From: Pseudomonas lijiangensis
GTDB taxonomy: Bacteria; Pseudomonadota; Gammaproteobacteria; Pseudomonadales; Pseudomonadaceae
Assembly: GCF_018968705.1 (NCBI RefSeq)
Contig: NZ_CP076668.1
Coordinates: forward strand, 4,723,001-4,787,000
Reading direction: 5' to 3'
Length of the DNA: 64,000 nucleotides
A program made the translations under genes and the position numbers. The first letter of the stretch is position 1, and every line of letters starts with the position of its first letter. Shown piece after piece: positions 1 to 64,000 of this stretch. Below the pieces are notes generated by a model. The model saw nothing but the letters and a program-made list of their open reading frames with translations. It was not told where the DNA came from and made no database searches.

Positions 1-673
1 TGACGGGGCACATGATCTTGAGGCCATGCTGAAAGCCGACAAGACACCCGGCCTGATTTACATCTGCAACCCCAACAACCCCACCGGGACCGTGACACCA
101 CACCAGCAGATAGAAAAAGCCATACTCGCCAAACCCGAAGGTTCGGTGGTGCTGATCGATGAGGCGTACATTCACTTCTCGGATGCCGCCAGCCTTGTTC
201 CGCTGGCAGCCAGGCGCAAGGATGTTCTGGTCCTGCGCACCTTCTCCAAGCTCTATGGCATGGCAGGAGCCAGGCTGGGTCTGGCGGTAGGCCATCCCGA
301 ACTGCTGGAGAAAATAGAAGTTTGGGGCGGCAACAATTTCGTCCCGCTGCCTGCCGCAATGGGCGGTATGGCCAGTCTTGAAGACCCTGACCTGGTAAGA
401 CAGCGCAAGCAACTCAATACCCGTGTACGCGAAGAAACCCGTGCCTTTCTCGCAAGTCATGGATTCACCTGCACGCCTTCCCAGGCCAATTGCTTCATGA
501 TCGATACCGGCCATGAGGCTGAGAAAGTCATTGAGGGATTGGCCAAACGCAATATTCTGATTGGCAGGAAATGGGACGTCTGGCCGACTTGGGTGCGAGT
601 CAGCATCGGGACTGAAGCCGAAATGCAGGCATTCCGCCAGGCCTTCCTCGAAGTCGTACAACAATTGACCTGA
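1..673 (+). CDS. HisC-like PLP-dependent aminotransferase (5' end outside window)
   Basis: The reading frame is open from the left edge, so the start lies upstream. The visible part is the large domain and C-terminal domain of a fold-type I aminotransferase of the histidinol-phosphate aminotransferase type. It has the NPNNPTG substrate and cofactor loop, a DEAY segment (the Asp that contacts the PLP pyridine nitrogen) and the Schiff-base lysine in TFSKLYGMAGARLG. The conserved Arg that binds the substrate carboxylate is probably in WVRVSIG near the C-terminus. Substrate is not decided by sequence. Many pseudomonads carry such HisC paralogs outside the his operon, some with Tat signals, and the missing N-terminus would be needed to tell. 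A GC-rich hairpin follows the stop. Confidence 0.85.
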   Translation, partial: DGAHDLEAMLKADKTPGLIYICNPNNPTGTVTPHQQIEKAILAKPEGSVVLIDEAYIHFSDAASLVPLAARRKDVLVLRTFSKLYGMAGARLGLAVGHPELLEKIEVWGGNNFVPLPAAMGGMASLEDPDLVRQRKQLNTRVREETRAFLASHGFTCTPSQANCFMIDTGHEAEKVIEGLAKRNILIGRKWDVWPTWVRVSIGTEAEMQAFRQAFLEVVQQLT

Positions 674-706
674 GTTTCTGGATAGGCGCTCTGGATCGGC
701 TTTCTT

Positions 707-729
707 CCCCCGCTTCGTGCCAGCGGGGG
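707..729 (+). terminator. Hairpin after the aminotransferase gene
   Basis: A perfect 8-bp stem (CCCCCGCT / AGCGGGGG) with a 7-base loop lies 33 bases after the stop. It has no clear T-run, so it may be a weak terminator or only an RNA-stabilising hairpin. Confidence 0.45.
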
Positions 730-999
730 CATCCAACTGCCAACCTGATACTGCCGGTTTACATGTTGCCAGAAGGCAATAGCATACTAATATTACTTCT
801 TGTATTTACAGAGTCATACTCAAGTTCCATGCATACTTGCCCGACATAGTAGAGTTGCCTGGATCCAACGCTACGCACAGGCAGGACAAAGGAAGCAGAA
901 ATCAGCCTGATGAGCGCACACTCGTCACAGGGCTGACATAGCTGGTTTTTCGATGGGTGCAGGGTTGCACGCTCCCGGCACGAATTAAGGAATGACCAT
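730..999. other. Non-coding region upstream of bifA
   Basis: This gap between the aminotransferase and bifA holds an AT-rich tract at about 776-830 that is a plausible promoter area for bifA. I see no gene, no clear sigma54 site and no repeat. The only defined element is the Shine-Dalgarno AAGGAA at 987-992 serving the TTG start at 1000. Confidence 0.5.
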
Positions 1000-3051
1000 T
1001 TGAAGCTGGAACTCAAACACAGCTTGTCGGTTAAGTTGTTGCGCGTAGTACTGCTTTCAGCGCTGCTCGTGGGCGTTGTCTTGAGTTGCGCACAAATTGT
1101 CTACGATGCCTACAAGACCCACCAGAACGTGGCCAGTGATGCAGGACGTATCCTGGACATGTTCCGTGACCCGTCGACTCAGGCGGTGTACAGCCTGGAC
1201 CGGGAAATGGGCATGCAGGTCATCGAAGGTCTGTTCCAGGATGACTCCGTGCGCATGGCGTCCATCGGCCATCCGAACGAAACGCTGCTCGCGGAAAAAG
1301 AGCGTCCCCTGAAATCCACGCCTACCCGCTGGCTGACAGACATCGTTCTCGGCCAGGAACGCAGTTTCACGACCCAACTGGTCGGTCGTAGCCCCTACAG
1401 CGAATACTACGGCGACCTGCGCATCACGCTGGATACCGCCAACTATGGCGAGAGCTTCATCATCAATGCGGTGATCATTTTCGTTTCCGGGGTATTGCGT
1501 GCCCTGGCCATGGGTCTGGTGTTGTATCTGGTCTATCACTGGCTGCTGACCAAGCCGCTGTCCAGAATCATCGAGCACCTGACCAGCATCAACCCGGACC
1601 GCCCAAGCGAGCACCTGCTGCCGCTGCTCAAGGGTCATGAAAAGAACGAGCTGGGTATCTGGGTCAACACCGCCAACCAGTTGCTGGCCTCCATCGAGCG
1701 CAATACCCACCTGCGCCACGAGGCGGAAAACAGCCTGCAGCGCATGGCCCAGTACGACTTCCTGACCGGTCTGCCCAATCGCCTGCAATTACAGACGCAA
1801 CTGGACAAGATTCTGGTAGATGCCGGACGCCTGCAACGTCGTGTCGCGGTGCTGTGTGTCGGCCTTGATGATTTCAAAGGCATCAACGAGCAGTTCAGTT
1901 ATCAGACCGGCGACCAGTTGCTTCTGGCCCTGGCAGACCGGCTGCGTGCTCATAGCGGGCGACTGGGTGCTCTGGCGCGCCTGGGTGGCGACCAGTTCGC
2001 TCTGGTTCAGGCCGATATCGAACAGCCTTATGAAGCCGCGGAACTGGCGCAGAATGTTCTGGATGACCTTGAGGCACCGTTCGCCCTGGATCTTCACGAA
2101 ATCCGCCTGCGCGCAACCATCGGCATCACCCTGTTCCCTGAAGACGGCGACAGCACCGAGAAGCTGCTGCAAAAAGCCGAACAGACCATGACCCTGGCCA
2201 AGACACGTTCGCGCAACCGCTATCAGTTCTATATCGCCAGTGTCGACAGCGAAATGCGCCGTCGTCGCGAACTGGAAAAAGACCTGCGCGAAGCCCTGCC
2301 CAGGGGCCAGCTGTATCTGGTCTATCAGCCACAGATCAGCTATCGCGACCATCGGGTGATGGGCGTCGAGGCGTTGATCCGCTGGCAGCATCCCGAGCAC
2401 GGTCTGGTGCCGCCCGATGTCTTCATTCCGCTGGCCGAGCAGAACGGCACCATCATCGCCATCGGTGAATGGGTGCTCGATCAGGCCTGTCGCCAGTTGC
2501 GGGAATGGCACGACCAGGGGTTCACCGAACTGCGCATGGCGGTCAACCTGTCCACCGTGCAACTTCACCACTCGGAACTGCCCCGTGTGGTCAACAACCT
2601 GTTGCAGATCTACCGCCTGCCGCCTCGCAGCCTGGAGCTGGAAGTCACCGAAACCGGCCTGATGGAAGACATCGACACCGCCGCCCAGCACTTGCTCAGC
2701 CTGCGCCGCTCAGGCGCGCTGATCGCCATCGATGACTTCGGCACCGGCTATTCGTCCCTGAGTTATCTCAAGAGCCTGCCGCTGGACAAGATCAAGATCG
2801 ACAAGAGCTTCGTGCAGGACCTGCTCGACGACGATGACGACGCGACCATTGTGCGCGCCATTATCCAGTTGGGTAAAAGCCTCGGCATGCAGGTCATTGC
2901 CGAAGGTGTGGAGACCAGCGAACAGGAGGCCTACATCATTTCCGAAGGCTGTCATGAAGGTCAGGGCTACCTGTACAGCAAACCCCTGCCCGGTCGTGAC
3001 ATCCTGCCTTACCTGAAACAGGCGCAGCGTAGCCAGGCTGAAGTGTTGTAA
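1000..3051 (+). CDS. bifA: Cyclic-di-GMP phosphodiesterase with degenerate GGDEF and intact EAL domain (BifA)
   Basis: Inner-membrane protein of 683 aa: an N-terminal membrane segment (about 12-32), a periplasmic sensor region, a second membrane segment (about 150-180), a HAMP-like linker, then GGDEF and EAL domains. The GGDEF signature reads GGDQF (329-333), so cyclase activity is unlikely. The EAL domain keeps EAL at 457-459, the VNLS Asn, the VTETG Glu, the DDFGTGYSS loop, KIDKSF and AEGVET, so it should hydrolyse c-di-GMP. The GGDQF form and the position next to the imelysin set match P. aeruginosa BifA, which lowers c-di-GMP to permit swarming and restrain biofilm. The start is TTG with AAGGAA 7-12 bases upstream. 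The ATG at 992 lies directly on that Shine-Dalgarno and stops after three codons. Confidence 0.9.
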   Translation: MKLELKHSLSVKLLRVVLLSALLVGVVLSCAQIVYDAYKTHQNVASDAGRILDMFRDPSTQAVYSLDREMGMQVIEGLFQDDSVRMASIGHPNETLLAEKERPLKSTPTRWLTDIVLGQERSFTTQLVGRSPYSEYYGDLRITLDTANYGESFIINAVIIFVSGVLRALAMGLVLYLVYHWLLTKPLSRIIEHLTSINPDRPSEHLLPLLKGHEKNELGIWVNTANQLLASIERNTHLRHEAENSLQRMAQYDFLTGLPNRLQLQTQLDKILVDAGRLQRRVAVLCVGLDDFKGINEQFSYQTGDQLLLALADRLRAHSGRLGALARLGGDQFALVQADIEQPYEAAELAQNVLDDLEAPFALDLHEIRLRATIGITLFPEDGDSTEKLLQKAEQTMTLAKTRSRNRYQFYIASVDSEMRRRRELEKDLREALPRGQLYLVYQPQISYRDHRVMGVEALIRWQHPEHGLVPPDVFIPLAEQNGTIIAIGEWVLDQACRQLREWHDQGFTELRMAVNLSTVQLHHSELPRVVNNLLQIYRLPPRSLELEVTETGLMEDIDTAAQHLLSLRRSGALIAIDDFGTGYSSLSYLKSLPLDKIKIDKSFVQDLLDDDDDATIVRAIIQLGKSLGMQVIAEGVETSEQEAYIISEGCHEGQGYLYSKPLPGRDILPYLKQAQRSQAEVL

Positions 3052-3132
3052 AAATTGCGCCGTGCGTATTTCGCGACTAAGCGGAGCGCCGCGGGGTTCG
3101 TTCCCATTACACAAAACGTGGCGTTGACCTGA

Positions 3133-3220
3133 GTGGGAGCGAATTTATTCGCGAGAGGCCCGTACATCCGAAGAATACGTATCGCCTTCAATGACGTCTC
3201 GCGAATGAATTCGCTCCTAC
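3133..3220. repeat. REPIN-like inverted repeat, GGAGCGAATT type
   Basis: Two 24-base arms (3133-3156 and 3197-3220) are near-perfect inverted copies built on GGAGCGAATT and ATTCGCGA, separated by 40 bases. This is the usual form of a Pseudomonas REP doublet. It sits in the gap after bifA and its sequence differs from the other two REPIN-like elements in the window. Confidence 0.8.
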
Positions 3221-3315
3221 GGGTTCTTGGGGGCCCCATCAGGTGTCTTGAAACCGACAGTTACATGTCGTCGAATGCTCGTTCACGACTTTAAGGGCGT
3301 TATGCCTTTACACCG

Positions 3316-3334
3316 AATGCAAATCTTTCGCATT
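3316..3334. promoter_or_regulatory. Putative Fur box upstream of the imelysin operon
   Basis: The 19-base imperfect palindrome AATGCAAATCTTTCGCATT matches the usual Pseudomonas Fur consensus (AATGAGAATNATTCTCATT) at 14 of 18 non-central positions. It lies 59 bases before the first imelysin start, where an iron-repressed promoter would be. The call rests on sequence similarity only. Confidence 0.5.
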
Positions 3335-3392
3335 ATGTCGCAGTTTTTCTGGGCGCCCGGCGCCATAAATCCCCTAGACGCAGGAATTCGTC

Positions 3393-4745
3393 ATGATTCG
3401 TATGCCTCTGGCAACAGCTAGTCTGCTGGCCATAGCTATTTCCCTCGCCGGTTGTGGCGAAGGCAAGGACAAGGCAGCAGCCCCCGCTCCTGCTGCGGCT
3501 CCTGTGACTCCGGCAGCAGCGCCTGCCGCACCTGCTTCAGCAGCTGCAACCCAGACCGATGACGCCGCCGCCAAGGCCGTGGTCGCCAATTACACCAACA
3601 TTGTCTTCGCCGTGTTCAGTGATGCCGAAAACGGCGCCAAGAAGCTGCAGACCGCTGTCGATGCTTTCCTTGCCGCACCGAACGACCAGACCCTCAAGGC
3701 TGCTCGTGATGCCTGGGTTGCCGCCCGCGTGCCTTACATGCAGAGCGAAGTCTTCCGCTTCGGCAACACCATCATCGACGACTGGGAAGGTCAGGTTAAC
3801 GCCTGGCCCCTGGACGAAGGCCTGATCGACTACGTGGCCAAGGATTACCAGCACGCGCTGGGCAACCCGGGCGCGACCGCCAACATCATCGCCAACACTG
3901 AAATCCAGGTCGGCGAAGACAAGGTCGACGTCAAGGACATCACCCCCGAGAAACTCGCCAGCCTCAATGAGCTGGGCGGTTCCGAGGCCAACGTCGCCAC
4001 CGGCTACCACGCCATCGAATTCCTGCTGTGGGGCCAGGACCTGAACGGCACCGGCCCAGGCGCCGGCGCACGTCCTGCCAGCGACTACCTGGAAGGTGCC
4101 GGTGCAACCGGCGGCCACAACGACCGTCGCCGCGCCTACCTCAAGGCCGTGACCGAACTGCTGGTCACCGACCTGGAAGAAATGTCGGCCAACTGGAAAC
4201 CCGGTGTAGCCGACAACTATCGCGCTTCCCTGGAAGCAGAAACCGGCGAAAGCGGCCTGCGCAAAATGCTGTTCGGCATGGGCAGCCTGTCTTTGGGCGA
4301 ACTGGCCGGCGAGCGCATGAAAGTGGCACTGGAAGCCAACTCCAGCGAAGACGAGCACGACTGCTTCAGCGACAACACGCACAACTCGCACTTCTACAAC
4401 GGCAAAGGCATCCGCAACGTCTACCTGGGTGAATACACCCGTACCGACGGCAGCAAGATCAGCGGTCCAAGCATCTCGTCCCTGGTCGCCAAGGTTGACC
4501 CGGCCACCGACGCCACCCTGCGCGCCGACCTGGACGACACCCAGGCCAAGCTGCAAGTGATCGTCGACCACGCCAACAAGGGCGAGCACTTCGACCAGTT
4601 GATCGCAGCGGGCAACACCGCCGGCAATCAAGTGGTGCGTGACGCCATTGGAGCACTGGTCAAACAGACCGGCGCCATCGAGCAGGCCGCTGGCAAACTG
4701 GGCATCACCGACCTGAACCCGGACAACGCCGATCACGAGTTCTGA
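3393..4745 (+). CDS. icmP: Imelysin-family (peptidase M75) lipoprotein, IcmP/IrpA-like
   Basis: The 450-aa product has a lipoprotein signal with the lipobox LAGC near residue 20, then a low-complexity Ala/Pro linker and an imelysin domain. The family motif GxHxxE is present as GYHAIE at 204-209, and a D/H-rich stretch (DEHDCFSDNTHNSH) follows near 325. Imelysin proteins are exported and tied to iron handling. The P. aeruginosa homolog at the same locus was described as the insulin-cleaving metalloprotease IcmP, although true peptidase activity of the family is debated. It is the first gene of a set of four with a di-heme oxidoreductase, a second imelysin and a DUF1513 protein. A Fur-like box lies upstream and a strong terminator follows. 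Confidence 0.85.
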   Translation: MIRMPLATASLLAIAISLAGCGEGKDKAAAPAPAAAPVTPAAAPAAPASAAATQTDDAAAKAVVANYTNIVFAVFSDAENGAKKLQTAVDAFLAAPNDQTLKAARDAWVAARVPYMQSEVFRFGNTIIDDWEGQVNAWPLDEGLIDYVAKDYQHALGNPGATANIIANTEIQVGEDKVDVKDITPEKLASLNELGGSEANVATGYHAIEFLLWGQDLNGTGPGAGARPASDYLEGAGATGGHNDRRRAYLKAVTELLVTDLEEMSANWKPGVADNYRASLEAETGESGLRKMLFGMGSLSLGELAGERMKVALEANSSEDEHDCFSDNTHNSHFYNGKGIRNVYLGEYTRTDGSKISGPSISSLVAKVDPATDATLRADLDDTQAKLQVIVDHANKGEHFDQLIAAGNTAGNQVVRDAIGALVKQTGAIEQAAGKLGITDLNPDNADHEF

Positions 4746-4783
4746 TCAGCGATGTAACCGAGGCTCCAGGCCTGCACTACCGA

Positions 4784-4814
4784 ATGCCAGTCAGGTTTTC
4801 TGACTGGCATTTTT
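4784..4814 (+). terminator. Rho-independent terminator after icmP
   Basis: A perfect 11-bp stem (ATGCCAGTCAG / CTGACTGGCAT) with a GTTTT loop is followed by TTTT. It separates icmP from the oxidoreductase, so the downstream genes either have their own promoter in 4815-4970 or depend on read-through. Confidence 0.85.
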
Positions 4815-4970
4815 CTGTGCACACCAAAGACATCCTCGCAGAACCGCACAACCCGTAAATTAGTAACAACACGTTGCCTCAGCCCGAGTAAACGGTAACT
4901 TTTCCTATTCCAGACCCATGAGGCTGATAAGCTTGCTCGCCCTGCTTTTCAGCTCGTTACAGAATTCGTT

Positions 4971-6398
4971 ATGAGTATGCCGCTGCGCCTGTCCCTCGTT
5001 TTTTTATCGACTCTGGTCCTGACCGCGTGCGATGACGCGCCGCGCTTCACTCAGGCAGAACCGGGGGAGGCTCTTTCCGGTGGATCGGCCACGGTCAGGA
5101 AAAGCGACCAGAATGCCTTTTCCATGCCATCGGCCAACCTCTCGCCAGTGCGCAGGCTGGACTTCAGTGTCGGCAACAGTTTCTTCCGCAACCCGTGGGT
5201 CATTGCCCCGTCGACCACCACCGCCCGTGACGGGCTGGGCCCGCTGTTCAATACCAATGCCTGCCAGAGCTGCCATATCAAGGACGGTCGCGGTCATCCG
5301 CCCGAGCCCGGTGACAGCAACGCCGTGTCGATGCTGGTAAGGCTCTCGATTCCGGACAGCGCGGCGTACGCCGAGGTCATCAAGCGCAACGGCGTGGTGC
5401 CCGAACCGACGTATGGCGGGCAGCTTCAGGACATGTCGATCCCCGGTGTTGCACCGGAAGGCAAGGTACGGGTCGAGTACGATCCGCTGACCATACGCTT
5501 TCGTGACGGCACCACTGTCGAGTTGCGCCAGCCGACCTTGCGCATCACCCAACTGGGTTACGGCCCCATGCACCCTTACACCCATGCGTCGGCGCGTATC
5601 GCACCGCCCATGATCGGCCTCGGGCTGCTTGAGGCGATTCCCGAGGCGGCGATCCTGGCCAATGCCGATCCCGACGACAAGAATGGCAGTGGCGTTTCCG
5701 GACGCCCCAACTGGGTCTGGGACGATGCGCAGCAAAAGGTCGTCATGGGACGCTTCGGCTGGAAAGCCGGGCAACCCACGCTCAACCAACAGAATGCCCA
5801 TGCGTTTTCGGGCGATATGGGCCTGACCACCCGCCTTAAACCCGTTGATGACTGCACCCAGGCGCAAACGGATTGCCGCGATGCACCGAACGGCAACGGC
5901 CCCGACGGCGAACCCGAGGTCAGCGACAACATTTTGCGGCTGGTTGAATTCTATACCCGCAATCTGGCTGTCCCGGCCCGTCGCAACGTGGATGATCCGC
6001 AAGTGCTGGCGGGCAAGAACCTGTTCTTCAAGGCCGGTTGCCAGCAATGCCATACTCCGCAATTCACCACTCGCGCCGATGCCGCAGAACCCGAACTGGC
6101 CAATCAGGTGATTCGCCCCTACAGCGACCTGTTGCTGCACGATATGGGCGAAGGCCTGGCCGACAACAGGACCGAGTTCCAGGCCAGTGGCCGCGAGTGG
6201 CGGACACCGCCACTCTGGGGTCTGGGCCTGACAGAGACAGTCAACGGCCACACACAATTTCTACATGATGGTCGCGCTCGCAACGTGATGGAGGCGATAC
6301 TGTGGCACGGTGGCGAAGCCCAGGCCGCACAGCGACAGGTCCTGGCCTTTGATGCCGACCAGCGTGCGGCGCTGTTGGCGTTCCTGAATTCGTTATAA
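4971..6398 (+). CDS. Di-heme oxidoreductase of the DUF1111 (thiol oxidoreductase-like) family, lipoprotein
   Basis: The 475-aa product has a short signal with a lipobox (LTAC, Cys about 20) and two c-type heme sites, C98-Q-S-C-H and C357-Q-Q-C-H. That arrangement matches the DUF1111 family, related to di-heme peroxidases and MauG. In imelysin loci these proteins are thought to act on periplasmic iron redox chemistry together with the imelysins, but no substrate is established. The stop is 30 bases before the second imelysin gene, and the Shine-Dalgarno AAGGAG of that gene sits in the gap, so the two are probably co-transcribed. Confidence 0.85.
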   Translation: MSMPLRLSLVFLSTLVLTACDDAPRFTQAEPGEALSGGSATVRKSDQNAFSMPSANLSPVRRLDFSVGNSFFRNPWVIAPSTTTARDGLGPLFNTNACQSCHIKDGRGHPPEPGDSNAVSMLVRLSIPDSAAYAEVIKRNGVVPEPTYGGQLQDMSIPGVAPEGKVRVEYDPLTIRFRDGTTVELRQPTLRITQLGYGPMHPYTHASARIAPPMIGLGLLEAIPEAAILANADPDDKNGSGVSGRPNWVWDDAQQKVVMGRFGWKAGQPTLNQQNAHAFSGDMGLTTRLKPVDDCTQAQTDCRDAPNGNGPDGEPEVSDNILRLVEFYTRNLAVPARRNVDDPQVLAGKNLFFKAGCQQCHTPQFTTRADAAEPELANQVIRPYSDLLLHDMGEGLADNRTEFQASGREWRTPPLWGLGLTETVNGHTQFLHDGRARNVMEAILWHGGEAQAAQRQVLAFDADQRAALLAFLNSL

Positions 6399-6428
6399 GC
6401 ATTCCCTTTTCAAGAAGGAGCCGGACAG

Positions 6429-7493
6429 ATGTTCCGACCCAAGTTGTTGTTCACCAGCCTCGCGGCCCTGGCTCTGGGCGCCTGCGCGCCATCGGATCCT
6501 CAAGCCGTGACGTCTGCCGCCATTGCCAAACAGGTGATCCTGCCGACCTACAGCCGCTGGGTCGAAGCCGATCGCCAACTGGCCAGCAGCGCAGTTGCCT
6601 TCTGCCAGGGCAAGACCGATCTGGAAAGCGCACGCGCCGACTTCCTCAAAGCCCAGAAAACCTGGGCCGAGTTGCAGCCTTTGCTGATCGGGCCACTGGC
6701 TGAGGGCAATCGCGCCTGGCAGGTACAGTTCTGGCCGGACAAGAAGAATCTGGTCGGACGTCAGGTCGAGCAACTGGTTAGCGCTCAGCCGCAGATCACT
6801 GCCGAAGAACTGTCCAAGGCCAGCGTCGTGGTTCAGGGGCTGTCGGCCTATGAATACATCCTGTTCGATGCCGAGATCGACATGGCCAACGCCGAACAGA
6901 AAGCCCGTTACTGCCCGTTGCTGATGGCAATCGGTGAGCGCCAGAAGATCCTGGCCGAAGAAATCCTCAGCCGCTGGAACAGCAACGACGGCATGCTCGC
7001 GCAACTGAGCAAGTTCCCCAACACCCGTTACGCCGACTCCCACGAAGCCATTGCCGAAGTGCTGCGCGTACAGGTCACGGCTCTGGACAGCCTGAAGAAA
7101 AAACTGGGCACGCCACTGGGTCGCCAGACCAAGGGCCAGCCGCAACCCTTCCAGGCAGACTCCTGGCGCAGCAAGTCCTCGCTGAGCAGCCTTGAAGCCA
7201 GCCTGATCAGCGCGCAAACCGTCTGGGCCGGTGTGGATAACAAAGGCCTGCGCAGTTTGTTGCCCGCCGAGCAGAAACCGCTGGCCGACAAGATCGACGC
7301 AGCCTACGCTGCCAGCCGCAAACTGCTGTCGGAACTCAAGCCGCCACTGGCCGACCTGCTGGCCAGCGACGCAGGCCGTCAGCAGCTCAACGGTTTTTAC
7401 GACAGCCTGAACGTGGTTCACCGCCTGCATGAAGGCGAACTGGCCAAGGCTCTGGGTATTCAGTTGGGCTTCAACGCCAACGACGGCGATTGA
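6429..7493 (+). CDS. Second imelysin-family lipoprotein
   Basis: The 354-aa product has an N-terminal lipoprotein signal (ALGAC, Cys about 19) and an imelysin domain. The motif region reads GLSAYEYILFD, so the His of GxHxxE seen in the first paralog is replaced and only the Glu is kept. This divergence may mean a different ligand or a structural role. It has a good Shine-Dalgarno (AAGGAG) and sits between the di-heme oxidoreductase and the DUF1513 gene, which starts 14 bases after its stop. Confidence 0.82.
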   Translation: MFRPKLLFTSLAALALGACAPSDPQAVTSAAIAKQVILPTYSRWVEADRQLASSAVAFCQGKTDLESARADFLKAQKTWAELQPLLIGPLAEGNRAWQVQFWPDKKNLVGRQVEQLVSAQPQITAEELSKASVVVQGLSAYEYILFDAEIDMANAEQKARYCPLLMAIGERQKILAEEILSRWNSNDGMLAQLSKFPNTRYADSHEAIAEVLRVQVTALDSLKKKLGTPLGRQTKGQPQPFQADSWRSKSSLSSLEASLISAQTVWAGVDNKGLRSLLPAEQKPLADKIDAAYAASRKLLSELKPPLADLLASDAGRQQLNGFYDSLNVVHRLHEGELAKALGIQLGFNANDGD

Positions 7494-7507
7494 TCGAGAG
7501 GTTGTAG

Positions 7508-8608
7508 ATGATGTTGCGACGCCAGGCCCTGGCCCTTGGCAGCCTGTTGCTCAGCGCTTGTACGCTGGGCGGCTGGACGCTGTTTCGGCAAAAAGGCACA
7601 AGCCCCCTGCTGCTTTCCGCTCGCGACGACAGCGACGCAAGGCACTACGCCGTGGGTTACCGGCTCGACGGCACGCAGGTGTTCGCGACCCGGGTTGCGC
7701 AGCGCTGCCATGACATCATCAATCACCCGTCCTTACCGCTGGCGGTATTCATCGCCCGCAGGCCTGGCACCGAAAGCTACCTGATCGACCTGCGCGACGG
7801 TCGCCTGCTGCAAACCATCACCTCGCAACCGAACCGGCACTTCTACGGCCATGCCGTGATTCATGCCGATGGCGAATGGCTGTACGCCACGGAAAACGAC
7901 ACCACCGATCCGGGACGTGGCCTGCTGGGTGTTTATCGCTTTGTCGATGAGCGGCTGGTGCATTCGGCGGAAATCCCCACTCACGGCATCGGCCCGCATC
8001 AGGTGTCCTGGATGCCGGACGGCGAAACCCTGGCAGTCGCCAATGGCGGCATTCGCACCGAGGCCGAAAGCCGGGTCGAGATGAACCTGCATGCCATGGA
8101 GCCCAGTCTGGTGCTGATGCGGCGCGACGGTACACTGCTGAGCAAGGAAACCCTTTCCCAGCAGATGAACAGCGTGCGCCACATGGGCATTGCCAGCGAC
8201 GGCACCATCGTCGCCGGGCAGCAATTCATGGGGGATGCCCATGAGTCTGCCGAGCTATTGGCAATCAAGCGTCCAGGCCAGCCCTTCCAGGCCTTTCCGG
8301 TGGCGGAAGAACAACTGCGGGCGATGGGTCACTACACCGCCAGCGTCGCGGTGCACAGCGACCTGCGACTGGTTGCCCTGACCGCCCCGCGTGGCAACCG
8401 GTTCTTTATCTGGGATCTGGACAGCGGTGCCTTGAAACTCGACGCACCACTGCCTGACTGCGCAGGTGTAGGTGCGGTTGCCGATGGCTTTGTGGTGACC
8501 TCGGGTCAGGGCCGCTGCCGCCTCTACGATTGCCGCAAGCCCGAACTGGTGGCCAAGCCTCTGGATCTTCCGGCCGGACTCTGGGATAACCATTTGCATC
8601 TGGTGTAA
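7508..8608 (+). CDS. DUF1513 family protein, exported, beta-propeller-like
   Basis: The 366-aa product starts MMLRRQALALGSLLLSAC, a signal with a lipobox and an RRQ pair that could be Tat-like. The rest has repeated beta-rich blades with His/Asp-rich turns (GHAVIHADGEWLYATEND, GIGPHQVSWMPDGETL), in keeping with the DUF1513 family of presumed seven-bladed propellers. These genes regularly follow imelysin and DUF1111 genes, which suggests a joint periplasmic iron task. The function is unproven. Two ATG codons lie in tandem at 7508 and 7511 after the GAGAGG Shine-Dalgarno. Confidence 0.8.
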   Translation: MMLRRQALALGSLLLSACTLGGWTLFRQKGTSPLLLSARDDSDARHYAVGYRLDGTQVFATRVAQRCHDIINHPSLPLAVFIARRPGTESYLIDLRDGRLLQTITSQPNRHFYGHAVIHADGEWLYATENDTTDPGRGLLGVYRFVDERLVHSAEIPTHGIGPHQVSWMPDGETLAVANGGIRTEAESRVEMNLHAMEPSLVLMRRDGTLLSKETLSQQMNSVRHMGIASDGTIVAGQQFMGDAHESAELLAIKRPGQPFQAFPVAEEQLRAMGHYTASVAVHSDLRLVALTAPRGNRFFIWDLDSGALKLDAPLPDCAGVGAVADGFVVTSGQGRCRLYDCRKPELVAKPLDLPAGLWDNHLHLV

Positions 8609-8716
8609 CTGCTTTCCGCGATAAATAGAGAAATGTCCTACACGCTGCCGGTTTGCAATATCCAGCACTGGAGCTAGCCTGCTTCTCAGGTTAAATATCT
8701 CCAAAGGAAGTGCAGT

Positions 8717-9868
8717 ATGGTGCGTCGGCGCATGCTGATCATGCTGGGCTTTGTTTTGCTTGTAGTGCTTTTGCTCGCGGGCTACAAAGCATTTTCAATC
8801 TATCAACAGATTCAGCAATTCAGCGCCCCCAAACCACCGGTCAGCGTGGCCGTGGCCACTGCCAGCGAACAACCGTGGCAAAACCTTCTTCCCGCCATTG
8901 GCACCCTCAAGGCCCTGCAGGGCGTCGACCTGAGTCTGGAAATCGCCGGCACGGTGAAGGCCGTGCAGTTCGAGTCAGGGCAAAAGGTGCGCCTAGGTCA
9001 GCCCTTGCTGCAACTGGACAGCGATGTCGAAAAAGGCCTGCTGGGCACCGCCGAGGCGGATCTGGGGCTGGCTCAGGTGGAATACGGTCGTGGCAGCAGG
9101 CTGGTGGGTGATCAGGCCATCTCCCGAGGGGATTTCGACAGGCTCGCCGCACAACAGAAAAAAGCCGCTGCCTCCGTTGCCCAACTCAAAGCGTCACTGG
9201 CCAAGAAACAGATCCTCGCACCGTTCAGCGGCACCATCGGCATTCGTCAGGTGGATGTGGGCGACTATCTGGCCAGCGGAACAGTGATCGCAACCCTGCA
9301 GGATCTGAGCAGCCTCTATGTGGACTTCTACGTCCCGGAGCAGGCCGTGCCGAAGATCGCCATCGACCAGACGGTCCGGCTCAGTGTCGCGGCCTACCCG
9401 GATCAGCAATTCGAAGCCAGGGTCAGCGCCATCAACCCCAGGGTCGATGACACCACCCGCAACGTGCTGATTCGCGCCACCCTGCCCAACCCGGAGGGCC
9501 GGCTGCTGCCGGGGATGTTCGCCAATCTGCAGGTCGTGCTGCCGAGTGCTCCAAACCAGATCGTGGTGCCGGAAAGTGCGATCACCTACACCCTTTATGG
9601 CAATTCGGTATTTGTCGTGGTGCCCAAGAAAAACGAAAAGGGCGAACCGGAACCCGACGCGGCTGGCCAGCCACAACTGGCCGTCGAACGGCGCTTTGTC
9701 GTAACCGGCGAGCACCGCGCGGGGATGGTGGTCATTGCCAAAGGGCTCAAGGCTGGCGATCAGGTTGTCAGTGGCGGTCAACTCAAGCTCGACAACGGAA
9801 CCCATGTGGCCATCAGCGCCGACAAGACCTTGTCCGCCGATCCGAACAGCCAGCCCCAGGCTGACTGA
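8717..9868 (+). CDS. mexV: RND efflux periplasmic adaptor (membrane fusion protein), MexV-like
   Basis: The 383-aa product has one N-terminal membrane anchor (about 5-27), a barrel-sandwich/lipoyl segment (VQFESGQKVRLGQPLLQLDS), an alpha-hairpin (about 105-165), the second lipoyl half (APFSGTIGIRQVDVGDY) and beta-barrel and membrane-proximal domains. It bridges the inner-membrane pump encoded next to an outer-membrane channel. The start is preceded by AAGGAAG. The stop lies 14 bases before the pump gene, so the two form an operon. Position after the DUF1513 gene matches mexVW of P. aeruginosa. No outer-membrane channel gene is present, as expected for a pump that borrows OprM. Confidence 0.85.
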   Translation: MVRRRMLIMLGFVLLVVLLLAGYKAFSIYQQIQQFSAPKPPVSVAVATASEQPWQNLLPAIGTLKALQGVDLSLEIAGTVKAVQFESGQKVRLGQPLLQLDSDVEKGLLGTAEADLGLAQVEYGRGSRLVGDQAISRGDFDRLAAQQKKAAASVAQLKASLAKKQILAPFSGTIGIRQVDVGDYLASGTVIATLQDLSSLYVDFYVPEQAVPKIAIDQTVRLSVAAYPDQQFEARVSAINPRVDDTTRNVLIRATLPNPEGRLLPGMFANLQVVLPSAPNQIVVPESAITYTLYGNSVFVVVPKKNEKGEPEPDAAGQPQLAVERRFVVTGEHRAGMVVIAKGLKAGDQVVSGGQLKLDNGTHVAISADKTLSADPNSQPQAD

Positions 9869-9882
9869 TCAAGGAATTACTC

Positions 9883-12800
9883 ATGGCATTTACCGATCCG
9901 TTCATTCGCCGCCCGGTACTGGCGACCGTGGTCAGCCTGCTGATCGTGCTGCTGGGCTTCCAGGCGTTCAGCAAACTGACCATCCGCCAGTATCCGCAGA
10001 TGGAAAACGCCATGATCACCGTGACCACGGCGTATCCCGGCGCCAATGCCGAAACCATTCAGGGCTATATCACCCAGCCACTGCAACAGAGTCTGGCCAG
10101 TGCCGAAGGCATCGATTACATGACCTCGGTCAGCCGCCAGAACTTCTCGGTGATCACGATCTATGCCCGTATCGGCGCCGACAGCGATCGCCTGTTCACC
10201 GAGCTGCTGGCCAAGGCCAACGAGGTCAAGAACAAGCTGCCCCAGGATGCCGAAGACCCGGTATTGAGCAAGGAAGCCGCCAACGCTTCGGCGCTGATGT
10301 ACATCAGCTTCTACAGCTCGGAACTGAGCAATCCGCAGATCACCGACTACCTGTCACGGGTCATCCAGCCCAAGCTGGCCACCTTGCCCGGCATGGCCGA
10401 AGCGGAAATCCTCGGCAATCAGGTCTTCGCCATGCGCCTGTGGCTGGACCCGGTAAAACTGGCCGGTTTCGGCCTGACCGCAGCCGATGTCACCGATGCA
10501 GTGCGCCGCTATAACTTCCTGTCGGCAGCCGGTGAGGTCAAGGGCGAATACGTGGTCACCAGTATCAACGCCACCACCGATCTCAAGTCCGCCGAAGCCT
10601 TTGCCGCGATCCCGCTCAAGACCGATGGCGACAGTCGGGTGCTGCTGAGAGATGTGGCGCGGGTGGAGATGGGCGCAGAGAGCTACAACGCCGTCAGTTC
10701 GTTCGATGGCATACCTTCGGTCTATATCGGCATCAAAGGCACACCCAGCTCCAACCCGCTGGATGTAATCAAGGAAGTGCGGCGCATCATGCCGGAGCTG
10801 GAAAGCCAGTTGCCGCCCAGCCTGAAGGTGTCCATTGCCTATGACGCGACGCTGTTCATTCAGGCTTCGATTCACGAAGTCGTGAAAACCCTGATCGAAG
10901 CGGTCCTGATAGTCGTGGTGATCGTGTTCCTGTTCCTCGGTGCCTTGCGTTCGGTACTGATTCCGGTCATCACCATTCCGCTGTCGATGATCGGCGTGCT
11001 GTTCTTCATGCAACTGATGGGCTACTCGATCAACCTGCTGACCTTGCTGGCAATGGTGCTGGCCATCGGGCTGGTGGTGGATGATGCGATTGTGGTGGTG
11101 GAGAACATTCATCGGCATATCGAAGAAGGCAAGACGCCGTTCGACGCAGCCATCGAAGGCGCCCGGGAAATTGCCATGCCGGTGGTGTCGATGACCATCA
11201 CTCTGGCGGCGGTGTATGCGCCTATCGGCTTTCTGGAAGGGCTGACCGGTGCGCTGTTCAAGGAGTTTGCCCTGACCCTGGCTGGCGCGGTCGTGATTTC
11301 GGGCATTGTGGCCCTGACCCTGTCGCCCATGATGTGCGCCTTGCTGCTGCGCCACGATGAAAATGCCAGCGGTCTGGCCCACAGGCTCGACCAGCTTTTC
11401 GAGCGTCTGAAAGTGCGCTACCGGCGTCTGTTGCACGGCACCCTCGACACTCGCCCGGTGGTGCTGGTATTCGCCTTGCTTGTGCTGTGCCTGATTCCGA
11501 TGCTGCTCAAGTTCACCCAGTCGAATCTGGCACCGGACGAAGATCAGGGCATCATTTTCATGATGGCGACCTCGCCTCAGCCCACCAACCTGGATTACAT
11601 CAACGCCTACACCGATGAGTTCGTGGAGATATTCCGGGAGTTTCCCGAGTATTACTCGTCGTTCCAGATCAACGGTTTCAATGGTGTGCAGACTGGCGTG
11701 GGTGGTTTCCTGCTCAAGCCATGGGACGAACGCAGCCGTACCCAGATGGAAATCCTGCCGGAAGTACAGGCCCGGCTGGCGCAGATTCCCGGCCTGCAGA
11801 TTTTCGGGTTCAATCTTCCCTCGTTACCCGGCACCGGTGAAGGCCTGCCGTTCCAGTTCGTCATCAATACGCCAAACGATTATGCCGCCCTGCTGGAAGT
11901 CGCCGAGCGGGTGAAGAAACGCGCCGTGGAATCCGGAAAGTTCGCGTTCATGGATATCGATCTGGCGTTCGACAAGCCTGAGGTTGTCGTCGATATCGAC
12001 CGGGCCAAGGCTGCCCAGATGGGCGTGTCCATGCAGGATCTGGGCGGCACGCTGGCGACCCTGCTGGCGGAGGCGGAAATCAACCGTTTCACGATCGAAG
12101 GCCGCAGTTACAAGGTCATTGCCCAGGTCGAGCGGGCTTATCGGGATAATCCGGGCTGGCTGAACAACTATTACGTGAAGAACAGCGAAGGCAAGCTGCT
12201 GGCGCTCTCCACGCTGATCACGGTCAGCGACAGGGCAAGACCTCGTCAGCTCAACCAGTTCCAGCAACTCAACTCGGCAATCATCCAGGGCTTTCCCATT
12301 GTCAGCATGGGCGAGGCCATCGAGACGGTTCGCCAGATCGCCAGCGAAGAAGCACCGGCAGGCTTCGCGTATGACTATGCGGGCGCTTCACGCCAGTACG
12401 TCCAGGAAGGCAGCGCCCTGTGGGTAACCTTTGCCCTGGCGCTGGCGATCATCTTCCTGGTGCTGGCAGCCCAGTTCGAGAGCTTTCGAGACCCGCTGGT
12501 GATTCTGGTCACGGTGCCGCTGTCGATCTGCGGGGCGCTGATCCCGCTGTTTCTCGGGCTGTCGAGCATGAATATCTACACTCAGGTCGGGCTGGTGACG
12601 CTGATCGGCCTGATCAGCAAGCACGGCATCCTGATCGTCGAATTCGCCAATCAGCTACGCCACGATAAAGGACTGTCGGCACGGGAAGCGGTGGAGGAAG
12701 CGGCAGCGATTCGTCTGCGCCCGGTGCTGATGACCACGGCAGCCATGGTATTCGGCATGGTGCCCTTGATTCTCGCGACAGGCGCAGGAGCGGTAAGCCG

Positions 12801-12939
12801 CTTCGATATAGGAATCGTGATTGCCACAGGCATGTCGGTGGGAACCCTGTTTACCCTGTTCGTGCTGCCCTGCGTGTATACGGTGCTGGCTGCCAAGGAC
12901 AAACCGGTTGGTGCTGCGCGCTCAGTGCCTGCAAATTAA
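9883..12939 (+). CDS. mexW: RND multidrug efflux pump inner-membrane subunit, MexW-like
   Basis: The 1018-aa product is typical of HAE1-family RND pumps. TM1 is at the N-terminus (RRPVLATVVSLLIVLLGF), followed by a large periplasmic porter/docking domain, TM2-6, a second periplasmic domain and TM8-12. TM4 carries the proton-relay aspartate pair in GLVVDDAIVVVEN (about 395-407) and TM10 has the conserved Lys region (GLISKHGILIVEFANQ). It exports drugs by proton antiport together with the adjacent adaptor. Substrate range cannot be read from sequence. Confidence 0.88.
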   Translation: MAFTDPFIRRPVLATVVSLLIVLLGFQAFSKLTIRQYPQMENAMITVTTAYPGANAETIQGYITQPLQQSLASAEGIDYMTSVSRQNFSVITIYARIGADSDRLFTELLAKANEVKNKLPQDAEDPVLSKEAANASALMYISFYSSELSNPQITDYLSRVIQPKLATLPGMAEAEILGNQVFAMRLWLDPVKLAGFGLTAADVTDAVRRYNFLSAAGEVKGEYVVTSINATTDLKSAEAFAAIPLKTDGDSRVLLRDVARVEMGAESYNAVSSFDGIPSVYIGIKGTPSSNPLDVIKEVRRIMPELESQLPPSLKVSIAYDATLFIQASIHEVVKTLIEAVLIVVVIVFLFLGALRSVLIPVITIPLSMIGVLFFMQLMGYSINLLTLLAMVLAIGLVVDDAIVVVENIHRHIEEGKTPFDAAIEGAREIAMPVVSMTITLAAVYAPIGFLEGLTGALFKEFALTLAGAVVISGIVALTLSPMMCALLLRHDENASGLAHRLDQLFERLKVRYRRLLHGTLDTRPVVLVFALLVLCLIPMLLKFTQSNLAPDEDQGIIFMMATSPQPTNLDYINAYTDEFVEIFREFPEYYSSFQINGFNGVQTGVGGFLLKPWDERSRTQMEILPEVQARLAQIPGLQIFGFNLPSLPGTGEGLPFQFVINTPNDYAALLEVAERVKKRAVESGKFAFMDIDLAFDKPEVVVDIDRAKAAQMGVSMQDLGGTLATLLAEAEINRFTIEGRSYKVIAQVERAYRDNPGWLNNYYVKNSEGKLLALSTLITVSDRARPRQLNQFQQLNSAIIQGFPIVSMGEAIETVRQIASEEAPAGFAYDYAGASRQYVQEGSALWVTFALALAIIFLVLAAQFESFRDPLVILVTVPLSICGALIPLFLGLSSMNIYTQVGLVTLIGLISKHGILIVEFANQLRHDKGLSAREAVEEAAAIRLRPVLMTTAAMVFGMVPLILATGAGAVSRFDIGIVIATGMSVGTLFTLFVLPCVYTVLAAKDKPVGAARSVPAN

Positions 12940-12955
12940 AGGCTGAAAAGCGGAA

Positions 12956-12972
12956 AGCCCCTTAAAGGGGCT
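12956..12972 (-). terminator. Hairpin between mexW and the small secreted protein gene
   Basis: The palindrome AGCCCCTTAAAGGGGCT lies between two convergent genes. Read on the minus strand it is followed by TTCCGCTTTTC, which fits a modest terminator for the inaA operon. On the plus strand no T-run follows. Confidence 0.55.
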
Positions 12973-12992
12973 CTGGGGAGTTGAAGTCTATT

Positions 12993-13220
12993 TCAACCTT
13001 TTGGACCGGCCCCCTGGGCCAGGCTGTACATCAATAGCAATAAATCATGATCCGGCTTTACGGCTGCCACGCTTTTCAATGCACGCGGCAACGGGCAGTG
13101 CCCTTCACCGTTCTGAACACTGAGAATCTTGGTCGATGGCTGCTCCCAGGCTGCCACGGCAACAGTTGCCGTTGCCAGCGCACCTACGACAAACAAACCT
13201 CTAGCCATTTCAAGTTTCAT
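12993..13220 (-). CDS. Small exported protein of unknown function, last gene of the inaA operon
   Basis: About 75 residues. The N-terminus (MKLEMARGLFVVGALATATVAVAAW) is a classic Sec signal peptide, leaving a mature peptide of about 50 residues with one Cys and no recognised domain. The start overlaps the inaA stop (GTG at 13223 or ATG at 13220), so it is translated with inaA. A gene of this size follows inaA at the same locus in other pseudomonads, where the group belongs to the ColR regulon. I infer a role in envelope stress and do not recognise the family. Confidence 0.65.
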   Translation of the reverse strand: MKLEMARGLFVVGALATATVAVAAWEQPSTKILSVQNGEGHCPLPRALKSVAAVKPDHDLLLLMYSLAQGAGPKG

Positions 13221-13942
13221 CACTCCAGACCCTTGATAGTGCTGCCAAACACCGAATGGTAAAAATAGACGAGCTTTTGCCAGTCTGCTGTCTCGAATGA
13301 CGAATGGCGTCGAAACTGTTTCATATCATGCTGGGCAGCACCCTGGGCGGTGAAGCGACGGCGGGCCTTTTCCAGGTCCAGCAGCGCAACTTCCACTTCG
13401 GCCTGCGGGCCCTCGCCGCTCACGCGCACGAATACATGCTTGCTGTAGAGGCAACTGTGTTGCCAGCGCGCCCTGTGCATCCGCGCCAGGGTCGTGCCTA
13501 TTTCCTTGAGCAGTCGCTCATGCAGCAACTCGCCGCAACGCTCGCGACCACCATTGGCATACCACTGGTCGAGGTCCTCGAAACCGTCCAGCGCAGCCGT
13601 GACCAGCAAGGCACGCCACTCGTTGTTCTGATCACGCTCGGCGCCGCAGAACACTATTTCAGGGACGCCAACGTTGACCTGCCGCAGGCCTTCGATTGCA
13701 TCACGCTCACGCAGGACTGTCGGACGACCCAACGGATACATCAAACTGCGATAGGTATGGCCTGTCTGGCGTTTGCTGTAAAGCATCGGGCCTTCGCCGC
13801 CATAAATCCGCTGAACACCGCTTTCACCACCACGACGAACATTGGGTTCTTCCACCCATTCACCGCGCATGTTCCAGAAGTGGCCGAAGCGGCTCTCTTT
13901 TTTGGAGACTCGCATCGTTTTCCCTAAAGTCTGAACATTCAT
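13220..13942 (-). CDS. inaA: InaA-family lipopolysaccharide kinase-like protein
   Basis: The 240-aa protein belongs to the Kdo/WaaP-like kinase superfamily. It has a nucleotide-binding lobe with a YSKRQTGHTYRS segment and a C-terminal lobe with the HRARWQHSCLYSKHVFV catalytic-loop region and VALLDLEKARR, where the Asp would bind metal. Related proteins phosphorylate LPS core sugars, but the InaA substrate is not established. It lies between a methyltransferase gene and a small secreted protein gene in one operon. A ColR-like site is upstream of that operon, consistent with membrane maintenance. An alternative start is the internal ATG at 13915. Confidence 0.8.
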   Translation of the reverse strand: MNVQTLGKTMRVSKKESRFGHFWNMRGEWVEEPNVRRGGESGVQRIYGGEGPMLYSKRQTGHTYRSLMYPLGRPTVLRERDAIEGLRQVNVGVPEIVFCGAERDQNNEWRALLVTAALDGFEDLDQWYANGGRERCGELLHERLLKEIGTTLARMHRARWQHSCLYSKHVFVRVSGEGPQAEVEVALLDLEKARRRFTAQGAAQHDMKQFRRHSSFETADWQKLVYFYHSVFGSTIKGLE

Positions 13943-13948
13943 CCCGTA

Positions 13949-14629
13949 CTACCTTTTACGCAGTAAATAGACTCGCCACATGGCGTAAAACGGTAAGAAA
14001 TCCAGGCGTTCCTGAATCCGGAAACCCGCCGTCTCGAATTCGGCTTCGACAGTTTCAACCGGTAACACAAAACGATTCTGGTAACTTTCAGCCCCACTTT
14101 TGCGCTGTCGATGCAGCTCAAGGCGCTTGCGTTTCCAGGCTTTGAAATTGCCATCAACCCACAAGGAAACAATCACACTGTCACGAGTGACACGCTGAAA
14201 CTCCCGCAATAGAGACATTCTATGCTCGGCCTGCCCAACATGGTGCAGCAGCCGCATGCAGAAGATGCTGTCCACGGCGTTTTCGGGCAGATCGATTGCA
14301 AAGGCAGATGTCTGCAAAGGTTGTACCCTTTTCACGACATGCCCAGGCTGAGACTCCAGAGCGGTGTTGAGCATGTCGGCAGAATTGTCGGCCCCGATGA
14401 TCGAGCGGTTGGTCTTTTCGGCCAGCAAAGGCCAGAAACGACCAGCGCCACAAGGCAGATCAAGTACAAGCCCGGGGTCTCCCGCCAGATGCAGGGCCTT
14501 TCTGGCCAGTTGCTCATCCCGATAGTGAGACAGCCTGCGTGACAGTCCGTGCTGATGTTTTTCCAGATACTCCCGTGCATGATCCTTGTTGTACTTGCGC
14601 GAGAACTTGAGCTCGATGCGCTTGTTCAT
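13949..14629 (-). CDS. Class I SAM-dependent methyltransferase
   Basis: About 226 residues. The SAM-binding motif I reads VLDLPCGAGRFWPLL, followed by an acidic residue at the end of beta2 (IIGADNS) and motif IV (DSIFCMRLLHHV). This is a Rossmann-type methyltransferase whose substrate I cannot assign. The ATG at 14629 is preferred over the one at 14644, because the family core begins right after MNKRIELKF, although neither has a strong Shine-Dalgarno. The gene heads the inaA operon (the inaA start is 6 bases past its stop) and lies downstream of colS with a terminator and a ColR-like box between them. Confidence 0.8.
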   Translation of the reverse strand: MNKRIELKFSRKYNKDHAREYLEKHQHGLSRRLSHYRDEQLARKALHLAGDPGLVLDLPCGAGRFWPLLAEKTNRSIIGADNSADMLNTALESQPGHVVKRVQPLQTSAFAIDLPENAVDSIFCMRLLHHVGQAEHRMSLLREFQRVTRDSVIVSLWVDGNFKAWKRKRLELHRQRKSGAESYQNRFVLPVETVEAEFETAGFRIQERLDFLPFYAMWRVYLLRKR

Positions 14630-14699
14630 GGGGAGGCATCTCATGATTCTTGTCGAGGCCAGCCTAATGGGTAGCCTGTCATCATCAAGTCATGCAGAT

Positions 14700-14715
14700 G
14701 TGAAAAAAATGTTCT
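14700..14715 (-). promoter_or_regulatory. Putative ColR box upstream of the methyltransferase-inaA operon
   Basis: Read on the minus strand, AACATTTTTTTCAC fits 14 of the 16 positions of the ColR consensus I recall from P. putida, (T/C)(T/C)NA(C/G)NN(T/C)TTTTT(C/G)AC. The two leading pyrimidine positions fail. It is about 70 bases upstream of the methyltransferase start and coincides with the T-tract of the colRS terminator. Confidence 0.5.
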
Positions 14716-14730
14716 CTGGGAGCAGAGAAC
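14703..14730 (-). terminator. Rho-independent terminator of colRS
   Basis: A perfect 8-bp stem (GTTCTCTG / CAGAGAAC, 14711-14730) with a 4-base loop is followed on the minus strand by ATTTTTTTC. It lies 32 bases after the colS stop. Confidence 0.85.
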
Positions 14731-14761
14731 ATTTCAAGATATTACAACCAGCATTTATCCA

Positions 14762-16048
14762 TCAGGACTTGGTCACCAGGCTCACCTTGAACCGGCAGCC
14801 ATGGGGCTCCATGGGCGTAAGCCCCACACTCCAGCCCTGATTCGCACAGATCCGCTGCACCAGAGACAGCCCCAGTCCAAGACCTTCGCCGCGCTGTTCA
14901 TTGCCTCGCACAAAAGGCTCGAACATGGCTTCGCGTTTTTCTTCGGGAATACCGACACCACTGTCTTCCACGATGAAACCGTCTTCCAGCAAGGTCAGGG
15001 CGATAAAGCCATGGTCGGTGTAATGCAGCGCATTGCGCAGCAGGTTACCCATCACCGCATGCAGAAAGGTGGCGTTGTAACGCACTTCGGTGGTCTGGTC
15101 GGTTTCTGGCGGGTTGTAGATCAGTTGCAGGCCTTTGCCTTCGATCGGTCCACGCCACAAGGCGACCAGTTGCTCGGCAACGGCACCAAGAGTGGCGCGT
15201 GGCGTCATGGCCGGGTCCTCGCGCTGGGTGCGAGCCAGCATCAGGAAGGTCTGCACCAAGTCGCGCATTTCTTCACAGGCCCTGGCAATACGCTCCACCT
15301 GTCTTCTGGCCCGCTGGTCGAGGGCCGGGTTTTCCAGCAGCAATTCACAGGAGCTGGCGAGCACCATCAAAGGCGTGCGCAGTTCATGGCTCACATCGCT
15401 GGTAAACATCCGCTCCCGTATCAGCGCCTGCCTGAGGCGGCCGAGGGTGGCATCGAAAGCCACGGCCAGCTCACCGACTTCGTCGGCGGCATAGTCGGGA
15501 GCCAGTGGCGGGGCCAGTCCCAATAGCTGGTCACGATGGCGAACCTGACGGGCCAGACGCACCACAGGGGCCATGACGCGACGGGCCAGCACCCAGCCCA
15601 GAAATACGGCCAGCGCCAGCGCCAGGACGAACCCCACCAGCACGACAGCAAACAGGATACGCTCGCGCTCTTCGAAATCGCTCTGGTCCTGCAGCAAGGC
15701 GTAATGCCTGCCGTCTACCACCTCGATCATGGCGTGGTAGGACAAGGGACCACGAAACACCTCATGAAAACCCGGCTCCAGATGGCGCAGGTCCTTGGGC
15801 AGGTCGAAATCCCCGGGACCGTTGCTGAAGTAGAACAGTTGGTCCGGCTTGGGGCGATGGCTCCAGTCGCTGACGCTGTCCATCAGCATCAGGCGATTGA
15901 GATCCCCTCCAAGCCCCGCGGAAATCAGTTTTTCCTCAACCAGGTGAACCGTGGAAATGATCCCCACGGCGAAGGATCCGGCGACCAGCGCACTCATCAG
16001 GGCAAATGCGATGATGATCCGCTGGGCAAGGCTCTGTTTAAACTCCAT
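14762..16048 (-). CDS. colS: Sensor histidine kinase ColS
   Basis: About 428 residues: TM1 (about 10-32), a short periplasmic sensor of roughly 100 residues rich in acidic and His residues, TM2 (about 135-158), HAMP, a HisKA domain with the phospho-acceptor in SDVSHELRTP, and a HATPase domain with N, G1 (DSGVGIPEE) and G2 (GEGLGLGLSLV) boxes. Position behind colR and beside inaA identifies it as ColS, which in Pseudomonas responds to excess zinc and iron and controls envelope genes. I place the start at ATG 16048 (MEFKQSLAQR), 11 bases inside colR, because the longer form adds a non-conserved leader. Confidence 0.88.
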   Translation of the reverse strand: MEFKQSLAQRIIIAFALMSALVAGSFAVGIISTVHLVEEKLISAGLGGDLNRLMLMDSVSDWSHRPKPDQLFYFSNGPGDFDLPKDLRHLEPGFHEVFRGPLSYHAMIEVVDGRHYALLQDQSDFEERERILFAVVLVGFVLALALAVFLGWVLARRVMAPVVRLARQVRHRDQLLGLAPPLAPDYAADEVGELAVAFDATLGRLRQALIRERMFTSDVSHELRTPLMVLASSCELLLENPALDQRARRQVERIARACEEMRDLVQTFLMLARTQREDPAMTPRATLGAVAEQLVALWRGPIEGKGLQLIYNPPETDQTTEVRYNATFLHAVMGNLLRNALHYTDHGFIALTLLEDGFIVEDSGVGIPEEKREAMFEPFVRGNEQRGEGLGLGLSLVQRICANQGWSVGLTPMEPHGCRFKVSLVTKS

Positions 16049-16721
16049 CCTTGCCCTCGGCCAGACGATAGCCGACACCATGTACGGTTTGCAGCAGCGG
16101 TTTGGGGAAAGGTTTGTCGATCACCTGGCGCAACTGATGCACATGGCTGCGCAAGCTGTCGCTGTCCGGGCAGTCGTCGCCCCACAGGGCTTCTTCAAGT
16201 ACCTCGCGACGCAGCACATGAGGACTCTTCTGCATCAGGACCGCCAGAAGCTTCAGGCCTACCGGGTTGAGCTTGAGCATGCGGCCATCACGTGTGACTT
16301 CCAGCGTATCGAGGTCATAGACCAGATCCGCGACCTGCAAAGTGCGCCGCCCTCCTCCCTGGGCACGACGCAGCACCGCCTCGATACGCGCCGCCAGCTC
16401 GGAAAGCGCGAAAGGTTTGAGCAGGTAGTCGTCGGCACCGGAGCGGAAGCCCTGCAAGCGGTCATCCAGTTGATCCCGCGCAGTGAGCATGATCACAGGG
16501 GTGTCACGCCGCGCATCTTCGCGCAGGCGTTTGCACAAGGTATAGCCATCGATGCCGGGCAGCATGATGTCGAGCACGATCAGGTCATAGTGTTCGGTCG
16601 CGGCCAGATGCAATCCAGAGAGGCCATCCTGCGCGCAGTCGACGGTATAGCCTTTCATACCCAGATAATCGGCAAGGTTCGCCAGGATGTCGCGGTTATC
16701 TTCGACCAGAAGAATTCGCAT
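16038..16721 (-). CDS. colR: Response regulator ColR (OmpR/PhoB family)
   Basis: 227 residues from ATG 16721 (MRILLVEDN), the usual ColR length. The receiver domain has the acidic pair E7/D8, phospho-acceptor D51 (LIVLDIMLPG) and the LTARD segment. The C-terminal winged helix carries the DNA-binding helix region SLRSHVHQLRQVIDK. It is phosphorylated by ColS, encoded next with an 11-base overlap, and activates envelope genes. A perfect ColR-type box lies 76-91 bases upstream, in the divergent region shared with the PAP2 gene, so autoregulation is possible. Confidence 0.9.
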   Translation of the reverse strand: MRILLVEDNRDILANLADYLGMKGYTVDCAQDGLSGLHLAATEHYDLIVLDIMLPGIDGYTLCKRLREDARRDTPVIMLTARDQLDDRLQGFRSGADDYLLKPFALSELAARIEAVLRRAQGGGRRTLQVADLVYDLDTLEVTRDGRMLKLNPVGLKLLAVLMQKSPHVLRREVLEEALWGDDCPDSDSLRSHVHQLRQVIDKPFPKPLLQTVHGVGYRLAEGKDGV

Positions 16722-16796
16722 GGTAGGCACTCTCATATGCAATTTGGGCTGGCGCAGCTTAAGGCGAAGTCAGTCTCAGGGCCAGTACCACATGGC

Positions 16797-16812
16797 TTTA
16801 CGTTTTTTTCAC
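16797..16812 (+). promoter_or_regulatory. Putative ColR box upstream of the PAP2 phosphatase gene
   Basis: TTTACGTTTTTTTCAC fits all 16 positions of the ColR consensus recalled from P. putida. It sits 70 bases before the PAP2 start, in the gap that divides it from colR. In P. putida the equivalent phosphatase gene is a ColR target. Confidence 0.7.
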
Positions 16813-16882
16813 TTTATGTGGCAGAAACTGCCGCGTCCCCCGTTACAGCCGTCGGGGCCTTTGCAATTGAACTGGATTCGCC

Positions 16883-17623
16883 ATGTCGACACCCGCAACC
16901 CTGCCACACTCTCGCCCGCTCAATCTCTGGATCTATCTGGGTATTCCCTTTGCAACTGCCCTGATTCTCATGCTGCTGGAACTGACCTCCCTGGACATGA
17001 GCCTCGCTCGTCTGGTTTATGACCCGCAGGCGGGCGACTTCATCGGCAGGCACAGCTATTTTCTCGAAGACATTCTGCACGACCGCGCCAAGCAGGTCGT
17101 CATTGGCCTGGCGGTCGCCTCGATGCTTCTTTTCGCGGCCTCGTTCAAGGTCGGACGCTTGATGCCATGGCGCCGCGAGCTGGGTTGTCTGGTGCTTTCC
17201 ATGGCGCTTTCGACCGGCTTCGTGACACCGGTAAAAGTCATCACTTCAGTGCAATGCCCCTGGAGCCTCACTGAATTTGGCGGCAAGGAAACCTACAGCG
17301 AACTGCTTGCTTCACGCCCTGAAACGGACAAGCCAGGCCGCTGCTGGCCGGGCGGTCATGCCGCTACCGGATTCACCCTGTTCGCGCTGTTTTTCATGTT
17401 TCGTGATCGCAAGCCTCGCATGGCGAAAGCCGGACTGGTCCTGGCTTTGAGCCTGGGATCGATCTTTTCCATCGGCCGCATGCTGCAAGGCGCGCACTTC
17501 TTCTCCCACAACGTCTGGACGGCGGTGTTCTGCTGGCTGATCTGCCTGGGCGCGTATTACTTCATTCTGTACAGACCGGATAAAAGCACCCAGGCAGAAC
17601 AAAGCCTGCTCGCGAAGCCTTAA
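16883..17623 (+). CDS. PAP2-superfamily membrane phosphatase
   Basis: The 246-aa protein has about six membrane segments. The PAP2 motifs are recognisable but modified: KVITSVQCPW for KxxxxxxRP, PGGHAATG for PSGH, and GRMLQGAHFFSHNVW for SRxxxxxHxxxD. The last form occurs in a subgroup that acts on lipid phosphates (LpxE/LpxF/PgpB relatives). It probably removes phosphate from lipid A or an undecaprenyl or phosphatidylglycerol phosphate. Location next to colR and a perfect ColR box suggest it remodels the envelope under ColRS control. Its stop overlaps the convergent uvsE stop. Confidence 0.8.
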   Translation: MSTPATLPHSRPLNLWIYLGIPFATALILMLLELTSLDMSLARLVYDPQAGDFIGRHSYFLEDILHDRAKQVVIGLAVASMLLFAASFKVGRLMPWRRELGCLVLSMALSTGFVTPVKVITSVQCPWSLTEFGGKETYSELLASRPETDKPGRCWPGGHAATGFTLFALFFMFRDRKPRMAKAGLVLALSLGSIFSIGRMLQGAHFFSHNVWTAVFCWLICLGAYYFILYRPDKSTQAEQSLLAKP

Positions 17624-18639
17624 GCCATGTACTGGTTGTAGTAATCCAGCGTGGCCACATTCTTGTGCTTGGACTCGAACATGACGTCGAAGCGGTCAAG
17701 AAAAAGGGTCACGTATTCGTTGGTCCAGCGGTTCCACATCATGCCGCTGTGGCCATAGAGGTCACGTTTGGAGAGGACTTGCATCAGCGAGTCCATTTCC
17801 AGTTTCTGCTCGGCGCTGAATCCCAGCTCCTGCAGACGCTCCTGAGGTTGAGAGTAATGCATGGTCGGGCGCACGCCACGCCAGCTTTCGATGATGCGCT
17901 CGACGCGAGGCGACTGGGCAGATATGTAGTCATCCTCATGGATCCAGCAGTGATGCACATCCAGAACCACGGGCGCCAGATCGGCTAACCCGATGCAGTC
18001 GTCCACGCCGTAAGTCTTTTCGTCGTTCTCGAACGTGATGCAGTTCTGCGCTTCTTTCGACAGGCGCGACCAGATCGAGCGAATCCCCTCGGCACCCAGT
18101 CGACCGGCAATGTGGATGTTGCATTTGAAATCCTGGAACTGCCGCCCGTAACCCATCATGCGGATCATGTCGGCGTGATACTCGAATTCGGCCAGGCTGT
18201 TCTCGACCACCTCAGGCTTGTCGGACCCCAGCACACAATATTGGCCCGGGTGCATGGACAAGCGGATTCCGGCAGCACGCGCCGCAGCGCCAATGGCAGC
18301 AAAGCCTTTGATGAGAGTCGACTGAATGTCCGGCTGGCGGTAGAACGCGCAGACTTTCGGGTGACTGTAGAACGGCAACAGGTCACTGCTCAGGCGCAAC
18401 ATTTTCAGGGCGTCAGGCAAGGTCGCCACATAAGCCAGCAAGCGCAACTGGGCTTCGAGGTTGTGGTCGATGATTTCTATCAGCTTGGCGTGAGCCACTT
18501 CGGTGGAAACGCTCTCCATCCAGCGCAACGTGGTCGTGCGCGGGTTCAAGGCCGATTCAATGGTTTTCAGCTCACCAGCCGACAGGTTGCGTTGAGGGTG
18601 GCGATACTGGCATGCAAAACCGATCCGAGCAGTGGACAT
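17620..18639 (-). CDS. uvsE: UV damage endonuclease (UvsE/UVDE family)
   Basis: About 339 residues forming a TIM-barrel of the UVDE family. Conserved parts include RIGFACQY at the N-terminus, LSSDLLPFYSHP, LSMHPGQYCVLGSD, a metal-ligand region ENDEKTYGVDDC and VVLDVHHCWIH. Such enzymes cut 5' of UV photoproducts and start an alternative excision repair. I prefer ATG 18639 (MSTARIGFA) because similarity begins there. A longer reading frame extends to 18705. The gene is convergent with the PAP2 gene and lies downstream of groEL on the same strand, behind the groEL terminator. Confidence 0.78.
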   Translation of the reverse strand: MSTARIGFACQYRHPQRNLSAGELKTIESALNPRTTTLRWMESVSTEVAHAKLIEIIDHNLEAQLRLLAYVATLPDALKMLRLSSDLLPFYSHPKVCAFYRQPDIQSTLIKGFAAIGAAARAAGIRLSMHPGQYCVLGSDKPEVVENSLAEFEYHADMIRMMGYGRQFQDFKCNIHIAGRLGAEGIRSIWSRLSKEAQNCITFENDEKTYGVDDCIGLADLAPVVLDVHHCWIHEDDYISAQSPRVERIIESWRGVRPTMHYSQPQERLQELGFSAEQKLEMDSLMQVLSKRDLYGHSGMMWNRWTNEYVTLFLDRFDVMFESKHKNVATLDYYNQYMA

Positions 18640-18752
18640 GGCAATCCTGAAATCCGAATGAATGGTGCTCAGACTATCAGGCAGGTAAAAGCGTTCGCTA
18701 TCCATGCTGGCTTTTTAGCGGTATCGAGTCGCATGACAGAAACCCGAAAACA

Positions 18753-18779
18753 AAGAACCCTGCACAAGGCAGGGTTCTT
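18753..18779 (-). terminator. Terminator of groESL
   Basis: An 11-bp perfect stem (AAGAACCCTGC / GCAGGGTTCTT) with a 5-base loop lies 28 bases after groEL. On the minus strand it runs into TTCTTTGTTTTC. Confidence 0.85.
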
Positions 18780-18806
18780 CGTGGTGTCGCTCAGGGTAAG
18801 GCTGGC

Positions 18807-20489
<1,683 letters not shown>

Positions 20490-20501
20490 TCAGCGGGGTT
20501 C

Positions 20502-20795
20502 TCAGCCTTCGATGACAGCGAGGATTTCGTTCTCGCTCATCACCAGCAGGTCTTCGCCGTCTACTTTCACAGTGTTGCTACCGGAGTAAGGGCCAAAAAC
20601 TACTTTGTCACCCACTTTCACGGCCAGCGCACGTACTTCACCGTTGTCCAGCACGCGGCCGGTACCTACAGCGACGATCTCGCCACGGTTAGGCTTTTCA
20701 GCAGCCGAACCTGGCAGCACGATACCGCCGGCAGTTTTCGTTTCTTCTTCGCTGCGACGGATTACGACGCGGTCATGCAGAGGACGAAGCTTCAT
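20502..20795 (-). CDS. groES: 10 kDa co-chaperonin GroES
   Basis: 97 residues from ATG 20795 ([14 protein letters not shown]), preceded by AGGAGA. It has the mobile loop ([15 protein letters not shown]) that docks on GroEL. It is the first gene of the groESL operon, behind a sigma32-type promoter and a structured leader of about 135 bases. Confidence 0.98.
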
Positions 20796-20936
20796 TGTCG
20801 ATCTCCTGATTATGGTTTTAGAGCGCTCGGTGAACACACCGGCGTGGTTTAAAAAATCCGGTCTTGCCGGTCACGGTTCGACGAGCGAACCGCAGAATAC
20901 GGTCTGGCAAAGGCCAGAAACCTTGCGGTGACCCAT
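20796..20936 (-). ncRNA. Structured groES 5' leader (candidate Pseudomon-groES RNA motif)
   Basis: The leader folds into four tandem hairpins, given here in plus coordinates: 20903-20918 (TCTGGC/GCCAGA), 20874-20892 (CGGTTC/GAACCG), 20858-20870 (CCGG/CCGG) and 20828-20841 (CGGTG/CACCG). The third is followed on the transcript by ATTTTTT, so it resembles a small intrinsic terminator within the leader. A conserved RNA upstream of groES in this genus is known as the Pseudomon-groES motif. I assign it by position and structure, not by a covariance search. Confidence 0.55.
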
Positions 20937-20964
20937 ACATAAGGGCGAGCAAGGTGATTACAAG
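20937..20964 (-). promoter_or_regulatory. Sigma32-type promoter of groESL
   Basis: On the minus strand CTTGTAA (plus 20958-20964) is separated by 13 bases from CCTTATGT (plus 20937-20944). This fits the heat-shock consensus CTTGAAA and CCCCATNT with one and two mismatches, and it places the transcript start about 135 bases before groES. Confidence 0.65.
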
Positions 20965-21010
20965 TCTCGCCCAGGATTTTTTTTCGTATAACAGACACTT
21001 GAAAACGAAC

Positions 21011-21030
21011 ACGGCACCCGAAGGTGCCGT
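21011..21030 (-). terminator. Hairpin terminator after fxsA
   Basis: An 8-bp perfect stem (ACGGCACC / GGTGCCGT) is closed, on the minus strand, by a TTCG tetraloop and followed by GTTCGTTTTC. It lies 19 bases after the fxsA stop. Confidence 0.7.
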
Positions 21031-21048
21031 GCAGACAGCTTGCGACGG

Positions 21049-21540
21049 TTACTTGTCGCGATGCTCGAATTCGCCTTCGATGATATCGGGCTCACGAGCC
21101 GTCTGATGAATCGCGCCGGGACGGCTGTTTGCCGGACCCTGGCTGGCCTGATGCATGTCCTCGGCGAATGCTCGCTGACGCATGGCCTGATTCTCGGCAC
21201 GCTGGCGCAATTTGTCGGCCAGCATGCGGCGAGTGAACGGCAACAGGCAGATCACACCCAGAATGTCACTGATGAAGCCTGGCAGCAGAAGCAGACCGCC
21301 ACCTACGGCGATCATCAGGCCTTCAAGCATCTGCTGGGCAGGAAGCTCGCCACGGGCCAGGCTTTCACGGGCACGCAACGCTGTGGCAAACCCTGCCACG
21401 CGCATCACGAACAACCCGAGCACCGAAGTACCGAGCACCAGCAGGAAGGTCCACAGGAAGCCGATGGACATGCCGACCCGCACCAGAATAAACAGCTCCA
21501 GCACCGGGAAAAGCAGAAAGAGCAGCAAAAAAACACGCAT
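21049..21540 (-). CDS. fxsA: FxsA family membrane protein
   Basis: 163 residues from ATG 21540, with AGGAA in front. The N-terminal half has the FxsA core: hydrophobic segments around 3-20 and 24-47, the GLFVMRVAG turn and a third hydrophobic stretch (about 75-100, GGGLLLLPGFISDILG). The hydrophilic C-terminal tail is rich in Gln, Arg and Glu. In E. coli, FxsA overproduction relieves F-plasmid exclusion of phage T7. The normal role is unknown. The position upstream of groESL is conserved in Pseudomonas. Confidence 0.88.
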   Translation of the reverse strand: MRVFLLLFLLFPVLELFILVRVGMSIGFLWTFLLVLGTSVLGLFVMRVAGFATALRARESLARGELPAQQMLEGLMIAVGGGLLLLPGFISDILGVICLLPFTRRMLADKLRQRAENQAMRQRAFAEDMHQASQGPANSRPGAIHQTAREPDIIEGEFEHRDK

Positions 21541-21607
21541 CAAATCAGTTCCTCTAAGGAAGAAGGCCTTCCAAGTAGACCGTATGTGATGTCAGAAGAT
21601 CGTTAAT

Positions 21608-22339
21608 TCAAGCGTTTTGCTCTTCAGACGACGGCCATTTCTGCACGCGAGCCAAATGAACCAAGGCTTCGCGCACTTGTGTCGGCGTATTGCAAGGCTC
21701 TGGGAATGCCAGCCAGTGGATGCCGTGACCGATGCGCAGGTGCATGCCTTCGGCATCGAGACCGACCATGTGTGCAGGCTCATTCTGCGGCAGACCGGAC
21801 AATGTCACGTAATGGGCAATGGCATTGGCGTGGTCGTCATTCATGTGCTCGATCATGCGGGCTTCAACGTCCCCGAAGAACGGATTGGCCAAAGCCACGT
21901 GATCGAACCAGTAGGCGGCAGCAAAGCCGCCGATGTAGCGATAGCGCACCGGAGCCAGCACCCAGAAATCGAAATCATGGGCGGTGTGATAACTCTGCGA
22001 CTTGGGGAAATAGCGGTAATAACGACGGGCAGCCGCTTCGATGGCCTGGGGGTCGGTCAGCTTGCGTGCCTCGGCCAGCAGCGTTAGACGCCCCGCCGCC
22101 TGCGCATAATCGGCTTCGCGCTCGCTCACCAGCAGGGAACACTTCGGGTCCTGGATCAGGTTTTGGGTGTGCTGAGAAATGCGGCTGATCAAGATCAGCG
22201 GCCAGCCCTGCTCGTCCAGACAGTAAGTCACTGTCGAACCGAACGGAAAGCCAGGCATGGAGCTGGAATGAGTGGACAACACAGAGCGGTACTCGTTGAG
22301 CAGCAACTCCCGGGCATTTTTAGAGGCTTTCGCGCTCAT
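21608..22339 (-). CDS. HugZ-type pyridoxamine 5'-phosphate oxidase-fold protein
   Basis: 243 residues from ATG 22339, which has a good AGGAGT Shine-Dalgarno. The N-terminal split-barrel flavin/heme-binding domain has the PFGSTVTYCLDEQGWP start and an RYRYIGGFAAAYW segment. The C-terminal DUF2470-like domain has HMNDDHANAIAHY. Proteins of this shape include HugZ, a heme-degrading enzyme, but most homologs are uncharacterised, so heme use is possible only. It diverges from the SDR gene, with 125 bases between them. Confidence 0.78.
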   Translation of the reverse strand: MSAKASKNARELLLNEYRSVLSTHSSSMPGFPFGSTVTYCLDEQGWPLILISRISQHTQNLIQDPKCSLLVSEREADYAQAAGRLTLLAEARKLTDPQAIEAAARRYYRYFPKSQSYHTAHDFDFWVLAPVRYRYIGGFAAAYWFDHVALANPFFGDVEARMIEHMNDDHANAIAHYVTLSGLPQNEPAHMVGLDAEGMHLRIGHGIHWLAFPEPCNTPTQVREALVHLARVQKWPSSEEQNA

Positions 22340-22464
22340 CCTGTGACTCCTTATAACGTTTTCGTCAGAATAAAGACGAACGCTCTGAAACAGCTTATAA
22401 AGTGTTGTGAATGGCATCCATGATGATTGATGCCACGGCATTGGCTTAGAGATTGGGCACGCAC

Positions 22465-23223
22465 ATGGAATTGAAAAACAAGTTAATTATTATTACGGGT
22501 GGCGGTCAGGGGCTGGGCCGTGCAATGGCCGAGTATCTGGCAGTCAAGGGCGTCAATCTGGCGCTGGTGGACCTGAACCAGGAAAAGCTCGACCAGACCG
22601 TCGCAGCCTGCAAGGCTCTGGGGGTGGAAGCTCGCGCCTATCTGGCCAACGTCGCCAATGAAGAACAGGTGACGGATACGGTTGCCAGGATAGCCGAAGA
22701 CTTCAGCCCGATTCATGGCCTGATCAATAATGCCGGAATCCTGCGCGACGGCTTGTTGCTCAAGGTCAAGGACGGTGAAATTACCAAGCTGAGCCTGGCG
22801 CAATGGCAAGCCGTCATTGACGTCAACCTAACCGGCGTCTTCCTCTGCACTCGGGAAGTGGCGGCAAAAATGGTCGAGCAGAAGAGCCAGGGCGCGATCA
22901 TCAATATTTCTTCGATCTCCCGCGCCGGCAACATCGGCCAGACCAACTATTCGGCCGCCAAGGCCGGGGTGGCTGCGGCAACCGTGACCTGGGCCAAGGA
23001 ACTGGCACGCTATGGAATCCGGGTCGCAGGCATTGCACCGGGCTTCATCGAAACCGAAATGACCGGCAGCATGAAACCCGAAGCACTGGAAAAAATGACG
23101 TCGGCCATCCCGCTCAAGCGCATGGGCACGCCAGCCGAAATCGCGCATTCGGCGGCTTATATTCTGGAGAACGATTACTACAGCGGCAGGATTCTGGAGC
23201 TTGATGGGGCAATGAGGATATAG
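22465..23223 (+). CDS. Short-chain dehydrogenase/reductase (FabG-like)
   Basis: 252 residues from ATG 22465. A classical SDR: cofactor motif TGGGQGLG (about 10-17), NNAG at the end of beta4, catalytic Ser in NISSIS and the YSAAK Tyr/Lys pair. The PGFIETEMT loop is like that of FabG. Acidic Asp after beta2 ([10 protein letters not shown]) argues for NAD over NADP. The substrate is unknown, with 3-ketoacyl reduction as one possibility. It stands alone, divergent from the HugZ-type gene and convergent with the DUF481 gene. Confidence 0.82.
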
Positions 23224-23230
23224 GCTGAGC

Positions 23231-23260
23231 CCCCCCACGGCATCGAGCTGCCGTGGGGGG
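23231..23260. terminator. Hairpin between convergent SDR and DUF481 genes
   Basis: A perfect 12-bp stem (CCCCCCACGGCA / TGCCGTGGGGGG) with a 6-base loop lies between two convergent stops. It lacks T-runs, so it may block RNA decay more than end transcription. Confidence 0.5.
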
Positions 23261-23273
23261 AACGCGCCGGTTT

Positions 23274-24281
23274 TTACCAGCTCACACCGAAGCCAGCGGT
23301 GTAGCGAGTCTTGTCGACGTCGCCATTATCCGAACCGCTGATGATGTTTCTCTCGGCCTTGAGGTTGAGGGATGCCCAGTCGGTGACCTTGTAACGCAGC
23401 CCCGCTTCGACATCCATCGAGTAGTCGGCCACGCCACTGAGAGGCTTGCCCACTTCGCCGTTGGTGAAGAACTCGAACTTCTTGCCCACCAGATAACGGT
23501 TGTAATCCCAGGTACCGGCGACCGCATAGAAGTTCTCCTTGTCACCGTTGGAGAACTCGAAGTCGGTGCGGTTAAGCAGCGCTCCCACCTTGAATGCACC
23601 CAGTTCGTCATCCCAGAACTGATAACCGGGACCGGTACCGACGGTACGCTGACGGGTGAGGTCTTCGATCTTGTCACGCTTGTAAGTGATACGCGCATCC
23701 CAGAACAGCTTCTCGGTCAGGAAGCGGTCCAGGGAGTATTCGGCGCTCCAGTTGTTGGTGCTGACCGCCTCGTCAGTCGTCTCGCGGTTGTAGTCGCCCT
23801 TGGCGTTATGCCGCCACTGACCATGGCGTGCCGAGGTCTTGAAGGCCACGTTGTAGTCGTTGGTATCGTTCTCGGCTCGCTGGAAATCCAGGGCGGCATC
23901 GACATTACCCTTCCAGACCAGGTCGGTGATGACCGGCTTGGGCTTGATGATTTGCTGGATACTGGCCAGCTCCACGGTTTTCGGCGCTTCACCGTTGACC
24001 AGTACGACCTTGCCGTCATCGCCAGCTTTCAGCGACTTGGCGACTTCGCCTGTGTACTGATCCTGCTTGATCAGCAAGGGCTGATCGCTTTCGAGGGTCT
24101 TGACCTGTTTCCAGTCCAGAGGCACGGAACCGCCATAAGGCGTTTCGATGAGCAGCTTGCCGCCATCGAAAACTTTGATCGTACCGCTCAACCGGTCACC
24201 GTTCTTCAACCAGACAGTATCGGCAAGCAGTGGAGTGGAAATCGAGGTTATTGCGAGGCACAACAGGGTTCTGGACAACAT
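23274..24281 (-). CDS. DUF481 family outer-membrane-like protein
   Basis: 335 residues. The signal peptide (MLSRTLLCLAITSISTPLLA) is followed by a region containing GDRLSGTIKVFDGGKLLIETPYG, a fold found before DUF481 barrels. The C-terminal DUF481 region of about 210 residues is rich in alternating aromatic strands (WSAEYSLDRFLTEKLFWDARI) and ends in Trp (FGVSW), as outer-membrane beta-barrels do. The function is not known. Confidence 0.78.
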   Translation of the reverse strand: MLSRTLLCLAITSISTPLLADTVWLKNGDRLSGTIKVFDGGKLLIETPYGGSVPLDWKQVKTLESDQPLLIKQDQYTGEVAKSLKAGDDGKVVLVNGEAPKTVELASIQQIIKPKPVITDLVWKGNVDAALDFQRAENDTNDYNVAFKTSARHGQWRHNAKGDYNRETTDEAVSTNNWSAEYSLDRFLTEKLFWDARITYKRDKIEDLTRQRTVGTGPGYQFWDDELGAFKVGALLNRTDFEFSNGDKENFYAVAGTWDYNRYLVGKKFEFFTNGEVGKPLSGVADYSMDVEAGLRYKVTDWASLNLKAERNIISGSDNGDVDKTRYTAGFGVSW

Positions 24282-24413
24282 AAGCGACTACTAGGCTCTG
24301 TTAAGCGGAGAATCGGGCATTATCCTGCAGGCCAGCAGGACGACGTCAGGTATCAATGACAGTAAGATATTTCCGTAGTTCCCGTACCCAAGCTTTTAAA
24401 CAGGAATAAAAAC

Positions 24414-24770
24414 GTGATCCCTGCCGCGCCAGAACATGAAGATCCTGCCGGGCTTTCTCCCGCAGAGGCCCGCCGTACAGCGCTCTACCTCACACTTGAG
24501 CAGGTACCGGAAGGCAAGGTCGTCAGTTATGGGCAATTGGCCGAACTGGCCGGACTGGGAAAAGCGGCACGTTGGGTCGGGCGCACGTTGAGCCAGCTTC
24601 CACAAGGCACTTCACTGCCCTGGCATCGGGTATTAGGGGCTGGCGGCAGGCTCAGCCTGCCACTGGGCAGCGTCTCAGGTGACGAACAGCGTGCCCGCTT
24701 GCGTGCAGAAGGCCTTACCATCCGTAACAATCGGGTCGATATGCAGCGCCATGGCTGGCGTCCCACGTAG
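24414..24770 (+). CDS. Alkyltransferase-like (ATL) DNA-repair protein, MGMT family
   Basis: 118 residues from GTG 24414. It matches the DNA-binding domain of O6-alkylguanine-DNA alkyltransferase (GKVVSYGQLAELAG, ARWVGRTLSQ) but the active-site PCHR is PWHRV, so the acceptor Cys is Trp. ATL proteins bind O6-alkylguanine without repairing it and hand the lesion to nucleotide excision repair. The length (about 110-120) is right for ATLs. It lies just before ampG on the same strand. Confidence 0.85.
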   Translation: MIPAAPEHEDPAGLSPAEARRTALYLTLEQVPEGKVVSYGQLAELAGLGKAARWVGRTLSQLPQGTSLPWHRVLGAGGRLSLPLGSVSGDEQRARLRAEGLTIRNNRVDMQRHGWRPT

Positions 24771-24824
24771 CACAGCGGTTAGAGTGCGCCCTTTGTTTTC
24801 GCAACCTGAGGCAGTTTCCAGCCC

Positions 24825-26378
24825 ATGCCCCGTAAAACCTGGCGCGCCGCGCTCGCCGCCTATGCCAGCCCCTCGACATTAGTATTGCTGTTGCTTGGTT
24901 TCGCAGCGGGCATGCCGTACATGCTGGTCTTCTCAACGCTGTCGGTCTGGTTGCGCGAAGCCGGTGTCGCCCGCGAAACCATCGGTTATGCCAGCCTCAT
25001 CGGTCTGGCCTACGCCTTCAAATGGGTCTGGTCGCCATTACTCGACCAATGGCGCCTGCCCTTGCTCGGGAAACTGGGCCGCAGACGTTCCTGGCTGGTC
25101 CTTTCACAGGCGCTGGTGATGCTGGGCCTGATCGGCATGGGCTTTTGCGATCCGCAGCAGCATCTTTCCTGGTTGATCGCCATTGCCGTGGTCGTGGCCT
25201 TTGCTTCTGCGACCCAGGATATCGCCATCGATGCCTATCGCCTGGAAATCGCTCAGGACACCCAGCAGGCAGCCCTGGCCGCCAGCTACATGTCCGGTTA
25301 CCGGGTCGCGGCGCTGCTCTCCACTGCCGGCGCACTGTATTTCGCAGAAGGTTTCGGCTCGACAGGGTTCTCTTACAAGCACTCGGCCTGGACCGGGACC
25401 TACGTGCTGTTCGGCCTGCTGATGCTGCCCGCTCTGGTGACCACCTTCATCATGCGTGAACCGCCCGTGCCGCTGCGCACCCAGTTGTCGGCAGCGCGCT
25501 ACGGTTTTGTGCATCAACTGGCATCGGTATTCGTGCTGATCGTGCTGCTGGTTTCCGTGCCGGCCATGTTCACCCAGCTCTACAACACCGACTTCGCCAG
25601 CGTATTGTTCGAGGGCAGCAGCTGGATGGACCTGCTGATGGAAGACCGGGCCTTCCTGCGTTCCATCCTGTATATCCTGCTCACCATCGCCTGCCTGTCC
25701 TCCATGGGACGACGCGGCCTAGCGCCCGTGCTGACCCCCGTCAACGACTTCATCATGCGCTATCGCTGGCAAGCCTTTATCCTGCTGGGCCTGATCGCGA
25801 CCTATCGCATGTCCGACACGGTAATGGGCGTCATGGCCAACGTGTTCTACATCGATCAGGGCTTCACCAAAGACCAGATTGCCAGCGTCAGCAAGATCTT
25901 CGGCCTGATCATGACCCTGCTGGGCGCGGGCGTGGGCGGTCTGTTGATCGTGCGCTTCGGCATCATGCCGATCCTGTTCATCGGGGGCCTGAGCTCGGCG
26001 GCGACCAATATCCTGTTCCTGCTCCTGGCCGACATGGGGCCGAACCTGAAAATGCTGGTGCTGACCATTTCCCTGGACAACCTGAGTTCCGGGCTGGCCA
26101 CCTCCGCCTTCGTGGCTTACCTGTCGAGCCTGACCAACCTCAAGTTCTCCGCCACTCAATACGCCCTGCTCAGCTCGATCATGCTGCTGCTGCCACGCTT
26201 GATCGGTGGTTACTCAGGGGTCATGGTAGAGAAATTCGGCTACCACAACTTCTTCCTCATTACCGCCCTGCTGGGCGTGCCGACCTTGCTGATGATCATC
26301 CTGCAGTGGAGCAAGGAAATTCGTACAGCAGCCCGGCAGGACGAGCCTGAAAAGGCCGTGGCTGACCAACCGCAATGA
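24825..26378 (+). CDS. ampG: Muropeptide permease AmpG
   Basis: 517 residues of the major facilitator superfamily with about 12-14 membrane segments. The N-terminal part (LLLLGFAAGMPYMLVFSTLSVWLREAGV) and the KWVWSPLLDQ segment are typical of AmpG. It imports anhydro-muropeptides from the periplasm for cell-wall recycling and so feeds the AmpR signal that induces AmpC beta-lactamase where present. A strong terminator follows. The locus matches P. aeruginosa PA4393. Confidence 0.92.
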   Translation: MPRKTWRAALAAYASPSTLVLLLLGFAAGMPYMLVFSTLSVWLREAGVARETIGYASLIGLAYAFKWVWSPLLDQWRLPLLGKLGRRRSWLVLSQALVMLGLIGMGFCDPQQHLSWLIAIAVVVAFASATQDIAIDAYRLEIAQDTQQAALAASYMSGYRVAALLSTAGALYFAEGFGSTGFSYKHSAWTGTYVLFGLLMLPALVTTFIMREPPVPLRTQLSAARYGFVHQLASVFVLIVLLVSVPAMFTQLYNTDFASVLFEGSSWMDLLMEDRAFLRSILYILLTIACLSSMGRRGLAPVLTPVNDFIMRYRWQAFILLGLIATYRMSDTVMGVMANVFYIDQGFTKDQIASVSKIFGLIMTLLGAGVGGLLIVRFGIMPILFIGGLSSAATNILFLLLADMGPNLKMLVLTISLDNLSSGLATSAFVAYLSSLTNLKFSATQYALLSSIMLLLPRLIGGYSGVMVEKFGYHNFFLITALLGVPTLLMIILQWSKEIRTAARQDEPEKAVADQPQ

Positions 26379-26381
26379 TCC

Positions 26382-26415
26382 AAAGCCCGGTGCATCAGAC
26401 ACCGGGCTTTTTTTT
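26382..26415 (+). terminator. Terminator after ampG
   Basis: An 11-bp perfect stem (AAAGCCCGGTG / CACCGGGCTTT) with a 7-base loop is followed by a run of eight T. The last T residues overlap the stop codon of the convergent immunity-like gene. Confidence 0.9.
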
Positions 26416-27112
26416 ACCACTCCCAGTCTTTCTCCATGTACTCGGCCGTGGGAGGAAGGACGGAATGCAGGAATTGCAGGTACTGCTCGAATAACTCTTT
26501 ATTGGGGAAACGCGCTTCAAATCCCAGCGTGATGTCCGTGCGATGGGTGATGATCATGGAGCGTTTCCGATCCACCGTGACAAAGTTGTACTCGTTCCAG
26601 GGCAGGCTTTCCTCGTTGTGAATCGGGTTCTGCCAATTCAGCAAAGTACGCGCTGCCCCGATTGACATGGCGGCAGGTCCGATCAGGAAGAGCAGCGAGC
26701 CGGTGACGAGCGCGACGCCGAGAAAGAGCAGGATGGTGAAAATGGCGATGCCTTTGAAGAGCGGGCCAGCGAAGTCCGGGTAGTGAAGGAAGTATTCGAC
26801 AGAGCCTGACTGGCTTTTAATGTGGTAGTTAAATACCGTTTTCTGTCTGACTGCAAACACAATCAAATAAGTTGCGAATAGTGCGCACGCACAGCCTGCA
26901 CCAATAAGCAGGCTCAGAGCCTCAGGCAGACTATCCCACATTAGCCACAGACAATAAAGAAAAGGAAGAAGGCCTGATACGACTACTGCAATATGAGCTT
27001 TTATAAACTCCTTTGGGGGGCAAGCGATTGTTTTGGCGCTCCACACCATGACAGATGTATCGGTGCAAGATGATGCGCTCTGCTCTGCGCTGCAAGCGAC
27101 CATATGATTCAT
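26414..27112 (-). CDS. Membrane protein, second immunity-like paralog behind the T6SS effector
   Basis: 232 residues from ATG 27112 (GGAG 11 bases upstream). It has an N-terminal Cys-containing region (SCTDTSVMVW, CPPKEF), two membrane segments (about 42-85), a third hydrophobic stretch (about 115-145) and a soluble C-terminal domain ending EKDWEW. The C-terminal 138 residues differ at only about 13 sites from the adjacent paralog, while the first 100 residues, including the membrane segments, are strongly diverged. I infer an immunity protein or a variant or decoy copy. It may belong to the DUF6708 group seen near VasX-like effectors, which I cannot confirm. Confidence 0.6.
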   Translation of the reverse strand: MNHMVACSAEQSASSCTDTSVMVWSAKTIACPPKEFIKAHIAVVVSGLLPFLYCLWLMWDSLPEALSLLIGAGCACALFATYLIVFAVRQKTVFNYHIKSQSGSVEYFLHYPDFAGPLFKGIAIFTILLFLGVALVTGSLLFLIGPAAMSIGAARTLLNWQNPIHNEESLPWNEYNFVTVDRKRSMIITHRTDITLGFEARFPNKELFEQYLQFLHSVLPPTAEYMEKDWEW

Positions 27113-27214
27113 GGCGTTTATCACTCCAAAAAAGAACAGACACGGTTTGATTCTTCGCTGACAAAAACAAGAATGTTATTTTCTTGCAATACTGTTTCTT
27201 AAGCAGCTCGCATT

Positions 27215-27913
27215 TCACCACTCCCAATCTTTCTCCATATACTCGGCCGTTGGCGGCAGGACGGAATGCAGGAATTGCAGGTACTGCTCGAACAGCTCCT
27301 TGTTGGGGAAACGCGCTTCAAATCCCAGCGTGATATCCGTGCGATGGGTGATGATCATGGAGCGTTTCCGATCCACCGTGACAAAGTTGTACTCGTTCCA
27401 GGGCAGGCTTTCCTCGTTGTAAATCTTGTTTTCCCAGGTCAATAGAGTTCGTGCAGCACCGAGTGAAATGGCGGCTGGGCCGACCAGGAAGAGCAGCGAA
27501 CCGGTGACAAGCGCGACGCCGAGAAAGAACAGGATGGTGAAAATGGCGATGCCTTTGAAGAGCGGGCCTGCGAAGTCCGGGTAGTGAAGGTAGTGTTCGA
27601 CAGAGCCTGACTGGGTTTTTATGTGGTAGTTGAAGATGGTCTTTTGCCTTATTACAAGCATGATCATGTAGGTTAAAGATGTAACGGATACGCAAACGAA
27701 GCTTATAAAATATCCTGCACTTTCATTTATTGCATCCCACATTAACCATGCAAAATAAGCAAGAAGCGCAAGAGCCCCAATTATATAAGAGACTTGGAAT
27801 CTCATGAATTCCTTTGGCGGGCAGTTGATTGTTTTGATGCTCCACATCATGACAGATGTATCGGTGCAGGAAGTTGGGTTCTGCTCTGTGCGGCAGGTTG
27901 TCATATGAGTCAT
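27215..27913 (-). CDS. Membrane protein, first immunity-like paralog behind the T6SS effector
   Basis: 232 residues, starting 8 bases after the effector stop, so almost certainly co-translated with it. It has the same plan as the next gene: SCTDTSVMMW and CPPKEF near the N-terminus, membrane segments at about 40-85 and 115-145, and a soluble C-terminus ending EKDWEW. A small membrane protein placed directly behind a pore-forming-type effector is the usual arrangement of a cognate immunity gene. The DNA of the membrane segment (about 27630-27800) is clearly AT-richer than its surroundings. The function is inferred from context. Confidence 0.65.
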   Translation of the reverse strand: MTHMTTCRTEQNPTSCTDTSVMMWSIKTINCPPKEFMRFQVSYIIGALALLAYFAWLMWDAINESAGYFISFVCVSVTSLTYMIMLVIRQKTIFNYHIKTQSGSVEHYLHYPDFAGPLFKGIAIFTILFFLGVALVTGSLLFLVGPAAISLGAARTLLTWENKIYNEESLPWNEYNFVTVDRKRSMIITHRTDITLGFEARFPNKELFEQYLQFLHSVLPPTAEYMEKDWEW

Positions 27914-27921
27914 ACGATTTC

Positions 27922-30900
27922 TTATTCCGGAAGCGCAAGGGTCAGCGCGTGGGCACGGCTGTATTTATTGACTTCAAGTTGCGTGAGGGTTGAGCCATCG
28001 ACCACGATGCTGCCCTCCTGGCTTAGCTCTATCTGGTAAAGATAGCTTTGAGCCTTTTCACCCGAAACACCGACGGCCTTCGGGTACCAGATTTGCAGCT
28101 CGATATAGGAGGCCTCTTCCGCGAGCGGCACCCAGGTTTGCCAGACAACATCCTCGCCCGCAGGAAAACTCGGAAAATACAGATCCGAAGGTTTATAGGG
28201 CTTTTGCTCATTGCCGATCCTGCCGAACGCCTTGAGCGGGGTAAACCTGCCAAGCTCTTCAAATTTATCGGCAATGGGCCTATTGCTTTGCACCGTGGGC
28301 AGTAAACCGAAAGGTCGAGTACTGCTGATCACGTTAAGCTGAACCCATTGCCCGCGTAAGGCCTCAGGAAGTCGTATTTGTATCCAGGCCCCGTTTTGTA
28401 CAGGGACATCTACATACCCGAATTCGACTATATATTTCTGCCGGTACTCAACCGTGCTTTTAACCAAAACTTGCGGGCTCAACTGGATTTCCAGTAAAGC
28501 GCGTTTTTCTTCAGCTTCTCCTTCTTGAGTTTCCGCATGGCGATGTTCCGACGAGTGTGACCAGCAGCACTTTCGCAACCACCAGCCGACACTGTCTTGC
28601 TTGAAGTAGTTCAAGGCAAGGCTGGCAATTAAATAAAGTGCCCCGATGACTAAAAGAGCTACCGCGAACCACGAACTCATTACAATAGCAACGAGCGTCT
28701 TGGATAAACCTAACCCGGCAATCAATTGAAAAGAACCGCCAACTCCCATCAAAACGACAGCAAACCCTTTTACAGATAGCGCGATTTTTTCCTCTGACGT
28801 CTTGGCACTCTTGTGATCATCCCAGATGTCCCAAAGCTCCAACACCGCCGCCACCACCGCAAACGCGCCCATCGCCACCACCGTGACCCTGAACCCGCGA
28901 ATCGCATCCCCCCAGACCTTATTCCCCTGGGCTTTCCAATAGGCAGAAGAACGATCCAGTATCCCTACGCTCTTACCGTCGATAAGCACCGGCTTCGCCT
29001 CCCGAATCACCGCCCAAGGCGCTTCAACAAACACCGCCATCAACAGGTTGAAGCTGTAACCCAGGCTGTAACCGACCTTGGCGATGTCCTTGGCGCTGAA
29101 GTCGCCATCGCGGGTCAGGTCCTGGTAGAGCACGGCGGTGTTGATGAAGTTGATGAGGATGACGCCCCAGGTGATCGCGGCACCCAAGCCTCCCAGGCGT
29201 TCGCTCCAGGCCTTGGCGCGGGTGTGCCAGTCCTTGGCGACGTCCAGGCCGGATTTTAAGAAGGCGCGGATTTCCTCTTGCAGCAACTGGGCGTACTGGT
29301 TGTTCTGGAAGTCCAGCAGCACCGGGATGTTCAGTTCATGCCGGCGCAGGGCGTCCAGCTGTGATTGCAGCTGGCGCGCCAGGTGTCGGCGCTCCCGGGG
29401 ATCGAGGGGATAGAGCCAGTTGTGGCGGGTGTCGTCGATCTGTTTGACCAGAAGACGCTGCTCGCGCTTCCACTGTTTGAGCCGGGAGGCGATCTGGTCG
29501 TCGAGGCGGATCCGCTCCGGCGCATTGATCAGTATCTGGCCGATCATGAAGTTACGGATCAAGGCTCCGAGATTCTGACCCTTGCCCAGGGCCAGACGGC
29601 TGTCCACCGGCACCCAGGCCAGCAGCATGTTTTCGGCAATCGTCTTGCCTGCTCCGCCCGCCAGTTCGCGCAGGGCCTTGAAGGTGTCCTGTACCGGTTG
29701 CTTGAGCTTTTTCATCCAGGGCGCGTCGGCGAAACCCTGATGATTGAGCACGGCATTGAGTTCACCGGCGCGGGTGGCCAGGTTGGTGAGGTCGCCAAGG
29801 CCGTTGAGCAGCGCGTTGGCTTCCTGGTGCAGGGCTTCCTTGAGGGCAGGAGAAAATCCGTAGCGCATCGTCCCGAACAGGCTGCTGCCGCTGGCTTCCT
29901 GCTCGGCCAGCCAGGCACTGGCCTGCTGATCCTGTGCGTACACGACCAGCAGGTGGGTCATGACGGTTTGCAGGTACAGCAGGGTATTGGGGTTGGTGGT
30001 ATCGATAAACAGCCGGCGCGGGTCATTGCCCAGATGTTCGGCCCAGGCCTGAAAGTCGGACTGTGTATCGCGCACCTGTTGCAGCAGGGTTTCGCTGAGA
30101 GGCAGGTGTTCTTGCAGATAGGCGCGTGCGCCTTCGAGGTCGACTTCGCGACGCCACTTTTCACGATCCTTCCAGGCCTGACGATCTTCCTGGGACGGGT
30201 AGCGGCCATAGCGGGCACGCAACGTATTGCGCATGTCCACACTCTTGAACATGTCGCCGGTGCCCAAATAGCCACCCAGCGAGTTGCCATGCAGGGTCTG
30301 CATGTCCTCCAGGTCCATCTGATCGAAACAGGTTTCCAGCTCGCTCAGGTACTGCTGCGTCTTGAGGCGGTCATCGCGCACCGATTCGGGTAAGTGTTGC
30401 GGGTCACTATTGGCACCGCAGAGCAGCGTCACGGTCTGGGCCATCTGCAGTTTGTGCTCGTGCTCCTGTTGCCAGGTCTGAAAAGCCGCCTGATCCCCCG
30501 CCAGTTGCAGGCCCAGGTCGTTGAGCACGCCCAGCGGGTCGTCCAGGGCGATCAGCAGCGAGCTGTATTTGTCCGGAACGCTGCCCAGCCAGTACACGTC
30601 AGCCCCGGGCGGGGTCACGATCGATTTTGCGACTGGGTCCTGAGGTTCAGGCGCAGCGGTGGGGATGGACGAATCGGCAAAACGGTTGTCTTCGACCACG
30701 TATTCCTTGTCGATATCGGCCACGGCGGCGGCCAGATCCAGCAGGGGCAAAGCGCCGGGTTCGTTCAGGGTGGTGCAGAAACGCGCCAGGTCCACCGGCT
30801 TCATCCACAAGGCACGGCTGTCGGCATGGGAGCGCATGTGCTCGCAGAGGCGCCAGGTCCATTGCACCGGGGAAAAAGCCAGGTGCAGGCGGTGTTTGCG

Positions 30901-31305
30901 GGGATACAGCAGATAGGGTTTGCCGTCGCCCTCCCCGTGGCGAACATCCTGCCCTTGATGGGCTGGAGTCCAGACGATACGCGTCAGGCAGGCATCGACG
31001 CCCGAGAATATGTACTCATGAAAGGTGCCAGCCGTTTCGTCGAACACATAGACATAGCCCTCATAGAGCTGGCGCAAGGTGTAATTGCGGGTCTTGAGCC
31101 TGGGCAAGGCGTTCCAACGGCCCTGCGCAGGCAAGGGCTTGAGCTGTTCGGGGGCGACATCGTAACGGGAGCGATCCAGGGCGTAGCGCACCGGAACAAT
31201 CGCCACGTCCGGCCCCTTGAAGGGGCACAGGCTGGTGGCGGTGGAAAGGGTCTTTTCGAAGCGGGTTGCACGCCGTTGTTGAAGGGTGCCGTATTTTTCA
31301 GTCAT
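27922..31305 (-). CDS. VasX-like type VI secretion effector, predicted membrane-active toxin
   Basis: About 1127 residues. The N-terminal 150 residues match the VasX N-terminal region (FKGPDVAIVPVRYALDRSRY, LRQLYEGYVYVFDE). A long helical middle part follows. The C-terminal third has several membrane segments (about 770-870 and 890-930, for example GFAVVLMGVGGSFQLIAGLG) and ends in a beta-rich domain of about 170 residues. VasX of Vibrio cholerae is a T6SS-delivered colicin-like pore former. No signal peptide is seen. The start is uncertain: ATG 31305 (MTEKYG) fits the family, and ATG 31362 has a better Shine-Dalgarno. No vgrG, PAAR or tap gene is adjacent, so it is an orphan effector module between ampG and mscS. 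Confidence 0.75.
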   Translation of the reverse strand: MTEKYGTLQQRRATRFEKTLSTATSLCPFKGPDVAIVPVRYALDRSRYDVAPEQLKPLPAQGRWNALPRLKTRNYTLRQLYEGYVYVFDETAGTFHEYIFSGVDACLTRIVWTPAHQGQDVRHGEGDGKPYLLYPRKHRLHLAFSPVQWTWRLCEHMRSHADSRALWMKPVDLARFCTTLNEPGALPLLDLAAAVADIDKEYVVEDNRFADSSIPTAAPEPQDPVAKSIVTPPGADVYWLGSVPDKYSSLLIALDDPLGVLNDLGLQLAGDQAAFQTWQQEHEHKLQMAQTVTLLCGANSDPQHLPESVRDDRLKTQQYLSELETCFDQMDLEDMQTLHGNSLGGYLGTGDMFKSVDMRNTLRARYGRYPSQEDRQAWKDREKWRREVDLEGARAYLQEHLPLSETLLQQVRDTQSDFQAWAEHLGNDPRRLFIDTTNPNTLLYLQTVMTHLLVVYAQDQQASAWLAEQEASGSSLFGTMRYGFSPALKEALHQEANALLNGLGDLTNLATRAGELNAVLNHQGFADAPWMKKLKQPVQDTFKALRELAGGAGKTIAENMLLAWVPVDSRLALGKGQNLGALIRNFMIGQILINAPERIRLDDQIASRLKQWKREQRLLVKQIDDTRHNWLYPLDPRERRHLARQLQSQLDALRRHELNIPVLLDFQNNQYAQLLQEEIRAFLKSGLDVAKDWHTRAKAWSERLGGLGAAITWGVILINFINTAVLYQDLTRDGDFSAKDIAKVGYSLGYSFNLLMAVFVEAPWAVIREAKPVLIDGKSVGILDRSSAYWKAQGNKVWGDAIRGFRVTVVAMGAFAVVAAVLELWDIWDDHKSAKTSEEKIALSVKGFAVVLMGVGGSFQLIAGLGLSKTLVAIVMSSWFAVALLVIGALYLIASLALNYFKQDSVGWWLRKCCWSHSSEHRHAETQEGEAEEKRALLEIQLSPQVLVKSTVEYRQKYIVEFGYVDVPVQNGAWIQIRLPEALRGQWVQLNVISSTRPFGLLPTVQSNRPIADKFEELGRFTPLKAFGRIGNEQKPYKPSDLYFPSFPAGEDVVWQTWVPLAEEASYIELQIWYPKAVGVSGEKAQSYLYQIELSQEGSIVVDGSTLTQLEVNKYSRAHALTLALPE

Positions 31306-31605
31306 CTGCCGCGCCCGTGGTGGTGACGAGCAACATCGCTCGTGCCTGGGTGCGGCTTGCATCAAGAGTCATGCCTTCTTTAATTTAAATATATAAATCA
31401 ATAAGTTAAGAATTTACCTATTTAAAAGTGGTTATTTTTTGTACAAGAACCATGAAAAAAGTGCGCAGGCCTCTGCGCACCTGCGCAAAAATTTGCGCAG
31501 ACGGCGGAAGCGCCTGGCTCATAAGGCCTGGCAGAGGTTTTGACGGGGATGTGTCAAAGAGGGGTGCGCAAGCATTTGCGCATCAAGGCTTGATGCCAGC
31601 ATCCA
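31306..31605. other. Effector upstream region
   Basis: Apart from the TGCGCA array, this gap holds a very AT-rich stretch at 31375-31440 that would serve as the effector promoter area on the minus strand. I see no gene in it. Confidence 0.5.
31462..31582. promoter_or_regulatory. Array of three TGCGCA-N6-TGCGCA sites
   Basis: TGCGCA occurs at 31462, 31474, 31482, 31494, 31565 and 31577. They form three pairs, each with exactly six bases between the halves. Pairs one and two are separated by two bases, and pair three lies 65 bases further on. The array is upstream of the effector gene (minus strand) and downstream of mscS. The regular spacing looks like an operator for a dimeric regulator that I cannot name. 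Confidence 0.5.
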
Positions 31606-31642
31606 TCAGAAAGCCCGCTGCCGGGAGCAGCGGGCTTTCTGA
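31606..31642. terminator. Strong hairpin terminator after mscS
   Basis: A perfect 16-bp stem (from TCAGAAAGCCCGCTGC to its complement) with a 5-base loop, 12 bases after the mscS stop. Its ends carry GAAAG and CTTTC, so it may work in both directions. Confidence 0.8.
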
Positions 31643-31654
31643 TCGAGCGGTCTC

Positions 31655-32485
31655 TTACTCCTGAACCACACGCACCATGCGTTGTGGCGAAGGGATATCG
31701 ATACCCGCAGCTTTCAGGCGATCACGTGCCTCGATATTGAAGAGCGAACTCACATCGCCCATATCGCCGGTCTTGGTCCATACCCGCAACGACAGGGTAA
31801 TGGCGTTTTCGCCCAGCGCCGCAACCACAGCCTGGGGCGCCGGATCAGCCAGGACACGCGGGTCCTTGGCCATTTCCAGCAGAACCTCAAGGGCTTTACG
31901 CAGGTCGGCATCGGGACTCACACCGATATCGAACACGATCTTGCGGGTCGGCTGACGGTTGGTGTTGGTGATGATGCCGTTGGACAGATTGCCGTTGGGC
32001 ATGATCACCGTGCGGTTATCGCCAGTGCGCAGCACGGTATGGAAAATCTGGATACTGTCGACAGTACCCGCCACACCCTGAGCCTCGATCCAGTCACCGA
32101 TACGGAACGGGCGGAACAGCAGAATCAGCACGCCACCCGCGAAATTCGCCAGACTGCCCTGCAAGGCCAGACCAATGGCCAGACCCGCAGCACCAATGGC
32201 TGCGACGAACGATGTGGTTTCCACACCTATCATCGACGCAACGCTCACCACCAGCAGAATCTTGAGGATGATGTTCGCCAGGCTGCTGACAAAACCCTGC
32301 AATGCCAGGTCGGCATTACGCAGTGCCAGCAATGCACCCAGCTTGCCGGTCAATCGGTTGATCAACCACCAGCCAATACACAGTGTTACCAGCGCAAGCA
32401 GCACACGGCTGCCGTATTGCATGATCATCGGAATCCAGCTTTGTGAAACCTTCCACAGCTGATCGACTTCTGCGCTCAAATCCAT
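31655..32485 (-). CDS. mscS: Small-conductance mechanosensitive channel, MscS family
   Basis: 276 residues from ATG 32485 (AGGAGA in front). It has three N-terminal membrane segments, with the pore-lining TM3 rich in Gly and Ala (AAIGAAGLAIGLALQGSLANFAGG), then the MscS beta domain (FRIGDWIEAQGVAGTVDSI, MPNGNLSNGIITN) and the C-terminal alpha/beta domain. The size is close to E. coli MscS. It opens under membrane tension to release solutes after osmotic down-shock. It corresponds to PA4394. Confidence 0.92.
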   Translation of the reverse strand: MDLSAEVDQLWKVSQSWIPMIMQYGSRVLLALVTLCIGWWLINRLTGKLGALLALRNADLALQGFVSSLANIILKILLVVSVASMIGVETTSFVAAIGAAGLAIGLALQGSLANFAGGVLILLFRPFRIGDWIEAQGVAGTVDSIQIFHTVLRTGDNRTVIMPNGNLSNGIITNTNRQPTRKIVFDIGVSPDADLRKALEVLLEMAKDPRVLADPAPQAVVAALGENAITLSLRVWTKTGDMGDVSSLFNIEARDRLKAAGIDIPSPQRMVRVVQE

Positions 32486-32607
32486 CTTGTTTCTCCTGCC
32501 TGTCACTCACCAATCTTGAAAGGACTGCCGGAAACAATCATTTCAGCGTCTACTACAGGGGTGTTCGGACCTGCCCGGGAATCAAGGGTTCCCGGGCGCA
32601 CGAAACA

Positions 32608-33087
32608 CTAGTCACGGAAGTTGTTGAATTGCAGCGGCATCCCCGAGTCGTATGTACGCAGTAAAGCAATGGCTTCTTGCAGGTCATCGCGCTTTTTACC
32701 CGTGACGCGCACTTGTTCACCCTGAATGGCGGCCTGCACTTTCAGTTTAGCGTCCTTGATATGGGCGACAATTTTCTTGGCCAGCTCCTTGTCGATACCT
32801 TCCCTGAGTACCGCTTCCTGCTTCATCACCTTGCCCGAAGCATAAGCTTCCTTGACCTCAAGGCATTTCACGTCGATCTTGCGCTTGACCAGGGCAAGCT
32901 TGAGGATTTCGATCATCGCTTCAAGCTGGAACTCTGCCTCGGCGGTGAGCGTGACGGTCAGCTCCTTGAACTCGAAAGTGCCTTTGCCTTTGAGGTCATA
33001 GCGACGGTCCAGCTCTTTGATGGCGTTATCGACGGCATTAGTGACTTCGTGTTTATCCAATTCGGACACTACGTCGAACGATGGCAT
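32608..33087 (-). CDS. yajQ: YajQ family nucleotide-binding protein
   Basis: 159 residues, full length. It begins [22 protein letters not shown] and contains [12 protein letters not shown] and the C-terminal [17 protein letters not shown], all typical of YajQ. The fold is two ferredoxin-like domains. A Xanthomonas homolog binds c-di-GMP and controls virulence genes with a LysR partner, and others bind tRNA or GTP. The Shine-Dalgarno GGAGAA precedes the start. Confidence 0.93.
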
Positions 33088-33141
33088 GTAATTTCTCCAG
33101 ATAAACGGCGCGCCCGATCAAAGCGGACACGCGTGACTTGA

Positions 33142-34179
<1,038 letters not shown>

Positions 34180-34223
34180 CTCACGCTACCCTGCTGCTTC
34201 ATCCTTCGCGTGTGATCCGCCCC

Positions 34224-36263
34224 ATGCCATTGCGCCAGCGCCTAGAAAACCTGCCCGTGGGCCAGAAACTGCTGGCAGCCCTGCTGGTCCTGCTGACCAC
34301 AGTGCTGCTGGTCGCCAACCTGACCTTTATCAGCGCCGCTTACTACATCTCTCAGGAAGCCATGGCCCCGCAGGCCCTGCAGACCATCGGACGCCTGATC
34401 AGCAGCCCCAATCTCAACGAACAGGCATTGAACTCGCCGCTCAATGCCAACGCCTTGCTCAAGGAACTCAAGAGCTACGGGCCGTTGCGTGCCGCAGCGC
34501 TCTACGACAACGACGGCAATCGTCTGGCGCAGATGCAACAGGGCGAAGGGCTTCACCTTCCCGCCCATTACGGCGATATCGAAGGCTGGCGTCTGACCGA
34601 GTTTCGCAACACACAAATCATTACCGTGCCCAAGGGCGATCAGGCTCCGGGGCATTTGTTGCTGGTTGCCAGCAGCGAACTGCCGACGGCGTTCTACACC
34701 GGCACGCTGACCGCAAGCCTGGGCATTCTGGTGTTCAGTGTGCTGCTGTGGCTGGTCGTGGCCAGACAGATCCGGCGTCTGATTACCGAACCCATCTATC
34801 AGCTCGAAGAACTGTCGCGCCAGGTCACCCGCGAAGAAAACTATGCCCTGCGCGCAGGCCCCGGCAACGAAGACGAAATCGGCAAACTGGCCGAAGCCTT
34901 CAACACCATGTTGTCGCGCATCGAAGCCCGCGAGCAACAACTCAAGCGCGCCCGCGACGACTCGCAGGAAGCCTACGCCCAGGCTCAGGGCATGGCCGAG
35001 GAAACCCGCCACACCAATCGCAAGCTTGAGCTGGAGGTCAAGGTTCGCAGCAAGATCGAGAAAAAACTCACCGGCTTTCAGAATTACCTCAACAGCATCA
35101 TCGACTCCATGCCCTCGGCGATGATTGCCTTGGATGAACAGCTATATGTCACCCAGTGGAATCAGGAGGCCACCGCCCTGTCCGGCACGACCCTGGACGA
35201 AGCCCTCAACCAGCCGATCTTCATTGCCTTCGAGCCAATGAGAGCCTTCCTGCCCCAGATCAAGCAGACCGTCGAGCAGCACAGCGTCACCAAGATCGAG
35301 CGCGTGACCTGGATCAAGGGCGACGAGGCGCGCAGCTATGCCCTGACCTTCTACCCGCTGACAGGCGATGCGGGCCGTGGCGTGGTGATCCGGATTGATG
35401 ACATCACCCAGCGCATTTCTCTGGAAGAAATGATGGTGCAGTCGGAAAAGATGCTCTCCGTTGGCGGGCTGGCAGCCGGTATGGCTCACGAAATCAATAA
35501 CCCGCTGGGCGCGATCCTGCATAACGTGCAGAACATTCGCCGCCGTCTCTCGCCGGAGTTGCCCAAGAACATCGAGCAGGCAGAGTCGGACGGCATCGAT
35601 CTGAATACCGTCAATCATTACCTGACTGGCCGCGGCGTTCCGCAACTGCTGGACGGCATTCAACAGGCCGGCGCGCGGGCCGCAAAGATCGTCAGCCATA
35701 TGCTCAATTTCAGCCGTTTGAGCAACCGACAGCTGACCCCTTGCGACCTCCCCGCCCTGATTGATCAGGCGCTGGAAATCGCTGGCAACGACTTTGACCT
35801 GGCAATCGGTTTCGACTTCAAGGGCCAGCACATCATCCGCCAGTTCGACCCGGAACTGGGACCTGTGCCTTGTATCCCCAACGAGCTGGAACAGGTGCTG
35901 CTCAACCTGCTGAAGAACGCCGCCCAGGCCATTCACCAGCGTTCGGAAAGCGAAGCCGAGCCGGGACGCATCACCTTGCGCACCCGTCTCAACCCGCCAT
36001 GGGCCGAAATTCAGGTCGAAGACAACGGTATCGGTATGGCCGAGAACGTGCGCAAGCGTACTTTCGAGCCTTTTTTCACCACCAAGGAAATCGGCCAGGG
36101 CACTGGACTCGGGCTGTCGGTGTCGTACTTCATCATCACCAACAACCACAAAGGTCAGATGGAAGTGCAATCGGCCATCGGCATGGGAACCTGCTTCACC
36201 CTGCGCCTGCCTCTGGTGGGCAATCAGGCGAATGTGCAGCAACAGGTCATTTCAAAGTTGTAA
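34224..36263 (+). CDS. Membrane sensor histidine kinase with HAMP and PAS domains
   Basis: About 679 residues: TM1 (about 17-40), a periplasmic sensor of roughly 120 residues, TM2 (about 158-180), HAMP, a coiled-coil, a PAS domain (LNSIIDSMPSAMIALDEQLY), HisKA with the acceptor His in GGLAAGMAHEINNPLG, and a HATPase (DNGIGMAENV, GQGTGLGLSVSY). It matches PA4398, a kinase linked to swarming and nutrition in P. aeruginosa. No response regulator gene lies next to it, whereas PAO1 has one (PA4396) nearby. An in-frame GTG at 34212 is another possible start. Confidence 0.85.
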   Translation: MPLRQRLENLPVGQKLLAALLVLLTTVLLVANLTFISAAYYISQEAMAPQALQTIGRLISSPNLNEQALNSPLNANALLKELKSYGPLRAAALYDNDGNRLAQMQQGEGLHLPAHYGDIEGWRLTEFRNTQIITVPKGDQAPGHLLLVASSELPTAFYTGTLTASLGILVFSVLLWLVVARQIRRLITEPIYQLEELSRQVTREENYALRAGPGNEDEIGKLAEAFNTMLSRIEAREQQLKRARDDSQEAYAQAQGMAEETRHTNRKLELEVKVRSKIEKKLTGFQNYLNSIIDSMPSAMIALDEQLYVTQWNQEATALSGTTLDEALNQPIFIAFEPMRAFLPQIKQTVEQHSVTKIERVTWIKGDEARSYALTFYPLTGDAGRGVVIRIDDITQRISLEEMMVQSEKMLSVGGLAAGMAHEINNPLGAILHNVQNIRRRLSPELPKNIEQAESDGIDLNTVNHYLTGRGVPQLLDGIQQAGARAAKIVSHMLNFSRLSNRQLTPCDLPALIDQALEIAGNDFDLAIGFDFKGQHIIRQFDPELGPVPCIPNELEQVLLNLLKNAAQAIHQRSESEAEPGRITLRTRLNPPWAEIQVEDNGIGMAENVRKRTFEPFFTTKEIGQGTGLGLSVSYFIITNNHKGQMEVQSAIGMGTCFTLRLPLVGNQANVQQQVISKL

Positions 36264-36278
36264 CCAGGAGCCATACAG

Positions 36279-36863
36279 ATGGGCTTTCGTTTGTCGAAGA
36301 TTTACACACGCACCGGCGATGCCGGGGAAACCGGGCTGGGCGACGGTCGTCGAGTGTCCAAGGATCATCCGCGTGTCGAGGCCATCGGTGAAGTCGATAC
36401 CCTCAACAGTCAGCTGGGGTTGCTGCTGGCCGGGCTGAACGAGCAAGTGCAACGCACTCCTGCACTCAGTGAAGTGATCGAGGTCCTGAGCCCTTGCCAG
36501 CATCGTCTGTTCGATCTGGGCGGTGAACTGGCCATGCCGGCCTATCAGGCACTGAACGCTGCTGAAGTCGAGCGTCTGGAAGCCGCAATCGATGTGTGGA
36601 ACGACGAAGTCGGCCCCCTGGAAAACTTCATCCTGCCAGGGGGCTCGATGCTGATCGCCCAGGCCCACGTCTGCCGCAGCCTGGCTCGCAGTGCAGAACG
36701 GCGCTGTCAGCACCTCAATGCTCAGGAACCCTTGGCGGGTGTCGGGCTGGCGTATATCAATCGGCTGTCGGACTTGCTGTTCGTTGCCGCCCGGATAATC
36801 GCCCGACGCCAAGGCATCGCGGAAATCCTCTGGCAACCCGCCCCCAAGCCAGAAAAACCCTGA
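36279..36863 (+). CDS. PduO-type ATP:cob(I)alamin adenosyltransferase
   Basis: 194 residues. The N-terminal ATP-binding KIYTRTGDAGETGLGDG, the GEVDTLNSQLG segment and the C-terminal RSAERRC and YINRLSDLLFVAAR are PduO family markers. It transfers the 5'-deoxyadenosyl group of ATP to cob(I)alamin to make coenzyme B12. The start lies 15 bases after the kinase stop, so the two are probably in one transcript. Confidence 0.92.
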   Translation: MGFRLSKIYTRTGDAGETGLGDGRRVSKDHPRVEAIGEVDTLNSQLGLLLAGLNEQVQRTPALSEVIEVLSPCQHRLFDLGGELAMPAYQALNAAEVERLEAAIDVWNDEVGPLENFILPGGSMLIAQAHVCRSLARSAERRCQHLNAQEPLAGVGLAYINRLSDLLFVAARIIARRQGIAEILWQPAPKPEKP

Positions 36864-36873
36864 CCCGCTCACT

Positions 36874-36969
36874 TGTGGGAGGGGCCTTGGCCGCGACGAC
36901 CAGCTGAAGGGCAACAGATTTTTAGTGCCTTCACTTCAACAAGCTGTCGCGGCCAAGGCCCCTCCCACA
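36874..36969. repeat. REPIN-like inverted repeat, GGAGGGGCCTTGGCC type
   Basis: Two 24-base arms (36874-36897 and 36946-36969) are exact inverted copies, starting TGTGGGAGGGGCC, with 48 bases between. It lies between the convergent adenosyltransferase and Nudix/ThiE genes. Confidence 0.9.
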
Positions 36970-37003
36970 GATTGTGACCACCCCAAATTTGTCGGGGAGT
37001 CGG

Positions 37004-37948
37004 TCAGGCGCCAGGCCAGAAGGCGCGGATTCCGGCAACACCTTGTGCGCCGCTTTCCCAGGCGCGCTGACGGTCATCCGGGCCGACACCGCCCAGCAGG
37101 AATACCGGCTTCGTGAAGCCAGCGATCAGGCGGGAAGCTTCTTCCCAGCCCAGTGGCTGCGCGTCTGGATGCGTCTGGGTCGGCTGGACCGGTGACAGGG
37201 TGACGAAGTCCACGCCCATCTGCTCGGCCAGTGCCAGCTCTTCAGCGTTATGGCAGGAAGCTGCCAGCCAGCGGTCTTCGGGGAATGGGCGGCCACGGCT
37301 GGCGTACTTGCGCAGTTGTTCCGCCGTCAGGTGCCATCCGGCGGACGGGAAATCACCCAGCCATTCCAGAGGTCCCTTGAGCATCAGTTGCGCCTTGCCT
37401 GCGCACAAGCCCACCGCATCCACGGCCAGATCCCGATATTGCGGATCATAACCACCCGGTGCCCGTAGCTGGACCAGCTTGATGCCGCCTGCGATGGCTT
37501 TCTGCATGCCGCGCAGCAGCTCGGAGGTTTCGAGACCATCAGGCGTAATCAGGTACTCGCCGGGCAAACGTGCCGCCGCAACAATCGGTTTGTTGGCTGC
37601 CGGGAATTCGTAACCGGCCAGTTCGCGCTGACTGGCCCAGACCAATGGCTGCCCTTCGGCACCATGGGGCTCGCCGGTAAAGGCCGAAACTTCCCAGACG
37701 TCGAGCAAGACCTGTTTGTCCGGGTAATCGTGCTGGATCTTGATCAGCGGACGCGCCGCGGTGACGCCAATCCCCAGTTCTTCCTGCAGTTCACGGCTCA
37801 ATGCGGCCTGGACAGCCTCCCCGGCTTCAACCTTGCCGCCGGGAAACTCCCACAAACCGCCCTGATGCTGGTTATCTGCACGCTTGGCGATAAGAATCCT
37901 GCCGTCAGCGCCACGAATGACAGCGGCGGCCACATGAACACGTTTCAC
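37004..37948 (-). CDS. mutT: Fused Nudix (MutT-like) hydrolase and ThiE/TenI-like domain protein
   Basis: 314 residues from GTG 37948. Residues 1-135 are a Nudix domain with the box GGKVEAGEAVQAALSRELQEELGI, close to 8-oxo-dGTP pyrophosphohydrolase. Residues 150-314 resemble thiamine-phosphate synthase (VQLRAPGG, DFVTLSPVQPTQTHP, PVFLLGGVGPDD). The start overlaps the stop of the glutathione transferase gene (GTGA). The MutT part likely cleans oxidised nucleotides. The role of the ThiE-like part is open. The fusion is common in gammaproteobacteria and lies near secA/argJ. Confidence 0.88.
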   Translation of the reverse strand: MKRVHVAAAVIRGADGRILIAKRADNQHQGGLWEFPGGKVEAGEAVQAALSRELQEELGIGVTAARPLIKIQHDYPDKQVLLDVWEVSAFTGEPHGAEGQPLVWASQRELAGYEFPAANKPIVAAARLPGEYLITPDGLETSELLRGMQKAIAGGIKLVQLRAPGGYDPQYRDLAVDAVGLCAGKAQLMLKGPLEWLGDFPSAGWHLTAEQLRKYASRGRPFPEDRWLAASCHNAEELALAEQMGVDFVTLSPVQPTQTHPDAQPLGWEEASRLIAGFTKPVFLLGGVGPDDRQRAWESGAQGVAGIRAFWPGA

Positions 37949-38577
37949 TCATCGGTCTCCTGCAAGGCAGCCTGTTGCCAGCTCTGGAAAGCAGGCCACT
38001 GGTAAAGGGTTTCAATATAGGCCAGCGCTTCGGCAGGCAAGGCTACGCGGTAGCCGCGCAGACGAATGGCCACCGGCGCAAAGAAGGCATCGGCAATGCT
38101 CGGCTGACCGAACAGGAACGGGCCGCTCTCGGCCGACGCTGCACGGCACTCGCTCCACAGGGCAACGATTCGATCGATGTCCTGTTGCGTATCGACCGGA
38201 ATGACTTCCAGTGCCTGATCGCGCTGCAGGTCCATGGGCATGTTGGAGCGCAGGCTCATGAAGGCACTGTGCATTTGTGCGCAGGCCGAACGGGCCTGGG
38301 CACGGGCGGCGGTATCACGTGGCCAGAGGTTGGCTTCGGGGAAACGCTCGTGCAGGTATTCGCAGATGGCCAGGGAATCGATGATGGTCCCGTGCTCGCA
38401 TTGCAACGCAGGAACCTTACCGGTCGGCGAGTACTTGAGAATCTGTTCGCGGGTGTCCGGCTTGTTCAGGCGAATCACCTGATCGGTGTAAGGCGCGCCA
38501 GTCATTGCCAGCACCAGCCAAGGGCGCAGCGACCAGGAGGAATAGCGTTTGTCGCCGATGATGAGGTGCAGAGACAT
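37945..38577 (-). CDS. Glutathione S-transferase family protein
   Basis: 210 residues from ATG 38577 (AAGGA in front). It has an N-terminal thioredoxin-fold domain with DKRYSSWSLRPWLVL (Ser/Trp region of the glutathione site), a cis-Pro segment GKVPAL and ESD-like DSLAICEYL, then an all-helical C-terminal domain. The substrate is unknown. It is translationally coupled to the Nudix/ThiE gene. Confidence 0.88.
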   Translation of the reverse strand: MSLHLIIGDKRYSSWSLRPWLVLAMTGAPYTDQVIRLNKPDTREQILKYSPTGKVPALQCEHGTIIDSLAICEYLHERFPEANLWPRDTAARAQARSACAQMHSAFMSLRSNMPMDLQRDQALEVIPVDTQQDIDRIVALWSECRAASAESGPFLFGQPSIADAFFAPVAIRLRGYRVALPAEALAYIETLYQWPAFQSWQQAALQETDE

Positions 38578-38635
38578 GTCCTTGGCTCCAGAGTCAGACA
38601 ATGTAATGCCGATCAGTTAAGGCACAAACAAAACG

Positions 38636-38725
38636 TGTGGGAGGCAGCTTGCTGGCGAAAAGGCCTGAAAACCGGCAGATATTCTGCGGCTGTACGCGAC
38701 AGTCGCCAGCAAGCTGCCTCCCACA
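38636..38725. repeat. REPIN-like inverted repeat, GGAGGCAGCTTGCTGGCGA type
   Basis: Two exact 23-base inverted arms (38636-38658 and 38703-38725) with 44 bases between, lying between argJ and the glutathione transferase gene. It shares the TGTGGGAGG tip with the 36.9-kb element but has a different stem. Confidence 0.9.
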
Positions 38726-38755
38726 ACGTGATTGATGACCTGAACTGATGGGGGA

Positions 38756-39973
38756 TCAGGTGCGGTATTCGGCGTTGATCTTCACGTACTCGTGGGACAG
38801 GTCGGTGGTCCAGATCGTTTCGCTGCAATCACCACGGCCCAGCTCGATACGGATGGTGATTTCTTCCTGAGCCATGACTGCCGAACCCTGTTCCTCAGTG
38901 TAGGTCGTGGCGCGGCAGCCTTTGCTGGCGATGCACACGTTGCCCAGGAATACGTCGATCTTGCTCACGTCCAGATCCGGTACGCCTGCACGGCCCACGG
39001 CCGCCAGGATACGACCCCAGTTAGGGTCGGAAGCGAACAGCGCGGTCTTGATCAGGGGCGAGTGAGCCACGGCATAACCGACATCCAGGCATTCCTGGTG
39101 GTTACCGCCGCCATTGACTTCAACGGTCACGAACTTGGTCGCGCCTTCGCCGTCACGCACGATGGCCTGGGCCACTTCCATGCAGACGTCAAAAACCGCC
39201 TTCTTCAAGGCTTCGAACAGCGGGCCCTTGGCTTCGGTCACGGCAGGTACATCGGCCTGACCGGTGGCGATCAGCATGCAGCAGTCGTTGGTCGAGGTGT
39301 CGCCATCGATGGTGATGCGGTTGAACGACTTGTTCGCGCCGTCGCGGATCAGGTCCTGCAATACGCTCTGGGAAACCTTGGCGTCGGTCGCGATGTAGCC
39401 GAGCATGGTCGCCATGTTCGGACGGATCATGCCCGCGCCCTTGCTGATGCCGGTCACGGTGACGGTAACGCCCTCGTACTGGAACTGACGGCTCGCGCCT
39501 TTTGGCAAGGTGTCGGTGGTCATGATGCCGGTCGCGGCAGCAGCCCAGTTATCCACAGACAGATCATCAAGAGCGGCCTGCAAGGCGCCTTCGATCTTTT
39601 CCACAGGCAACGGCTCACCGATGACGCCGGTGGAATAAGGCAGCACAGCGCTGGCATCGACGCCTGCCAATTCTGCAAGACGGGCGCAGGTGCGGGTCGC
39701 AGCCGCCAGGCCTGGTTCACCGGTACCGGCGTTGGCGTTGCCGGTGTTGGTCAGCAGGTAACGCACCGGGCCTTGTACGCGCTGTTTGGCCAGGATGACC
39801 GGCGCTGCGCAGAACGCGTTCAGGGTGAACACGCCGGCAACACTGGAACCTTCGGCACATCGCATGACTACAACGTCCTTGCGACCCGGGCGTTTGATGC
39901 CGGCAGAAGCAATACCCAGTTCAAAACCGGGAACCGGGTGCAATGTAGGCAAAGGACCAAGACCAACAGCCAT
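38756..39973 (-). CDS. argJ: Bifunctional glutamate N-acetyltransferase / amino-acid acetyltransferase ArgJ
   Basis: 405 residues from ATG 39973 with AGGAG 7 bases upstream. The self-cleavage site is in [14 protein letters not shown], with Thr as nucleophile of the beta chain, and the C-terminus is AEYRT. ArgJ recycles acetyl groups from N-acetylornithine to glutamate in the arginine cycle. It follows secA, whose terminator lies between them. Confidence 0.96.
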
Positions 39974-40028
39974 GAGTGCGCTCCTTGAGCAGTATCTGCG
40001 CCGTCCGCATCGGTACGGCAATCTAATG

Positions 40029-40062
40029 AAAAAACGCCGCGACGGGTAAGCCGGTCGCGGCG
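40029..40062 (-). terminator. Terminator of secA
   Basis: A 9-bp perfect stem (CGCCGCGAC / GTCGCGGCG) is followed on the minus strand by TTTTTT. It lies 23 bases after the secA stop. Confidence 0.9.
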
Positions 40063-40084
40063 CGGGTATTACAGTGTCAGAGCC

Positions 40085-42826
<2,742 letters not shown>

Positions 42827-43133
42827 ATCGACAGGATCTTCCACACATAGGAATGGAGGGCGGCCCCGTGAGTCGCCCGTGCAGCCTTATGGCCGCATGC
42901 GAACGAGCATTCTACCCGGAAACGGTGGTGAGGAAAGTGGCGTTATTCCACGATGCTGGCACAGCGCTGTTACGGGGCAGTCTTACAATGGGGCCATTAT
43001 TCAGCACTTCAACCCTTGAAGGGCCGAAGTTACTCGTTGATTTGTATATAAAAGCACGGAAAGCCCGCCGAACGAAGCTGCAAGAGCGCTTTCTGTTAAC
43101 ATGAAGACTTTGTCATCCCCCGGCAACGCACCC
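42827..43133. other. Divergent intergenic region between secA and dciA
   Basis: This gap must hold both promoters. The AT-rich stretch at 43036-43060 (TTGATTTGTATATAAAAG) could supply the dciA promoter. I see no repeat, hairpin terminator or extra gene. Confidence 0.4.
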
Positions 43134-43589
43134 ATGGCCTTTCGTCCCCTCACTGCCAGAGCCCCCGCCGTACTGCTGCGCGACGCCAAGCCGCTCAAGG
43201 CCATTTTTCGCCATGCCGAGCGCTTGAGCCACCTTCAGCGCCTGCTCGAAAGCCAGTTGCAGCCCGCCGCCCGGGAACACTGCCATGTGGCTTCGTGGCG
43301 CGAAGGCACCCTGCTGCTGATCGTGACTGACGGTCACTGGGCGACGCGCCTGCGCTATCAGCAGAAGCGTCTGCAGCGGCAATTGGTCGCTTTCGACGAG
43401 TTCGCCAGCCTGATGAGGATTGTCTTCAAGGTACAGCCTCCCACCGTGGCCAGGGGTGCCGTCGGTCACACCATCGACCTGTCGCCTGCCGCGGCCGAAA
43501 GTATCCAGGCCACTGCAGAAGGCATCAGCGACCCGAAACTGCGCGCCGCGCTGGAGCGTCTGGCCAGCCACGCCAAGGACAAGAAGTAA
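43134..43589 (+). CDS. dciA: DciA-type replicative helicase loader (DUF721)
   Basis: About 151 residues from ATG 43134 (MAFRPLTARAPAVLL). An ATG at 43101 would add 11 residues. The core has the DUF721 features: an N-terminal helical part, CHVASWREGTLLLIVTDGHWATRLRYQQ with the conserved Trp, then a basic C-terminus. DciA recruits and loads DnaB in bacteria lacking DnaC. Its position beside secA and near lpxC is conserved in Pseudomonas. The stop faces the gspN stop with 3 bases between them. Confidence 0.82.
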   Translation: MAFRPLTARAPAVLLRDAKPLKAIFRHAERLSHLQRLLESQLQPAAREHCHVASWREGTLLLIVTDGHWATRLRYQQKRLQRQLVAFDEFASLMRIVFKVQPPTVARGAVGHTIDLSPAAAESIQATAEGISDPKLRAALERLASHAKDKK

Positions 43590-43592
43590 GTA

Positions 43593-44267
43593 TCAGCGCC
43601 TGCCCAAAACCGTTTCAAATTGCGACGAGCCCGCCTTGAGCACCCCGCTCTGAACCAGCAGCGGTGCCACCATTGCCGTCGGTTCGACCTGACCGCTCAC
43701 TTTCATCCGACGGGTGACAGGCTCCAGGCCGATCTCGAAACGATGCTCACCCTCGCGCCGGACCTCGGCCAACAGTTTCAATCCATCGAGGCACTCAAGC
43801 CTGAGATGAGCGTTGCCCAGTATCACCATCCACGGCGACAGCACGGCCAGGTCATTGCCCTGAAGACTCCCTTCACCAGACGTACATTTCGCGCCACGGC
43901 CCTGCATCAGCAAACGTCCTTGCCAGCGACCATCCACGACGTAGGCCGTGGCCGGGGTAACAAGAGTGCCCGCGGGCGCAAGCTCGGCAGTCCACGCCCA
44001 AGGCCAGCCTTGCAGTTTGAGTTCCCAGACTTGCTGCTGAAACCCGGCGCTCACCAAGCCTTGCCCTATCCAGGGCCGAAGGCTCCAGCTCACAGGCCCG
44101 ATGCTCCCCAGTCGCTCGGCTCGTCCGTGCCACAGGGTCCCGGCAACGCCCTGCGGCTGCCAGCCAGACGTCCAGGGGACGAAGCGAGCCAGAAAGGCGG
44201 CGGGCATATTCAGCAAAAGCGTCAGGACAAACACCAGCGCGCCGAGCATCCATAGCTTGCGGCTCAT
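43593..44267 (-). CDS. gspN: Type II secretion protein GspN
   Basis: 224 residues. One N-terminal membrane segment (about 5-25) is followed by a periplasmic domain with PWTSGWQPQGVAGTLWHGRAE and SWSLRPW, the family signature. GspN is an accessory part of type II machines, of uncertain role. It is the last gene of the operon and overlaps gspM by 4 bases. Confidence 0.85.
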   Translation of the reverse strand: MSRKLWMLGALVFVLTLLLNMPAAFLARFVPWTSGWQPQGVAGTLWHGRAERLGSIGPVSWSLRPWIGQGLVSAGFQQQVWELKLQGWPWAWTAELAPAGTLVTPATAYVVDGRWQGRLLMQGRGAKCTSGEGSLQGNDLAVLSPWMVILGNAHLRLECLDGLKLLAEVRREGEHRFEIGLEPVTRRMKVSGQVEPTAMVAPLLVQSGVLKAGSSQFETVLGRR

Positions 44268-44701
44268 GGAAGCCTCCCCGCACGCCCGACATCCAGGCTG
44301 AACACCAGACTCTGATGACCTTGTTCGAGGCTCCAGCGCAGCGGTCGTCCGCCTTGTTCCTGGATGCTGCGCATGAGTTGCGCCAGAGGTTCAGCGCGGC
44401 TCAACTCACCTTGCAACTGCCAGATATCGCCTCGCTGCTCGACCCGCGTCAGTACCAGCCCTCGGGCACCGGCCAGCGCCTGCCAGTAGTCGGCGGTAAA
44501 CGCCGGGCCGGGGCTCAGCGCCTGGGCCTGCTGCGCCAGAAGCGGCCACTGACGCAGGTCCTTGCCCCAGGCCAGCAAGGGACGACCGATCAGCACCAGC
44601 AATAACGTCAGCACAACGACCCAACCCGCCAACAGCGCATAACGCCGGGCAGGCGGCAAGGCGGCGAAAGCGTTTGAAGCCCGCAGAATCAATGCATTCA
44701 T
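44264..44701 (-). CDS. gspM: Type II secretion protein GspM
   Basis: 145 residues with one membrane helix (about 25-45) and a small ferredoxin-like periplasmic domain. GspM binds GspL in the inner-membrane platform. It overlaps gspL by 4 bases and gspN by 4 bases. Identification rests on position, size and topology as well as sequence. Confidence 0.8.
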   Translation of the reverse strand: MNALILRASNAFAALPPARRYALLAGWVVVLTLLLVLIGRPLLAWGKDLRQWPLLAQQAQALSPGPAFTADYWQALAGARGLVLTRVEQRGDIWQLQGELSRAEPLAQLMRSIQEQGGRPLRWSLEQGHQSLVFSLDVGRAGRLP

Positions 44702-45813
44702 GGCTGCCCATCCAGATTGAAATTGAGGGTTAGCAGGGAGGTCTTTTCATTCGTTTCAACGCTGACCTTCGCCCCCGCCGCCTTGGCCATGACCTGCCAA
44801 TGAGTCGTGTCGGGAGGTGAAGCATTGCCACTCAACACCAGTCGCAGGGTTCGCCCATCGAAATAAGTCCCGGACACGCCCCAGTCTTTCTGGCTGTCGA
44901 GCCACAGCGTCATGGCCTGTTCCAGCTCGACAACCTGCTGCTGACGGCTTCGCCAGTCAGTCTGTTCGGACTGCAGACGAGACAACACTCGCGCTGCCTG
45001 CCGGGCATTGTCGACCGGACCGGTCAAGGCTTCGACCTGAGCTTTCCATACAGGCACCTGCTGCCAGAATTGCCCCAGCATCAGCGCGCCCCAACAGAGC
45101 GCCAGCACACCACAGACACCCGCCAGACGAGACAGACTTTTGCCAAATGGCGATGCCCGACGCCGAGTTTTTGGACGACGAGCACCTGAGCGTACCAACA
45201 GATTGGGCAAACGACTCAACGTAGCCCAACGGGAAGGCCATGGCCCGGTCATTTCCTCGCTCGGCTGTCGCCAGTTCTCGGGCGGCTCACCCAGCACATC
45301 CGGCCACACCAGCCAGTGCTGCAAATCGTTGTCAGCGCCGCGGATCAGGCAACGGCCTTCAGGACGCGACCAGCTCAGTGCCTGACCAGCGGCCTGCGTC
45401 GGCAGCAATTGCAACTCGGCCCACAGATAATCGGGGGATACGCCCAGCTCTTCGCACTCGCTCAACCAGCGCTGAACCTGTGCGCGCTCGACTACCAGCA
45501 ATTCCAGATGCCCGGCGAGCCGCGACAGGCAACTGACCTGCACCGCTTCGGCAGGCTGTTGCAGCAGGTCCTCCAGCAACATCGGCCATTCATGAGGCTT
45601 GAGCCCCGGTGGCGCGGGCACCTGAAAATGGCTGCACTGCGCGGCGGGCATGATCAGTGCGACGGTGTCCTGCAGACAGTGCGCAGGCGGCGGCCAGTCG
45701 CCCTGCTCGTCTCCCGGCAGGCGGCGCCATTGCCATGCACCCGTGGCGGCAGGACGCAGCAGCAACCAATGACGCTGCACACGGCGTTTGAGACTCCAGC
45801 GTTCAACGATCAT
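44698..45813 (-). CDS. gspL: Type II secretion protein GspL
   Basis: 371 residues. The cytoplasmic part (about 1-215) has an actin-like fold and docks the GspE ATPase. A single membrane helix is near 225-250 (LAGVCGVLALCWGALMLGQFW), followed by a periplasmic ferredoxin-like domain. It overlaps gspJ and gspM by 4 bases each, which points to translational coupling. Confidence 0.83.
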   Translation of the reverse strand: MIVERWSLKRRVQRHWLLLRPAATGAWQWRRLPGDEQGDWPPPAHCLQDTVALIMPAAQCSHFQVPAPPGLKPHEWPMLLEDLLQQPAEAVQVSCLSRLAGHLELLVVERAQVQRWLSECEELGVSPDYLWAELQLLPTQAAGQALSWSRPEGRCLIRGADNDLQHWLVWPDVLGEPPENWRQPSEEMTGPWPSRWATLSRLPNLLVRSGARRPKTRRRASPFGKSLSRLAGVCGVLALCWGALMLGQFWQQVPVWKAQVEALTGPVDNARQAARVLSRLQSEQTDWRSRQQQVVELEQAMTLWLDSQKDWGVSGTYFDGRTLRLVLSGNASPPDTTHWQVMAKAAGAKVSVETNEKTSLLTLNFNLDGQP

Positions 45814-46400
45814 GGGCGGCTATCGGGCAAGCTGAAGGTACAGACATAAGGCGCTCCATGACGCTCGAATTCGAGTCGCACGCCCCGGTCGGGCTGAAGT
45901 GCGACGTTGGAAGGGAACGCCAGCCAGCGGGTCCCCTGATAAAAACTGAAACCGACCTTGTCGACCTCATCCAGCTGTTCGCGACGCTCCCAGCGAGGTG
46001 CGCCGACGGCATACAGGTCAGGCGAAGTCCACAGGCTCAAACGCCGTTCCCGTGGATTGAATTCCAGCCGCTGCCGCTGTGTTCTCGACTGACCTTCGAC
46101 CTCGGGCCAGGCGGTCAGGGCGACCCAGCCCAACTGATTCGCGGCCGGGTCCCAGTCGAGCCAGTTCATCGACAACGGCAGACGTTGTTCATACAAACGC
46201 CGCAACACCAACCCATCGAAACGCCGCTCCAGGGCCAGACAGAACTCCAGCACCAGCGGCTCGTTACCCGGTTCAGCCAAACGCTCGCGAACCTTGATCC
46301 AGCCATTCACCAGAGCGGCCAGCACCACACCGACGACAGCCGTCAGCGCCATGGCCACCAGCAACTCGATGAGGGTCAGCCCACGCTGGTTAACGCTCAC
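45810..46400 (-). CDS. gspJ: Minor pseudopilin GspJ
   Basis: 196 residues from GTG 46400. The type III signal (VNQRGLTLIELLVAMAL) has the Gly at the cleavage site, Glu at +5 and a hydrophobic helix. It caps the pseudopilus with GspI and GspK. Overlaps of 4 bases join it to gspI and gspL. Confidence 0.85.
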   Translation of the reverse strand: MSVNQRGLTLIELLVAMALTAVVGVVLAALVNGWIKVRERLAEPGNEPLVLEFCLALERRFDGLVLRRLYEQRLPLSMNWLDWDPAANQLGWVALTAWPEVEGQSRTQRQRLEFNPRERRLSLWTSPDLYAVGAPRWERREQLDEVDKVGFSFYQGTRWLAFPSNVALQPDRGVRLEFERHGAPYVCTFSLPDSRP

Positions 46401-46762
46401 GGGCGCACCAGAAAAACGGTGTAGTTTCCCAGTGGCTCGCGCTCGTCGCGGGCGGCGAACAGCGCCAACTCACCCCGGCGCAGGTTCTGAACACCGGTCA
46501 TGCCCAAGTCCATCCGCCAGTAGCAAACCCTGTCGCCCTGCTGCAATTCGCCGCTGACCTTGCTGATCTGCGGCCAGTAGCGCTCGACGCCGAAACGCGC
46601 CTCCAGCTCACGGGCACACAGGGCGCCCAGTCGATGCTGCTGAACGGCCTGATGCACGGTAATGCGCTGGCGCAGCATCTGGCTGACCATCATGGTCATG
46701 ACCGCCGCGATACCCAGCGCCACCATGACTTCCAGCAGCGTGAAACCGCACTGGCGCTTCAT
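46397..46762 (-). CDS. gspI: Minor pseudopilin GspI
   Basis: 121 residues. Prepilin signal MKRQCGFTLLEVMVALGIAAV with cleavage after Gly and Glu at +5. The size and the LNWQ-like position (here RMDLGM) suit GspI. It overlaps gspH and gspJ by 4 bases. Confidence 0.83.
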   Translation of the reverse strand: MKRQCGFTLLEVMVALGIAAVMTMMVSQMLRQRITVHQAVQQHRLGALCARELEARFGVERYWPQISKVSGELQQGDRVCYWRMDLGMTGVQNLRRGELALFAARDEREPLGNYTVFLVRP

Positions 46763-47208
46763 GGCAGCCTGACCTGCGTCAGGCTGTTATCCGTGCGCCA
46801 CTCCCAGCGCTGTCGCCCCTCTGGCCATTGCCAGTTCAGGTTCACTGCGGCGGCCACACCCAATGGTGTGAACACAACACGAGGCTCGTCAGACACCGGC
46901 CAGTCCACCAGTAACCCTTGGGGCCAGGGCTTCAGGCGCCTTGAATCGACGACCCAGCGGGTCTGACCCTGGTTGCGCTCCAGACGGACAAACTCCGGCT
47001 GCCGGCCATTCCAGCGCATTCCCGATACCTGCCCGCTGTGCCGGGCCTGGGCCGCTTGAGTACGGGCTTCGGCAGCCAGTTTTTCCAGAGCCTGCTGCAT
47101 CGGTGCATGACCTGAATCCAGCCAGGCCACGCTCAGGGCACTGAACAGCCCGATGATCAGCAACACCACCAGAATTTCCAGCAGTGAAAAGCCCCGTGAA
47201 ACCTTCAC
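46759..47208 (-). CDS. gspH: Minor pseudopilin GspH
   Basis: 149 residues from GTG 47208, 2 bases after the gspG stop. Prepilin signal SRGFSLLEILVVLLIIGLFS with Glu at +5. The C-terminal part is a small beta domain. It belongs to the tip of the pseudopilus. Confidence 0.83.
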   Translation of the reverse strand: MKVSRGFSLLEILVVLLIIGLFSALSVAWLDSGHAPMQQALEKLAAEARTQAAQARHSGQVSGMRWNGRQPEFVRLERNQGQTRWVVDSRRLKPWPQGLLVDWPVSDEPRVVFTPLGVAAAVNLNWQWPEGRQRWEWRTDNSLTQVRLP

Positions 47209-47210
47209 GT

Positions 47211-47648
47211 CTAGAGGTTCCAGTTCCCGATATCGCCATCGGTGCCTTCCCCGCCCTGGGCTCCATCAGCCCCCAGCGAGTAGATATCGATGCGTCCATG
47301 CTCGCCCGGCGCACGGTAGTGATACGGGTTGCCCCACGGGTCCGCCGGCAGGCGACGGATGTAGCCGTCGGCCCGCCATGAGCGAGCCAGTGGCTCCACC
47401 GAGGGCGCGCTGGTCAGGGCCGCAAGACCTTGCTCGGTGCTGGGGTAGCGCAGGTTGTCGAGGCGATACATGTCCAGCGCCTGCTCAAGGGTGGACAGGT
47501 CGGCCAGGACTTTCTGGCGCATGGCCTTGTCCTGGTTACCCAGAACGCTGGGGGCAACCACGGCGATCAACAGGCCGATGATGAAAATCACCACCATGAT
47601 TTCCATCAGCGTGAAGCCACGCTGGCGACGTGAGGCAGGCTTGGACAT
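47211..47648 (-). CDS. gspG: Major pseudopilin GspG
   Basis: 145 residues. The prepilin signal RQRGFTLMEIMVVIFIIGLL is followed by the GspG signature (DKAMRQKVLADLSTLEQALDMYRLD, YPSTEQGLAAL, DPWGNPYHY, DIYSLGADG), including the calcium-binding loop. GGAG 9 bases upstream supports ATG 47648 over the ATG at 47663. It is cleaved by a prepilin peptidase not encoded here (presumably PilD). Confidence 0.93.
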   Translation of the reverse strand: MSKPASRRQRGFTLMEIMVVIFIIGLLIAVVAPSVLGNQDKAMRQKVLADLSTLEQALDMYRLDNLRYPSTEQGLAALTSAPSVEPLARSWRADGYIRRLPADPWGNPYHYRAPGEHGRIDIYSLGADGAQGGEGTDGDIGNWNL

Positions 47649-47666
47649 ACGACGGTTCTCCATGAG

Positions 47667-48869
47667 TCAGAAAGTGAGTCCTTGGTTGAGCTGCATGATC
47701 GGCAACAGCACGGCCAGGACGATGAACAGCACCACGGCGCCCATCACCAGAATCATCAGGGGCTCGAACAAGGCCATGAGCATGTCCACATGACGGGTGA
47801 AACTGCGTTCCTGGTTGTCAGCCACCCGTTCGAGCATGTCCGGCAAGGTCCCGCTGGCCTCGCCGCTGGCGACCATGTTGAGCAGCAGCGGCGGAAAATG
47901 ACCGGCAGCGTTGAGGGCACGATGCAGGCTGACGCCGCCCTCGACCTGTTCACGAACGGTTTCCAGCGCCCGATGCACTTCACGGTTGCTCACGGTGGCA
48001 GTCGCCACGTGCAGGGCTTCGAGCAACGGCACGCCGCTGCCCACCAGAATCGCCAGACTGCGGGCCAGCCGGGCGCTTTCCAGCACGGTCAGCAACGGAC
48101 CGACCTTGGGCAGGCGCAGCAGGCTGCGGTCCAGGCGCAATCGCCAATGGGCCTTGCGCAGCAGGAAACCCGCACCAACGGAGGCCAACAGCCCCAGTGC
48201 CAGCAACCACGGGCCGACATGCACCAGCCCTTCGCTGATGCCGATCAGCAATTGGGTAATCAGCGGCAGGCTCTGCCCGGTATGGCTGAATTGCTCGGTG
48301 AGTTTGGGGACCACGAAAGTCATCAGGCCAATGACCACGGCCAGAGAAACCAGCATCAGCACCGCCGGATAGATCATCGCGGTACGGGCCTTGTGTCGCT
48401 GGCGCTGGACTTGTTCAAGGTGCTCGGCCAGACGCTCCAGCACCGGCGCCAGCTTGCCGGAACGCTCGCCCGCCTCTACCAGTGCGCAATACAGCCCATT
48501 GAACAGACCGCCCTGGCGTCGCAGGCTCTGGGCCAGACTGTGCCCTTCCCCGAGCGCGCCGCGCACGGCCACCAACAGGTTGCGAATCGCAGGTTCGGCC
48601 AGTTGTCGTTCGAGTGTCGCCAGGGCATCCACCAGCGCAATCCCGGCACTGAGCAGCGTCGCCAACTGGCGCGTCAGTTCGCACAACTGGGTGTGATTGA
48701 GGCGCTGGCCCCGTGGACTGCGAGAGGTCGGGTCCTGAATCTGCAAGTCCCGGGCGAACAGGCCTTGCTCACGCAAGAGCTGTCGGGCGTGCCGCTCGCT
48801 TTCTGCCTGAAGGCTGGCTTTGCGCGTGCGACCTGCCGGGTCGAGCGCCTGATAGCGATAAGTCGGCAT
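47667..48869 (-). CDS. gspF: Type II secretion inner-membrane protein GspF
   Basis: 400 residues with three membrane helices (about 170-190, 220-240, 370-395) and two repeated cytoplasmic helical bundles (LATLLSAGIALVDALATLE and LAILVSGSGVPLLEAL-like), typical of GspF/PilC. It links the ATPase to pseudopilus assembly. Three bases separate it from gspE. Confidence 0.92.
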   Translation of the reverse strand: MPTYRYQALDPAGRTRKASLQAESERHARQLLREQGLFARDLQIQDPTSRSPRGQRLNHTQLCELTRQLATLLSAGIALVDALATLERQLAEPAIRNLLVAVRGALGEGHSLAQSLRRQGGLFNGLYCALVEAGERSGKLAPVLERLAEHLEQVQRQRHKARTAMIYPAVLMLVSLAVVIGLMTFVVPKLTEQFSHTGQSLPLITQLLIGISEGLVHVGPWLLALGLLASVGAGFLLRKAHWRLRLDRSLLRLPKVGPLLTVLESARLARSLAILVGSGVPLLEALHVATATVSNREVHRALETVREQVEGGVSLHRALNAAGHFPPLLLNMVASGEASGTLPDMLERVADNQERSFTRHVDMLMALFEPLMILVMGAVVLFIVLAVLLPIMQLNQGLTF

Positions 48870-48872
48870 CGG

Positions 48873-50333
48873 TCAGCCCCGCACCGCGCGCAGTACCTGC
48901 GCCAGGCTGGTTTCGCCGCGTCGCAGGCATTCGGTGGCCATGGCCGCCAGACTTTGTCGCTTGTCAGCCAGGTAGTCCTGCATCGCGACCTCGCTGGCGC
49001 CGTCGTACAGCAAGGCAATCAGGCCAGCATCCAGTTCGATGAATTCGTACAACCCCATGCGGCCGTCATAGCCACTGCCCTGGCAGGAGTCGCAGCCTTG
49101 AGGGTGAAAGCTTTCGGTGAGCCCGGCCAGTTCCGGCCACAGCATCCGCTCGGCGTCTTGCAAGGGTTGCGCAACGGCGCAATGACACAAGCGGCGCACC
49201 AGTCGCTGGGCCAGCACGCCCTTGAGGGTCGAGGCGATGAGGAAGGGTTCGATGCCCATGTCCCGCAAGCGAGTCACCGCGCCCACCGCGCTGTTGGTGT
49301 GCAGGGTGGAAAGCACCAGATGCCCGGTAAGGCTGGCCTGCACGGCGATCTGGGCTGTCTCGCGGTCACGGATTTCACCCAGCATGATCACGTCCGGGTC
49401 CTGACGCAGAATGGCCCGCAGACCATTGGCAAACGTCATTCCGGCCTTGGGGTTGATCGCGGTCTGACCGATACCGGTAATCGCGTACTCGACCGGGTCT
49501 TCCACCGTAAGAATGTTACAGGAGCCATCGTTGAGGCTGTTCAGGCTGGCGTAGAGCGTGGTGGTCTTGCCCGAGCCGGTCGGGCCGGTGCTGAGCACGA
49601 TGCCGTTGGGACGTTGCAGACAGGCTCGCAGCCCCTGCTCCACTTCAAACGGCATGCCGAGGTTGCCCAGATCCAGCAGGCTCGCCTGTTTATCCAGCAC
49701 CCGCATCACCACGCGCTCGCCATGAATGCCCGGCAAGGTCGAGACGCGAATGTCCACTTCACGCCCGGCAGAGCGCAGGGTAATCCGGCCATCCTGAGGC
49801 TGACGCTTTTCGGCGATATCCAGCCGGGCCATGACCTTGATCCGCGACACCAGCATCGTCGACAACGCACGAGGCGGACGCAGCACTTCACGCATGTGCC
49901 CATCGATGCGCAGACGAATCACCAGACTCGCCTCGAAGGTTTCCACATGAATGTCCGAAGCCCGCAAACGCAACGCTTCGCCGAACAGGCCGTTGATCAG
50001 ACGAATGACCGGCGCGTCGTTATCGTTCTCCAGCAGGTCTTCGATCTTCGGCAGTTCGCTCATCAGGCTGTCGAGGTCGACCTGCTCGCCAATCCCGTCG
50101 ATCAGCGCAGCGGTGGCCGACTCGCCGGCCTGATACAGCTCCCCGAGCCGGGTTTCATAATCCTGGGTCGAAAGGTGTTCCACTGTGCGCGGCGCACCAT
50201 GCACCCGCATCACTTCCTGCAAGGTGTCGGTGTCGCTTCCGGCCCTCAGCCATAGCTGCCAGCCCGCATCACCCGGCACCCTGGCGACGCCGGTCTGGCG
50301 TGCCACGCGATACGGCAGCAGTGCGCTTACCAT
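48873..50333 (-). CDS. gspE: Type II secretion ATPase GspE
   Basis: 486 residues. N2E and C-terminal ATPase domains: Walker A GPTGSGKTT, Asp box (ILTVEDPVEY), Walker B (LGEIRDRETA), His box (GHLVLSTLHTNSA), and a zinc module (CHC and CDSC). The zinc module is a mark of GspE. It powers pseudopilus growth. It overlaps the gspD stop by 7 bases. Confidence 0.94.
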   Translation of the reverse strand: MVSALLPYRVARQTGVARVPGDAGWQLWLRAGSDTDTLQEVMRVHGAPRTVEHLSTQDYETRLGELYQAGESATAALIDGIGEQVDLDSLMSELPKIEDLLENDNDAPVIRLINGLFGEALRLRASDIHVETFEASLVIRLRIDGHMREVLRPPRALSTMLVSRIKVMARLDIAEKRQPQDGRITLRSAGREVDIRVSTLPGIHGERVVMRVLDKQASLLDLGNLGMPFEVEQGLRACLQRPNGIVLSTGPTGSGKTTTLYASLNSLNDGSCNILTVEDPVEYAITGIGQTAINPKAGMTFANGLRAILRQDPDVIMLGEIRDRETAQIAVQASLTGHLVLSTLHTNSAVGAVTRLRDMGIEPFLIASTLKGVLAQRLVRRLCHCAVAQPLQDAERMLWPELAGLTESFHPQGCDSCQGSGYDGRMGLYEFIELDAGLIALLYDGASEVAMQDYLADKRQSLAAMATECLRRGETSLAQVLRAVRG

Positions 50334-52273
50334 GCGCCCTGATCCAGACGTTCGCGACTGGCCGGAAACAATTGCAGCAGCGGGTCACCCTCGGTTGCAC
50401 CCGGCAGTGCCAACGAGGTGCTGGCCTTGAGGTTGCGGTATTTCTCGCTGCTGAGCTGAGCCAGCGTCTCGCCGTCGCGCACGATGCGCGGGCGGATGAA
50501 GACCATCAGGTTCTGTTTGACCCTTTGGGTCGAGTCGGAGCGAAACAGTCGCCCCAGCACCGGAATATCACCCAGCAATGGCACACGCTGATCGCTGGTG
50601 GTGGACTCATCACCGATCAGCCCGCCCAGCACCACCAGACCGTTATCTTCGACCATGACCTTGGTCTTGATCTCGCGCTTGTTGGTGATGACATCGCTGG
50701 CCGTGGTGCTGTCGGCAATCGAGGAAACCTCTTGCACGATGTCCAGGCGCACGGTGTTGTCGATGTTGATCTGCGGCTTGATGCGCAGCTTCACACCCAC
50801 TTCCTTGCGTTCGATGGTCTGGTAGGGATTGGTGTTGTCCTGGGTCACCGAGCCGGTCACGAAGGGCACTTCCTGCCCCACCAGAATCGACGCTTCGGCG
50901 TTATCCAGCGTGAGCAAGGTCGGCGTCGACAAAAGGTTGAAACCGCTCTGGCTTTTCAGGGCATTGAGCAAGGCCAGAAAATTCAGCCCGCCACCGCTCA
51001 GGTTGCCGACCCCGGCGGTCACACCCTGAACCCCGGCCAGCAATTGCCCCAGGCCTGCCGTGTCCCCGGCCTGTGCCAGCGCGCCAACGCTGGTGACGCT
51101 CGGCGCATTATTGCCGCTGAAATTGATCGCGCCGCCACCGAAATTGTTGCCCTGAAACAGCCATTGCACGCCCAGCTCCTGAGCGCGGGTGTCCGACACT
51201 TCGGCAATGATGGCTTCGACCACCACCTGGGCACGACGGATATCCAGTTGCTCGACAATGCTGCGATAGGCCGTCAATTCGCTGTCCGGCCCGACCATCA
51301 CCACGGCATTGGTGCCTTCCTCGTATTCCATGCGAATGCCCGACGTGCTGACCGGCACGGACTTCTCGCTGCCCTGAGCGGAGGATGTCGGCGCAGCGAT
51401 GTCCTGACTGAGGCCGCGCAGGACCTTGACCACTTCGGCCGCATTGGCATGGCGCAGGTAGATCACCACGGTGTTGGAGTTGTGCTGCGGGTCGTAAGGC
51501 TTATCCAGTTGCTTGAGCAAGGCCCGCACACGGGCACGGCTGTCGGTGCTGCCGCGCACCAGCAAGGCATTGCTGCGCGGATCGGCCACCACTTGCGCAC
51601 TGTCGGCGCCCTGCTCGCGAGCCAGCAGGCGCGTGACCAGTTGCGCGGTGTCGTTGGCGTTGGCATTTTTCAGGGGCAGCACTTCCAGGGGTTCCTGACT
51701 GACCTGATCGAGCTGAACCAGAAGGCTGTCGATACGATCCAGGTTGCTGCGCCAGTCGGTAATCACCAAGAGGTTGGCCGAAGGGTACGGCGTGATCACC
51801 CCCACTCGCGGGTCGATCAGCGGCTTGAGGATATTGAGCATCTGTTCGCTGGCAGCGTTGCGCACGTTGAACACGCGGGTCGCCATGCCATCGTTGGCCT
51901 GCGACGCATTGCGGCCCGCCTCCACCGGCACGGGCTCAAGGCGAGCGGCCTGATCCGGGACAATCTTCACGCTGCCGTTTGGCAGGTCCACCGCCGCGAA
52001 ACCCTGGGCGCGCAGTTGAGCCAGGAAAATATCGTAGATCTCTTCACTGCCCAGCATCTCGCTGCTGCGCACCGTGACCTTGCCTTTGACTCGCGGGTCG
52101 ATGATGAACGTGGTGTGGGTGATGCGCGAGACGCTGTCGATGAACTCGCTGAGTTCGGTATCGACAAAGTTGACCTCATACAGCGGCTCTTCTTCGGCAC
52201 TCACACCGGTCAGGGTCAGAGCACACAGCAGAAGGGCAAGACGCAGCGGTTGCTTGAGACGAATGAAGGTCAT
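50327..52273 (-). CDS. gspD: Type II secretion secretin GspD
   Basis: 648 residues with a signal peptide (about 1-26), N0 (YEVNFVDTELSEFIDSVS), N1-N3 repeats and the secretin core (VPFVTGSVTQDNTNPYQTIE, LIGDESTTSDQRVPLLGDIP). It forms the outer-membrane channel. No separate pilotin gene is seen nearby. It follows gspC by 3 bases. Confidence 0.94.
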   Translation of the reverse strand: MTFIRLKQPLRLALLLCALTLTGVSAEEEPLYEVNFVDTELSEFIDSVSRITHTTFIIDPRVKGKVTVRSSEMLGSEEIYDIFLAQLRAQGFAAVDLPNGSVKIVPDQAARLEPVPVEAGRNASQANDGMATRVFNVRNAASEQMLNILKPLIDPRVGVITPYPSANLLVITDWRSNLDRIDSLLVQLDQVSQEPLEVLPLKNANANDTAQLVTRLLAREQGADSAQVVADPRSNALLVRGSTDSRARVRALLKQLDKPYDPQHNSNTVVIYLRHANAAEVVKVLRGLSQDIAAPTSSAQGSEKSVPVSTSGIRMEYEEGTNAVVMVGPDSELTAYRSIVEQLDIRRAQVVVEAIIAEVSDTRAQELGVQWLFQGNNFGGGAINFSGNNAPSVTSVGALAQAGDTAGLGQLLAGVQGVTAGVGNLSGGGLNFLALLNALKSQSGFNLLSTPTLLTLDNAEASILVGQEVPFVTGSVTQDNTNPYQTIERKEVGVKLRIKPQINIDNTVRLDIVQEVSSIADSTTASDVITNKREIKTKVMVEDNGLVVLGGLIGDESTTSDQRVPLLGDIPVLGRLFRSDSTQRVKQNLMVFIRPRIVRDGETLAQLSSEKYRNLKASTSLALPGATEGDPLLQLFPASRERLDQGAW

Positions 52274-52276
52274 TGC

Positions 52277-52705
52277 TTATCCCTGTTGCTTGAAGCCGAA
52301 GAAGGGCCGTTGCGCAGGCCATGGCAAACGTTCGAGCTTGCCGTTGTTGTCGAACACCATGCCCAGCTCATCGATGTCATGCAGAGAAACGCCGGGGGCC
52401 AGTTTCTGGCCGCGAGCCAGAGTGCGTTGGCGCTGCTCGAAACGCAGCACCACCACCGTGGCGCTCAGGGGAATGGCCTTGAGGCTACCCAGGTATTCGA
52501 TACCCAGCGTGGTCAGGGGCAATTCATTGCTGAGGACGGGACCGGCCCGCCAGTGGCTGCTCAACAGACCGGCCACTGGCGCCGGGGCCGCGCTACCGGT
52601 GACGGGTCGCGCCAGCCCATGCCAGGCCTGCAACACACACTGCGCCGCCAGCCAGCCGATCAGTATCACCAGCAGCACATGGCTCGCCCAGGCAAGACGG
52701 ATCAT
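52277..52705 (-). CDS. gspC: Type II secretion protein GspC, short form
   Basis: 142 residues: one membrane helix (about 5-25) and an HR domain (LLSSHWRAGPVLSNELPLTTLGI through LGMVFDNNGKLERL). The usual C-terminal PDZ or coiled-coil domain is absent, so it is about half the normal length. It would connect the inner platform to GspD N0. The start overlaps the stop of the SoxB-like gene (ATGA). Confidence 0.78.
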   Translation of the reverse strand: MIRLAWASHVLLVILIGWLAAQCVLQAWHGLARPVTGSAAPAPVAGLLSSHWRAGPVLSNELPLTTLGIEYLGSLKAIPLSATVVVLRFEQRQRTLARGQKLAPGVSLHDIDELGMVFDNNGKLERLPWPAQRPFFGFKQQG

Positions 52706-54354
52706 GCAGCCGACTCTCGTGGATGCCAGCCGGGATGACCTTGTACGTAACGCATTCCGGGCAATTGCAAAGGTGCGATGCGCCAGTCGGCAGGACGCTC
52801 GCGCAGCCAGGCTTCAAGGTGCTGCCAGAGCGGCTGACCGGCCTGAGCATCGAAACCCAGGCCAAAGGTGCGACACTGCCCGGCGGGTTCACCCACGCCA
52901 TTGATCCGCTTGCCACCCGCGCTGTAAGTGACCTCCCATGACTGGCCCATCCAGCGCGGCAAGTCCTGGCTGTTGTCCAGCAGCAACATATCGCCAAACA
53001 TTTGCTCGGCGACGTTTTCCAGCACTCTGGGGACCTGCTTCGCGGGCACATTCACCACCGGAGCCGGATAGCTGCCGGTCAGACTGATAAGGTGTTCGCG
53101 GGTAATCATCTGCCCTTGCGCCAGCGGACTGTCGTAACGCAGGCCCGGCAGCAGCACGGAACTGTCGGGACGCTCGGCCAATGCCTCATGCAGCAACCGG
53201 TCCCAACTGCCGCCGCGCACATCCCGACGCCAGAGGTTTTCCGGCGCACGGGCCAGCGGCTCGTCCAGCCAGCCTGCATGGGCGGCGCGCTGCTGTTGGG
53301 TGAGCTGCCGAATGCGCTGGGCCTGGACCTGATCAGCCGCCGTCAGGGTGCTTTCCAGCGCCGGGTGAAAGCGCGCCGTGAACTGCCACTGCCCCTCGAC
53401 CTGCTGGCAACGAATACGAAAGGCTCCGCTGGCACGGGTCCCGCCCAATATCACAGGCACACGCTTGCCAGAGGCCTGCATGATTTCCACGGGCTGCGGC
53501 CAGAGATCCTGCCCACGGGCGCACAGCACCATGTCGATCTGCGGCAGACGTTCGGCCAGCCAGATCCCGGGACCGGTGCCGACATCGGCCAGGGCAATGA
53601 CCAGATCGGCATCGGCCCGGGCACGCTCAAGTGCCGGTTGCAGGCTGTCGTGCCATTGTTTGAGTGACAGTTTCTGATCCCGGGCGTAGGGGTCGGTAAT
53701 GCCGACGACCGCCATGCGAATTCCGCCGCGACGAAAGAACGTCACGGCTTCAGTGCCCAGGCGCTGGCTGGCATCCGCTGCCAGGTCTGCGCCCAGAACC
53801 GGATGCCCGAACTGACGATACAGACCGGCACAGTGTTGCGGCCAGAGCAGACGCTCATCGCTGCTGACCCGCACTTCAGTGCCCAGCAATGCACTGCCTT
53901 GAACACCGGACTTGCCCTGAGTCAGATAAGCCAGGCCACTGCCATTCCAGCATTGGCCGTTCTCCAGCGTGAGGCTGTTGCCCTCACCCGCTTCACTGCG
54001 AAAACGCTGTAGCAACGCGCCCAGCACCGGATAACCACCGGTTTCGACATGCTGACTCAGGCTGGCGTCGAGCAGGCTGTTGAGTGAGGTTTGATCGGGT
54101 GCGTGAACGCGGGCATTGCTCCCCGTGATCCAGGGTGCCTGGCCGATACGGGTCGCCGGCCCCAGGTGCGTGGCGGGAACCACCGGCTTGCCAGGCTGGC
54201 GAGCATCCAGGGTGTCGGCCACATACAGCAGATCGACATAGCTGCCGCTGGCCACAGAACCTCTGTACTGAAGGCTTGAGCAGGCCGATAGCAACGGCGC
54301 CATGGCACCTGCCGTCATCCATCCCAACACATCGCGCCGCGCCATTGAAGCCAT
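52702..54354 (-). CDS. SoxB/5'-nucleotidase-like exported lipoprotein with degenerate metal site
   Basis: About 550 residues from ATG 54354. Tat-type signal MARRDVLGWM followed by a lipobox LLSAC. The body resembles the SoxB / 5'-nucleotidase metallophosphoesterase fold: HLGPATRIGQAPWITG near the N-terminus and QDLPRWMGQSWEV near the C-terminus recall SoxB. The first metal-ligand motif (D-x-H in relatives) reads VADTLDA, so the catalytic site appears lost or changed. It is the first gene of the type II secretion operon, coupled to gspC. It may be cargo, a surface-binding partner or a phosphatase with altered metal binding. I place the start at 54354 because the predicted transcript starts near 54387, leaving no leader for the GTG at 54384. 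Confidence 0.68.
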   Translation of the reverse strand: MASMARRDVLGWMTAGAMAPLLSACSSLQYRGSVASGSYVDLLYVADTLDARQPGKPVVPATHLGPATRIGQAPWITGSNARVHAPDQTSLNSLLDASLSQHVETGGYPVLGALLQRFRSEAGEGNSLTLENGQCWNGSGLAYLTQGKSGVQGSALLGTEVRVSSDERLLWPQHCAGLYRQFGHPVLGADLAADASQRLGTEAVTFFRRGGIRMAVVGITDPYARDQKLSLKQWHDSLQPALERARADADLVIALADVGTGPGIWLAERLPQIDMVLCARGQDLWPQPVEIMQASGKRVPVILGGTRASGAFRIRCQQVEGQWQFTARFHPALESTLTAADQVQAQRIRQLTQQQRAAHAGWLDEPLARAPENLWRRDVRGGSWDRLLHEALAERPDSSVLLPGLRYDSPLAQGQMITREHLISLTGSYPAPVVNVPAKQVPRVLENVAEQMFGDMLLLDNSQDLPRWMGQSWEVTYSAGGKRINGVGEPAGQCRTFGLGFDAQAGQPLWQHLEAWLRERPADWRIAPLQLPGMRYVQGHPGWHPRESAA

Positions 54355-54393
54355 CGTTCTTGTGTCCTGAGGCGAATCCTTCACAGGGGCGGC

Positions 54394-54427
54394 ATATTGG
54401 CGATGGAAAATGACAGTTTGATGGCAG
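54394..54427 (-). promoter_or_regulatory. Pho box and -10 of the type II secretion operon
   Basis: On the minus strand CTGCCAT-CAAA-CTGTCAT (plus 54410-54427) matches the PhoB consensus (two CTGTCAT repeats with 4 bases between) with one mismatch. Ten bases downstream is CAATAT (plus 54394-54399), a fair -10 at the spacing usual for PhoB-activated promoters. It points to induction by phosphate starvation. Confidence 0.72.
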
Positions 54428-54586
54428 ATTTTTAACCTGGACCTTCACGACCCTCTCTGTAACAAAATGAAATAACTACGACGATTTTCAGACACTTTCT
54501 TAATAAAACTGCCAATGAATCATCACACTCGGCTTCTACAGTCCCGGTTCCTTTTCCAAACCTATTTCATAAAAAGGACCTGATGA

Positions 54587-56617
54587 ATGAGTCGTAATAC
54601 CGGCGATAACCAGAACCGCAACCTGAGTACCAACGAACCGCTGTCATCCGTGCTGGACACTTATCTGAGCCGTCGCAGCGTGGTACGTGGCGGGCTGGGT
54701 GCTGCCATTGCCATGATTGCGGGCGTCGGGCTTACCGGCTGCTTCGACAGTGGCAGCGATTCGAATGACGACCCGGCACCGACACCCGATACGCCAGCGA
54801 GCCTGAAACTGGGCTTCACCTCGATCCCTGGCTCGCGCACCGACGCCGTTACCGTGGCCGCCGGTTATACCGCTCATGTTCTCGCCCCATGGGGCACGCC
54901 GCTCAGCAATCTGGCCAACCCCTGGAAAAGCGACGGCAGCAACACCTCTACCGATCAGGCCAACTCCATGGGCATGCACCATGACGGCATGCACTATTTC
55001 CCCATCAACGGCAGTTCCACTGATGGTCTGCTGGCGATCAACTTTGAATACATCGACCAGACCGCCCTTCACCCGTCAGGTCCGACCCTGGTTGGCGGCG
55101 TTCGCCCGGTCGAAGAAGTGCGCAAGGAAATCAACGCCCATGGCGCTGGCGTCGTGCGTATCAGCAAGGTCGGCAACCGCTGGCAGGTGGTGGAAAACGA
55201 TCCACTGAACCGCCGCTTCACCACGGCCTCGGTCATGAACCTGTCCGGCCCGCTCAAAGGCACTGATCACGTCAAGACCGTGTTCTCTACCGACGGCAGC
55301 CAGACTCGCGGCACCAACAACAACTGCGGCAACGGTTACACGCCATGGGGCACTTACCTGACCTGTGAAGAGAACTGGCCGGGGATTTTCGTCAACAAAG
55401 GCACTCGTCCTGCAGACCAAGTGCGTATCGGCATCGCCACCTCGAACGGCAACTATCGTTGGGAAACCGCTGCGGGCGATGCTTCCGAGGTCAACGGCGA
55501 GTTCACCCGTTTCAACATCACCCCGTCAGGCGCCACCGCCACGGACGACTACCGCAACGAAGCCAGCACTTATGGCTATATCGTTGAAATCGACCCGTAC
55601 AACGCCAGCACCCTGCCGGTAAAACGCACCGCCCTTGGCCGCTTCCGTCACGAAGGCTGCTGGCCGGGCCTGACCACTCCCGGCAAACCGGTGGTGTTCT
55701 ACATGGGCGACGACTCGCAGAATGAATACCTCTACAAGTTCGTCTCCACCGCCCTGTGGGATGCAGCCGACGCCAACCCGAGCGATCGCCTGGCCACCGG
55801 CGCCAAGTACATGGACAGCGGCAAACTCTATGTCGCCCGCTTCAACGCCGACGGCAGCGGCAACTGGCTGTTGCTCGACGTGGCCACAGCGACAACCGAC
55901 AGCAGCACCCTGGGTGCCAAGTTCACCGACCTGCCAGGCATCATCCTCAACACCCGCGGTGCTGCGGATGCGGTCGGCGCAACGCCGATGGACCGCCCGG
56001 AATGGACAGCCGTCAACCCGCTCAATGGCGACGTCTATCTGACCCTGACCAACAACACCAGCCGCACCACGGCGAACGCCGCCAACCCGCGGGTCAACAA
56101 CAAGCACGGGCACATCATCCGCTGGCATGATGCCGACGATCTGGTGTCGTTCACCTGGGACATCTTCGTCTTTGGCGCCAACGCTTCCGGCACGGCAGAC
56201 ATCAACCGCTCCGGCCTGACCGAACTGAACCAGTTCGCCAGCCCGGACGGCATGAGCTTCGATAGCCGTGGCGTGCTGTGGGTCCAGACCGACAACGGCG
56301 AATCCACCATCACCAGCTACACCAACGACCAGATGCTGGCGGTCATTCCGACCAACATGGTCGATGCGCAAGGCAAACAGATTCCGGTCAATGCCCAGAA
56401 CCAGGGCGACCTGCGTCGTTTCTTCGTCGGCCCCAATGGCAGCGAAGTCACCGGCCTGGCCTTTACGCCGGACAACAAGACCATGTTCGTCAACATCCAG
56501 CACCCCGATAACTGGCCATCGACCGATGTGGCGACCGACGTGACCGTCGGAACCGTAAGGCCACGCGCGTCAACCGTGGTCATCCAGCGTGCTGATGGAG
56601 GTGATCTGGCGGTGTAG
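54587..56617 (+). CDS. phoX: PhoX-family alkaline phosphatase
   Basis: 676 residues. Tat signal SRRSVVRGGLG (about 29-39) followed by a hydrophobic stretch and LTGC, a possible lipobox. The body is the PhoX (DUF839) beta-propeller with NNCGNGYTPWGTYLTCEENW, RHEGCWPG and SPDGMSFDSRGVLWVQTD, regions that hold Ca/Fe ligands. PhoX releases phosphate from organic esters under phosphate starvation. ATG 54587 is used because the ATG at 54583 stops after four codons. It diverges from the Pho-boxed secretion operon and may itself be PhoB-controlled, though only a half-site is seen on this strand. Confidence 0.9.
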   Translation: MSRNTGDNQNRNLSTNEPLSSVLDTYLSRRSVVRGGLGAAIAMIAGVGLTGCFDSGSDSNDDPAPTPDTPASLKLGFTSIPGSRTDAVTVAAGYTAHVLAPWGTPLSNLANPWKSDGSNTSTDQANSMGMHHDGMHYFPINGSSTDGLLAINFEYIDQTALHPSGPTLVGGVRPVEEVRKEINAHGAGVVRISKVGNRWQVVENDPLNRRFTTASVMNLSGPLKGTDHVKTVFSTDGSQTRGTNNNCGNGYTPWGTYLTCEENWPGIFVNKGTRPADQVRIGIATSNGNYRWETAAGDASEVNGEFTRFNITPSGATATDDYRNEASTYGYIVEIDPYNASTLPVKRTALGRFRHEGCWPGLTTPGKPVVFYMGDDSQNEYLYKFVSTALWDAADANPSDRLATGAKYMDSGKLYVARFNADGSGNWLLLDVATATTDSSTLGAKFTDLPGIILNTRGAADAVGATPMDRPEWTAVNPLNGDVYLTLTNNTSRTTANAANPRVNNKHGHIIRWHDADDLVSFTWDIFVFGANASGTADINRSGLTELNQFASPDGMSFDSRGVLWVQTDNGESTITSYTNDQMLAVIPTNMVDAQGKQIPVNAQNQGDLRRFFVGPNGSEVTGLAFTPDNKTMFVNIQHPDNWPSTDVATDVTVGTVRPRASTVVIQRADGGDLAV

Positions 56618-56628
56618 TTGGGGGCGCT

Positions 56629-56720
56629 AGCTGCAAGCGGCAAGTTGGAAGCTGCAAGTGAGCGTGATGGCTTGCGGCTTTTAGCTTGCCGCTTAACGCT
56701 TGCAGCTTGCAGCTTGCAGC
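56629..56720. repeat. Palindromic AGCTGCAAGC repeat
   Basis: AGCTGCAAGCGGCAAG near 56631 is answered by CTTGCCGCTTAACGCTTGCAGCT ending near 56710, followed by more GCTTGCA copies. It is a Pseudomonas REP-like palindrome of another family, placed between the convergent phoX and gspK genes. Confidence 0.65.
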
Positions 56721-57686
56721 TCACATCTGCCCCACCTTGCGCTCCCTTACCACCATCTCCTGCGCCGGTACCCGGCTGTGCCATTTCACGATGCCCAGGG
56801 CTTCGGCGCGGTATTGGCTGTGGAATGTCTGGCCATCCAGCTCCACTTCGATCTGCAACAGGAAGTGATCACCATTGAGCTGCAAGCCCTCGCTCAGTCG
56901 GGCGAAGGCTTCATCGTCCATGGCGCCCATGGCCTGACGCAAGGCGCTGGCATCCAGATAACCTCCAGCCGGTCTGCCGCTGATCAGGCGGGTCAGTTGC
57001 GAGCGCTCCACTTTCCCCTCGTACAAAGCTTCCAGCAAAGGCAATTCACTGAGGTTGAGGGCATTGGCATTCAGCCGCCAACCGGTGGTTTCCGGCAAGG
57101 CGCACAGCTGTGGATAACGTTGCTCGCGCTGGCTGTCGGCGGGTAGCAGCAGGTTCAATTCGCTGATATCGACCATCGACTGATTGGCCGCCAGACGCGG
57201 TGGTGAAGCACGCAGGTATTCGTTGTTCTCGGCACCTTGCAGACTGCTCTGGTGATCGGAGTCGACCCAGTCGGTCAGGCTCTGAGCCAGACGCTCAGCC
57301 TGCATGTCCGCACCCAACAGGTAAACCAGCTGCTTTTGCGCACGCTCGGCTTCATCTCCGATCAGGCTGTTGACGTTGAAGCAACGGTGCAAATCGACAA
57401 TCCGGATACTCGCCTTGCCACCCTTGAAGTCATAGCTCAAAGGCTGCCCGCGCAAGGCCTGCCAGAACAGCGGGCTGGCGCGCCACACCGGGTCCTTGAG
57501 CGCCTGTCCGGTAAAGGCCAGGGCCGCCTTTTCAATGGACCGCGCCTGCACACGCTGCTGAAGCAGCCGCACACTGTCCACCTCCTGCCGTCCCTGCTCG
57601 ACCATCCAGGCCAGCCCTGCGGCCAACATGGCCAGTGCCACCAGCACCATCAGCAGCGCCGCACCTTGTTGTCGGTTTCTCGTCAT
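56721..57686 (-). CDS. gspK: Minor pseudopilin GspK
   Basis: 321 residues from ATG 57686 with AAGG 8 bases upstream. Prepilin signal RNRQQGAALLMVLVALAML has Gly at the cleavage site and lacks Glu at +5, as is usual for GspK. A large domain follows (IRIVDLHRCFNVNSLI, LTDWVDSDHQ, EYLRASPPRLAANQSM), typical of the family. It is the only gsp gene outside the main operon, beyond phoX. It would form the tip of the pseudopilus with GspI and GspJ. Confidence 0.88.
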   Translation of the reverse strand: MTRNRQQGAALLMVLVALAMLAAGLAWMVEQGRQEVDSVRLLQQRVQARSIEKAALAFTGQALKDPVWRASPLFWQALRGQPLSYDFKGGKASIRIVDLHRCFNVNSLIGDEAERAQKQLVYLLGADMQAERLAQSLTDWVDSDHQSSLQGAENNEYLRASPPRLAANQSMVDISELNLLLPADSQREQRYPQLCALPETTGWRLNANALNLSELPLLEALYEGKVERSQLTRLISGRPAGGYLDASALRQAMGAMDDEAFARLSEGLQLNGDHFLLQIEVELDGQTFHSQYRAEALGIVKWHSRVPAQEMVVRERKVGQM

Positions 57687-58094
57687 CGTCCAGCCTTGGG
57701 GTTTCAACGCAAGACGCCAGTCAACACCGAGAATGTTTCAGGCAGGTGGCAGATGACTGAAAAGATCCTGATTGCGGTTTCCTACAAGCGTATGTGAATG
57801 CTTACCGAGAGCATGCTGAATTCCCCAATTACTGACCAGCCGAGCAACCGCTAACCTTGCCAGCGTCGTTGCAAATCAACGAACGGGTTTGGCGACCCGA
57901 TCAAGTAAACACTCCCCATCACGCCGCAGTCGCTTTATTCTGTCTGCCACCGCGTTATGGCGGCTGTGTGCGGGAGGCCTTCGGGTCTGCCGGTTTTCTA
58001 CTTGCCGGTTCGCCAACCCTCACATAGCTGCCACCCCATTGTTTGGCGACAATCCATGGCGGCTTCAATCCGTGATCAAAGTAGAGTGCCACCC
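57687..58094. other. Long intergenic and leader region between gspK and the BRO-N gene
   Basis: The 408-base gap has no convincing gene. Its first half should hold the gspK promoter (minus strand), and I find no Pho box there. The second half contains a structured element, listed separately, that leads into the BRO-N gene. Confidence 0.5.
57959..58053 (+). ncRNA. Structured leader element before the BRO-N gene
   Basis: GGCGGCTGTGTGCGGG at 57959 pairs with CCCTCACATAGCTGCC ending at 58032, with changes mostly kept as G-U pairs. Inside is a hairpin with a TTCG loop (about 57973-57993) and a GCCGGTT direct repeat. A second hairpin (ATTGT/ACAAT, 58038-58053) follows. It may be a cis-acting RNA or a DNA inverted-repeat element. 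I recall similar sequence in other pseudomonads but cannot name a family. Confidence 0.45.
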
Positions 58095-58640
58095 ATGCGG
58101 AATATCGTCCCAACATCCCCCTGCACAGACCATTTCGAAGCCACCCTTTTCGTACGCCACCACCGTATGCTGCGTGCCATCCATAGCGAAGCCCAGGCAT
58201 GGTTCTGTCTTGCAGACCTTGCACGCTTGATGGGCCAGACGCTGGGTGAACGCTCAGCACTCAAGCTCGATGCCGATCAAAGACGGGTTGTCTGGTTGCA
58301 GGCTAACGGCAAGTGGCAAAAACAATTGATGGTCAGCGAGTCAGGTGCGTTTGCGTTGTTGGTTCATCACTACGTTCCCGAAAACCGGGCACTGCGACAG
58401 TGGCTTACCCATGAAGTACTGACGGTACTGCACGCACCGCAAAATATGACACTGGATAACCCGAGGCTCAGCCATTTGCAGTGGCCAGACACGTCATTGA
58501 GCGTGATGCAATGGCGCGATGAGTCATGGATTCGCTTGCGGGATATGCCGAATGTAGCGCCGCAGACTACACGACCAGTCGAGCATGGTTTCTGGCGGAG
58601 AATGAAAGCACGTATCGACAGCAAACGGCTGGCAGACTAG
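58095..58640 (+). CDS. BRO-N domain (phage antirepressor-like) protein
   Basis: 181 residues. The N-terminal BRO domain is visible as FVRHHRMLRAIHSEAQAWFCLADLARLMG, then VSESGAFALLVHHYVPENRALRQWLTHEVL, the usual BRO-N ending. No C-terminal KilA or ANT domain is present. Such proteins come from phage antirepressors and bind DNA, but here no other phage gene is near. I choose ATG 58095 because BRO similarity starts close to it. The reading frame runs upstream to 57957 through the structured leader. Confidence 0.75.
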   Translation: MRNIVPTSPCTDHFEATLFVRHHRMLRAIHSEAQAWFCLADLARLMGQTLGERSALKLDADQRRVVWLQANGKWQKQLMVSESGAFALLVHHYVPENRALRQWLTHEVLTVLHAPQNMTLDNPRLSHLQWPDTSLSVMQWRDESWIRLRDMPNVAPQTTRPVEHGFWRRMKARIDSKRLAD

Positions 58641-58810
58641 GTTGCAGCACTGCTGACATGCCACTCATATTGCTCGTTGGGACCAGGATCAAGAATCTTC
58701 CTCGATCATGAAGATCAGGGCATGATGCAGAACGTCAACATCAGCATTCCGGATGGCACTGGTGGCAATCTGGGCAGCAGCAGTCATCACTGATCGCTGC
58801 TGAAGGAAAA

Positions 58811-58837
58811 AGCGGCTCACACTGAGCCGCTTTTTTT
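58811..58837 (+). terminator. Terminator after the BRO-N gene
   Basis: A 9-bp perfect stem (AGCGGCTCA / TGAGCCGCT) with a CAC loop is followed by seven T. A-rich sequence on the other side could allow use in both directions. Confidence 0.88.
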
Positions 58838-58853
58838 GCATGCGAAAAGCCAT

Positions 58854-58881
58854 AAAAAAAGGCCGCCCGAAGGCAGCCTTT
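58854..58881 (-). terminator. Terminator of lpxC
   Basis: On the minus strand GGCTGCC-TTCG-GGCGGCC forms a stem with one U-G pair and a TTCG tetraloop, followed by seven T. It lies 32 bases after the lpxC stop. Confidence 0.85.
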
Positions 58882-58912
58882 AAAGAACAAAAGGAAAGAG
58901 AGTAAAGCTTGC

Positions 58913-59824
58913 TTACACGGCCGCGACAGGACGCATGTAAGAAATAGGTGCCGTACTGGCATCCTCGAAGGTCACGACTTCCCAGGCGTCCGGCTGCTCG
59001 ATCAACGTGCGCAGCAGACGATTGTTCAGTGCATGCCCTGACTTGAAGCCGCGGAACTCACCAATCAGGCTATTGCCCAGCAGGTAGAGGTCGCCGATGG
59101 CATCCAGGATTTTATGTTTGACGAATTCGTCCTCGTAACGCAGGCCGTCTTCGTTCAATACGCCTTCCTTGTCGACCACGATGGCGTTTTCCACGCTGCC
59201 GCCGAGTGCGAGGTTGTGCTTGCGCAGGTACTCGATGTCACTCATGAACCCGAAGGTCCGTGCACGGCTGACTTCCTTCACGAAGGAAGTACTGGAAAAG
59301 TCCACGCTTGCACTCTGGGTGCGGTCACGGAAGACAGGGTGATCGAAATCGATCTCGAAACTGACCTTGAACCCTTCGAAAGGCACGAAAGTAGCGCGTT
59401 TACCGCCCTCTTCCACTGTCACCTCACGCAGGATACGGATGAACTGCTTCGGCTCGTCCTGTTCCTCCAGGCCGGCCGATTGAATCAGGAATACGAAAGG
59501 GCCTGCGCTGCCGTCCATGATTGGAACTTCGGAGGCAGAGAGCTCGACGTAGGCGTTATCGATGCCAAGGCCAGCCATGGCCGAAAGCAAATGTTCTACC
59601 GTGTCGACCTTGACGTCACCGCTGACCAGAGTGGTCGACAGTGTGGTGTCTCCGACATTTTCCGCTCGTGCAGGGATATGCACGACAGGATCCAGGTCGG
59701 CTCGGCAAAACACGATGCCGGTATTCACAGGCGCAGGCTTGAGGGTCAGGTAAACCTTTTCCCCGGAATGCAAGCCAACACCTGTGGCACGGATAATATT
59801 TTTCAGGGTGCGTTGTTTAATCAT
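58913..59824 (-). CDS. lpxC: UDP-3-O-acyl-N-acetylglucosamine deacetylase LpxC
   Basis: 303 residues, full length. Zinc ligands are expected in [16 protein letters not shown] (His) and [15 protein letters not shown] (His and Asp), and [13 protein letters not shown] carries the catalytic His. It performs the committed step of lipid A synthesis. It is the last gene of the division/cell-wall cluster, downstream of ftsZ. Confidence 0.97.
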
Positions 59825-59935
59825 GGCATGGCCGCTTCAGCGCAAGTTGCGAACTGGTATCAACAAAGGCTGGCGATGATAGCAGACCATGCCTTTGCTG
59901 AACACCAATCACCCTAATACCCCTGATACATTTCA

Positions 59936-61126
59936 TCAATCGGCCTGACGACGCAGGAAAGCCGGGATGTCCAGGTAGTCAAGATCATCGTTAGGGTTCA
60001 TCTTGGCCGCTGCAGTGGCGCTTGCATGAGCCTGGTTACGCATGACGGTCGGACGGTCCAGATCACGGTAGTTAACCGATGGAGCTTCCTGACGAGCTGC
60101 TGCAGGTTGAGCTGCGGCCTGCTGGACAGCTTGCAGGGTGTTGTCGATAACCTTCACAGGCTTCTCGATTTTCGCGCCCAGGCCAGTTGCAACCACGGTC
60201 ACGTGCAACTCGTCACGCATGTCCGGATCGATAACGGTACCGACCTTGACCATCGCGTGCTCGGAAGCGAACGCTTCAATGATGCTACCCACGTCGGAGT
60301 ACTCACCCAGGGACAGGTCAGGACCGGCGGTGATGTTGACCAGGATGCCACGTGCGCCCTGCAGGTTGACGTCTTCGAGCAACGGGTTGCGAATGGCCGC
60401 TTCGGTCGCTTCACGCGCACGATTCGGACCGCTGGCGCAGCCGGTACCCATCATCGCCATGCCCATTTCGCTCATCACGGTACGGACGTCGGCGAAGTCG
60501 ACGTTGATCATGCCTGGACGCTTGATGATGTCGGAGATACCGCGAACGGCACCGGCCAGAACATCGTCAGCCTTGGCGAAAGCCGACAGCAGGCTGGCGT
60601 CTTTACCCAGGATGGTCAGCAGCTTCTCGTTGGGAATGGTGATCAACGAGTCGACGCTTTCAGACAACATACGGATGCCTTCATCGGCGATCTGCATGCG
60701 CTTTCGGCCTTCGAACGGGAACGGACGAGTCACGACCGCAACCGTGAGGATGCCCAGCTCCTTGGCCACTTCGGCAATGATCGGAGCTGCACCGGTACCG
60801 GTACCGCCGCCCATGCCCGTGGTGATGAATACCATGTTGGTGCCTTGCAGGACTTCTGCAATGCGCTCACGGTCTTCCAGTGCCGCCTGACGACCGACTT
60901 CAGGGTTGGCGCCAGCGCCAAGACCTTTGGTCACGCCAGTACCCAATTGCAGGATGGTGCGTGCGCCAATGTTTTTCAGTGCCTGAGCATCAGTGTTGGC
61001 GCAGATGAATTCCACGCCTTCGATGTTGCTCTTGACCATGTGATTGACAGCGTTGCCACCACCACCACCCACACCGATAACCTTGATTACCGGGCTCTGC
61101 GGGACGTTGTCTACGAGTTCGAACAT
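59936..61126 (-). CDS. ftsZ: Cell division tubulin-like GTPase FtsZ
   Basis: 396 residues. GTP-binding tubulin signature GGGTGTGA, the synergy loop region with NVDFADVRTVM, a variable Ala/Gln-rich linker (about 320-375) and the C-terminal peptide LDYLDIPAFLRRQAD that binds FtsA and ZipA. It forms the division ring. Confidence 0.98.
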   Translation of the reverse strand: MFELVDNVPQSPVIKVIGVGGGGGNAVNHMVKSNIEGVEFICANTDAQALKNIGARTILQLGTGVTKGLGAGANPEVGRQAALEDRERIAEVLQGTNMVFITTGMGGGTGTGAAPIIAEVAKELGILTVAVVTRPFPFEGRKRMQIADEGIRMLSESVDSLITIPNEKLLTILGKDASLLSAFAKADDVLAGAVRGISDIIKRPGMINVDFADVRTVMSEMGMAMMGTGCASGPNRAREATEAAIRNPLLEDVNLQGARGILVNITAGPDLSLGEYSDVGSIIEAFASEHAMVKVGTVIDPDMRDELHVTVVATGLGAKIEKPVKVIDNTLQAVQQAAAQPAAARQEAPSVNYRDLDRPTVMRNQAHASATAAAKMNPNDDLDYLDIPAFLRRQAD

Positions 61127-61199
61127 TTTCCCTCTCCTTCAGTTCTCTAGTTTTGTTTCTGCCTACTACCTGCCGCTACCACTTTTGAAGCCTTGAAAC

Positions 61200-62456
61200 T
61201 CAGAAATTGCCCTGGAACCAGCGCTTGACGCGCTCAAGCACTGGGGCCTTGGGTTCGTCGCCGTAGCTACTGCTGTTGCCCAGACCGGACAGCGAGATGC
61301 CGTCCGACTGTTTTTGCAGCCCGTACTGCAACAGGCCTACGCCCGTCGAGTAGATCGGGTTGCGCACGACATCAGCGAGCCCTTTGACGCTATGCGGCAC
61401 GCCGAGGCGTACCGGCATGTGGAAGATTTCCTCGGCCAGTTCGACCGCACCTTCCATTTTCGACGTACCACCGGTCAGCACGATGCCGGCCGGGATAAGA
61501 TCTTCGTAACCGCTGCGGCGCAGTTCGGCCTGGATCAGGGTGAACAGCTCGTCGTAACGAGGTTCGACCACTTCGGCCAGGGCCTGACGCGACAGCTCGC
61601 GAGGTGGACGGTCGCCCACGCTCGGTACCTTGATGGTTTCACCGGCACCGGCCAGTTTGGCCAGGGCGCAGGCGTAGCGAATCTTGATTTCTTCGGCGTA
61701 CTGGGTCGGTGTACGCAGCGCCATGGCGATGTCGTTGGTGACCTGATCACCGGCAATCGGGATCACGGCGGTGTGACGAATGGCGCCTTCGGTGAAGATC
61801 GCGATATCCGTGGTGCCACCACCGATGTCCACCAGGCACACGCCCAGCTCTTTCTCGTCATCGGTCAGTACCGAATAGGCCGAAGCCAGTTGCTCGAGAA
61901 TGATGTCGTCGACTTCCAGGCCGCAGCGGCGTACGCACTTCTCGATGTTCTGGGCAGCGTTCACTGCGCAGGTCACCACGTGCACCTTGGCTTCCAGACG
62001 CACGCCGGACATGCCCAGCGGCTCGCGCACACCTTCCTGGTTATCGATCACGTAATCCTGAGGCAAGGTGTGCAGGACGCGCTGATCGGCAGGAATGGCA
62101 ACCGCCTGCGCGGCATCGAGCACACGCTCCAGATCCGCGGAGCTGACTTCGCGATCACGAATCGCCACGATGCCGTGGGAGTTCAGGCTGCGAATATGGT
62201 TGCCCGCCACGCCGACGAACGCCGAGTGGATACGGCAGCCCGCCATCAGTTGCGCTTCTTCGACGGCGCGCTGGATCGATTGCACGGTCGATTCGATATT
62301 CACCACCACGCCCTTTTTCAGGCCACGGGATGGATGGGTACCGATACCCACGATTTCCAGCGAGCCATCGGCCGCGACTTCGCCTACCAGTGCCACCACC
62401 TTGGAGGTACCGATATCCAGCCCGACGATCATTTTGCCGCTTTGCACATTTGCCAT
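61200..62456 (-). CDS. ftsA: Cell division protein FtsA
   Basis: 418 residues from ATG 62456. Actin-like ATPase with phosphate 1 motif IVGLDIGTSKV, phosphate 2 motif CLVDIGGGTTDIA and adenosine motif LTGGTSKMEGA. The C-terminal amphipathic helix (VLERVKRWFQGNF) anchors it to the membrane and tethers FtsZ. It follows ftsQ closely. Confidence 0.97.
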   Translation of the reverse strand: MANVQSGKMIVGLDIGTSKVVALVGEVAADGSLEIVGIGTHPSRGLKKGVVVNIESTVQSIQRAVEEAQLMAGCRIHSAFVGVAGNHIRSLNSHGIVAIRDREVSSADLERVLDAAQAVAIPADQRVLHTLPQDYVIDNQEGVREPLGMSGVRLEAKVHVVTCAVNAAQNIEKCVRRCGLEVDDIILEQLASAYSVLTDDEKELGVCLVDIGGGTTDIAIFTEGAIRHTAVIPIAGDQVTNDIAMALRTPTQYAEEIKIRYACALAKLAGAGETIKVPSVGDRPPRELSRQALAEVVEPRYDELFTLIQAELRRSGYEDLIPAGIVLTGGTSKMEGAVELAEEIFHMPVRLGVPHSVKGLADVVRNPIYSTGVGLLQYGLQKQSDGISLSGLGNSSSYGDEPKAPVLERVKRWFQGNF

Positions 62457-62470
62457 GGTCCAGCCTCTTA

Positions 62471-63337
62471 TCAATTCTTCGCGACAGCGGGCTTGTCCGC
62501 TGTGGGCGCTACCTGTTCACGCCAACCAACCGCAAGGCCGTTGGAGTAACGCAGGTCGATGCGCGCAATATTCGTGATTTGTTCTTTAAGCGTTTTTTCG
62601 TAAATCGCGATGAAGCGGCGCATTTTTTCCACAAGATGATCGCGTCCCAGCAACAACTCGATACCCGGACCGGCATTGCCGGCACCGGTGGTCAGGAACC
62701 AACTGCCACGCTCACGTAACTCCAGGCGTGCGATGGAAAACCCCATGGGGCGCAACATCTGACTCAACACCTGGTACTGCTGCATCACCTGTTGTTGAGC
62801 CCGCTGTGGGCCGAACAACTGGGGAAGGTGTTCATAGTTGGACAGTTCACGCGGTGTGAAAGCCTGTCCCTGGTTGTTCAACAGCGCTTCGTCTCCCCAG
62901 CGGGCAACGGGCAGTTGCTCTTCCAGTCGAACCACGACCTGATCCGGCCATACGCGCCGTACTTCGGCATGGGCGATCCAGGGCATCTGCTCCAGTTCGG
63001 TACGCATACCGGCCAGATCGATGGTGAAGAAGCTCGCCGCCACATAAGGCGCGATTCGCTGCTGCACCGCCTGCTGACTGATGTAGCTCAGGTCGCCCTG
63101 CACGTTGATGCGGGTGATCGGACGGTCTACATAGGGCAGCAGACGCTGCGCACCTTCGTACGTACCGAAACCCAGCACCACCAGCAGCACCGGCCAGAAC
63201 AGCCCTTTCAGGAAACCGAATCCCGGCTTGGGCAGTCGCGCCGACAATGGCTCCTTGGCCACCATCCGACTGGCGCCACGCGGCACTGGCTTGCGGCCAG
63301 GAGCAGGTGGCTGATGACGTGCCGACGCGCCGTACAT
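62471..63337 (-). CDS. ftsQ: Cell division protein FtsQ
   Basis: 288 residues: a cytoplasmic N-terminus of about 45, one membrane helix ([16 protein letters not shown]), a POTRA domain ([22 protein letters not shown]) and a beta domain. It joins FtsB/FtsL in the divisome. Two bases separate it from the ddl stop. Confidence 0.95.
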
Positions 63338-63339
63338 GC

Positions 63340-64000
<661 letters not shown>

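Follow-up and report, generated by a model that had tools for sequence, protein, structure and literature searches.

A conserved Pho box before the uxpA-headed type II secretion operon of Pseudomonas lijiangensis, and replaced metal ligands in UxpA

A type II secretion operon in the window, that is, the whole 64,000-nucleotide stretch of DNA from the plant-associated Pseudomonas lijiangensis that was analysed, is headed by the lipoprotein gene uxpA and preceded by a conserved Pho box. Taken together, the evidence makes it probable that PhoB drives the operon from uxpA through gspN, that gspK and phoX have promoters of their own, that PhoX is cargo, and that UxpA is a non-catalytic, anchored partner. 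Under low phosphate, phosphorylated PhoB would occupy both repeats (54427-54410) and recruit RNA polymerase to the -10 element (54399-54394), resulting in one 12-gene transcript, uxpA-gspCDEFGHIJLMN, while gspK and phoX (uxpB) would be served by their own promoters, probably also under PhoB, via weaker elements. PhoX would be exported folded by Tat, and the Xcp-like type II system would then deliver it to the cell surface or the medium, where it would free phosphate from organic esters. UxpA, following Tat export and lipidation, would bring a SoxB/5'-nucleotidase fold without a metal site to the role of anchored adaptor, receptor or assembly factor, as a partner of either the secretion system or PhoX. 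The features of the operon are as follows.

54410 to 54427, minus strand: Pho box CTGCCAT-CAAA-CTGTCAT before uxpA (sequence, conservation)
54394 to 54399, minus strand: -10 element CAATAT (sequence, kept in orthologues)
52702 to 54354, minus strand: uxpA, start ATG 54354, 550 aa Tat lipoprotein with SoxB fold
52277 to 52705, minus strand: gspC, PF11356 below its cut-off plus position; 4-base overlap with uxpA
50327 to 52273, minus strand: gspD, secretin, TIGR02517 605 bits (cut-off 351)
48873 to 50333, minus strand: gspE, ATPase, TIGR02533 607 bits, slightly under the cut-off of 630; PF00437 454 bits
47667 to 48869, minus strand: gspF, TIGR02120 above cut-off
47211 to 47663, minus strand: gspG, major pseudopilin, TIGR01710 above cut-off
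46759 to 47208, minus strand: gspH, TIGR01708 75 bits, slightly under the cut-off of 80
46397 to 46762, minus strand: gspI, PF02501 above cut-off
45810 to 46400, minus strand: gspJ, PF11612 under cut-off, prepilin motif, position
44698 to 45813, minus strand: gspL, PF05134 above cut-off; TIGR01709 under cut-off
44264 to 44701, minus strand: gspM, TIGR04412 above cut-off
43593 to 44267, minus strand: gspN, last gene of the operon, PF01203 slightly under cut-off

Because the genes, in the order uxpA, gspC, D, E, F, G, H, I, J, L, M, N, overlap or abut with gaps of about 3 bases, they are read as one 12-gene operon. The mechanically called uxpA reading frame opens at GTG 54384, upstream of ATG 54354. 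A first-pass annotation of this DNA had described the minus-strand box, the CAATAT exactly 10 bases downstream of it and a divergent phoX, all of which are present (phoX at 54587-56617, plus strand). It had also traced an operon from a SoxB-like lipoprotein through gspN; that order stands with the exception of gspK, which lies beyond phoX (56721-57707), and "SoxB-like" is correct for the fold and incorrect for the family (136 bits, where the SoxB model requires 550).

In a PhoB-dependent promoter the -10 element lies about 10 bases downstream of the box and a -35 element is dispensable. Before uxpA, the spacer from box to CAATAT is exactly 10 bases (54409-54400), and the box matches CTGTCAT-N4-CTGTCAT at 13 of its 14 fixed positions with its repeats 11 bases apart; a PHO box of two CTGTCAT-like direct repeats 11 bases apart is the form given in the pertinent passage of PMC4415409. 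The 5.87 Mb genome holds five sites with one mismatch, including the uxpA box, and none with zero mismatches; since the genome-wide count is so low, a one-mismatch site would be expected in a given gap of about 200 bases with a chance of roughly 2e-4. PhoB would bind the uxpA box directly, as judged from these features of the DNA.

Conservation of the box was assessed in a total of 57 named loci with UxpA relatives, a set in which close relatives are favoured because the scan patterns were derived from the UxpA of the window. As a control, all 420 distinct permutations of CTGTCAT were each used twice with the same gap, and rows more than 90% alike were removed before ranks were counted in the aligned and alignment-free tests, the aligned test keeping 29, 30 and 26 rows of at most 34. 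The true motif ranked 1 of 420 (mean 12.1) in the aligned test of 29 Pseudomonas-type loci and again, with the same mean, in the alignment-free test of 30 such loci. Among 16 Halomonadaceae-type loci it also ranked 1 of 420 without alignment, with a mean of 10.56 that is barely above those of related motifs; in the small groups, the 4 P. oryzihabitans-type loci placed it at rank 26 and the 2 Marinobacterium loci at rank 13, again of 420. Scores before uxpA were at least 11 in 31 of the 34 Pseudomonas-type loci and 10 in the remaining 3, and most of the 29 aligned loci have CAATAT, CACTAT or CAGTAT as the -10 element. Among the P. oryzihabitans-type loci, three (L070-L072) had no box above 9 of 14 before uxpA and one (L077) has a box scoring 12. 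A search for the same box in related genomes, suggested with the first-pass annotation, thus found the repeats kept in orthologous loci, with rank 1 of 420 in both large groups.

The UxpA of the window is 99% identical to the 550-aa NCBI entry 'lipoprotein UxpA [Pseudomonas cichorii]'; identity falls to 95% with the proteins of P. capsici and P. cichorii MAFF 302096, and to 64% with the P. putida entries P0083 and P0089. Its predicted structure matches the SoxB fold in structural alignment, and only one of the seven metal ligands of SoxB and the metallophosphoesterases (D, H, D, H, H, H, H, at positions that we assigned from family motifs) is kept. The same six of seven are replaced in all 56 full-length relatives, with one position differing again in one row; the 357-aa L093 and the open-ended L094 enter the conservation figures and are excluded from this count of 56. 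UxpA thus differs from the SoxB thiosulfohydrolase and the 5'-nucleotidases in replacements that are fixed. The 14 SoxB controls, read in the frame holding GGD and GHTHD, a choice by which three of the seven positions were fixed, each showed the full set of seven ligands. Stops had been reported inside uxpA; in the rows checked among the named loci, the match extended upstream of the true start. Separately, a uxpA copy split over two frames, broken or misread, was seen in one of the 31 sampled genomes with this type of GspD (G163:C1:2523396-2525028).

Because UxpA is without six of seven metal ligands and always has a lipobox, a partner role is more probable for it than one as a secreted phosphatase; from its sequence, the most likely reading is a non-catalytic partner, whether for cargo or for assembly, that is presumably lipidated. 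A more specific reading, which we hold tentatively and somewhat below an even chance, is that of a dedicated pseudo-phosphoesterase: UxpA would be an enzyme of SoxB fold whose metal site was lost and which now serves, anchored by lipid, as a subunit of one type II lineage extending from Pseudomonas to Halomonas, and it would receive or hold PhoX at the surface in phosphate starvation.

Two alternatives bear on this protein. UxpA might be a working secreted hydrolase with a rebuilt site (for example C135, E167, D257 and R280), such that UxpA and PhoX are both enzymatic cargo; this seems unlikely, if not remotely so. The former metal-site segments are far better conserved than the protein as a whole (mean majority residue of 0.91-0.985 versus 0.67 for residues 26 to the end), as would be expected of a site with a job, and the conserved Asp, Glu, Cys and Arg in the former pocket might make up an active site of another kind. 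UxpA is also reportedly named, in work by Putker from 2013, among Xcp-linked phosphatases, and its name and its annotation as '2',3'-cyclic-nucleotide 2'-phosphodiesterase' in PMC5082522 point the same way. However, none of the 56 full-length relatives keeps more than one of the seven ligands, a loss that should disable the chemistry known for this fold; the protein is named in whole-cell data in the same source (PMC5082522); and the UxpA lipobox is invariant across relatives whereas that of PhoX is not.

Alternatively, UxpA could be a pilotin-like assembly lipoprotein that places the secretin and does not serve cargo, a reading that we regard as rather doubtful. It would fit the position of uxpA at the head of the operon with a 4-base overlap with gspC, the lack of a lipobox at the N-terminus of the window GspD (judged by eye), and the co-occurrence of uxpA with GspD of this type in 31 of 31 sampled genomes, a count that rests on a GspD threshold of 72%, chosen after a gap down to 45% was seen, and that includes five GspD matches spanning only residues 248 or 250 to 648. 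Known pilotins are small proteins, however, and an enzyme fold of two domains and 550 residues would stand out among them; moreover, phoX also travels with the cluster. A non-catalytic, anchored partner is the preferred reading of UxpA.

Outside the operon, phoX and gspK are read as separate units, each with a candidate box.

54587 to 56617, plus strand: phoX, UxpB-type alkaline phosphatase, PF05787 466 bits (cut-off 24), Tat signal and lipobox
54509 to 54526, plus strand: weak candidate Pho box before phoX, CTGCCAA-TGAA-TCATCAC (conserved block)
54537 to 54542, plus strand: candidate phoX -10, TACAGT, 10 bases past the candidate box
56721 to 57707, minus strand: gspK, minor pseudopilin, NF037980 179 bits (cut-off 130), convergent with phoX
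57735 to 57752, minus strand: candidate Pho box before gspK, CTGCCAC-CTGC-CTGAAAC (conserved block)

PhoX has the solved relatives 3zwu and 4amf, with the block TPWGTYLTCEEN aligned with solved PhoX, and its gene is divergent from uxpA in 56 of the 57 fetched stretches; about 2.8 kb separate the two genes in L090, and in the Azomonas locus L068 the genome carries another PhoX immediately past the stretch. Elsewhere in the P. lijiangensis genome there is a second PhoX gene (G000:C1:5336546-5338171), which scores above the window PhoX with the PhoX model. Five halomonads (L081, L082, L084, L090 and L093) have a PhoX without the lipobox Cys, its signal ending in a cleavage-type sequence of the usual kind; a lipid anchor thus seems to be optional for PhoX.

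The phoX-side block CTGCCAA-N4-TCATCAC ranked 24 of 420 in the aligned test. Without alignment it failed in 30 Pseudomonas-type loci (rank 142 of 420), and ranked 16 in 16 Halomonadaceae-type, 8 in 4 P. oryzihabitans-type and 66 in 2 Marinobacterium loci, each of 420. The candidate -10 element is mostly TACAGT, TAAAGT or TAGAGT across the aligned loci, and the phoX-side box is kept as a weak candidate. Before gspK, whose mechanical reading frame starts at TTG with an ATG 21 bases further on, the candidate box is followed by 10 bases and then TTGACT (57724-57719), and the block CTGCCAY-N4-YTGMAAC ranked 14 of 420 in 26 aligned loci. Because the best box upstream of a separate gspK scores only 7 to 11 of 14 in single loci, the case for this element rests on position and spacing. 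Both candidate boxes are weaker than the uxpA box. The gene gspK stands apart from the operon in 35 of the 57 loci, lies downstream of uxpA among the gsp genes in 17 (Halomonadaceae-type and Azomonas), and was not seen within the fetched stretch in 5.

That the repeats are a chance match, or a site of another regulator, with the operon outside PhoB control, is very improbable. At two mismatches or fewer the genome has 37 sites; in favour of chance, the reversed control motif has 12. A total of 30 of the 37 sites were inspected and six downstream proteins scanned. Three of these are not clearly Pho-type, namely a glycosyltransferase (L118), an FMN reductase (L125) and a cupin (L114); the latter two have no known Pho link and stand behind sites with one or two mismatches, and a further site (L116) has no clear gene behind it. 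The other three are Pho-type: a UDP-glucose 6-dehydrogenase (L113), an EAL-CBS-GGDEF protein (L115), which we take to resemble RapA, and an LpxH-type metallophosphoesterase (L136), which is probably PlcP. The table of Pi-responsive proteins of P. putida BIRD-1 includes a UDP-glucose 6-dehydrogenase and the metallophosphoesterase PlcP (PMC5082522). Against chance stand the box and spacing kept across many species and, in BIRD-1, orthologous proteins that depend on PhoBR (PMC5082522). A second type II system of this genome (L108, G000:C1:2118000-2137999; secretin of 767 aa, XpsF-like GspF) served as a specificity control, and its 20 kb contained a single site with 11 matches, within a coding sequence, and no near-consensus Pho box outside coding sequence. 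The conserved box, the three Pho-type sibling sites and the PhoBR dependence of the BIRD-1 orthologues make it very likely that the operon is PhoB-dependent.

P. aeruginosa Hxc is a type II system that exports a phosphatase under phosphate limitation, and its neighbour genes differ from those of this locus. That the present operon is itself of the Hxc type is hardly credible in spite of the same regulation and purpose, as the cargo neighbours here are UxpA and PhoX and among solved structures GspD is matched best by 5wln, which we take to be XcpQ. In addition, HxcQ is a self-piloted liposecretin according to the relevant passage of PMC2996285, whereas the window GspD is without a lipobox, and the Hxc parallel drawn in the first-pass annotation falls on this point. 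The broader proposal made there, a phosphate-starvation secretion system with its own cargo, fares better: its regulation is well supported and PhoX (UxpB) fits as cargo, while UxpA does not (six of seven ligands absent, lipobox).

The right comparison is the Xcp/UxpA/UxpB system of P. putida, not Hxc. The order gspK, phoX, uxpA, gsp recurs in P. soli (L057), P. mosselii (L059) and P. guariconensis (L066), presumably all of the putida group. The order gspK, phoX, uxpA, gspC-G is also that of BIRD-1, as compared through its locus tags only (PMC5082522). In the table of that source, GspK (PPUBIRD1_1091), PhoX (1093), UxpA (1094) and GspG (1099) increased in low phosphate and each is marked ND in the next column, and its text gives PhoX, UxpA and 'TatADG' as absent in the phoBR mutant; since the table names GspK and GspG tatA and tatG, 'TatADG' is read as Gsp proteins (PMC5082522). 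Low-Pi induction via PhoBR, as measured in BIRD-1, thus belongs to the same system (PMC5082522), and the PhoBR dependence of BIRD-1 GspK would be explained by a box of its own before gspK. It should be noted that the tatA/tatG names and the Tat-pathway wording of Table 2 look mislabelled, by which evidence for Pho control of a type II system was hidden (PMC5082522). A PhoX-type UxpB is secreted by P. putida Xcp under phosphate limitation, as stated in a passage of PMC4509608 that cites the 2013 work by Putker, and PhoX is likely cargo in P. lijiangensis too. The window differs in that its species belongs to the P. cichorii/capsici group; the uxpA box, a separate gspK element and the ligand loss of UxpA find no mention in the P. 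putida passages of PMC5082522 and PMC4509608. By its description, Caulobacter ElpS resembles the uxpA locus as a surface lipoprotein induced by phosphate starvation and encoded beside a type II system, with type II-dependent release of ElpS and of associated alkaline phosphatase activity, and differs in being reported without a known domain (PMC2996285).

The claim of a Pho-controlled type II system therefore holds and is not new in kind, being known from P. putida (PMC5082522), with a phosphate-starvation lipoprotein next to a type II system described in Caulobacter (PMC2996285). The present data extend to the P. cichorii group a regulation already described for P. putida, and supply a DNA element that would explain it. 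The unexpected part is UxpA, which carries the annotation of a phosphatase or a cyclic phosphodiesterase and heads a conserved phosphate-scavenging secretion operon, and yet is without the metal site for the chemistry of its fold. It offers a clean, testable case of a type II system and a lipid-anchored pseudoenzyme possibly cooperating, and uxpA should not be counted as a phosphatase in surveys of soil phosphorus. If UxpA is a pseudo-phosphoesterase, the 'phosphatase' annotation of the operon is partly wrong, and a type II system can bring its own cargo receptor derived from an enzyme fold.

Two RNA elements elsewhere in the window may be recorded. A Pseudomon-groES RNA element lies at 20825-20938 (Rfam RF01721, 94.5 bits). 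A C4 antisense RNA (Rfam RF01695, 78.6 bits) and a Bro-N antirepressor-like gene whose start it overlaps make up an isolated phage-type islet at 57953-58640, between gspK and lpxC. Of the 57 fetched stretches, only L038 and L039 contain the Bro-N gene.
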